A DNA stretch of 34,868 bases, taken from positions 1 through 34,868 of the forward strand of contig CAMYMN010000066.1 of NCBI GenBank assembly GCA_947259395.1. Direction: 5' to 3'. The DNA comes from an uncultured Gammaproteobacteria bacterium. Lineage in GTDB: Bacteria; Pseudomonadota; Gammaproteobacteria; Arenicellales; JAANXG01. Within the stretch, counting starts at the first letter, position 1; every line of letters begins with the position of its first letter. A model generated the notes under the pieces. It was not told the origin of the DNA and did no database searches. It saw nothing but the letters and a program-made list of their open reading frames with translations. Position numbers and translations under genes: made by a program. Positions 1-34,868 of the stretch are shown in pieces.

Positions 1-252
1 GAGCGACAAAAATTGTTAGTCAGGTTGCCAATTACCGTCCAGGGCACTGGAACATACCGTTCATCGGAACCTGGCCGACAGCGCCGCGGTTAACGCTAAG
101 CCATTGTTTTATTTAAGTTTAATCGAAGTCGGCGTGGTCCCGGTGCGATATTGGCATGGATCGTGCGAAGGAAACTGCAGAAAGCAAACGGTGCCATCAA
201 GGTGCGGGGTCTTGGGTCACCATTGGGGAAACAACTTAAAGAGGGTGAACAC
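1..252. other. Upstream region of rpoS, no gene recognised
   Basis: No convincing coding sequence is visible. The reading frame of rpoS stays open upstream to about position 151, but that stretch lacks sigma-factor similarity. The C-terminal part of NlpD, which commonly precedes rpoS in gammaproteobacteria, is not recognisable here. The stretch probably holds the rpoS leader and promoter, but no clear -35/-10 pair could be assigned. Confidence 0.5.
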
Positions 253-1215
253 ATGTCGAGGGGTGAACAAGCACGTTGGGATGATGCCAATCAACCCGAT
301 TCGGGGGGTGCCTGCGTAGAGCCTCGGGCTGCGGGCGACGAACCGGTTCGCGGCGCCAAGAGCAAGTCGCGGACCTCGCAGTCTTCCAGTTCCAACGCCA
401 CACAGATCTATCTGCGGGAGATCGGTCATACCCCGTTGTTGTCTGCCGATGAGGAGGTCTATTACGGACGCCTTTGTCAGCAGGGCGACTTCAAAGCACG
501 CCAACGCATGATAGAGAGTAATTTGCGTCTCGTGGTCAAGATTGCGCGCCGCTACCTCAACCATGGATTGTCGCTACTAGACCTCATCGAGGAAGGCAAT
601 CTAGGCTTGATCCGTGCAGTTGAGAAATTTGATCCCGAGCGCGGATTTCGTTTCTCGACCTATGCGACTTGGTGGATTAGGCAGACCATAGAACGGGCAA
701 TCATGAATCAAACCCGCACCATCCGCTTGCCGGTGCACATCGTCAAGGAAATGAACGTCTATCATCGTGCGGCGAAGCGACTCGCGCAGCAATTGGATCA
801 CGAGCCCACCGCGGAAGATATTGCCACAAAACTGGACGTGCCTATCAGTGAAGTCAAACGCATGCTGGGACTCGAAGAAAGCATCACATCCATTGATGCG
901 CAGCTGGATTCCGACTCCGAACGAACACTGGTCGAGATCATTCCCGACGAAGCCGCCACCGATCCCGCTGATCTGCTCCAGAACAAAAAAGTGCTGGGGC
1001 ACATTAACGAATGGCTGGGATCGTTGAACGAAAAACAACGCGAAGTCATAGAACGCCGATTTGGGATCGGTGGGCGAAATACATCCACCCTGGAACAAGT
1101 TGGCAAGGACGTCGGCGTGACCCGTGAGCGGGTCAGACAGATTCAAGTGGAATCGCTGGCGAAGCTTCGTGAAATGCTCGAGGCCCGCGGCTTCTCACTC
1201 GAAAATCTATCCTAG
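253..1215 (+). CDS. rpoS: RNA polymerase sigma factor RpoS
   Basis: Stationary-phase/general stress sigma factor of the sigma-70 family, directing core RNA polymerase to stress promoters. The protein is 320 residues. Region 1.2 begins near residue 50 (TQIYLREIG). Region 2 follows with [36 protein letters not shown] and [19 protein letters not shown], almost identical to known RpoS. Region 3 and a region 4 helix-turn-helix ([19 protein letters not shown]) complete it. The frame is open upstream to 151, but ATG 253 is preferred because GAGG lies at 241-244 at good spacing and the upstream residues have no family similarity. The N-terminal ~45 residues are hydrophilic and not conserved. RpoD is excluded by size and by the lack of the long region 1.1 and nonconserved insert. 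An imperfect palindrome overlaps the stop (1213-1225). Confidence 0.96.
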
Positions 1216-1622
1216 CGGTCCGCTAACACCGGCGCAAAAGAAAGGAAATGGGGTCTGTCCCCTGGTCTTCTCTCCAGCACGGGGAAGTGGAATTAGAGGC
1301 GGGCTCTTGGCGTCCATCATGTCCCCCACGGTTTTGCAACATTTTTTAAAAGAGTACGGCAAAGACGCGATAGCCTCAACAATAGAAAGACAATTAGATC
1401 AAATTATCACGTCAAAAAAATAACTACACCGATCGCGTTTCCTTCAATAGCTTTGAGGGATTATACTTCTTGTCCGTCTACAACAAGTAGGAGCTCAACG
1501 GCGGCGGCTTCATTAAGGAGCGTTAACCTTCCTACGAATCGATGTCTATTCATGCGAAGACGTGGAGCGTGGGTTGACGTGAATTCAGAGTCCTTCCCTA
1601 CCCAACCACCGGAGACGTGACG
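1216..1622. other. Intergenic region with a short REP-like palindrome
   Basis: This 407-base gap contains GGGG-TCTGT-CCCC at 1250-1262, a motif type often seen in REP-like repeats of gammaproteobacteria. A 34-codon reading frame at 1319-1423 has no recognisable family. The remainder presumably carries the promoter of the following four-gene operon, but no clear promoter could be assigned. Confidence 0.4.
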
Positions 1623-2567
1623 ATGCCACAAAGTCCATGGAAGCAAGTCTTTACGCCCTTTAAGAAACCCTTCTCGATGCCGTTCTACTACGACGCGGTG
1701 TCGTTTTTCTGGACCTATTTTTCCGTGCCGATGGAGCGTGTCGAGCCGCATTTGACGGGCACAGGACTCACTGCCGCTCGTTTCACGGATCTAGAAACAG
1801 ACGATCACGCAATCGTCTCGTTGAACTTCCAGAACTATCTGTCCAACCTCGGGATGCTGCTCACGACCGTGCTGGAGGTCGAGTTCAACATTCATTGCTT
1901 CCCGACGTCCAAGGAACATGAGACACCGCTGATGTCTTTCAGAGAATACCTCATGGGTCAGGAACAGACGAAGTGGATTGGCGGTTTTCGGCTCCATGTG
2001 CCGGCGGACGATGAAATCGCGGTAAAAGCGGGAACATTGATGTTTGGTGAGCGCAAGTTCAAGACCGGCTTCACATTCAACGTGCCGGTCGCTAACAATC
2101 CCAACCCGCCGAAGGGAGAAGAGTGGCGCTGGGTATACACGGTGTTCGATCCGTCGGTTGACGTTAACAAATCGCCGAACTCTTCCGACTTCATCTACCG
2201 CCTCAAGGCGAATCTGGATCATCTCGGACGGCCCACGATGACTAACCCGTCGCCCTTGACCCTGTACAGCCTGCTGCCGGGTGGGAAAGATCACCCGCCG
2301 GGCTTTGGGACGCTCAACTTGTCGCGCTGGAACATCTTCGGCTTTGACAAGACGTGGTTCGACACCGATAAGAGCAGCTGGACCGATAGCCATGGCCACC
2401 AGCAGCCGGTCGTCAAGGTCGAGTGCGGGGAGAGCACCCACGCGATGCGCAAGGACACGCAAGACATCATCGGCGATATCCCGGCGTGTGCCGTGCGCTA
2501 CTACCAGTCTCCGCCTGCGGCGGTCGAAAACCGCGCCTTTTGGGCTGACGGTCCAAAGCCCGACTAG
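1623..2567 (+). CDS. Acetoacetate decarboxylase-like protein
   Basis: First gene of a four-gene operon; 314 residues. The frame is open from a GTG at 1617, but ATG 1623 lies eight bases after GGAG (1611-1614) and is the better start. The N-terminal pattern (FYYDAVSFFWTYFSVP, then a hydrophobic strand around TAARF) and the central segment (RLHVPADDEIAVKAG followed by LMFGERKFKTGFTF) resemble the acetoacetate decarboxylase beta-barrel superfamily. There, a lysine in a PKKLG-type motif forms the Schiff base; the RKFK lysines here sit at about that place. It is longer than classical enzymes (~245 residues), with an insert rich in aromatic residues in the C-terminal half. It could be a decarboxylase, aldolase/dehydratase-like relative or a non-catalytic binding protein. 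No signal peptide is seen. The stop is one base before the next start, indicating coupled translation. Confidence 0.5.
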   Translation: MPQSPWKQVFTPFKKPFSMPFYYDAVSFFWTYFSVPMERVEPHLTGTGLTAARFTDLETDDHAIVSLNFQNYLSNLGMLLTTVLEVEFNIHCFPTSKEHETPLMSFREYLMGQEQTKWIGGFRLHVPADDEIAVKAGTLMFGERKFKTGFTFNVPVANNPNPPKGEEWRWVYTVFDPSVDVNKSPNSSDFIYRLKANLDHLGRPTMTNPSPLTLYSLLPGGKDHPPGFGTLNLSRWNIFGFDKTWFDTDKSSWTDSHGHQQPVVKVECGESTHAMRKDTQDIIGDIPACAVRYYQSPPAAVENRAFWADGPKPD

Positions 2568-2568
2568 C

Positions 2569-3063
2569 ATGGAAACTGATCGAATCGACCCCCTCGAGGA
2601 CTTCGTCGGGCTCTCGGCGGTTCTGACCGGATTCGAGACAGCGGAGCTGCACGGCACCGGGTTGGTCGAAAGCCACTACAAGACGATCCTGGATATTCTC
2701 GGCGAACGCATCTTCGGGCGCCTGCTGTTGACCTGGAGGCAGATCCGCGAAAGCGAAGCGAACGACGTGGACTTCGATGTGCGCAAGAAGATCCTCGAGA
2801 ATTCGTTGCTGGGACCGGTCGCTCGCAACATTCTGGTTCTTTGGTATACCGGTAACTGGAACCAGATGCCGGGCGAGTGGCGGGACCAGTACGGTGCGGC
2901 GGCCGGCGATCGGACGCGCGTAGTTTCGGCTGCGGCCTACCGACAAGGGCTCGTGTGGCGGGCGGTCCTCGCCCATCCACCGGCGGCCAAGCAGCCAGGC
3001 TTCGGTTCTTGGACGCCGCCCCCGGAGGGAGCCGACGAAATCGACGATGAGTGGCGGCAATGA
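2569..3063 (+). CDS. FAD-linked sorbitol dehydrogenase-type small subunit
   Basis: A 164-residue protein resembling the small subunit that accompanies membrane or soluble GMC dehydrogenases (FAD-SLDH / gluconate dehydrogenase subunit 3 type). The family-like features are an N-terminal FVGLSAVLTGF helix, a TGLVESHY segment, and the ARNILVLWYTGNW block near residues 88-100. Members of this family usually carry a Tat signal peptide; none is present here, so the complex is probably cytoplasmic. Start ATG 2569 follows the previous stop by one base, and its end overlaps the GMC gene by 17 bases. That is strong evidence that the two products are made in stoichiometric amounts. The likely role is maturation or stabilisation of the flavoprotein. 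Family assignment is by pattern only. Confidence 0.6.
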   Translation: METDRIDPLEDFVGLSAVLTGFETAELHGTGLVESHYKTILDILGERIFGRLLLTWRQIRESEANDVDFDVRKKILENSLLGPVARNILVLWYTGNWNQMPGEWRDQYGAAAGDRTRVVSAAAYRQGLVWRAVLAHPPAAKQPGFGSWTPPPEGADEIDDEWRQ

Positions 3064-5026
3064 CGGGAACACGCCACGGAGCAACCAGCAAGGTTCGGCA
3101 GAGTCGTCCGAGGGAGGGGTCACCTTGGCCAGTCCCGTGACACGCGCCCATCCAGCGGCCGCTGAGCGAATCTACGATGTCGTTATCGTCGGCGCGGGCG
3201 TCGCGGGAGCTATACTGGCCAAGGAGCTGGCGGGAGCCGGGAAAACGGTCCTACTGTTGGAAGCGGGCCGAGCGACCAGTATCCGGCCCGAGGGCTATGC
3301 CTCATATGTAGAGACCTTCTACGAGGCCCTAGCCAAGACCCCCAACTCGCCGTTTCCGCAGAACCCCGCGGCTGCTTCGTCATCTGTTCTCTTCCAGCAA
3401 CGGCCCCGCGAAGGCGTCCCGGTTACAACGGGTTATCAAGTTTACAAATACAGGAAACCGTGCCAAGGACCGTCCGAGAGTGGGCTGCCCTTCCTGAGCA
3501 CCTTTACTAGGGCGCTCGGCGGTACCACGCTGCACTTTCTAGGTACCTGCATTCGGATGCTGCCAGAGGACTTCCATCTCGCGACCTTGTTCGGCCACGG
3601 CATCGACTGGCCCTTCGGCTTCGAGACATTGGAACCGTTCTACGAAAAGGGCGAGCTCGAAATGGGTACCGCCGCTGACGTGGCCATGCAGGAACGCGAG
3701 GGCACGAAGTTCCGGCCCGGATATCAATACCCGATGCGCCAGATCCCCCCCTCCTACTTCGACCGCTGGCTGGAGGACCGGATCCGAGGCATGACCTTCA
3801 AAATGGGCAATGAATCGTTCCCAGTGGAGGTCGTAGGCACGCCCGCCGGACGCAACGGCATGCCCAATCCGGGGTACAGATACCCGAAGGAACATCCGCT
3901 CGCGGGTCAACCTTACCAGCCGATCGGCTCGCCGTACGACACGCGCCGCGGTCAGCGTTGTGAGGGCAACAGTAACTGTGTGCCGATTTGCCCGGTGATG
4001 GCCAAGTACAACGCGCTGCGCACGCTCTATACTCTCCAGCCCAAAACCAGCCGCAACCTGGAGATCATCACCCAAGCGGTGGCGTCGCAGATCGAGCTTG
4101 CCGAAGACGGCAAGGTTAGCGGAATCGTCTGCAAGCTATATGACGTCGAGACCGGGAGTCAGTATGTGAAGTTCACCGCCAGAGGCCAGGTCTATGTAGT
4201 CGCGGCGCACGCCATCGAGAGTGCGAAGCTATTGCTGGCCTCGGGCGCCGCCAACAGCAGCGACATGGTCGGGCGGAATCTCATGGACCACCCTTATCTT
4301 CTTACCTGGGGTCTCGCCCCGAAGGGCGCGCGGCTCGGCGTCAACCGGGGCCCTCAGATCACCTCCGAACTGCCGATGCGACACGGCAGTTTCCGCAAAG
4401 ACTTCGCCGCGTTCCGCGCGGACATCCGCAACCGGGGTTGGGATTTTGCCAAGGGCTCGCCCTACTGGGACGTCGGCATGCTGGTCAATGATGAGCAGCG
4501 GTTCGGCCTGAGCCTCCGCGACGAGCTGCGTGACAGGGTCCAACGACAAATCTCCTTCGGCTTCCAGATCGAGCAGCTACCTGATCCCGACAATCGCGTC
4601 GAGATCGATGACAAGTATCGCGATGCGCTCGGCAACCACAGACCTATTCTCAGCTATGACGTTTCCGAGTACACACGCAAAGCGATGCGGGTCGCGCGGG
4701 ACCTTTCTCGGAGTGTCATCGAGCATGTCGGCGGCAAAGACCACACCGAGTACCCCAAGCGGCCCAAGGAGGCCGTCGGATATATCGATGTCGGCGGCGA
4801 GCCCTTCGAGATTCATGGTTCCGGCCACATCATGGGAACGCACCGCATGGGATTGCGCCGCTCAGACTCCGTTGTTAATCCGGATCAAAGAACCTGGGAT
4901 CATCGCAATCTCTTCCTTGTCGGCTGCGGCAACATGCCGACAGTGGGCACCTCGAATCCAACCCTAACGGTCGCCGCGCTTGCCTTCAAGGCGGCCAAGG
5001 CGATCAAGAAACAGCTCGAAAGCTAG
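3047..5026 (+). CDS. GMC-family FAD-dependent oxidoreductase (large subunit)
   Basis: A 659-residue glucose-methanol-choline type flavoenzyme. The ADP-binding Rossmann motif is GAGVAG at residues 49-54, with the ribose-binding acid E72 in LLLEAGR. The C-terminal GMC domain carries GHIMGTHRMG (H594, H599) and NMPTVGTSNPTLT with N637; a His/Asn pair of this kind acts as catalytic base and partner in the family. A cysteine cluster, RCEGNSNCVPICP near residues 305-317, is typical of the gluconate 2-dehydrogenase/sorbitol dehydrogenase branch. The first ~40 residues are low-complexity and polar, with no export signal. It overlaps the small-subunit gene by 17 bases. No cytochrome c subunit follows, unlike periplasmic sorbitol dehydrogenases, so the electron acceptor may be oxygen or a soluble carrier. 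Substrate unknown; the ATG 3047 start is set by the overlap. Confidence 0.9.
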   Translation: MSGGNDGNTPRSNQQGSAESSEGGVTLASPVTRAHPAAAERIYDVVIVGAGVAGAILAKELAGAGKTVLLLEAGRATSIRPEGYASYVETFYEALAKTPNSPFPQNPAAASSSVLFQQRPREGVPVTTGYQVYKYRKPCQGPSESGLPFLSTFTRALGGTTLHFLGTCIRMLPEDFHLATLFGHGIDWPFGFETLEPFYEKGELEMGTAADVAMQEREGTKFRPGYQYPMRQIPPSYFDRWLEDRIRGMTFKMGNESFPVEVVGTPAGRNGMPNPGYRYPKEHPLAGQPYQPIGSPYDTRRGQRCEGNSNCVPICPVMAKYNALRTLYTLQPKTSRNLEIITQAVASQIELAEDGKVSGIVCKLYDVETGSQYVKFTARGQVYVVAAHAIESAKLLLASGAANSSDMVGRNLMDHPYLLTWGLAPKGARLGVNRGPQITSELPMRHGSFRKDFAAFRADIRNRGWDFAKGSPYWDVGMLVNDEQRFGLSLRDELRDRVQRQISFGFQIEQLPDPDNRVEIDDKYRDALGNHRPILSYDVSEYTRKAMRVARDLSRSVIEHVGGKDHTEYPKRPKEAVGYIDVGGEPFEIHGSGHIMGTHRMGLRRSDSVVNPDQRTWDHRNLFLVGCGNMPTVGTSNPTLTVAALAFKAAKAIKKQLES

Positions 5027-5030
5027 TTTC

Positions 5031-6200
5031 ATGAACATACCAACGATCAACACTCTCGACAGTCTTAGAAGGCACGTACAGTACGCGCTGGCGGTCGAGC
5101 ATTTCACCGTTCCTCCGTACCTCTGCGCGCTCTACTCCATCCCCGAAGACACCAACCGCGAGGCTACCTCGGTGATCCAGAGCGTGGTCATGGAGGAAAT
5201 GCTCCATATGGTGCTGGTGGCGAATCTGCTCAACGCCATCGGCGGAAAAGCGAAGCTGAATCATCCGTCCTTCATCCCCACCTACCCGAATTATCTCCCG
5301 CACAGCGCTCGCGACTTCCAGGTCTCGCTCGGGAAGTTCTCGCGGTCAGCGATCGCGACCTTCATGAGGATCGAAAGACCGGAGAAAACGGACGCACCGC
5401 CGGAGGGTGACTACTTCCACTCCATCGGCCAGTTCTACGCGGCGGTCCGTGATGGCCTCAAGTATCTGGTCGATCAGGAGCAGAAACACGGTGGGGAACG
5501 AGTCTTCTCGGGCGACTCTGCGCTCCAGATCACTCGCGAGTACTACTACGGTGGGGCCGGAGTGATCACGGTGATTAAAGACCTGGAAACCGCGGAACAC
5601 GCCATTAGAGAGATTGTCGACCAGGGAGAAGGACGGCCCGGCGAAGTATTCAATGATGACAACGACAAGGAAGTCCGAGGGCCGGGCATGCGACAGCCCG
5701 ACCAACTCGAACCGACTCGCCAGGAGCCGGCGGGTACCCACGCGGGAGGTTATCTCGAAGCGCAGCACCACAAGAATTTCTCGGGCGAGGAAGAGCCGGC
5801 CCACTACTACCGGTTTCAGGAGCTGTTCGAGGAACGCTACTATCAGGCAGGAGACACTCCGGAGACCGGGCCTAGGGGTCCCGAACTACCCTTGCTCTGG
5901 GACAACGTTTACAACATGCGGTCAAACTCCAAGGCCAGTGACTATGCCGAGGGTAGCCAGATCCGGCGAAAGCTCGACGGGTTCAACCACTGTTACATGC
6001 GGCTCCTGGACGGGCTTCAATCGGCATTCTGTGGCAAGCCGGCGGAGATAGTCCGCGCCGTCAGTCTGATGTACGAGGTAAAGGAACGGGCCGTGGAGTT
6101 GATGCGAATCCCTTCGGGCGATGGCGACACCACCGTCGGTCCAAGCTTCGAATACGTCCCGCCGAAAAGAGACCCAGGCGGTTCGCAGGCGCTCAGCTGA
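5031..6200 (+). CDS. Ferritin-like protein of the VioB/RebD (iminophenyl-pyruvate dimer synthase) type
   Basis: A 389-residue protein starting four bases after the GMC stop; the ribosome binding site is weak, suggesting coupling. The N-terminal ~200 residues match the ferritin-like domain of VioB/RebD/StaD-type proteins: AVEHFTVPPYLCALYSI (E23), an ExxH motif in EEMLHMVLVANLLNAIGG (E56, H59), and a PSFIPTYPNYLP segment. A later helix, AEHAIREIVDQGEG, could supply further metal ligands, with HYYRFQELFEERYY after it. In indolocarbazole and violacein pathways such proteins couple two indole-derived imines. Stand-alone relatives occur beside GMC oxidoreductases, with unknown chemistry. The protein lacks the large N-terminal catalase-like part of true VioB. 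It is the last gene of the operon. A diiron or haem centre is inferred, not shown. Confidence 0.75.
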   Translation: MNIPTINTLDSLRRHVQYALAVEHFTVPPYLCALYSIPEDTNREATSVIQSVVMEEMLHMVLVANLLNAIGGKAKLNHPSFIPTYPNYLPHSARDFQVSLGKFSRSAIATFMRIERPEKTDAPPEGDYFHSIGQFYAAVRDGLKYLVDQEQKHGGERVFSGDSALQITREYYYGGAGVITVIKDLETAEHAIREIVDQGEGRPGEVFNDDNDKEVRGPGMRQPDQLEPTRQEPAGTHAGGYLEAQHHKNFSGEEEPAHYYRFQELFEERYYQAGDTPETGPRGPELPLLWDNVYNMRSNSKASDYAEGSQIRRKLDGFNHCYMRLLDGLQSAFCGKPAEIVRAVSLMYEVKERAVELMRIPSGDGDTTVGPSFEYVPPKRDPGGSQALS

Positions 6201-6796
6201 CTACTCGGTGCTCGGCGCGAGCCGTGCCCTCCCAATACATGCACCCGCCCCAGCGTGCAAGACAATTTTTTGTCTGATGTAGTGGTCCAACAATTTTTAC
6301 CGTTCCCACATTTTCGTAGTTTGACGATTGGTGTCGAAGCGCGTTCGAGACGTTCCCACGTCTCGTAGTCTCCCTTGATGAGCCTAAATGTGCGACGCTC
6401 GCCTTGCTCCCGCGTATCAACGTTACGTTGGACGCCGGTAAAATTGCATGCCACTATCTCTTACGACCGTAGTTGGCGAGATACCCTCGATTAAACGGAT
6501 CATGCGGCACACCCAGCACATCAAAACACTATCCTATTATATTCACCATCGTATTTCTGCAGTTATAATTCGCTACCCTGTGTGGCCTAATCAGCAATTC
6601 TGTTTGTACTTTCGCGATATTGAAAACCGACTCCGGAAACATGTTATGACGGTGTCCTGTATCAATACGTTAAACGGGGCCTTGGATTCCAGGAATAAAA
6701 CAGTATGGGACCCAACGGATAGAACCTGTAAGCGGTGCTGCCGTAGCCCCATATACATGAAGATGTAGTAATACCTCGTCCGAGGAAGAAGCTAGA
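6201..6796. other. Intergenic region after the four-gene operon, with hairpins
   Basis: About 600 bases with noticeably lower GC than the flanks. A perfect 8-bp stem with TCCC loop lies at 6346-6365, and a small AGACAA/TTGTCT palindrome at 6260-6275. A direct repeat beginning CGTTCCCAC recurs at 6301 and 6351. A 106-codon frame at 6448-6768 shows no family similarity and is not called. The 3' part probably contains the promoter of the cyclase gene. Confidence 0.45.
6346..6365. terminator. Possible hairpin terminator of the four-gene operon
   Basis: A perfect inverted repeat CGAGACGT-TCCC-ACGTCTCG, 146 bases after the stop of the ferritin-like gene. There is no U-tract after it, so it is at best a Rho-dependent or processing-protective hairpin. 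Confidence 0.35.
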
Positions 6797-9700
6797 TTGC
6801 AGTGTTCTCAATGCCATGCGGAGAATCGGGATGGACGGCGCTTCTGCGCCGAATGCGGAGTGCCGCTTGCAATCGTATGTCCCGACTGCGCCTTTACCAA
6901 TGACCTAGGTGAAAAGTTTTGTGGCGGCTGTGGTAAAGCTTTGGCAGTCGCAGCATCGGCGAGCGCCGCCAAGACTAAATCTTTACGGGCGGAATCAAAA
7001 AGCCCCCTGCCGACACGCAACTCAGGTCCCGCAGGCGTTCATGAATCCGTCGCAACCGAGGCCGAACGCCGCCAGCTCACGGTGATGTTTTGTGACTTAG
7101 TCGGTTCCACGGCGTTGTCGCAGCAGCTCGACCCCGAAGATCTGCGCAACGTCTTCGATAGTTATCAGCAAGCGGCGGGTGAGGTCATCGACCGCTACGA
7201 TGGTTTCATTGCCAAGTATATGGGCGATGGGATGCTCGTCTATTTCGGTTATCCGCGCGCGCACGAAGACGATGCTGAGCGTGCGATACACAGCGGTTTA
7301 GAGATCATTGCGACCATGAAGGAATTAAACACGAGTCGCAGCCACGAGAAAGGCGGAGAACTGGCGGTACGAATCGGAATCGCCACTGGCCTGGTGGTGG
7401 TCGGGAAAGGCGCATCAGAGGATGCGGCGATAGTCGGCGAGACACCGAACCTAGCCGCGCGTCTGCAGACGATCGCGAACGCGAATACCGTCGTGATTGG
7501 AGAAAGCACACGTGACTTGGCGGGCGGTATGTTCGAGTACGCCACTGCCGGTACCCACGACCTGAAAGGTTATGTGAAGCCGGTTCAGGTATGGCGCGTG
7601 GTGCAAAAAAGCACAGCGAAAAGCCGTTTCGAGGCTACGGTCAAGCGTGGGTTGATGCCGCTCGTTGGGCGTGAAGAAGAAATTGCACTTCTACTAAAGC
7701 GCTGGACGCAGGCAAAAGATGGAGAAAGCCAAGTAGTGTTACTTGCGGGTGAAGCCGGCATTGGAAAATCACGTATCGTGCGCGCGTTCAGAGATCGTGT
7801 GCTGGATGAGCCTCACAACCGCATACTGTATTACGGCTCGCCTTATCATCAAAACAGCGCCTTCTATCCGGCGATCGATCAAATTGAGCGCGCTATGCGG
7901 TTTGATAAAGATGATAGTCCCGCGCAAAAGCTCAACAAGATAGAGGCTGTGCTAGACGACCTGAGTCTAAGCAAAGCAGAACTTGCACCACTGCTTGCGT
8001 CGCTTTTGTCGTTACCAACAAACGATCGTTATCCTCCCGTCCTGTTCGGTCCTGAGCAAATAAAAAAGGACATAATTGACGCGCTGGTCACCATAATCGA
8101 AACAATGGCCTCTCGAAATCCAGTGATCATGGTGATTGAGGACGCGCAATGGGTCGATCCGTCGACGTTGGAACTTATCGACCTTGTGATCGAGAAATTG
8201 CGATCCTCCCGATTTTTACTGGTGATCACTTCTAGACCGGAGTTTGAAGCGCGCTGGGGGGGATCCGTCCAACCTACGCTGCTTACACTGAATCGAATGA
8301 GCCGCAAAGAGATCATAGGAATGGTGGAGGAAGTGACCCGGGGTAAGGTCCTGCCCGATGCGGTGCTCAACCATATCATCACCAAGACCGATGGTGTGCC
8401 ACTGTTCGTCGAGGAACTCACAAAGACTGTACTCGAGTCGGACCTGCTCCAAGATATAGGGGAGCGGTATGTGTTATTGGACTCCCTGCCAGAACTGCCA
8501 ATTCCGGCCTCGCTCCAGGACTCCCTGATGGCACGATTGGATCGATTGGCAACGGTCAGAGAAGTGGCACAGCTTGCCGCGACTGTGGGGCGGAACTTCA
8601 ACTTTGAGCTATTGGCAGCGGTGTCACCTCTTGGGGACCGAGAGCTCAGAGACGCACTTGCGCAACTACTGGAGGCAGAACTGATTTACCACCGCGGCTT
8701 ACCTGCCGATGAAGAATACGTGTTCAAGCATCTCATGGTGCAGGAGGTGGCCTACCAGACGTTACTCAAGACCACTCGTCAGCGATACCACGCGCGTATC
8801 GCGAAAGCGCTCTTGGAGCAGTTCCCGCAGACAGTCGAAAATCAACCGGAAGTCCTCGCCCATCATTACACCGAGGCACATCTTGCTAAAGAGGCCATTG
8901 GCTACTGGCAACAAGCCGGTCAGAAAGCAGTAGCGAGCTCGGCAAATCTGGAAGCAATCGGCCACCTCAATCAAGGTTTGAAGTTGCTAAATACCCTGCC
9001 GGACACGCCCGAGCGTGTCGAACAGGAACTAAAGCTACAGCTCACCTTGGCGGTGCCACTCACCGCAACATCCGGTTACGCCGCCCCGGAAGTGGAGCAC
9101 GCTTATAAACGAGCCCGTCAACTGTCTCAGCAGATGGGCCAAACGCCGCAACTTTTTCCTGCCCTATATGGCTTGTGGCGATACCGTTGTTTGCGGGCCG
9201 AGTACAAAACGGCTCTTGAGCTGGGCAAGGAACTTCTAAAACTGGCTCAAGATTTGCAAGACACGGCGTTCGTAATGGCATCGCATCGAACGCTTGGGGC
9301 GACATTCTTTTATCTCGGAGAATTGAGCGATTCCCGTGCCCATCTTGCGCAAGTGATAGACAATTTATCCAGGGACCAAAGTAGCCCAACTCAGCTGATC
9401 CAAGAAGCATACGACGTTATTGATCCTCGTGTCGCCAGCCGATCATACATGTCGTGGGTGTTATGGCTGTTCGGTTATGCGGACCAAGCGCGGCAGGCGA
9501 GTCGCGAAGTGGTTGCCCTAGCCCAGACGCTCGCTCATCCTTTTAGTATGGCGTTGGCACTCAGCTTTGCCGCGTGGCTACATCAGTTTTGTCGTGAGGA
9601 ACAGCAAACCCGGGAATGCGCGGAGGCGGCAATTTTACTTGCCCGCGAGCAGGGTTTTCCATTCTGGGTGGGATGGGGAGAAGTGCTGCGAGGCTGGGCG

Positions 9701-10195
9701 CAGCCGCAGCTCGGGCAAGACTATGAAGAGATAGTCGCGCAAATGAAACAAGGCGTGGTCAATTGGCGGGCTCAGGGATCGGAATTGGGGACCGCTTATT
9801 TTCATACGTTGCTGGCCGACGTGCACAGGAAACAAAGACAGACAGAAGAAGGGCTGGATGCGGTGGCGGATGCGCAGGCGTTTACCAGGAAAACTAACGA
9901 ACGATTCTTGGAGACTGAGCAATTTCGGCTCAAAGGAGAGTTGTTGCTGCAACGAAACGATGCGAGCACGGTAGAGCCCGAATCCTGCTTTCGGCAGGCG
10001 CTTGATGTTGCTCGCCATCAGCAGGCCAAATCACTTGAACTGCGCGCAGCGACAAGCCTGGCACGTCTTTGGAGCGAACAAGGTAAGCGCACCGAAGCAT
10101 ACGAGTTGCTCGCACCGATCTATGGCTGGTTCACGGAAGGCTTTGATACACAGGACTTGGGAGACGCGAAGACGCTTTTGAAGCGGCTCGCATAA
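6797..10195 (+). CDS. Class III adenylate/guanylate cyclase with AAA ATPase and TPR domains
   Basis: A 1132-residue multidomain signalling protein starting at TTG 6797, behind GAGGAAG at 6782-6788. Residues 1-50 hold two zinc ribbons (C3, C6, C17, C20 and C28, C31, C42, C45). Residues ~90-270 form a class III nucleotide cyclase domain, with metal-binding D100 (MFCDLVGST) and D144 (YMGDGMLVYFG). From ~288 comes an AAA/STAND-type ATPase with Walker A GEAGIGKS (318-325) and a Walker B-like VIEDAQWVD. The rest is a long alpha-helical TPR-like region. This architecture is widespread in proteobacteria and actinobacteria as a presumed sensor that couples ligand or protein binding to NTP hydrolysis and cyclic nucleotide output. 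No transmembrane segment is visible, so it is cytoplasmic. It stands alone; the input signal is unknown. Confidence 0.92.
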   Translation: MQCSQCHAENRDGRRFCAECGVPLAIVCPDCAFTNDLGEKFCGGCGKALAVAASASAAKTKSLRAESKSPLPTRNSGPAGVHESVATEAERRQLTVMFCDLVGSTALSQQLDPEDLRNVFDSYQQAAGEVIDRYDGFIAKYMGDGMLVYFGYPRAHEDDAERAIHSGLEIIATMKELNTSRSHEKGGELAVRIGIATGLVVVGKGASEDAAIVGETPNLAARLQTIANANTVVIGESTRDLAGGMFEYATAGTHDLKGYVKPVQVWRVVQKSTAKSRFEATVKRGLMPLVGREEEIALLLKRWTQAKDGESQVVLLAGEAGIGKSRIVRAFRDRVLDEPHNRILYYGSPYHQNSAFYPAIDQIERAMRFDKDDSPAQKLNKIEAVLDDLSLSKAELAPLLASLLSLPTNDRYPPVLFGPEQIKKDIIDALVTIIETMASRNPVIMVIEDAQWVDPSTLELIDLVIEKLRSSRFLLVITSRPEFEARWGGSVQPTLLTLNRMSRKEIIGMVEEVTRGKVLPDAVLNHIITKTDGVPLFVEELTKTVLESDLLQDIGERYVLLDSLPELPIPASLQDSLMARLDRLATVREVAQLAATVGRNFNFELLAAVSPLGDRELRDALAQLLEAELIYHRGLPADEEYVFKHLMVQEVAYQTLLKTTRQRYHARIAKALLEQFPQTVENQPEVLAHHYTEAHLAKEAIGYWQQAGQKAVASSANLEAIGHLNQGLKLLNTLPDTPERVEQELKLQLTLAVPLTATSGYAAPEVEHAYKRARQLSQQMGQTPQLFPALYGLWRYRCLRAEYKTALELGKELLKLAQDLQDTAFVMASHRTLGATFFYLGELSDSRAHLAQVIDNLSRDQSSPTQLIQEAYDVIDPRVASRSYMSWVLWLFGYADQARQASREVVALAQTLAHPFSMALALSFAAWLHQFCREEQQTRECAEAAILLAREQGFPFWVGWGEVLRGWAQPQLGQDYEEIVAQMKQGVVNWRAQGSELGTAYFHTLLADVHRKQRQTEEGLDAVADAQAFTRKTNERFLETEQFRLKGELLLQRNDASTVEPESCFRQALDVARHQQAKSLELRAATSLARLWSEQGKRTEAYELLAPIYGWFTEGFDTQDLGDAKTLLKRLA

Positions 10196-10530
10196 GATTT
10201 TCGAGACCGAGTCTGGACAGGGTCGACGTCTTTTATGGCGGCCTTGACGAAATGCCCCGGGTGACTTTTGCCTAACCACATCATTAGTTGCTTTATCGTG
10301 CGCTAGCGGTTTAAGTGATCTCTTTGTTACCTGATTTACTCCCAGCACCGAGGCCGACTAGTGACCCTCGCCATTGGCTAATGTACATCGCAAAAACAGT
10401 GAAGACCGTCTACAATCTAATACTTGTTTTCGTTCGTTACCCATGCCGATGCCGAACGTCAATAGATCAGGTAGTCGTGCTGATCCGAACAAAACTAAAG
10501 ATACCCTGCAAGTTTCTGGAGAACTGTGAA
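10196..10530. other. Intergenic region between cyclase and OB-fold gene
   Basis: No gene, repeat or strong terminator is recognised in these 335 bases. The frame of the downstream gene is open to 10315, but that part has no signal-peptide or family character. The region likely carries the promoter of the secreted OB-fold protein. Confidence 0.4.
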
Positions 10531-10905
10531 ATGCTAAAGTCGGTCAACATCTTTTTTGCGACACTGGCCCTGGTCTCGTTCACCGCCGCGGGTTTTGCTG
10601 AGGAACCCCTAAAAAAGACCGTAGAGGCACTGTTTGCGGAAAAGGACACCTTGAACGGTAAACAGGTCCAGATCACGGGTGAGGTGGTGAAGGTAAACAA
10701 CGGAATCATGAACCGTAACTTTCTTCATGTTAAGGACGGTACCGGTGCGGTGGGCAGCAACGATATCACCATCACCAGCCAGCAAACGGCGCAGATCGGC
10801 GACAAGGTGGCAATAACGGGGCGCGTTGCCACCGGCGTTGATTTTGGGGCAGGTTACACCTATCCGGTACTGGTAGAGAAAGCTGACATCAAGAAACTGC
10901 CGTGA
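10531..10905 (+). CDS. Secreted small OB-fold (nucleic-acid-binding-type) protein
   Basis: A 124-residue protein with GGAG at 10518-10521, nine bases before ATG 10531. A signal peptide is clear: MLKS, a hydrophobic core to about residue 20, and an AxA-like cleavage site at GFA|EE (after A23). The mature part runs KTVEALFAEKDTLNGKQVQITGEVVKV, then FLHVKDGTG, then GDKVAITGRV. This is the typical strand pattern of an OB fold of the tRNA_anti-like type found in exported proteins. Function is unknown; exported OB-fold proteins of this kind are often small ligand- or metal-binding factors. It lies between the cyclase gene and the convergent uup gene, 18 bases from the uup stop. Confidence 0.7.
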   Translation: MLKSVNIFFATLALVSFTAAGFAEEPLKKTVEALFAEKDTLNGKQVQITGEVVKVNNGIMNRNFLHVKDGTGAVGSNDITITSQQTAQIGDKVAITGRVATGVDFGAGYTYPVLVEKADIKKLP

Positions 10906-10923
10906 TAGTAGACCATGTTTATG

Positions 10924-12858
10924 CTAAGGCTTTTTGATCTCTGAACCCGATGCGCTACGGGTCCTGGCCTCCAGATATTCCCAGCGGTCGTAGGCCTGTT
11001 CCAACTCGCTGCGGATCTGGTGCAGGCGGTCCACGGTTGCAGTAATCATATCCCGGTGCTGCTGATATAACTCGGCTTGACTCACTTGCTGCGTGAGGTG
11101 CTGTTGTTCTCGTTCTAATTCTTCGATACGCCCCGGGATTGCACCCAATTCCCGTTGTTCCTTATAGCTCAATTTCTTCCGCTGGGTAGAAGCCCTGTTT
11201 TCACTGTGCCGCCGCTTGGCATCGTTGCGCGGCGCGCCGGTAGCGGTTTTTCCCTGCACCAGGGAGGGCTTTTTTTGTCGCAACCAGTCTTCGTACCCGC
11301 CCACATACTCCCCCACCCCGCCGTCACTTTCGAACACCAAGGTGCTGGTCACCACGTTGTCAAGAAATGTACGGTCGTGACTGACCAATAAAAGGGTGCC
11401 GTCGAAATCGATCAATAGTTCTTCGAGCAATTCCAATGTGTCGACGTCGAGATCGTTAGTCGGCTCATCGAGAACCATCATATTTGCCGGTTGTGTGAAC
11501 ATTTTTGCCAATAACAGGCGGTTGCGCTCACCGCCGGACAGGCTGTTGACCGGCGAATCGATGCGCTCAGGCGGAAACAAAAAGTCTTTCAAATAGCTGA
11601 TGACATGACGTGAACGGCCGCGCACTGCAATGTAGTCGCTCCCTTCGCTCACGTTGTCCCGGACCGTCTCGTTCGCATCCAGCCGGATCCTTTGTTGGTC
11701 AAAGTATGCAATCTGCAGGCGGCTGCCCATGGCAATGCGGCCCGAATCGGGTGTTATCTCACCCAAGATCAGCCTCAACAACGTGCTTTTGCCACAGCCG
11801 TTTGGACCGATGACTCCCACCCGGTCTCCACGCATGATGCGCGTTGACAAATCACGAATGACCACATGATCACCGTAACGAAAACTGACACGATGCAGGT
11901 CTGCGACCCGCTTTCCGGACAGATCACTGCTGTCCACATCGAAGCTGACCTTCCCTGACATCGCTTGACGTTGGCTGCGTGCCCTGCGCATGGCTTGCAG
12001 AGTTCTGACCCTGCCTTCGTTACGGGTGCGCCGTGCCTTGATGCCTTGGCGTATCCACGCTTCATGTTCCATTAGTTTTTTGTCAAATTTGGCGTTCGCC
12101 CTGGTTTCGATTTCCAGTAACTCGTCTTTCTTGCGTTGGTAGTGGACATAGTCGCCGGGGAAAGACGCCAACTCGCCCCGATCCAGTTCGATAATGCGTG
12201 TCGCCAGGTGTTTGAGCAGGGTGCGATCATGGGTGATGAACATTAACGCACCCCGAAAAGACACCAGAAATCCTTCCAGCCAGGTGATCGCTGCGATATC
12301 CATATGATTGGTCGGCTCGTCCAATAACAACAGATCCGGATTACTCACCAGCGCCTGCGCCAACATCACCTGCCGGCGTATACCGCCGGAGCAATCGGCG
12401 ATGCGCTTGTCGGCGGGTAACGATAGACGGCTCAATACGGTCTCGACCTTCTGGTTGATGTTCCACCCACCCGTGGCGTCGATACGTTGTTGCAGGCTTG
12501 ATAACGTGTGCAAAGACACCGCATCGGATTCACCGACATGATGCGAAACATTGTGATAGTCGGTCAGTAATCGGCCCAAGTCTCCCAACCCCGATGCGAC
12601 GACCTCGAAAACCGTGTCGGAAGTCGCCGCCGGCACCTCCTGCTCCAAGTGGGAGATGCGCAAGCTATCTGTGCGCCAGATCTCACCATCGTCTGGTTGG
12701 ATACCACCGCTGATGAGTCGAAACAAAGTGGACTTGCCCACGCCGTTTCGCCCCACCAAGCTAATTCGTTCACCAGCCGCAACCCTCAGATCCACATGAT
12801 CCATTAGCGGCCGATGACCATAGGCCAGGGATACGTCATTCAAGCTCAATAACGTCAT
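10924..12858 (-). CDS. uup: ABC-F family ATPase Uup
   Basis: A 644-residue ABC-F protein with two ABC domains and no membrane segments. Domain 1 has Walker A GRNGVGKS (36-43), signature CSGGIRRQVMLAQ and Walker B LLLLDEPTNHMD. Domain 2 has GPNGCGKS, LSGGERNRLLLAK and MMVLDEPTNDLD. Between them lies the charged ABC-F linker (about residues 235-300, rich in Arg/Lys). The C-terminal ~90 residues form a coiled coil (KLSYKEQRELGAIPGRIEELE onward), the hallmark of the Uup subfamily, which binds DNA or ribosomes. Uup acts on ribosomes and influences precise excision of transposons. Length and order fit E. coli Uup (635 aa). The ribosome binding site is weak. It is divergent from the MFS gene, sharing a 259-base control region. 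Confidence 0.92.
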   Translation of the reverse strand: MTLLSLNDVSLAYGHRPLMDHVDLRVAAGERISLVGRNGVGKSTLFRLISGGIQPDDGEIWRTDSLRISHLEQEVPAATSDTVFEVVASGLGDLGRLLTDYHNVSHHVGESDAVSLHTLSSLQQRIDATGGWNINQKVETVLSRLSLPADKRIADCSGGIRRQVMLAQALVSNPDLLLLDEPTNHMDIAAITWLEGFLVSFRGALMFITHDRTLLKHLATRIIELDRGELASFPGDYVHYQRKKDELLEIETRANAKFDKKLMEHEAWIRQGIKARRTRNEGRVRTLQAMRRARSQRQAMSGKVSFDVDSSDLSGKRVADLHRVSFRYGDHVVIRDLSTRIMRGDRVGVIGPNGCGKSTLLRLILGEITPDSGRIAMGSRLQIAYFDQQRIRLDANETVRDNVSEGSDYIAVRGRSRHVISYLKDFLFPPERIDSPVNSLSGGERNRLLLAKMFTQPANMMVLDEPTNDLDVDTLELLEELLIDFDGTLLLVSHDRTFLDNVVTSTLVFESDGGVGEYVGGYEDWLRQKKPSLVQGKTATGAPRNDAKRRHSENRASTQRKKLSYKEQRELGAIPGRIEELEREQQHLTQQVSQAELYQQHRDMITATVDRLHQIRSELEQAYDRWEYLEARTRSASGSEIKKP

Positions 12859-13117
12859 CGATTTTAAAACCGTTCGCCTGGTTTCATTTTACGTTTACTT
12901 CACTATTGAATTATTGTGGTCTACATCAATACTGGCAGGCGCGACTCCACCTTGCAGCATTAGAAAACGCCCGTGCCGTCAATGGATGATCACGCGAGGC
13001 CGTTTCGCACGCATCCGCGGCCCGCCCAGCGCTTGAAGATGATACCCTGTCAATGCGCATGAAACGGGGGGTTACCGGCTTTCTCATATACAAAGAATAC
13101 AAGAATATGAACTGACC

Positions 13118-14350
13118 GTGCTGATCACACGAACCGACAACTGGCTTGCACTTATTTTCTCTGCGCGGGTGCTGATGTATGCCAATTACATGGTGTATGC
13201 GGCATGTCTGCCGGTGCTGCTCGATGAATGGCAGATGTCGGCCGCGCAGGCCGGCACCATTGCCTCCGGTTTTATGGCGGCGTATGCGGTCTCCTTGTTC
13301 GCGTCATCGTGGTTAGCGGATCACTTCGGCGCCAAGCGGGTTTTCGTGACCTCCGCGGTGTTGAGTATGTTGACCGCGATGGCATTCGGGTTTTTCGCTC
13401 GCTCCTACCTCAGCGGCTTGTTGTTCTACTCCCTGGCCGCCGCCACACAGGGTGGCCTGTACACACCGGCTATCATCCTGTTCGCAGACCGGTACGATTC
13501 GAGTCGGCGCGGCACCGCGGTGGGTTATCTCATCGCCAGCACCTCTGTCGGCTACGCTTTTTCCCTTGGGGTAACGGGATTATGCCTGCATCTCGCCGGC
13601 TACCGTGCCGCCTTCATCGTCACCGGTCTACTGCCGGTGCTGGGCGTGATCATGTCGTGGTTCGCGCTGCGCGGGACACCCAACATCATCCATCCCCGAC
13701 CCCGCGGTATCCGCGTATTCCAGTTGCTGCGAAAAAACCATGACACCCGGTGTCTGGTCGCCGGTTACACGTCGCATTCCTGGGAATTGCTCGGCATGTG
13801 GTCATGGACCCCCACCTTCTTCGCGGCGAGTTTCGCGCTGGCCGGAAACGGCCTCGCGGACACCGCCCAATTTGGGGCGTATCTCGCGGCGTCTATGCAC
13901 ATCGTCGGATCCTTCGCCTCGGCGTCGATGGGACGCCTGTCCGATCATTGGGGCCGCCGCCGGGTGCTGATCTGGGTCGCGGCTTGCGGGGCACTGCTTT
14001 CGTTCACCCTCGGGTGGCTGATCGTGTTTCCCGTGTATGTGGTCATGGTAATCGGTTTTCTTTATTACTTTGCGGCCATCGGCGATTCGCCGGTGTTGTC
14101 CACCGCCCTGTCCGAATCCGTCGACGCCGGCTATCTCGGCTCCGTGCTTGCAGTGCGTGCGCTACTGGGATTCGGCGCCGGGTCCGTGGCGCCGATCGTG
14201 TTCGGGGCGGTATTGGACTGGACCAATCCAACCGGCACGGTGGTGACCCAGTGGGGTTGGGCGTTCGTGGTCCTCGGACTCGGTGGGGCGCTTGCCACCT
14301 GGTATGCAATTCGTTTCCGCGGCGTCGGCGCGCGTACCGCAGATCCATAG
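13118..14350 (+). CDS. MFS transporter
   Basis: A 410-residue polytopic membrane protein with about 12 hydrophobic segments, in two six-helix halves separated by a polar loop near residues 187-205 (NIIHPRPRGIRVFQLLRKN). The MFS loop 2-3 motif is present as ADHFGAKRV, and its second-half equivalent as GRLSDHWGRRRV. It is an inner-membrane secondary transporter with unknown substrate, resembling the cyanate/nitrate-like and aromatic-acid branches only loosely. Start: GTG 13118 has no good ribosome binding site, but later ATGs would cut into the first helix, so the exact start is uncertain. The gene converges on the PLP-dependent dehydratase with a seven-base gap between stops. Confidence 0.85.
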   Translation: MLITRTDNWLALIFSARVLMYANYMVYAACLPVLLDEWQMSAAQAGTIASGFMAAYAVSLFASSWLADHFGAKRVFVTSAVLSMLTAMAFGFFARSYLSGLLFYSLAAATQGGLYTPAIILFADRYDSSRRGTAVGYLIASTSVGYAFSLGVTGLCLHLAGYRAAFIVTGLLPVLGVIMSWFALRGTPNIIHPRPRGIRVFQLLRKNHDTRCLVAGYTSHSWELLGMWSWTPTFFAASFALAGNGLADTAQFGAYLAASMHIVGSFASASMGRLSDHWGRRRVLIWVAACGALLSFTLGWLIVFPVYVVMVIGFLYYFAAIGDSPVLSTALSESVDAGYLGSVLAVRALLGFGAGSVAPIVFGAVLDWTNPTGTVVTQWGWAFVVLGLGGALATWYAIRFRGVGARTADP

Positions 14351-14357
14351 ATCGCCG

Positions 14358-15371
14358 TCAAATCGGTTCGTCGGCAATATGGCGATCCGGCGTAACCGAC
14401 AACAAGTCCTGCGCCCAGATTGTCTCGTAGGTCTGTGGCGCGATATTACCGCCGGATAACATCACCAACACCCGGCGCGGTTCGGGTTGGCTTTTGGCCC
14501 ATGCGCAGGCGCCCGCCATGGCGACCGCCGATGTCGGCTCGACCGGGGTCTTGATTAAATGAGTGAGCCATTGTGTCCAGTAGATGATCTCCTGCTCTTC
14601 AATCTCATAGAATCCCGCCAACCGCTTGAGGTATTGGAACGTGCGTGGTGAGACGCAAAGCGTGCGCGCACCATCGGCAATGGTATCCGGTGAATTGGTG
14701 AAGCGGATAATGTCACCGCTGCGGTAGGATTGCGTCGCATCGTTGGCCTGTAACGGTTCGGCGCCGTACACCGGCGTCCCCGGCGCCAGCAGCTGGGTGG
14801 CCAGATAGGTGCCGGACAGCCAGCCGCCACCGCCGCAGGTGGCAAAGATCGCATCCGGACGCAAACCAGCATTGAGGGCTTCATACGCCGCGGTACCTTG
14901 CCCGGCGAGCACCCAGTCGTTGTCATAAGGATGCAACAGATACGCCCCTTGTTCTTGGAGTTCAGTGGTTTTCACTTCGGCCTCTGCGCGGCTACCGGTG
15001 ACGAGCACCTTCGCGCCATAACCGGCGGTCGCCTGCCGCTTGACGCGCGAGGCGTCGGCCGGCAACAGGATGGTCGCCGGCACGCCCACTTGTCTAGCCG
15101 CGTAGGCCGCCGCCTGCGCATGATTGCCCGAACTGAAGGCCACAACGCTGTCCGGCAAGTTGCCTTGTTCCTGCAACGACAACAAGGCATTGAGCGCGCC
15201 GCGCACCTTGAATGCGCCGACTTTCTGAAATCCTTCGACCTTGAAAACGAACTCGTGACCCAGCCAGTGATTCAGCAGCGTGGAACGGAACAGCGGTGTT
15301 TGATTGATAAACGGCGCGATGCGTTCGTGTGCCTGGGCAACAACGGCAGGAGCCAATGGTTTGTCAGTCAC
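14358..15371 (-). CDS. PLP-dependent threonine/serine dehydratase
   Basis: A 337-residue fold-type II PLP enzyme. The Schiff-base lysine is K55 in VGAFKVRGA, the substrate-carboxylate loop is SSGNHAQ (residues 80-86), and the phosphate-binding glycine loop is CGGGGWLSG. There is no C-terminal ACT regulatory domain, so it is of the catabolic dehydratase / serine racemase size class rather than biosynthetic IlvA. The likely reaction is deamination of L-threonine or L-serine (or a hydroxy-amino-acid analogue) to a 2-oxoacid and ammonia. The glycine loop differs slightly from TdcB (GGGGW instead of GGGGL), leaving room for phenylserine- or hydroxyaspartate-type substrates. The start is GTG 15371. 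It converges with the MFS gene. Context gives no pathway. Confidence 0.85.
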   Translation of the reverse strand: MTDKPLAPAVVAQAHERIAPFINQTPLFRSTLLNHWLGHEFVFKVEGFQKVGAFKVRGALNALLSLQEQGNLPDSVVAFSSGNHAQAAAYAARQVGVPATILLPADASRVKRQATAGYGAKVLVTGSRAEAEVKTTELQEQGAYLLHPYDNDWVLAGQGTAAYEALNAGLRPDAIFATCGGGGWLSGTYLATQLLAPGTPVYGAEPLQANDATQSYRSGDIIRFTNSPDTIADGARTLCVSPRTFQYLKRLAGFYEIEEQEIIYWTQWLTHLIKTPVEPTSAVAMAGACAWAKSQPEPRRVLVMLSGGNIAPQTYETIWAQDLLSVTPDRHIADEPI

Positions 15372-15710
15372 GATACTATCCTAACCGACGCACGGGTCTG
15401 CACAAACACGTGGTCTGCGCCTATGCCGTAGACTACAAAATAGCAAAAGGAGCAAAACGGGTCGCCAACAACTAACAATCAATTGCGTTGTCGTTTGTCA
15501 CCGACCTCTCAATTCAGCGGTCATCGAGTTCCGGGGACAGTTTACTTATCTGTGAATATGTTGGGTGGTGATTTACCTGAACTGGCCTATTTCTATGCCG
15601 TTGGTAATCGGCGACTAGACCGTTACCGAATTTGTGCACAGATAAGTATAGTCCCCTGAACGCAAGAGTTTTTCAACACTCTCGGTCAGGAGCGAGCATG
15701 TGGAAAACAG
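15372..15710. other. Intergenic region containing an inverted-repeat element
   Basis: This 339-base gap is largely occupied by the inverted-repeat element at 15529-15660. No gene is seen; the minus-strand promoter of the dehydratase gene should lie near 15372-15450. Confidence 0.5.
15529..15660. repeat. 132-bp element with terminal inverted repeats (REP/MITE-like)
   Basis: The left arm 15529-15554 and right arm 15637-15660 are inverted copies. Both contain TTC-x-GGGGAC at the outer end and ACTTATCTGTG at the inner end, with a two-base indel between them. They enclose about 82 bases without coding potential. Sequences of the GGGGACAGTTTACTTAT type are commonly found near REP-associated tyrosine transposases in gammaproteobacteria (family knowledge). 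No transposase is present here, so this is most likely a non-autonomous copy or a remnant. Confidence 0.65.
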
Positions 15711-16145
15711 CTACACGGTCGACTTTGCGTAATCATCTACGAACCGCATCGTCAAACGGATCTGCTTCAGGGTCGCTTTCATGAGGTCGCGTTGACTTAT
15801 GACTTTCTTCAGGACCCCGTCTTCCACTAACGGCAGATGCCGAATATTGTGTTCCGACATCAACTTCATGGCATCCATTACCGTATCCTTCGGCGAACAC
15901 ACCACCACGTCTCGGGTCATCAGGTCTTCGACGCTGACAGCAAGTGCCTCCGGCCCATGCCGCGCAACGGCTCGAACGACGTCGCGCTCCGACAGTATCC
16001 CTAGCAGTCCGCCCGCAGCATCGCGAACCGGCAGAACACCGATGTCGTGGTCCGCCAATAGCGACGATGCTTCTTTGAGGGTGTAGTCACGGTCGCAGGC
16101 CAACAACTCTTCGTCATGCTGCGTAGTCACATCGCCGACTTTCAT
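15711..16145 (-). CDS. Two-CBS-domain protein
   Basis: A 144-residue cytoplasmic protein made almost entirely of a CBS pair (Bateman module). The first CBS has LKEASSLLADHDIGVLPVRD and GILSERDVVRAVARHG. The second has MTRDVVVCSPKDTVMDAMKLMSEHNIRHLPLVEDG and KVISQRDLMKATL. Such stand-alone proteins bind adenosine nucleotides or NAD and act as energy-state regulators or accessory subunits; the partner is unknown. Start ATG 16145 is chosen because a strong GAGGAGG ribosome binding site lies just upstream on the minus strand. The open frame reaching to 16241 lacks one. It is the last gene of a possible minus-strand operon after the YbjT-like gene and the small MinE-like ORF. Confidence 0.9.
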   Translation of the reverse strand: MKVGDVTTQHDEELLACDRDYTLKEASSLLADHDIGVLPVRDAAGGLLGILSERDVVRAVARHGPEALAVSVEDLMTRDVVVCSPKDTVMDAMKLMSEHNIRHLPLVEDGVLKKVISQRDLMKATLKQIRLTMRFVDDYAKSTV

Positions 16146-16267
16146 GTTTTCCTCCTCTTGGCTGGCTGAGTGCCAGGGGCAGAAACTCGTTCGTGCTGCA
16201 CCGTAAGGAACCGACCCGTCCACACGGTTAGCGATGATCATCCACCATCATGTCACGAGTATCAAGC

Positions 16268-16477
16268 CTACCGATTTCGCGCGGACGGCAACAATTCGAT
16301 GGTATCCGAGTCGACCTGCGCAAGACCAGCGTTGGTGGAAGAAAACAACGCTTGATACCGACTACAACCCGCCCGGTGCTGCCTTATCAGCGTCAGCACC
16401 TCGTTGAGTCGGACGCGGTCCTTTGCAATCTGGCACTCTTTGTCAGATCGAGTCTGTGGCTTGTTGAAATAATCCAT
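16268..16477 (-). CDS. Small MinE-like protein (tentative)
   Basis: A 69-residue frame starting at ATG 16477, 31 bases after the stop of the YbjT-like gene on the same strand. It begins MDYFNKPQTRSDKECQIAKDR and ends near QVDSDTIELLP. MinE, the topological specificity factor of the Min division system, has an N-terminal LDFF helix, then AKERL, and about 38 residues later a QIDPE-V-V strand. The spacing and the LDFF / AK-R / VD-x-x-x-I pattern agree, but the middle LxxLxxxIlxVIxKY helix is not well conserved. No minC or minD is nearby, and the ribosome binding site is poor. This may be a divergent or decayed minE-like gene, or a chance frame. Confidence 0.35.
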   Translation of the reverse strand: MDYFNKPQTRSDKECQIAKDRVRLNEVLTLIRQHRAGCSRYQALFSSTNAGLAQVDSDTIELLPSARNR

Positions 16478-16508
16478 TAAATCAATACGCCACAACCTCA
16501 ACTTTTAT

Positions 16509-18077
16509 TTATTTGGATGATTCGGAGAGCGGCTTAGTCTCGCTGATTGTCGACGATGACGTGTCAAACGCGGGTACATCGTGAGCCGGTGTCGCCTGCG
16601 CCCGCTCGGCGAGAGCGCGCGCCATGCCATTGAAAACCAGGGCATGTGACGGTGAGAATGCATACCAATACAACAATCCCCATACACCCGCAGGGTGCCA
16701 GTAAGCGGTGACGGTGATGCGGCTGTGCTGCGGGTCTTCGGATTTGATGTCAAACTCAAGAACACCGGCGCCCGGTGCCTTCATGCCGAATCCAAGGGTC
16801 AACCGTCGTGGCGGATCGACGCCGATCACTCGCCACGAGTCGATGGTGTCGCCAACGCGCAATTCCGTCGGATGGCGGCGTCCGCGGTTCAAGCCCTGGC
16901 CACCGATTGCCCAATCGAAAAACTCCCGCACCGTCCACAGCAAGTTCGCAAAATAATAACGATTGTCGCCGCCGATGGCGGCAACCTGAGCCCACACCGA
17001 TTCGGGTGAGGCCTGCGCGAGCGCGGTGCCGCCGGCCTTTTTTGCATAGTAGCCAAAGTTTGGATTGTAATCGCGGAACATCAGTACACCTTCGGTCCAG
17101 CGCGCGGCCACCGCGTTGTCGCGTTCGGCATCGAAAACGGCCGCTACCGCTTCGCGGTAAGTGAGCAGCGGTTGCGGAACCAGGCGGCGCAGGGCGCCGT
17201 CGTCGGCTTCTATATCCAGCTTGAGACCTGCGATCAGCGCACGGGCAATAGGAGTCGGTACCGAGGTCACCGCACGCAGCCAATACGAGGAAAGTGTTGG
17301 CGTCAGGACCGGAACCGGAATGATGAACGGCCGCTTACCCACGCATTCCCCGTATTGCAGCATAAGTTCGTGATAACTGAGCATCTCCGGCCCGGCCGCA
17401 TCATAGATCTGACCGGCGGTTTCAATTAACTCGGCAACGCGTACCAAGTACTCCAACAGGTTCTCCAAGGCAATTGGCGGCGACTTAACCTTGACCCAGC
17501 GCGGTGTCACCATCACCGGCAGGTTATTGACCAGATCACGAATGACTTCGAACGCGTATGATCCCGGACCGACGATTATACCGGCACGAATCTCGGTAAC
17601 CGGCACGCGGCCTTTGCGTAGGCGTTCGCCAGTGATACGCCTTGAAACCAGATGTTGCGAATCCGCGTTTTCGGGGATCAGCCCACCGAGGTAGATGATG
17701 CGGCTGACACCGGCGTTTGCTGCCGCCTCGGCGAAGTTGTCTGCGCCTTGCTGTTCCAACGCGGAAAAGTCACCGCTTGTATCCAACGAGTGCACCAGAT
17801 AATAAGCGACATCGATACCCGCCAGGGCTTCGGCGAGCGTCGCCGGGGCGAGTACGTCGGCACAGCCGATTTCGATACCGGGCCAGCGGCGTCCTTCCAG
17901 CACCTCCCGGCTGCGTGCGGTTGCGCGCACCTGGTATCCGCGCTCAACCAGCTTGGGAACCAGGTTGGTGCCAATATATCCGCTCGCGCCAATTACCGCG
18001 ACGCGAAGCGCATGCGAAGCCCGCGGCTCAGCGGCAAACTGCTCGGGCCCGGGTTCAGTGAAATGTTTATCTGTCAT
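16509..18077 (-). CDS. YbjT-like SDR-family NAD(P)-binding protein with DUF2867 domain
   Basis: A 522-residue two-domain protein. Residues ~25-300 are an atypical extended SDR with the nucleotide-binding motif VAVIGASGYIGTNLV and a domain like complex I NDUFA9 / nucleoside-diphosphate-sugar epimerases (DVAYYLVHSL, RIIYLGGLIP, EIRAGIIVGPGS). Residues ~345-490 form a DUF2867 domain with LWTVREFFDWAIGGQGLNRGRR, typically ending in the hydrophobic HPAGVWGLLYWYAFSPSHALVF segment. The organisation and length resemble E. coli YbjT (~476 aa). Role unknown; an NADP-linked redox or lipid/START-like binding function is a guess. Upstream, the cbbQ-like gene is divergent with a 223-base shared control region; downstream lie the small MinE-like ORF and the CBS gene. 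Confidence 0.85.
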   Translation of the reverse strand: MTDKHFTEPGPEQFAAEPRASHALRVAVIGASGYIGTNLVPKLVERGYQVRATARSREVLEGRRWPGIEIGCADVLAPATLAEALAGIDVAYYLVHSLDTSGDFSALEQQGADNFAEAAANAGVSRIIYLGGLIPENADSQHLVSRRITGERLRKGRVPVTEIRAGIIVGPGSYAFEVIRDLVNNLPVMVTPRWVKVKSPPIALENLLEYLVRVAELIETAGQIYDAAGPEMLSYHELMLQYGECVGKRPFIIPVPVLTPTLSSYWLRAVTSVPTPIARALIAGLKLDIEADDGALRRLVPQPLLTYREAVAAVFDAERDNAVAARWTEGVLMFRDYNPNFGYYAKKAGGTALAQASPESVWAQVAAIGGDNRYYFANLLWTVREFFDWAIGGQGLNRGRRHPTELRVGDTIDSWRVIGVDPPRRLTLGFGMKAPGAGVLEFDIKSEDPQHSRITVTAYWHPAGVWGLLYWYAFSPSHALVFNGMARALAERAQATPAHDVPAFDTSSSTISETKPLSESSK

Positions 18078-18321
18078 TTATAAGGATATGGAGTGTGGGT
18101 TGGTTTTAGACTCTATTTTCGCACAGCGGCGAATCAGCGCCCATACGCGAACAAGCGTGATCCGACAGTTCATTGCAGTGATGATCGGGGTGACTACTCC
18201 GCTCCAGTCTTCCCCGATTTTGAAAACAATCAATGTTTTCCGGCACGGGATTTCCGCCGCACTCTCAGAAACGTTAATATGCTGAGTTTGGACGCACGCC
18301 ATGCGAACCGGGCAGGACACA

Positions 18322-19128
18322 ATGAGTACAGTACTCCACGAGCAATCCCCCACGCCCCCGCCGTATTTGCCGCAAGACAATGAGCGGGAAGTTTTCCGAT
18401 CGGCGTATCACCGCCAGCTCCCACTGCTCATCAAAGGCCCCACTGGGTGCGGTAAGACCCGATTTGTGCGCCACATGGCGGCGGAGTTGGGACGGCCGCT
18501 TTACTCCGTGGCCTGCCATGACGAGCTGTCGGCATCCGATCTGGTGGGAAGGTTTCTCATTCGCGGCGAGGAAACGGTTTGGCAAGACGGGCCGCTGACA
18601 CGGGCCGCACGCGAGGGTGGCATCTGCTACCTGGATGAGGTAGTCGAGGCGCGCAAAGACACGACCGTCATCTTGCACCCGCTCACCGATGATCGTCGCG
18701 AGCTTTATCTGGAGAAGACCGGCGAACTGGTCAAAGCGCCGGCCGATTTCATGTTAGTGGTGTCGTACAACCCCGGTTATCAACATCTATTCAAGAACCT
18801 GAAACCGAGCACACGGCAACGGTTCGTAGCGTTGACGTTCGACTTTCCTGCGCCCGAAAAGGAAGCGGATATCATTGTCTTGGAAACCGGGCTCGACGCC
18901 GCCGAAGCGCGGCGCCTAGCGGAATTGGGGCGGCAACTACGCACATTGGAAGGCCACGATCTGGAGGAAGTAGCCTCTACCCGGCTACTGATCCACGCGG
19001 CCAGTTTGATAATGGACGGATTGAGCCGGCGCGAGGCCTGCCATGTAGCGTTGGTGGAAGCGCTGACGGATGATCCGCTGATACAGGAAGGACTGGCGGA
19101 GACCGTAAGCGCGTATTTCGATAACTGA
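18322..19128 (+). CDS. cbbQ: CbbQ/NirQ/NorQ-family AAA+ ATPase
   Basis: A 268-residue MoxR-class AAA+ ATPase. Walker A is GPTGCGKT (39-46), followed by TRFVRHMAAELGRPLYSVACHDELSASDLVG-type sequence, Walker B ICYLDEV, sensor 1 VVSYNPGYQ and arginine-finger region STRQRF, all diagnostic for CbbQ/NorQ. With CbbO it forms a hexameric ATPase-adaptor complex that remodels rubisco (removing inhibitory sugar phosphates) or, as NorQD, inserts the non-haem iron of nitric-oxide reductase. Start ATG 18322 has AGGA shortly upstream; an in-frame ATG at 18301 is also possible. The VWA partner gene follows after 18 bases. No rubisco, nor or other target gene is in the window, so the cbbQ/norQ choice is uncertain. 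Confidence 0.88.
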   Translation: MSTVLHEQSPTPPPYLPQDNEREVFRSAYHRQLPLLIKGPTGCGKTRFVRHMAAELGRPLYSVACHDELSASDLVGRFLIRGEETVWQDGPLTRAAREGGICYLDEVVEARKDTTVILHPLTDDRRELYLEKTGELVKAPADFMLVVSYNPGYQHLFKNLKPSTRQRFVALTFDFPAPEKEADIIVLETGLDAAEARRLAELGRQLRTLEGHDLEEVASTRLLIHAASLIMDGLSRREACHVALVEALTDDPLIQEGLAETVSAYFDN

Positions 19129-19146
19129 ACGCCGACCACGAGATCC

Positions 19147-21258
19147 ATGAATATCGCCGCGAATCTGCGCTTCGAGCTGGCATTGGGTCTGCGGCGCGCC
19201 CCAAGTTTCCCGAAAGCAGCGGTCGCGCTCGCCGATGTCCAACGGGGTCTGCATGTGTTTCTGCACGCGCTCGCCGGCTCGTGCCGGTTGGAGATCGTGC
19301 CGGGCAGCGAAGACGTGCGCGACGGGTTGTTGCGGCGTAAGGTGTCGGTGAAACGTCACTGGCATGAACTCGCCTGGCAGAATCCGGACCACGCGCACTT
19401 ACCGCAACAGATCGCGCGCTTTCCAGACCGTGCCCTGAATCGGGATCTGTACTACTGGCTCGCCGCTTACCTTGCATTCGAGTCGGAGTTTTGTGCGCCG
19501 ACGCGCTTCCCTCCGGGTCTCGAGCACTTGTTGCGAGGCGTGGCGGTCAGTGAACTGCTGGTGGGACGGTATCCCGGGCTACGGCGTCGATATACTCGCC
19601 TGTGCCGCGCCTGCCTCGAGGAACGCGACACCCATTGCGACGCCTATGCACGCCATCAAGGCGCTGGCTTTACCCTATTGGAGGCCGGCATCCGCAACGG
19701 CCTGGGGGATCCCACCCCCGTAGCGCATCCGTGGCTGACGCACGCATTGAACATCGCCCGACGCGGTGAGTGGGCGCATGACCCGCCGGCAGTGTTGGCA
19801 CGCAGGCTACTGCCGTTCTGGCCGGCCGCCGTATGGGGTCATCCTTCACCACCGGCGGGCCCGGATACCCAACCGTTGCCCGCCTTGGTGGACCCCGAAC
19901 TGCTTGAGGAAACGCCGAGCGCCGGTTACCACACCGATGAACCCACCGAGGAACAGAGCTACGATCCCGATGCCCGCGATCGCGTCGCGGACGGGGACCG
20001 ATTGACCGGCGCGCTGCTGTATCCAGAATGGCACTACCGGCGCCACGAGTATCGCCCCGACTGGTGCCGGGTGTACGAACAAGTGCCACCGGCCGTCACG
20101 TCCAAGACCCCCGACCGGGAATTGCAGCAACTTGCCGCTCGCATCCGCCGCCGCTTTGAAGCATTTCGCCTGCAGGATCACTGGCGACGCCGGATGACAG
20201 ACGGCGAGGAGGTGGATGTAGACGCGTTCGTCGATGCGGCGTCCGAGCGCCGCGCCACCGGTCACCGCAGCGAACGGCTGTACCGGCATCGTATTCGTAA
20301 CGAACGGGAACTGTCGGTCGCGGTGTTGCTCGACGTATCTAATTCGACCCAAGGCCGCATCGACGGACTACACCGGGTCATCGATATCGCCCAGCGTGCG
20401 ATGCTGGTGGTCGCCGAGGCGCTACAAGGGCTGCGGGACGAGTTCGCGCTATATGCCTTCTCCAGTTACAGCCGCGCATTCGTGGATTGCCTGCTCATCA
20501 AGAGTTTCACCGAGACCTACAGCGACACGGTGCGCCAGCGGATCCTGGGGCTTGGGCCAGAGGGCTCCACGCGGATGGGGGCCGCGCTGCGTCATGTCGG
20601 CGGTGTTCTCGCGGGCCGTTCGAGCCGGCACCGGCTGTTGCTGGTGCTGACCGATGGGCGTCCATACGATCCGGCAGACCGTTACGAAGGGCGTTACGCC
20701 TTGGAGGACACCCGCCGCGCGTTAATCGATCTACGCGCGTTGGGGGTGTTCCCGTTCGGATTGACCATCGACCAGAAAGGACAAGAGTACCTGCCGCACC
20801 TGTTCGGCGTCGGCCGATATATGGTGATCTCGAACGTGGCGGATTGCTGGCATCACCCGTACATGTCCAGGGAAGAACTCAATCAAGAAATCGAAGATGG
20901 CGTCGTGTTCTGGGGCCACGAGGCAGACAGAGTCCTCACGGGCGTCATGGGTATACAGGACAAAGGCGATGTTCATCTCATCCGGCACGCATACGTTGTA
21001 ACGCGCGCACGGCGCCAAGGCATCGGGACCAGGCTGCTGCGACACCTCGAATCGTTATCAGATAAACCGCTGCTCGTCGGCACCTGGGCCGATGCGGGCT
21101 GGGCAATTACGTTTTATGAGAAAAACGCGTACCGGTTGGTGACGACTGCAGAGAAAGACAGGCTGCTCGGCAAATACTGGCGTATCCCCAAGCGCCAGAT
21201 CGAGACCTCTGTGGTGCTCGCTGACAGACGATGGCGGCATCAGCGGTGCGGTAATTGA
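19147..21258 (+). CDS. cbbO: CbbO/NorD-type VWA protein fused to a truncated GNAT acetyltransferase
   Basis: A 703-residue chimera. Residues 1 to ~563 are a CbbO/NorD-like protein with a C-terminal von Willebrand A domain. MIDAS motif DVSNST is at 396-401, followed by GSTRMGAALRH and VLTDGRPYDPADRYEGRYA. These proteins serve as metal-dependent adaptors for the CbbQ ATPase encoded just upstream. At about residue 564-568 (20836-20850) the sequence switches without frame break to a GNAT module: PYMSREELNQEIEDGVVFWG, GVMGIQDKGDVHLIRHAYV, the acetyl-CoA loop RRQGIGTRLL and TFYEKNAYRLV. The GNAT lacks its usual first ~50 residues, while the VWA part ends right after the last strand of its domain. 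This looks like a deletion scar that joined two genes, or a real fusion. The GNAT activity may be lost; the adaptor function may survive. Confidence 0.88.
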   Translation: MNIAANLRFELALGLRRAPSFPKAAVALADVQRGLHVFLHALAGSCRLEIVPGSEDVRDGLLRRKVSVKRHWHELAWQNPDHAHLPQQIARFPDRALNRDLYYWLAAYLAFESEFCAPTRFPPGLEHLLRGVAVSELLVGRYPGLRRRYTRLCRACLEERDTHCDAYARHQGAGFTLLEAGIRNGLGDPTPVAHPWLTHALNIARRGEWAHDPPAVLARRLLPFWPAAVWGHPSPPAGPDTQPLPALVDPELLEETPSAGYHTDEPTEEQSYDPDARDRVADGDRLTGALLYPEWHYRRHEYRPDWCRVYEQVPPAVTSKTPDRELQQLAARIRRRFEAFRLQDHWRRRMTDGEEVDVDAFVDAASERRATGHRSERLYRHRIRNERELSVAVLLDVSNSTQGRIDGLHRVIDIAQRAMLVVAEALQGLRDEFALYAFSSYSRAFVDCLLIKSFTETYSDTVRQRILGLGPEGSTRMGAALRHVGGVLAGRSSRHRLLLVLTDGRPYDPADRYEGRYALEDTRRALIDLRALGVFPFGLTIDQKGQEYLPHLFGVGRYMVISNVADCWHHPYMSREELNQEIEDGVVFWGHEADRVLTGVMGIQDKGDVHLIRHAYVVTRARRQGIGTRLLRHLESLSDKPLLVGTWADAGWAITFYEKNAYRLVTTAEKDRLLGKYWRIPKRQIETSVVLADRRWRHQRCGN

Positions 21259-21671
21259 AAACATCGGCGGTGCAAAGTGTGAAATTAAAGGCGCTTGAAT
21301 TCAGTTAGGATCCCATTTTCTCGCTGCAACGCGGCGTCCAGCGGCGCGACCCTGCGACCACGCGCAGGACCAGCACTGCCCTCGTCCCTGCACAGCAGGG
21401 AGTCTTCGCACAGCACAAGTACTGCGACTTCGCGCAGCACAAGCCCCGCCGCCATCATCCGGGATCGTCGGTGAACTATTAAGGGCCATAGCGTCCTCAA
21501 TTTCAAAGTTTGCCCGATTTAATTACAAATAATTCCAGCAATATACCGGTCTTACTACTCATCACGTCCTGTCACACAAACCGGAATCGGTATCAGCCAA
21601 CACACAGGGTGGTGACGGCGGTGATATTTTGAAAAAATCAATCCTTATTCCACGCGTATCGAGCAACCATC
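21259..21671. other. Intergenic region with degenerate 24-bp-type repeats
   Basis: The 413-base gap contains a minus-orientation copy of the 24-bp repeat (21420-21443), degenerate neighbours at about 21358-21419, and a CGCCATCATCCGGGATC segment at about 21450-21466 that also occurs beside the array at 31.9 kb. No gene is supported. Confidence 0.55.
21358..21443 (-). repeat. Degenerate copies of the 24-bp CTTGTGCTGCGCGAAGTCGC repeat
   Basis: Position 21420-21443 is an exact reverse complement of the unit found three times at 31928-31999. The preceding ~18 bases (AGTCTTCGCACAGCACAAG) form a diverged second copy, and further GCGCAGGACCAGCA-like fragments lie upstream. Confidence 0.7.
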
Positions 21672-22478
21672 ATGTCCGGATCAATATTGAAAACCGTTGG
21701 TAGCTGGCTTGCTGGCTACTTGAACAAGCCGATTAAAGGCTATCAGGCATTTTCGATAACCGATCCAGCTAAGTTGGCGGCGGTGATGCGGCCCTGTGAC
21801 GTGTTGCTGGTAGAAGGTGATCGGCGGCTCAGCACCGCAATCAAATACCTGACCCAGTCAACCTGGTCGCATGCGGCGATCCACGTCGGCGATGCCTTGA
21901 GTGAAAGCGACGACTACGAGACCGCACCGGTGCTCGTCGAGGCGGACATCAAGCAAGGTGTCATCGGAGTCCCGCTGGGAAAATACGCGTCATACAATAC
22001 CCGGATCTGCCGCGCCATCAATCTCGCACAGGAGGATCAGAAGCGCATCATCGAATACGTGGTCGCGAGGTTGGGACACGCCTACGATCTAAAAAACGTG
22101 ATCGACCTTGCGCGCTATCTGCTACCCACGCCTCCGGTGCCGAGCTCGATGCGCCGCCGCATGCTCGCCCTGGGCAGTGGCGATCCCACCCAGGCGATTT
22201 GCTCGTCCCTTATCGCCCAGGCGTTTCAATCCGTGCGTTATCCCATTCTGCCCCATGTCGAGGAACTCGATTCTCCGACTCGTAGCCGTTACGGCAACAC
22301 CGTCCGCGAGATCCTCTATATTCGGCACCACAGCCTGTTTGCACCGCGGGACTTCGACATCTCGCCGTACTTCCAGGTCATCAAACCGACCATCGAACAT
22401 CCTTTCGACTACAAACGACTGGTATGGGGAAATAACAATCCGCCGCAGTCCGGCGCCGCACCGGAGGAAGCGGCGTAA
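21672..22478 (+). CDS. YiiX/YebB-like (Peptidase C92-type) NlpC/P60 superfamily protein
   Basis: A 268-residue protein resembling the circularly permuted papain-like NlpC/P60 branch (YiiX/YebB, peptidase C92). The signature order is permuted: a GDRRLSTAIKYLTQSTWSHAAIHVGD block with H67 comes first, and the likely nucleophile C177 in QAICSSLIAQAF comes later. No classical signal peptide is visible; the N-terminus (SILKTVGSWLAGYL) is mildly amphipathic and might associate with membrane. Members are thought to act on lipids or amide bonds in the cell envelope, but few are characterised. The ribosome binding site is weak (GAGC about ten bases upstream). It stands alone, with the convergent ABM-like gene downstream. 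Confidence 0.75.
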   Translation: MSGSILKTVGSWLAGYLNKPIKGYQAFSITDPAKLAAVMRPCDVLLVEGDRRLSTAIKYLTQSTWSHAAIHVGDALSESDDYETAPVLVEADIKQGVIGVPLGKYASYNTRICRAINLAQEDQKRIIEYVVARLGHAYDLKNVIDLARYLLPTPPVPSSMRRRMLALGSGDPTQAICSSLIAQAFQSVRYPILPHVEELDSPTRSRYGNTVREILYIRHHSLFAPRDFDISPYFQVIKPTIEHPFDYKRLVWGNNNPPQSGAAPEEAA

Positions 22479-22622
22479 CCCATTCCCTGTCATTCACGAT
22501 TCGTGAGACGGCAATTCGCGACAGGTCGTCCGCATCCACAATTGGAATGGGGTGTGAATCGCGTTCAGCTGTTTTTCACTGCCTTGGTGCAGTATGCGGT
22601 ACGCGGTAATAGCAATGCGAAG

Positions 22623-22985
22623 TTAGTTACGGAATCCATACTCGAGCACATAATACTTGGGATTCAGCGCATTCAAAGGCTCACGCAATTTTGCCAGCTC
22701 CGCTTCCGGACCGTGTACCTCCAGCCTGATGATATCGGCGATCGATAACACCTCTTGTAGGGGGGCGTCGACATTTTCCAAGTGATTGAGCACTCCTTCG
22801 GCGTCGACGTAGCCTTCGCGGTAGCGGGCCTCGTTGTCACAAAAGGAAAACCCATAGAACATGCATTTCTCCTCCGATGACGTCAGTTCAACAAACTTTT
22901 CGCATAGTTCCTTGATACGCCCGACCTGCCCGGCATGGATTTCGAAATACGGGACCAGCGTGACACAGGTGTCTTTTGTTGACAT
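22623..22985 (-). CDS. ABM-like dimeric alpha-beta barrel protein
   Basis: A 120-residue protein with a strong ribosome binding site (GAGGAGG) before ATG 22985. The sequence runs VPYFEIHAGQVGRIKELCEKFVELTSSEEKC, MFYGFSFCDNEARYREGYVDAEGVLNHLENV. This follows the strand-helix-strand pattern of antibiotic-biosynthesis-monooxygenase-like (ABM) ferredoxin-fold proteins: an early E-x-H strand, the GY-D-AE-V--H helix, and the later strand IRLEVHGP. Most such small proteins are of unknown function; some act on quinones or haem. The following gene on the same strand would be reached only after the window's plus-strand gene, so it appears monocistronic. Confidence 0.65.
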   Translation of the reverse strand: MSTKDTCVTLVPYFEIHAGQVGRIKELCEKFVELTSSEEKCMFYGFSFCDNEARYREGYVDAEGVLNHLENVDAPLQEVLSIADIIRLEVHGPEAELAKLREPLNALNPKYYVLEYGFRN

Positions 22986-23058
22986 AGCTAAAAACCTCCT
23001 CGGTGAAAATACTCATCATTTATCGCGATCCAACACCGTCACAAAAACACAATTCATA

Positions 23059-23676
23059 TCACGACGGCATACGTTCAACGATACGCCACATGTAGAGCGC
23101 CAATAAGGACCGATGCGGGGAGAATAACGCAGCCGCCTCAGGCGCGGGCATGGCGTCCGCGCCACTTACAAACCGGCTGAATGTCTTACGCACGGTGATG
23201 TCCCCCTCGGGCCAGATGTCCGGCTCGCGAAAGTAAAATATCAACGCCATGTCGGCGGTCCACGGGCCGATTCCCCATATCGTCTGCAGGTGGGCTGCGC
23301 GTTGTTCGCGGCTCATTTTTTCTAGGCGAATCGGCGACAAGCCCCCTTCCGCATGTGCCGTTGAGATACTGCATAACGCTTTTATCTTGTTTCCCGAAAC
23401 GCCACATGCCCTCAGCAGCGGTACATTACGCTCACAAAAAAAGTCCGGTATGCGGCCGCCGTTTTCGCTCACCGTGTCCTCAATACGACCCCAGATACTG
23501 CGCGCCGCCTTAGTCGATAGCTGCTGGCCGACAATCGCCCGCGCCAGAAATGAGACCAGACCTTTGCGCCTGCGATCCGGCAGCATTACCGGCCCGATGT
23601 CTTCAAACGCATGCTGTAATGTCGGCGAGATGGCGCCCGCGGTCTCGATAAATCGCCTATGCAGTTCCGGGGTCAT
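23059..23676 (-). CDS. HhH-GPD DNA-3-methyladenine glycosylase (AlkA-like)
   Basis: A 205-residue base-excision repair glycosylase that removes alkylated purines such as 3-methyladenine from DNA. The helix-hairpin-helix segment IWGIGPWTADM is at ~133-143, and the catalytic aspartate is D159 in the WPEGDITVRK motif. The fold start is recognisable at FLARAIVGQQLSTKAA (~43-58). It lacks the N-terminal domain of E. coli AlkA (282 aa), matching the shorter MagIII/Mag1-type enzymes. It has no FeS-cluster cysteine loop at the C-terminus, so it is not an endonuclease III or MutY. The ribosome binding site is weak. Upstream on the same strand lies the DUF899 gene, but a 113-base gap separates them. 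Confidence 0.88.
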   Translation of the reverse strand: MTPELHRRFIETAGAISPTLQHAFEDIGPVMLPDRRRKGLVSFLARAIVGQQLSTKAARSIWGRIEDTVSENGGRIPDFFCERNVPLLRACGVSGNKIKALCSISTAHAEGGLSPIRLEKMSREQRAAHLQTIWGIGPWTADMALIFYFREPDIWPEGDITVRKTFSRFVSGADAMPAPEAAALFSPHRSLLALYMWRIVERMPS

Positions 23677-23789
23677 TCGGGGCCCGGCGCTTTACGCCAC
23701 ACAGTTGATCGTCGGGTTTGCCCGTCGATGTACATGGTACCAATTCACGATGTTCGTATGCCGATGGTCTCCGGTCCAAGTTGGGCGAG

Positions 23790-24488
23790 TCAATAAGACA
23801 ACCGCGGAAACCAGTCTATCCCCCGGCCCTCGGGGGTTAGGTCGAATAGCTGCCACAGCGGCCATACGAGATCGGCATGTCTGGGATGCTGTCCTTCCGC
23901 CGATGATGCATAAAGCAGTTCGGTGTTATAGAAGTGGTGAATACCCCGCTGGTCTTTCATAAACACGTTGATTGCCGGCATTTGGCCCCACTCAGGACTT
24001 TCCGCAAAATAATCGGCGTTGTAACTGTTATCACCGGAAGACAACAAGCGCAGCCGGTCCCAACCGCGCATCCGCGCCCAGGCACGAATCTTGTGCACCG
24101 GCGACTTGGCGACAACCGCAAAATTGATCCGCTCCGTCACGTGCGGCGCGTTCGCGTTGAAGCTATCCAAGATCGCGGTGCACATCGGACACGGCTCATC
24201 GGCGTCTGGCGCATACATGAAGCTATAGACGATCAGACTGTCCTTTCCTGATTCAAACAGCTCGAAAAACTTGGTTTGCTTGACCGTTGTTTTATCCGCG
24301 AGATCTGCGCCGCCTTCCTCAAAGACGTAGTCTTGTTGCAACGGTCCGCCAGGCGGCAGTCGCCGCCGCACCACCGCGACCTCCTCGATGCGCTGGCGTA
24401 AATCGATCTCCATGTTCAACAACTCATCGCGCGCCTGGCGATACTCTTGGTTCTCGCCCGGAAACTGCTTGTCATGAAACCGACCCAT
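23790..24488 (-). CDS. DUF899 thioredoxin-like family protein
   Basis: A 232-residue protein of the DUF899 family, with a thioredoxin-like fold. The family's FELF-GKD-LIVYSFMY segment is at ~75-92, followed by the CPMC redox-type motif (C100, C103) and LDSFNANAPHV. The C-terminal end GRGIDWFPRLSY is typical. A GAGGTGA ribosome binding site precedes ATG 24488. Members are predicted dithiol-disulfide oxidoreductases or bacterioferritin-comigratory-like proteins without a proven substrate. No signal peptide; cytoplasmic. Confidence 0.82.
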   Translation of the reverse strand: MGRFHDKQFPGENQEYRQARDELLNMEIDLRQRIEEVAVVRRRLPPGGPLQQDYVFEEGGADLADKTTVKQTKFFELFESGKDSLIVYSFMYAPDADEPCPMCTAILDSFNANAPHVTERINFAVVAKSPVHKIRAWARMRGWDRLRLLSSGDNSYNADYFAESPEWGQMPAINVFMKDQRGIHHFYNTELLYASSAEGQHPRHADLVWPLWQLFDLTPEGRGIDWFPRLSY

Positions 24489-24631
24489 TGCGTCACCTCG
24501 CTGTCAAGTATTTCGCAACCACAGAGGCCGCGATGATAACGCAGAATGCAACTAAGTATGTTTGTCAGTTTTCAATTCATTTATACTAGCGACGCGATAT
24601 GGCAGAATTAACAATCATTAGGAGGAGATAA

Positions 24632-25447
24632 ATGAATTTGTTCCATCGCGTAGTTGCCAGTTTTTTGTTTGCAGTTTGCTTACTCAGCGTCGGCGCGGCG
24701 CATGCCGTTGAGTTGCAGTGGTTCGGACAATCCGCGTTCAAGCTCACCACTCCCGGCGGCAAGGTGATCATGATAGACCCATTTATCACCAAGAATCCCA
24801 AGACACCCAAGGAGCTGAAAGACCTCACTAAGCTCGGTAAAATTGACCTGATAGTAGTTACCCACGGCCACGGCGATCACGTCGGCGACACCGCCAAGCT
24901 TGCCGAGATGAGCGGCGCCAAGGTGGCCATGAACGCCGACATGGGACATACCTTCGGTACCCTCGGCATAGTACCCTACAAACAACTCATCCGGTTCAAC
25001 AAGAGCGGACCGATCAAACCACTCGGCGACGGCATCACCATCACCATGGTACGGGCAGAGCACAGCTCCGAGATCCTTCACACCGACCCCACTACCGGTA
25101 AAAAGAGCCTGCATCCGGGCGGCGAACCCGCCGGCTACATCATCGAGTTGGAAAACGGATTCAAGATTTATCACGCCGGCGACACCGGGGTGTTCGCGGA
25201 TATGACATTCATCGGTGAATATTACCAACCAGACCTCGCGCTGCTACCGATTGGCGGTCACTTTACGATGGATCCACAGCATGCGGCCTACGCGGTCAAG
25301 AACCTGCTAAAAACAAAGACCGTGATGCCCATCCATTACGCGACATTTCCGCCGTTGAAAGGGACACCGGAGCAGTTCAAGGCGGCGCTCGGCAATTTCC
25401 CGACCAAGGTCATCGTAATGCAGCCGGGCGACACGCAAAAATTCTAA
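24632..25447 (+). CDS. Exported UPF0173/UlaG-type metallo-beta-lactamase-fold hydrolase
   Basis: A 271-residue metal-dependent hydrolase. A strong AGGAGGAGA ribosome binding site precedes ATG 24632. A signal peptide is clear: MNLFHR, a hydrophobic core, and AHA|VE cleavage after A25. The metal-binding motif is THGHGDHVGD (H78, H80, D82, H83), with a further metal histidine or aspartate in HAGDTGVF. The N-terminal strand LQWFGQSAFKLTTPGGKVIMIDPF is typical of the UPF0173/UlaG branch, whose cytosolic members hydrolyse lactones or phosphodiesters. Export is unusual for this family and suggests a periplasmic substrate. A TATACT -10-like hexamer lies at 24582-24587, though its -35 match is poor. 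Downstream is the repeat-rich intergenic region. Confidence 0.88.
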   Translation: MNLFHRVVASFLFAVCLLSVGAAHAVELQWFGQSAFKLTTPGGKVIMIDPFITKNPKTPKELKDLTKLGKIDLIVVTHGHGDHVGDTAKLAEMSGAKVAMNADMGHTFGTLGIVPYKQLIRFNKSGPIKPLGDGITITMVRAEHSSEILHTDPTTGKKSLHPGGEPAGYIIELENGFKIYHAGDTGVFADMTFIGEYYQPDLALLPIGGHFTMDPQHAAYAVKNLLKTKTVMPIHYATFPPLKGTPEQFKAALGNFPTKVIVMQPGDTQKF

Positions 25448-25573
25448 CGCGTTCGGCTTTACGCTGGGCAGGCCCGTTCGGCTTCGCTCACCGCAAGTTA
25501 CTGAAGCTGTCATCCTGACGCGTTTTACGCCGCTCGTGCTGGTGTAGTTGCAGTGCTGGTGCTGCGCGAAGTT

Positions 25574-25590
25574 TCCCCGCTTTGCGGGGA
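25574..25590. repeat. GC-rich 7-bp hairpin within dispersed repeat
   Basis: TCCCCGC-TTT-GCGGGGA forms a perfect stem with a three-base loop, embedded in the repeat-like stretch 25530-25625. It could also end transcription from the metallo-hydrolase gene 126 bases upstream, but no U-tract follows directly. Confidence 0.5.
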
Positions 25591-25772
25591 CAAGCGCAGT
25601 AAAGGATCTTTACCGTGAAAGAGATGCCGTGCTCGTGCTAAACACCGTCGCGGTCAATCACGGTGAGATTCTTCGCAACGCTCATAATGACAGCAACGGA
25701 TGACAGCATCGGATCACAACGAAGAACAATGAGTCGGATTTCTCGCTGCACTAAGCAGCAGCTCGTTCCGGA

Positions 25773-25812
25773 AAAAATAGGGGCCTGAGTGTAGACTCCG
25801 ACCCCTATTTTT
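25773..25812. terminator. Strong bidirectional hairpin after the parvulin gene (terminator or REP-like)
   Basis: An 11-bp perfect stem AAAAATAGGGG / CCCCTATTTTT, a 3x3 internal loop, a further GAGT/ACTC stem and a GTAG loop. A-rich and T-rich ends on both sides allow termination on both strands. It lies seven bases past the stop of the minus-strand parvulin gene. The AAATAGGGG core also resembles dispersed REP-like sequences of gammaproteobacteria. Confidence 0.65.
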
Positions 25813-25819
25813 ATGCGAT

Positions 25820-26101
25820 CTAATCGGTGCGGCTGGTTATCTCGATAAGGTGGTAGCCGAACTGGGTCTTCACCGGACCGTGGACCTTGCCGACCTCGGC
25901 ATTGAATACCACTTCATCAAACTCCCTGACCATTTGACCCTGGCCGAATTCTCCCAAGTCCCCGCCTTGTTTGCCGGAAGGGCACTGGGAATGGTCTTTT
26001 GCCAAACTCGCAAAATCCGAGCCGGCTTCTATCTGATTCTTCAGGTCTTCACACGCTTGCTCAGTTGTCACCAGGATATGGCGGGCACGGGCTGTAGACA
26101 T
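25820..26101 (-). CDS. PpiC-type parvulin peptidyl-prolyl isomerase
   Basis: A 93-residue single-domain parvulin that catalyses cis-trans isomerisation of peptidyl-proline bonds. It shows ARHILVTTEQACEDLKNQIEAGSDFASLAKDHSQCPSGKQGGDLGEFGQGQMV followed by GPVKTQFGYHLIEI, containing the parvulin histidines (H8 in ARHIL, H85-region in GYHLIEI) and the conserved cysteine region CPSG. No signal peptide, so it is cytoplasmic like E. coli PpiC. A GAGGAGA ribosome binding site precedes ATG 26101, and a long hairpin follows the stop. It appears monocistronic. Confidence 0.93.
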   Translation of the reverse strand: MSTARARHILVTTEQACEDLKNQIEAGSDFASLAKDHSQCPSGKQGGDLGEFGQGQMVREFDEVVFNAEVGKVHGPVKTQFGYHLIEITSRTD

Positions 26102-26213
26102 TATGTTCTCCTCTAGGGGATTGCCATAAGGGATTTAGAGGCGACAACATTAGCTCGATTTGTGCCGCCGGCGGTGGGTTTGCTGGTTGCGGCCGAGCAT
26201 AACACAACGCCGT

Positions 26214-26894
26214 TTATCCCAGCCAGGCAAGCGCGTTGGCGACAGCGTCTTTTCCGTTTTGATTGAGGATATGCTCATGGGAGACAATGACTCGCTCAAA
26301 ATCCCAATTCCGGATCCGGTTCCTCGAGGCGCGCGCCTTATTTCTGTCCTTGACCATGAATCTTATGGTCCTTGACATACTCAGTGCGCGATAGCCACCG
26401 AGCATGCGCACCAAGACTCGCGTGACCGCAGCGGCATCTTCCTTAAAATACAAACACAAATCCGTCAATATCAACGTCTTACTCTTACGGTGTAGCCACA
26501 CTACCTCATTCAACATTGGCATACCTTCAAATAAAAGCTGGTCCAAGTCCCCATCCCACTCGGGCTCGGGCTCATTAGAAAGGATCCGGGTGTAGCGGAG
26601 TGTGGGGAGCTTTTTCGGCAACCCGGGCGCCACGAACAGCGATGCCTGCGGATAGTGGGCCTTGAATTCGTCGATGAAGAGATGGTGAAAGCGATTCGGT
26701 GCGCACACATAGGCCACGTCACCAAGTTCATACAAGGCCTGACGCAGTGCCGGCCCGAGCCCGATCGGCGAGTGTATCCACAGTTTGCCATCCGTTAAAC
26801 GGACGACACTCATACGTGTCTTCATGCTGATTCCGGCGAAACTCACCGGCGCCTGGGCATGCCAAATCTGATCGGGAACCAACTCAACGAGCAT
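26214..26894 (-). CDS. DUF4336 protein (metallo-beta-lactamase-like fold)
   Basis: A 226-residue protein of the DUF4336 family. Recognisable features are the N-terminal RMSVVRLTDGKLWIHSPIGLGP, then VAYVCAPNRFHHLFIDEFKAHYPQASLFVAPGLPKK, and LILTDLCLYFKE, together resembling a degenerate metallo-beta-lactamase fold. The full HxHxDH metal motif is not present. Members occur in plants and bacteria without assigned function. The start has only a GAG-type ribosome binding site. The gene stands alone, upstream of the parvulin gene on the same strand with a 112-base gap. Confidence 0.75.
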   Translation of the reverse strand: MLVELVPDQIWHAQAPVSFAGISMKTRMSVVRLTDGKLWIHSPIGLGPALRQALYELGDVAYVCAPNRFHHLFIDEFKAHYPQASLFVAPGLPKKLPTLRYTRILSNEPEPEWDGDLDQLLFEGMPMLNEVVWLHRKSKTLILTDLCLYFKEDAAAVTRVLVRMLGGYRALSMSRTIRFMVKDRNKARASRNRIRNWDFERVIVSHEHILNQNGKDAVANALAWLG

Positions 26895-27026
26895 GCAAAG
26901 ATCTCAACGCGTAATCGAATAAACGAATCACATAAAAAAACGCAACGTAAGTAAGCGGACGCTGGCAAAACAATTCGCGAGTGCGATCACGGACTCTGGC
27001 CCTGATTGTTCATTGCAGTATCTTAG

Positions 27027-28532
27027 CTAGCGCATCACGAATGGATTTGGAACCTCGGTGGCCGTAGATATCCACACACTCTTGACCTGCATGTAATCTT
27101 TGATCATATCCTGGCCGTTTTCGCGTCCCAGACCGCTGCGCTTGTATCCCCCAAACGGCGACATATAGCTCACCGCACGGTAGGTGTTGACCCACACGGT
27201 GCCCGCTTGCAAGCGGTCTGCCATCGTGATGGCGCGGCGGACGTTCTGGGTCCAGACGCCGGCCGCCAGCCCGTAGATTACATCGTTGGCGATCGCTACC
27301 GCTTCGTCTTCGTCGGTAAATGGAATGACCGAAAGCACCGGACCGAAGACCTCTTCCTGGGCGATACGCATGGCATTGCTTACGCCAGTGAACACGGTCG
27401 GTTCGACGAACCAACCTTCCCCACACTCCGGCCGCTCGGCTTTGGCGCCGCCGAGTCGGGTTTGCACGCCTTCACCTTTGGCGATGTCGATATAGTCGAG
27501 CACCTTACGGTACTGTGGTTTGTTGGTCACCGGACCGACTTGGGTGTCGAAGCTCATCGGATCTCCCATCTTCGCGGTCTTGGCAAACGCTACGAGCTTG
27601 TCGACGAATTCATCGTGGATATTCTTTTGCACCAGCAACCGCGAACCAGCGATACAGGTCTGTCCGGTGGCGGCAAAAATCCCAGAGATCGCCCCCTTGA
27701 CTGCATTATCCATATCCGCGTCGTCGAACACGATGTTGGGAGACTTGCCGCCTAGTTCCAAACCCACGCGCTTGAGCCCGCGGGCGGCGGTCTCGTAAAT
27801 CATCTGACCGGTCTTTTCCGATCCGGTAAATGCGATCTTGGCGACCAGTGGATGCTCGACCAACGGCGCGCCGGCGTCGGGGCCAAAACCGGTGACCACG
27901 TTGACGACCCCCGGGGGAAAACCAGCTTGTTCGAACACCCGCATGAACTCGAGCAAAGAGGCCGAGGTGTATTCCGATGGTTTCAAAACCACAGTGTTAC
28001 CCGCAGCAAGCGCCGGAGCGAGCTTCCATGCGGTCAACAATAGCGGCGAATTCCACGGCACGATTGCCCCGACCACACCCAATGGTTCGTAGCGCGTGTA
28101 ATTGAAATTATCGGGCTTGTCGATCGGAATCACACTGCTCTCGATCTTGTCCGCCAGCCCGCCATAATAGTAGTACCACTGCGGTACATAGTTGAGCTGG
28201 GCCGACATCTCGGCGATCAACTTGCCGTTGTCACGCACCTCAATTTCGGCAAGATGCTTGGCATGCGACGTCAATAGATCGCCGAGTTTGCGCAACAATG
28301 CGCCGCGCTGCGAGGCAGTAAGTTTCGGCCACTCACCGCTGACAAACGCCCGGTGCGCCGCCTGCACCGCCCGGTCCACGTCGTCTTTTCCTCCTTTGGG
28401 GATCAGCGCCCACGGCTTTCCGGTAAACGGATTGTCGCTTTCAAAATGGTCTCCCGAGGCGGACTCAATCCATTGCCCGTCGATGTACATCTTGTATTGT
28501 TCGAGAGGTTGTGACTGTGCTTGTACCTGCAT
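27027..28532 (-). CDS. NAD(P)-dependent aldehyde dehydrogenase
   Basis: A 501-residue ALDH-superfamily enzyme that oxidises an aldehyde to its carboxylate. Catalytic C293 lies in FAATGQTCIAGSR, general base E259 in GLELGGKSPN, and oxyanion N161 in VPWNSPLLL. The cofactor loop is FTGSEKTGQ. ATG 28532 is preferred over an adjacent GTG at 28535; GGAG lies about ten bases upstream. It is the last gene of a minus-strand operon after the TPP-dependent decarboxylase beta subunit (38-base gap). Its natural substrate is likely the aldehyde released by that decarboxylase. It resembles the broad betaine-/carnitine-/vanillin-type ALDHs, so substrate cannot be fixed from sequence. Confidence 0.92.
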   Translation of the reverse strand: MQVQAQSQPLEQYKMYIDGQWIESASGDHFESDNPFTGKPWALIPKGGKDDVDRAVQAAHRAFVSGEWPKLTASQRGALLRKLGDLLTSHAKHLAEIEVRDNGKLIAEMSAQLNYVPQWYYYYGGLADKIESSVIPIDKPDNFNYTRYEPLGVVGAIVPWNSPLLLTAWKLAPALAAGNTVVLKPSEYTSASLLEFMRVFEQAGFPPGVVNVVTGFGPDAGAPLVEHPLVAKIAFTGSEKTGQMIYETAARGLKRVGLELGGKSPNIVFDDADMDNAVKGAISGIFAATGQTCIAGSRLLVQKNIHDEFVDKLVAFAKTAKMGDPMSFDTQVGPVTNKPQYRKVLDYIDIAKGEGVQTRLGGAKAERPECGEGWFVEPTVFTGVSNAMRIAQEEVFGPVLSVIPFTDEDEAVAIANDVIYGLAAGVWTQNVRRAITMADRLQAGTVWVNTYRAVSYMSPFGGYKRSGLGRENGQDMIKDYMQVKSVWISTATEVPNPFVMR

Positions 28533-28570
28533 CACTCTGTTTCTCCACTATAGTATCTTTGATAATCGAT

Positions 28571-29170
28571 CTATTCGCTTGCCCCGTCGCCGAGTACCGC
28601 GCCGCGAAATCGGTCTCGTAGATAGGGACCATCCCGGGGTGGAAGCACCGTGGGCGCCACGGTTGCCTCAACCTTGACCACTGCAAACACCGGACCGCAA
28701 GCTTCATATAACAACGAAACGGTTTCCTCGAGTTCACCTCGGCTATAAATGGTGCGGCTCGTCGGGAAACCGGCCGCCGCCGCCAACCCAGCGAGATCCA
28801 CTCCGTGGTGCGTATGGGTCTTTTGCATACCGGTCTCCCCGTACGACTCGTTGTCAATCACCACAACACTCAGGTTACCGGGTCGTTGTACGGCAATCGT
28901 CGCCAGTCCACCGAGGCCCATGAGCATCTCCCCGTCACCGGTAATTACCAGTACTCGTCGATGCGGCTGCGCCAGTGCCACACCGAGGCCCAGCAACGCC
29001 GCGCCACCCATCGCCCCCCACAGATAGAAATTGCGGGGATAGTCTCCCACCGCGGCGGCATCCCAGGTGGTACTGCCCAGACCGGTTATCAACAGCGCGT
29101 CGCCACGATCCTCCAGGATGCGCGCAACCGCCTCACGGCGATCGAGTGTGATCTCGTCCTGTGGTGTCAC
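28571..29170 (-). CDS. TPP-dependent 2-oxoacid decarboxylase beta subunit (ComE / sulfopyruvate or phosphonopyruvate decarboxylase-like)
   Basis: A 199-residue protein holding the TPP pyrophosphate-binding domain. The Mg/TPP motif is GDGE at 78-81 with N107 about 27 residues later (VVVIDNESYGETG). The following MQKTHTHHGVDLAGLAAAAGF resembles sulfopyruvate and phosphonopyruvate decarboxylases. GTG 29170 overlaps the alpha-subunit stop as GTGA, showing tight coupling; the longer open frame upstream is antisense to the alpha gene and has no similarity. The alpha and beta subunits together should decarboxylate a 2-oxoacid to an aldehyde. Most enzymes of this kind are single chains in bacteria; the split form resembles archaeal ComDE. 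Substrate unknown. Confidence 0.87.
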   Translation of the reverse strand: MTPQDEITLDRREAVARILEDRGDALLITGLGSTTWDAAAVGDYPRNFYLWGAMGGAALLGLGVALAQPHRRVLVITGDGEMLMGLGGLATIAVQRPGNLSVVVIDNESYGETGMQKTHTHHGVDLAGLAAAAGFPTSRTIYSRGELEETVSLLYEACGPVFAVVKVEATVAPTVLPPRDGPYLRDRFRGAVLGDGASE

Positions 29171-29700
29171 TTTTGCCAGTTCTTGAAACCTATAATCTGT
29201 TGTGAGATGAGCACCGCGACCGCTCGATTGGCAGCAAACGCCAGCTGGGCCGCTGCGTTCACCGCCCCCATGAGTTGCTCGGTGGTATCGGGTCGATAAA
29301 CGATCACGCCCATATCTCGTAACAGTCCGCCTGTTGCCTGACCCATCGGAACCTGCCAGGGGTTGAACTCGCCCCATTCACCACGCATGGCGATCAATGT
29401 CAGAAATGGAATGCGGCATTCTTGGATCATCGCCAACATATTGATGCAGTTTCCCACACCGCTGGATTGCATCAGCAACACGCCACGCTCACCGCCAAGC
29501 CAGGCACCGGCGAGCAAGGCCACGCCTTCTTCCTCAGTCGTCAACGACACCGCTCGCATGTGACTGTCTGACTGGCAAAGCTCGATTATTCGCGCATGCC
29601 CCGCATCGGGCACATAGGCCACTTGTCGGATCCCCATGTTCTGCAACACAGAAAACACTTCATCGGACCATCCGCTTTCCTTATTCATGAGACTGGGCAT
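29167..29700 (-). CDS. TPP-dependent 2-oxoacid decarboxylase alpha subunit (ComD-like)
   Basis: A 177-residue protein with the pyrimidine-binding (PYR) domain of TPP enzymes. A Glu of TTEEEGVALLAGAWLGG should activate the cofactor, and QSSGVGNCINML follows in typical sulfopyruvate/phosphonopyruvate decarboxylase style. RGEWGEFNPWQVPMGQAT resembles the substrate-side loop of these enzymes. ATG 29700 lies six bases after the stop of the DenD-like gene; an alternative ATG is at 29688. The beta subunit gene overlaps by four bases. Both chains are needed for activity because the TPP site sits at the interface. Alternative identities are acetolactate-synthase-like fragments, which is less likely given the full conserved ends. 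Confidence 0.85.
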   Translation of the reverse strand: MPSLMNKESGWSDEVFSVLQNMGIRQVAYVPDAGHARIIELCQSDSHMRAVSLTTEEEGVALLAGAWLGGERGVLLMQSSGVGNCINMLAMIQECRIPFLTLIAMRGEWGEFNPWQVPMGQATGGLLRDMGVIVYRPDTTEQLMGAVNAAAQLAFAANRAVAVLISQQIIGFKNWQK

Positions 29701-29706
29701 TTGTTA

Positions 29707-30711
29707 TCATAACCGCTGCACACCATCTTCTGTTTCTTGCAATTCATCTTCGATAAATGCATGGATGATCTCATGAATGGAGTTATCTGCCTGAAACCCC
29801 ATATTCAGCGCGCGTTCCGGATCAAACCGGGCCGGCCAACCGTGCACGATCTGTTCGATAAACCGGTCGGGTTGAAAGCGAATACGATCGGTAATTGCTT
29901 CACCGGCGATTTCACGAAGTGCATCCACCAATTCGCTCACCGTGACTGTGATCCCCGGTAAACACACCGAGCGATTTGTACCCCACTCGGCTACTGGCAG
30001 GTCGGCGGCATGTACCAGTGCTTCAACGGTACGTCGCGGTGACAGTACATACATCGCAGTATCGTAACCAACCGGGCAGATGTACTCTTCGCCCTGCAAT
30101 GGCTCGCGAATCACCGCACTAGCAAAACTGGATGCGGCCTTGTTTGGCCTACCCGGGCGTACGATGACAGTCGGCAGCCGCAGGCACCGTCCATCAATAA
30201 AGCCCTTTCTACTGTAGTCACTTATTAACAATTCTCCGATGCCTTTTTGGGTCCCATAAGAAGTCTGTGGCGTCAACGGCGTATCGTCACCGATCACATC
30301 AGGTAACTCACCGCCGTAGGCCGCGACCGAACTCGTAAATACCAACCTGGGTTGCTCGGCACGATGTCGGCACGCTTCTAATAATCTATGCGTGCTCCAT
30401 AAATTTACCTGCATTCCGAGATCGAAATCCTGTTCACATTCGCCGCTAACCGCCGCGCCCAGATGAAACACGAGCCCCACCTTCGGCGTGATCAACGGCG
30501 TAAACGTATCTGGAAGCGTAAAATCAGCTTGCACGAACCGTACTCGCGGATCGTCAGGGAATGGGTCGGCCGGAGGCGCTACATCAACCACAATAAGATT
30601 ATCGATATCGGCCGTAGAAACGCCGTGAATAGTTACTGTGCCTCGTTCTAACAGGGTTACGACGACCCGTTGTCCGATGAAGCCGCTGCCGCCGGTCACA
30701 AGAATGTCCAT
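29707..30711 (-). CDS. DenD-like NAD-dependent epimerase/dehydrogenase
   Basis: A 334-residue extended SDR resembling D-erythronate dehydrogenase (DenD). NAD-binding motif GGSGFIG is at residues 7-13, and active-site YGTQK in TPQTSYGTQKGIGELLISDYSRKGF. The DenD-like stretch CLRLPTVIVRPGRPNKAASSFAS follows. ATG 30711 is chosen over an adjacent GTG, because GGAGG ends four bases upstream. The first gene of the operon, it precedes the split decarboxylase and aldehyde dehydrogenase. DenD oxidises the C2 hydroxyl of erythronate to a 2-oxo acid, which would supply a decarboxylase directly. UDP-sugar epimerase activity is a less likely alternative. Confidence 0.85.
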   Translation of the reverse strand: MDILVTGGSGFIGQRVVVTLLERGTVTIHGVSTADIDNLIVVDVAPPADPFPDDPRVRFVQADFTLPDTFTPLITPKVGLVFHLGAAVSGECEQDFDLGMQVNLWSTHRLLEACRHRAEQPRLVFTSSVAAYGGELPDVIGDDTPLTPQTSYGTQKGIGELLISDYSRKGFIDGRCLRLPTVIVRPGRPNKAASSFASAVIREPLQGEEYICPVGYDTAMYVLSPRRTVEALVHAADLPVAEWGTNRSVCLPGITVTVSELVDALREIAGEAITDRIRFQPDRFIEQIVHGWPARFDPERALNMGFQADNSIHEIIHAFIEDELQETEDGVQRL

Positions 30712-30876
30712 CACACCTCCGTTGGTTAGTAGAAATCGTAACTACAGCAATGAACACTGCTGGGTGAGAGACATTTGCCCTGCGAACCTAATTGCACCGA
30801 AGCGTTTGTTATTTCCTGGACGATCTTGAATTAGCGGCCGTTCCGATGGGCTCCGTTGTTGTCGCGCTAGCTGTTA

Positions 30877-31128
30877 TTATTGATCCAAACACTGGTCAGC
30901 GGCGTTCACGCGGTCGTCACCAGCCGCGAGTTTCGCGGAACCCGAAACCGTACCCGCCGCAACGGACTGATCTTCGGACTTCCGGCGTTGGTCAAGAAAC
31001 TCGTTCTGGTGTGGGCATTCCTTGATCTGGCAATGATGTGCGCGCGCACAATCTTCACATGTTGTATCCCGGAGCACGACTTCGCCACACACTTCGCATA
31101 ACAGTACGGGCGAATCAAAAGTAACCAT
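30877..31128 (-). CDS. Small cysteine-rich zinc-ribbon-like protein
   Basis: An 83-residue frame whose first 40 residues carry CxxC pairs (C11/C14, C24/C27) followed by C33, C38 and histidines H31, H32 and H40, suggesting one or two zinc sites. The C-terminal half is polar and alanine-rich with no family match. The start at 31128 has no strong ribosome binding site. Not assigned to any family; the regular CxxC spacing is the only support. It might regulate or be a structural adaptor. Confidence 0.45.
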   Translation of the reverse strand: MVTFDSPVLLCEVCGEVVLRDTTCEDCARAHHCQIKECPHQNEFLDQRRKSEDQSVAAGTVSGSAKLAAGDDRVNAADQCLDQ

Positions 31129-31321
31129 AATGACTTGTCAGCCTAGGGTTATAAAAAGTTTATCTGGGTAGGGGAGAGTTTTCATTGATCCCTGTCAAGG
31201 GGAAATCCTTTTACCATACCTTGCCCGACGAACACAAAACCGACACCTGATCACTACGGCTTTTCCAGTATCTCCGGTTCATCAATTTAGCAACAAGTTC
31301 ACAACCATGCTGACGCGCCGC

Positions 31322-31732
31322 TCATCTCGTCAGATCCGGTACGGTTGTTCTCTTGACAGGCGGTAGGTTGTGAACTCGTAAGAAGAGATTCTGAATCGCG
31401 TAGGCCTCGGCCTCAAAGTCGGCTTGATTCGCGAATCCGCTGCCGTATTGTCCCTCGTATTGCAAAAAGTGCACGAGTTCATGAACGAGGTGACTGCGGT
31501 CCCTATCATCCGTAGGATCGAAGTCATCGCGCAACCAAATTGTCCGGGTCTCGACGTCATACAATCCCATCAGACCCCGCTTGGCCCGCTCGGGGATGAT
31601 CCAAACCTCGCCCAAAAGCAGATAAGCTAATGCCTCGGGATCCGTCTTGACGACCTTGGGCGGTTCACCAAGATACTCGTATCCCGAATTGGCGTTAATC
31701 CATATTAACAGCGCGGCCGCAATATTCTTCAT
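31322..31732 (-). CDS. Zincin-like protein (HExxH), DUF6647-type
   Basis: A 136-residue protein whose C-terminal half contains HLVHELVHFLQYEGQYG with zinc-type HELVH (H84, E85, H88). FANQADFEAEAYAIQN follows and could supply a third ligand (E/D). The N-terminus (MKNIAAALLIWINANSG) is hydrophobic and may be a weak signal or anchor. It is much shorter than typical metalloproteases and resembles small DUF6647-like zincins of unknown role. A GTGAG-like ribosome binding site lies upstream of ATG 31732. No peptidase activity is proven. Confidence 0.6.
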   Translation of the reverse strand: MKNIAAALLIWINANSGYEYLGEPPKVVKTDPEALAYLLLGEVWIIPERAKRGLMGLYDVETRTIWLRDDFDPTDDRDRSHLVHELVHFLQYEGQYGSGFANQADFEAEAYAIQNLFLRVHNLPPVKRTTVPDLTR

Positions 31733-31927
31733 CCGTTATATCTCACCGCAGTTGGTCCCTCGATGGTACAGGATTCAATTGTTTGACCCCTTTCGTGGCG
31801 CAGCGTTCTGTACGAAATACGATTTTATGCAACGGCTTACGGATAATGCGTTACCTCTTAATTTTGCGGTTTGAGCATAGGGTTCATACTCTAAGACGCT
31901 CGATCCCTTCGCCATCATCCGGGATCC

Positions 31928-31999
31928 CTTGTGCTGCGCGAAGTCGCAGTACTTGTGCTGCGCGAAGTCGCAGTGCTTGTGCTGCGCGAAGTCGCAGTA
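31928..31999 (+). repeat. Three tandem 24-bp repeats
   Basis: Three near-identical units of CTTGTGCTGCGCGAAGTCGCAGTA start at 31928, 31952 and 31976 (unit 2 ends GTG, the other two GTA). The array is preceded by CGCCATCATCCGGGATC, which also lies beside the copy at 21420-21443. A degenerate core recurs near 25559. There are no spacers between units, so this is not a CRISPR array. Confidence 0.9.
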
Positions 32000-32016
32000 T
32001 TGGTGCAATGTACAAG

Positions 32017-33246
32017 CTAAGCGGAGTCGGGCCTGAGCCGTGGCAGCGGTTTCTCATTAATGGGCAGATGCACAACCGCCGCGGCCAAACCAAGAATAAT
32101 ACCTGCCCACCACATGCCGTCGTAAGAGCCGGTCTCGTCAAAGATACGACCACCCCACCACACACCGAGGAAACTTCCCAGCTGGTGGCTGAAAAATACA
32201 ATACCGAACAGCGTTGCCATGTAACGCACGCCGAACACCTGAGCGACAATACCGGTGGTAAGCGGGATCGTGGACAGCCATAGAATCCCCATGACCGCGG
32301 CAAAAAGGTAGATCGTGAGTTCCGTCTTGGGCATCAACAGCAGTGCCGTGATCGCGACCGCGCGTGAGAAATAAATGACACTCAACCCGAATTTCTTGCT
32401 CCAGCGTTGTCCCACCATACCGGATAGCAACGACCCAAAGATGTTGAATAGTCCCACCAACGCTATGGCATACGCGCCAATGTGAGGGTCAAGTCCGACG
32501 TCTTTGACATATGCGGGGAAATGCACGGTGATAAAAGCGACATGAAAGCCGCACACAAAAAATCCAACCGTCAGTAACACATAGCCGCGGTGTCCGACCG
32601 CTTCACGCACCGCCTCACCAATGGTCTGATCGCGATGCATTTCACCCGGAGTGGTCGGATCGTTGGGCAATGCCATCGCCAGCGGAATCATCACCAATGT
32701 GACGGCCGCCAGGATCAGCAGCGCATTGCTCCAACCGAATGCGGCAATGAATCCTTGGCTGACCGGCGAGAACACGACCTGCCCCGCCGAACCGGCGGCG
32801 GTACCCAGCCCTAAAACAAGTGAGCGTTTCTCTGCCCCCACCACCCGCACCATTGCCGCCAGCGCCAGGGAGAACGCGGTGAACGCAATCCCGATGCCGG
32901 TCAACAACCCGCCGGTAAGGTGCAACGCGAACCCGCTGTCGGCCAGGGTCATGCCCCAAATACCGAGCCCATACATCAACGCCCCGACTACGATCACCCC
33001 AACCGGCCCAAATCGATCCGCCAACGCGCCCGCAAACGGCAGGCCGATGCCCCACAGTAGATTTTGGATCGCCATGGCAAGCCCGAATGTTTCTCGACTC
33101 CAACCTTTTGCCACCGTCATCGGCTCGAGAAACAAGCCGAATATCGAACGAATTCCAAAACCGACCATGGCAATCAAACAACCAGCAATCAGCACGACAA
33201 CCGGGGTGCGCCAAGTCGAGGCAGCAGCAAGTGGGCGCGACGTCAT
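32017..33246 (-). CDS. MFS transporter, oxalate/formate or monocarboxylate type
   Basis: A 409-residue inner-membrane secondary transporter with about 12 hydrophobic segments in two halves, separated by a polar loop near residues 190-215 (PNDPTTPGEMHRDQTIGEAVREAVGHRGY). The MFS motif is present as GALADRFGPVGVIVVG. The first helices read VVVLIAGCLIAMVGFGIRSIFGLFLEPM, typical of the monocarboxylate/OFA-like branch, which moves organic acids with protons. It is a plausible importer for the acid oxidised by the neighbouring DenD-decarboxylase-ALDH operon, but lies 1.3 kb away with other genes between. The start is ATG 33246 next to a GAGAGG. Confidence 0.85.
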   Translation of the reverse strand: MTSRPLAAASTWRTPVVVLIAGCLIAMVGFGIRSIFGLFLEPMTVAKGWSRETFGLAMAIQNLLWGIGLPFAGALADRFGPVGVIVVGALMYGLGIWGMTLADSGFALHLTGGLLTGIGIAFTAFSLALAAMVRVVGAEKRSLVLGLGTAAGSAGQVVFSPVSQGFIAAFGWSNALLILAAVTLVMIPLAMALPNDPTTPGEMHRDQTIGEAVREAVGHRGYVLLTVGFFVCGFHVAFITVHFPAYVKDVGLDPHIGAYAIALVGLFNIFGSLLSGMVGQRWSKKFGLSVIYFSRAVAITALLLMPKTELTIYLFAAVMGILWLSTIPLTTGIVAQVFGVRYMATLFGIVFFSHQLGSFLGVWWGGRIFDETGSYDGMWWAGIILGLAAAVVHLPINEKPLPRLRPDSA

Positions 33247-33651
33247 CCTCTCGTATTACCGTTGAATGAGTTCGTGCGCACTAGCATTGAAATCACTTGT
33301 ATTCGGTGACGCTTCACTGCTTAATCCCGTGGTCGACAATCATCATTGCTGCTGCAATGGACATGCGGCGCGGATACGCCATCTGCATGTTAGCAAGCGC
33401 TCGAATCTTACCGGAAATTGCGTGCCAACCCCATTTGCCCGCGCAGTTGCGGCTCTGCAAACCACGCCCGCGAGCAACACACCGATCCAACATGGAAAAC
33501 CGCAGCGATCGAGGCTGCCACAGCATAGAACGATGCCTTTGCACCGCGTAAGCCGAGGAGCGTAGGATACGGCTGATAGATTACATCGCTATCACTCGTT
33601 CAGCGACCAAAAAAATACCTGCACAATATTCCAACCCGACCGACCTTTTGG
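33247..33651. other. Divergent intergenic region
   Basis: About 405 bases between the MFS gene (minus) and the hydroxyacid dehydrogenase gene (plus). No gene, repeat or clear promoter is recognised. Short open frames on both strands lack similarity. Confidence 0.4.
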
Positions 33652-34629
33652 ATGCAAGTTATGGACGTTTTTTTCTATGAAGCATTTGCAGAAGAGTCCG
33701 CAGCGCTGAGACACCACCTGCAGCCACACATCAAGGCGGGCTACAGCTGGAAAACCATTCAGGAATGCGGTCATGAACATCCGCCTGCGCCGATAATTAG
33801 TACACGTACACAATCCGTTGTCCCCTACGCTTGGGCGACTACATTGCAGGCAATTCTTTCACGCAGCACCGGCTACGAGCACTTGCTCGCCTATCAACAG
33901 CGTGCGCACGCCGATCTCGCGTGTGGCCATCTACCCCGCTACTGCCACCGTGCCGTGGCCGAGCAAGCGCTATTGTTATGGATGGCGCTGTTGCGCAAGC
34001 TGGTGCAACAGCGAGACAACTTTGCGCGCTTTCACCGCGACGGACTGACCGGTGCGGAAGCTGAAGGTAAGACCCTGGTCGTCGTAGGGGTTGGCAACAT
34101 TGGCGCCGAGATCTGCCGGCTGGCAACGGGATTAGGAATGCGTGTAATAGGTGTCGATATCGTCCACCACAACCCGGATATCAACTATCAACCCTTAGAC
34201 GAGGTGCTGCCCGAGGCGGACATCATTGTCGCGTCAATGAATTTGACGCCGCGTAACAAGGGGTATTTTAGTTATGAGGTACTACGGCAGGCAAAACGCG
34301 GCGTCATATTTGTCAACGTGTCCCGCGGCGAGTTCTCGCCCCCCTCGGTGCTGTTGCGTTTATTAGAAGAGGGACATCTCGGGGCAGTGGCACTCGATGT
34401 CTACGACCACGAACCGGAGTTGGCCCATGCGTTGCGCAGCGGCGACCCCGGACGGGACCCTGAAGTCGCAGCCGCACTCGCCTTGCAGTCATGGGCAAAT
34501 GTTATTCTCACGCCGCACAACGCCTTCAACACCCAAGAAGCTGTCGAGCGCAAGGCCGCGCACAGTGCACGGCAGCTACATCACTTCGTTAGGGAGGGGC
34601 GCTTTCTGTGGCCGATTCCCGGCGAGTAG
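33652..34629 (+). CDS. D-isomer-specific 2-hydroxyacid dehydrogenase
   Basis: A 325-residue NAD(P)-dependent dehydrogenase interconverting 2-hydroxy- and 2-oxoacids. The Rossmann motif GVGNIG is at 146-151 with V(D) acceptor RVIGVD after it. The catalytic triad is R225 (NVSRGE), E254 (DHEPEL) and H289 (TPHNAF). The N-terminal substrate domain has ILSRSTGYEHLLAY and the hinge HRAVAEQALLLWMALLRKL. The segment after E254 carries a ~10-residue insert (AHALRSGDPGRDPEVAAAL), and MNLTPRNKGYFSYE replaces the usual PLTPxTxGL sequence. ATG 33652 is chosen, with 33661 as an alternative; both have weak ribosome binding sites. It could supply the 2-oxoacid for the nearby decarboxylase, or act on glyoxylate- or phosphite-like substrates. 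Confidence 0.88.
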   Translation: MQVMDVFFYEAFAEESAALRHHLQPHIKAGYSWKTIQECGHEHPPAPIISTRTQSVVPYAWATTLQAILSRSTGYEHLLAYQQRAHADLACGHLPRYCHRAVAEQALLLWMALLRKLVQQRDNFARFHRDGLTGAEAEGKTLVVVGVGNIGAEICRLATGLGMRVIGVDIVHHNPDINYQPLDEVLPEADIIVASMNLTPRNKGYFSYEVLRQAKRGVIFVNVSRGEFSPPSVLLRLLEEGHLGAVALDVYDHEPELAHALRSGDPGRDPEVAAALALQSWANVILTPHNAFNTQEAVERKAAHSARQLHHFVREGRFLWPIPGE

Positions 34630-34868
34630 ACAGCAAAGGCCTGGCTACAGCTGAGAGGACAGTGAATTGAGTGAGAATTATCGGGACCACCGCCCTGCCC
34701 TTATTCACACTGAAAAACCGCAGACGTCCATGGCGTCCGTCCCCGGAAATGACGACACGCGGCGCTCGGATTCCCGGCCAGAATAAGGGCGGGGTGCTGG
34801 CGTCGAGCCTACATGGACTTATCTACGGCGTGTCCCGAAAATTTTCCCGCGGTTCAGCTTGGCCCGGA
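34630..34868. other. Right-edge region with a long inverted repeat
   Basis: No gene is seen in the last 239 bases. Most of it is occupied by the inverted repeat with arms 34687-34706 and 34781-34800. Confidence 0.45.
34687..34800. repeat. Imperfect 20-bp inverted repeats enclosing 74 bp
   Basis: The left arm (34687-34706) and right arm (34781-34800) match at 17 of 20 positions in reverse complement, with the outer part GC-rich and the inner part GCCCTTATTC / GAATAAGGGC identical. This may be a miniature transposable element or a long hairpin following the hydroxyacid dehydrogenase gene. Confidence 0.55.

Follow-up and report, generated by a model that had tools for sequence, protein, structure and literature searches.

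The question raised by this locus is what four adjacent genes, for a decarboxylase-like protein, a small subunit, a GMC flavoenzyme and a ferritin-like protein, do together, and where the electrons taken up by the flavoenzyme go. The window, i.e. the whole stretch of 34,868 nucleotides analysed, is contig 66 of a source genome that comprises 222 contigs and 4.1 Mb.

Layout and distribution of the cassette

The four genes of the cassette and the gene that follows them were arranged as listed here.

Gene 1, 1623-2567, plus strand: ADC-fold protein of 314 aa, with K145 and E85 conserved.
Gene 2, 2569-3063, plus strand: small subunit of 164 aa, a distant relative of the FDH/FAD-GDH small subunits.
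Gene 3, 3047-5026, plus strand: GMC dehydrogenase large subunit of 659 aa, with C305/C311/C315 and H594/N637.
Gene 4, 5031-6200, plus strand: PF12902 ferritin-like protein of 389 aa, with E23, E55, E56, H59, E115 and H258 conserved.
Cyclase gene, 6797-10195, plus strand: protein of 1132 aa with a double zinc ribbon, a cyclase and an AAA ATPase, cassette-associated in some lineages.

All four cassette frames were open, and the spacings between genes 1 and 2, 2 and 3, and 3 and 4 were 1, -17 and 4 bases, exactly the plus-strand operon layout of the original prediction. Its four family assignments were also upheld, by Pfam for genes 3 and 4, by a family profile for gene 2 and by the predicted ADC fold for gene 1. 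A promoter scan of 1200-6800 gave 5 sites, compared with 2.0 on average in shuffled sequence. None of these was a plus-strand promoter upstream of gene 1; one was predicted upstream of the cyclase gene (6542-6569). Terminators in the same region were not above shuffled sequence, and neither a tRNA nor an Rfam RNA was found in the window.

A gene 1 alignment scanned against 84,980 species genomes gave 41 loci. From the record titles, we take these to represent Verrucomicrobiota, Bacteroidota, Acidobacteriota, Cyanobacteriota, Myxococcota, Actinomycetota, Pseudomonadota and Bacillota. Gene 3 was present in 39 of the 41 loci, gene 2 in 37 and gene 4 in 27. The original prediction had been staked beforehand on finding the neighborhood in other genomes, and all four genes were found together in 26 of the 41. 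This recurrence indicated that the arrangement is more than chance, and a chance neighborhood was ruled out.

The window's gene order, with gene 1 first and genes 2, 3 and (where present) 4 following, was seen in 10 of the 41 loci (L036 without a detected gene 2; L027 and L028 contig-cut). In 29 others gene 1 came last or, in L017 and L019, was divergent; two Skermanella loci (L030 and L038) held gene 1 alone. Three loci (L021, L027 and L028) were truncated by contig ends. In one record, from Enterobacteriaceae bacterium 89 (L023, 8324-10843), genes 4 and 1 formed a single frame of 839 residues.

Among relatives of the window genome, 2 of 100 had gene 1 and 4 of 145 had PF12902 above its cut-off, the window's own genome being counted in both. 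This rarity pointed to horizontal spread of the cassette. One of the 41 loci, L029, titled as an uncultured gammaproteobacterium, is likely the same as contig 130 of G005, a congeneric genome, judging by its position and its match to the window. A 140-base stretch upstream of both cassettes (window 1282-1421; L029 1725-1864) was 72% alike in surroundings that differed, and was not a tRNA by ARAGORN.

Several other genes were seen around the cassettes. In five loci (L013 and L022-L025) the cassette was extended by a second gene 3 copy, one more GMC gene and a UbiD-like gene, which Pfam assigned to UbiD in L023. Genes for a LodA-type quinoprotein oxidase and a LodB-like flavoprotein lay near the Chryseobacterium cassettes (L007, 1381-4528, assigned by Pfam; L008, 1380-4527, assigned by likeness). 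Two protein families adjoined Bacteroidota cassettes, one of about 308-345 aa (L007, L008 and L014-L017) and one of 515-518 aa (L011, L012 and L014-L016); the single member of each that was scanned had no Pfam match. A small gene of the antibiotic-biosynthesis-monooxygenase type was located inside the gene 1-first cassette of L041 (8696-9043) and near that of L045, a Ruegeria plasmid (4937-5305).

The dehydrogenase unit and its ADC-fold neighbor

Gene 3 was a GMC oxidoreductase (PF05199, E 1e-19; PF00732, E 1.6e-13), and its sequence neighborhood was made up of sugar dehydrogenases and pyranose oxidases. It aligned with the alpha subunit of BcGDH (6a2u_B, E 1.6e-68) over a span that included the cysteine loop and the His/Asn pair. 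In the accessible text of PMC6719666, Cys212/218/222 of BcGDH hold a surface 3Fe-4S cluster that hands electrons on to the electron-transfer subunit, with His476/Asn519 as the likely catalytic residues. The gene 3 cysteines were kept at C305 and C311 in 45 of 45 alignment rows and at C315 in 44; H594 and N637 were present in 43 of the 45, the other two rows being cut by contig ends and having gaps there. From this sequence pattern, the three cysteines of gene 3 would carry a [3Fe-4S] cluster.

Gene 2 alone scored 12.6 bits against an FAD-SLDH cut-off of 24.2. FAD-SLDH was matched by 10 of 20 members of the gene 2 family at E <= 0.05, the window's own not included. The best solved match of the family profile was the small subunit of fructose dehydrogenase (7w2j_B, E 4.8e-4), and 6a2u_A was matched at E 0.11.

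The cassette thus has in common with BcGDH (PDB 6a2u) and FDH (PDB 7w2j) the FAD motif, C-x5-C-x3-C, the His/Asn pair and a homologous small subunit. Unlike these complexes, it had no twin-arginine motif and no cytochrome gene in the window, and its operon included a ferritin-like gene and an ADC-fold gene. The original prediction had claimed the absence of export signals and of a cytochrome subunit, and both claims were supported. By motif scan, genes 1-3 had neither twin-arginine nor strongly hydrophobic N-termini; gene 2 showed no RR in its first 40 residues and no strongly hydrophobic stretch at the start. No CXXCH cytochrome gene was present in the window, where the motif occurred, among frames of at least 60 aa, only in the zinc ribbon of the cyclase. 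A periplasmic sugar-alcohol dehydrogenase was ruled out because neither a twin-arginine motif nor a cytochrome gene was there. The simple motif scan also found no twin-arginine export signal in genes 1-3 of the 41 loci, the single twin-arginine-like match falling in L006, within a gene 4 frame that was over-long.

In two rhizobial plasmid regions, relatives of genes 2, 3 and 4 had as neighbors a GH15 gene and a gene annotated as iolE, the product of which was a TIM-barrel protein by Pfam in L049. A sugar isomerase/epimerase was also among the neighbors, and no gene 1 was found in the two stretches. Together with the GMC and UbiD neighbors in L013 and L022-L025, this suggested that the downstream enzyme linked to the dehydrogenase unit varies, the ADC-fold protein being the one in the window. 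We infer that the substrate class is polyhydroxylated, a sugar- or cyclitol-like alcohol.

The ADC fold of gene 1 came from its predicted structure. The window protein had no Pfam match, and no solved relatives were found by sequence or profile. ADC (PF06314) was matched by 10 of 31 gene 1 relatives at E <= 0.01, and the best score noted among them was 27.8 bits, below the cut-off of 29.8. The fold is common to the ADC superfamily (ADC, MppR, the Streptomyces bingchenggensis aldolase-dehydratase and Swit_4259). Gene 1 of the window differed from that superfamily in falling below Pfam detection, in being about 50 residues longer than its solved chains, and in an apparent change of the second lysine to phenylalanine.

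Members of PF06314 have a Schiff-base lysine and a neighboring lysine. In a weak profile alignment (E 0.027, probability 1.8%), K145 fell on the first of these and F146 on the second. Since the second lysine is apparently replaced in this alignment, aldolase- or dehydratase-type Schiff-base chemistry would be as likely as decarboxylation. The decarboxylation suggested in the original prediction was thus kept as an option, with the apparent loss of the second motif lysine standing against it.

Gene 4 and the electron acceptor

Gene 4 matched PF12902 at 205.9 bits (gathering cut-off 22.3). It shared this domain and its fold with CC_0557 (PDB 3hl1), with 29% aligned identity, and after 3hl1 the best-ranking fold matches were Dps-like proteins and bacterioferritins. 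The protein may bind iron. The domain also forms part of the C-terminal portion of VioB, and gene 4 fell far below the VioB model (TIGR04492): it scored 33.4 bits against a cut-off of 1250, with residues 47-202 on model positions 668-813 of 1003. VioB membership was ruled out by score and length, and the label 'VioB/RebD-type' in the original prediction held for one domain.

PF12902 proteins were also found in other settings. Of 120 gene 4 relatives listed (P0059-P0178, from 2120 found), 64 had a CDGSH motif, and these 64 were at least 565 residues long. One fusion, P0102 (47% identical to gene 4), combined PF12902, zf-CDGSH and Fer4_19 by Pfam; such proteins have the same ferritin-like domain as gene 4, but carry an iron-sulfur carrier on the same chain. 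PF12902 and CDGSH motifs were likewise on one chain in L116 (1495-3306) and L054 (1486-3381), and in the stretches read no cassette-type gene 3 was near them, L054 giving a weak match only. The text available for PMC5859297 mentions combinations of ferritin-like and CDGSH domains, and that for PMC4417212 describes PF12902 genes in the vicinity of lodA/lodB in fungi. Around gene 4 relatives outside the cassette, the short stretches read mostly contained no gene 3 relative. It was missing from 8 of 20 loci in one set (the other 12 being cassettes), from 13 of 14 in a second and from 8 of 9 in a third, where the ninth gave a weak match.

Within the cassette, the distance matrices of genes 2, 3 and 4 were closely correlated (r 0.81 for genes 2 and 3, 0.84 for 2 and 4, 0.84 for 3 and 4; 23-29 loci), and those of gene 1 more weakly (0.44, 0.59 and 0.46 with genes 2, 3 and 4), all values being inflated by shared descent. 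None of 2000 permutations reached the r value of any gene pair.

Ten loci lacked gene 4 and were neither cut at its position nor reduced to gene 1 (L009, L018, L020, L021, L026, L035, L037, L042, L043 and L044; L021 was contig-cut at the opposite end). Six of the ten contained a member of a family (comp 12) whose proteins have a single CXXCH motif, compared with one of the 27 loci with gene 4; the six were not independent, as two were Symploca records and L043 and L044 appear to be the same contig binned twice. The comp 12 proteins, of 440-587 residues, lay near the cassette in L009, L018, L021, L026, L031, L043 and L044. The members scanned had no Pfam family, so that the label 'haem-c' rests on the CXXCH motif. 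A second CXXCH family (comp 8) stood alongside gene 4 in 6 of the 27 loci, and in L033 a gene assigned to cytochrome c by Pfam lay immediately upstream of gene 1. In the gene 4-less Streptomyces loci (L020, L035, L037 and L042) neither CXXCH family was found. Whole-genome searches of three gene 4-less carriers (L018, L020 and L035) gave no PF12902 match.

We tentatively favor a single oxidation pathway, in which the dehydrogenase works with its small subunit, gene 4 takes the electrons in place of a cytochrome, and gene 1 acts on the ketone. Genes 3 and 2 would form a cytosolic FAD/[3Fe-4S] dehydrogenase that converts an alcohol resembling a sugar or cyclitol into a ketone. The electrons would pass through the iron-sulfur cluster of gene 3 to gene 4 instead of to cytochrome c, and O2 may be the final acceptor or a co-substrate there. 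The gene 1 lysine would then bind the ketone as a Schiff base, leading to cleavage, dehydration or decarboxylation.

It is unlikely, in our estimate, that gene 4 is instead an iron-dependent oxygenase or oxidase acting on the dehydrogenase product in sugar or cyclitol breakdown, with the electrons going to quinone or another carrier. The rhizobial neighbors (GH15, the iolE-annotated protein and the sugar isomerase/epimerase) would suit such a role, as would the fusions of its relatives to CDGSH carriers, its fusion to gene 1 in L023 and the frequency of PF12902 without gene 3. On the other hand, its distances track both dehydrogenase subunits, and the cassettes that lack it often hold a CXXCH protein. 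A non-catalytic accessory, supplying iron to the iron-sulfur dehydrogenase or protecting it, is a poorer candidate that we consider improbable. The ferritin fold, with its Dps-like and bacterioferritin matches, and the agreement of distances with genes 2 and 3 are in its favor, but the fusions to CDGSH/Fer4_19 and to gene 1 would be better suited to catalysis.

The least probable was the idea of the original prediction that the cassette produces a natural product through oxidative coupling of the VioB/RebD kind: the VioB match over residues 47-202 and a Robertmurraya locus (L032, 1241-20765), where the cassette lies among AMP-ligase, Old-Yellow-Enzyme-type, transporter and glycosyltransferase-like genes with the look, mostly judged by eye, of a biosynthetic cluster, agree with it, but the likeness is limited to one domain, the score is far below the cut-off, and the dehydrogenase is of the sugar type. 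Coupling was therefore not retained as the leading reading. Electron transfer to gene 4 was the better idea, since gene 3 keeps the iron-sulfur cysteines that feed a cytochrome in its relatives.

The adjacent cyclase and the meaning of the cassette

The original prediction did not include a link to the cyclase gene at 6797-10195. A cyclase also stood beside gene 1-first cassettes in L005 (42% identity, convergent), L029 (92%) and L033 (43%, contig-cut), and a relative with 36% identity lay upstream of the cassette in L045. It therefore adjoined 5 of 12 gene 1-first cassettes (10 of the 41 loci, the window and L045); in the other 31 of the 41 loci no match was found. The window genome had 29 matches to the cyclase, of which 3, counting the gene itself, reached E <= 1e-200. 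Such cyclases are thus common there, and any single adjacency could be chance.

The cyclase blocks of the window (6502-10199) and L029 were 90% identical over 3.7 kb, whereas the proteins of genes 1-4 were 33, 34, 41 and 42% identical. A near-identical cyclase beside such different cassettes suggested that the two belong together, or that the cassette has been exchanged as a unit. The cyclase may sense or control the cassette. In L034, the gene next to the cassette encoded a Ser/Thr kinase with TPRs.

A fuller version of the favored pathway would have a cytosolic GMC dehydrogenase with the ferritin-like protein as its dedicated acceptor, leading from [3Fe-4S] to O2 chemistry, an ADC-fold lyase acting onward and, in some lineages, control by the zinc-ribbon cyclase/ATPase. 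With all these parts taken together, we regard it as doubtful.

A known product for homologous clusters would have spoken against the original prediction; none was found in searches of the open-access literature, nor was a description of the cassette. PMC6515984 and PMC13001252 were judged, from their accessible portions, unrelated to it. The best-supported reading is that the cassette represents a so far undescribed variant of the FAD/[3Fe-4S] dehydrogenase complexes, in which a ferritin-like protein stands in for the cytochrome and an ADC-fold protein is a further partner. According to the text available for PMC9727119, complexes of this kind are investigated for use in glucose sensors, as they hand electrons on directly. 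If this reading is true, the ferritin-like partner without a cytochrome would reveal an alternative wiring for this enzyme class. It would also give PF12902 proteins a testable role outside violacein-type pathways, and provide a functional setting for an ADC-fold subfamily that Pfam misses in the window.
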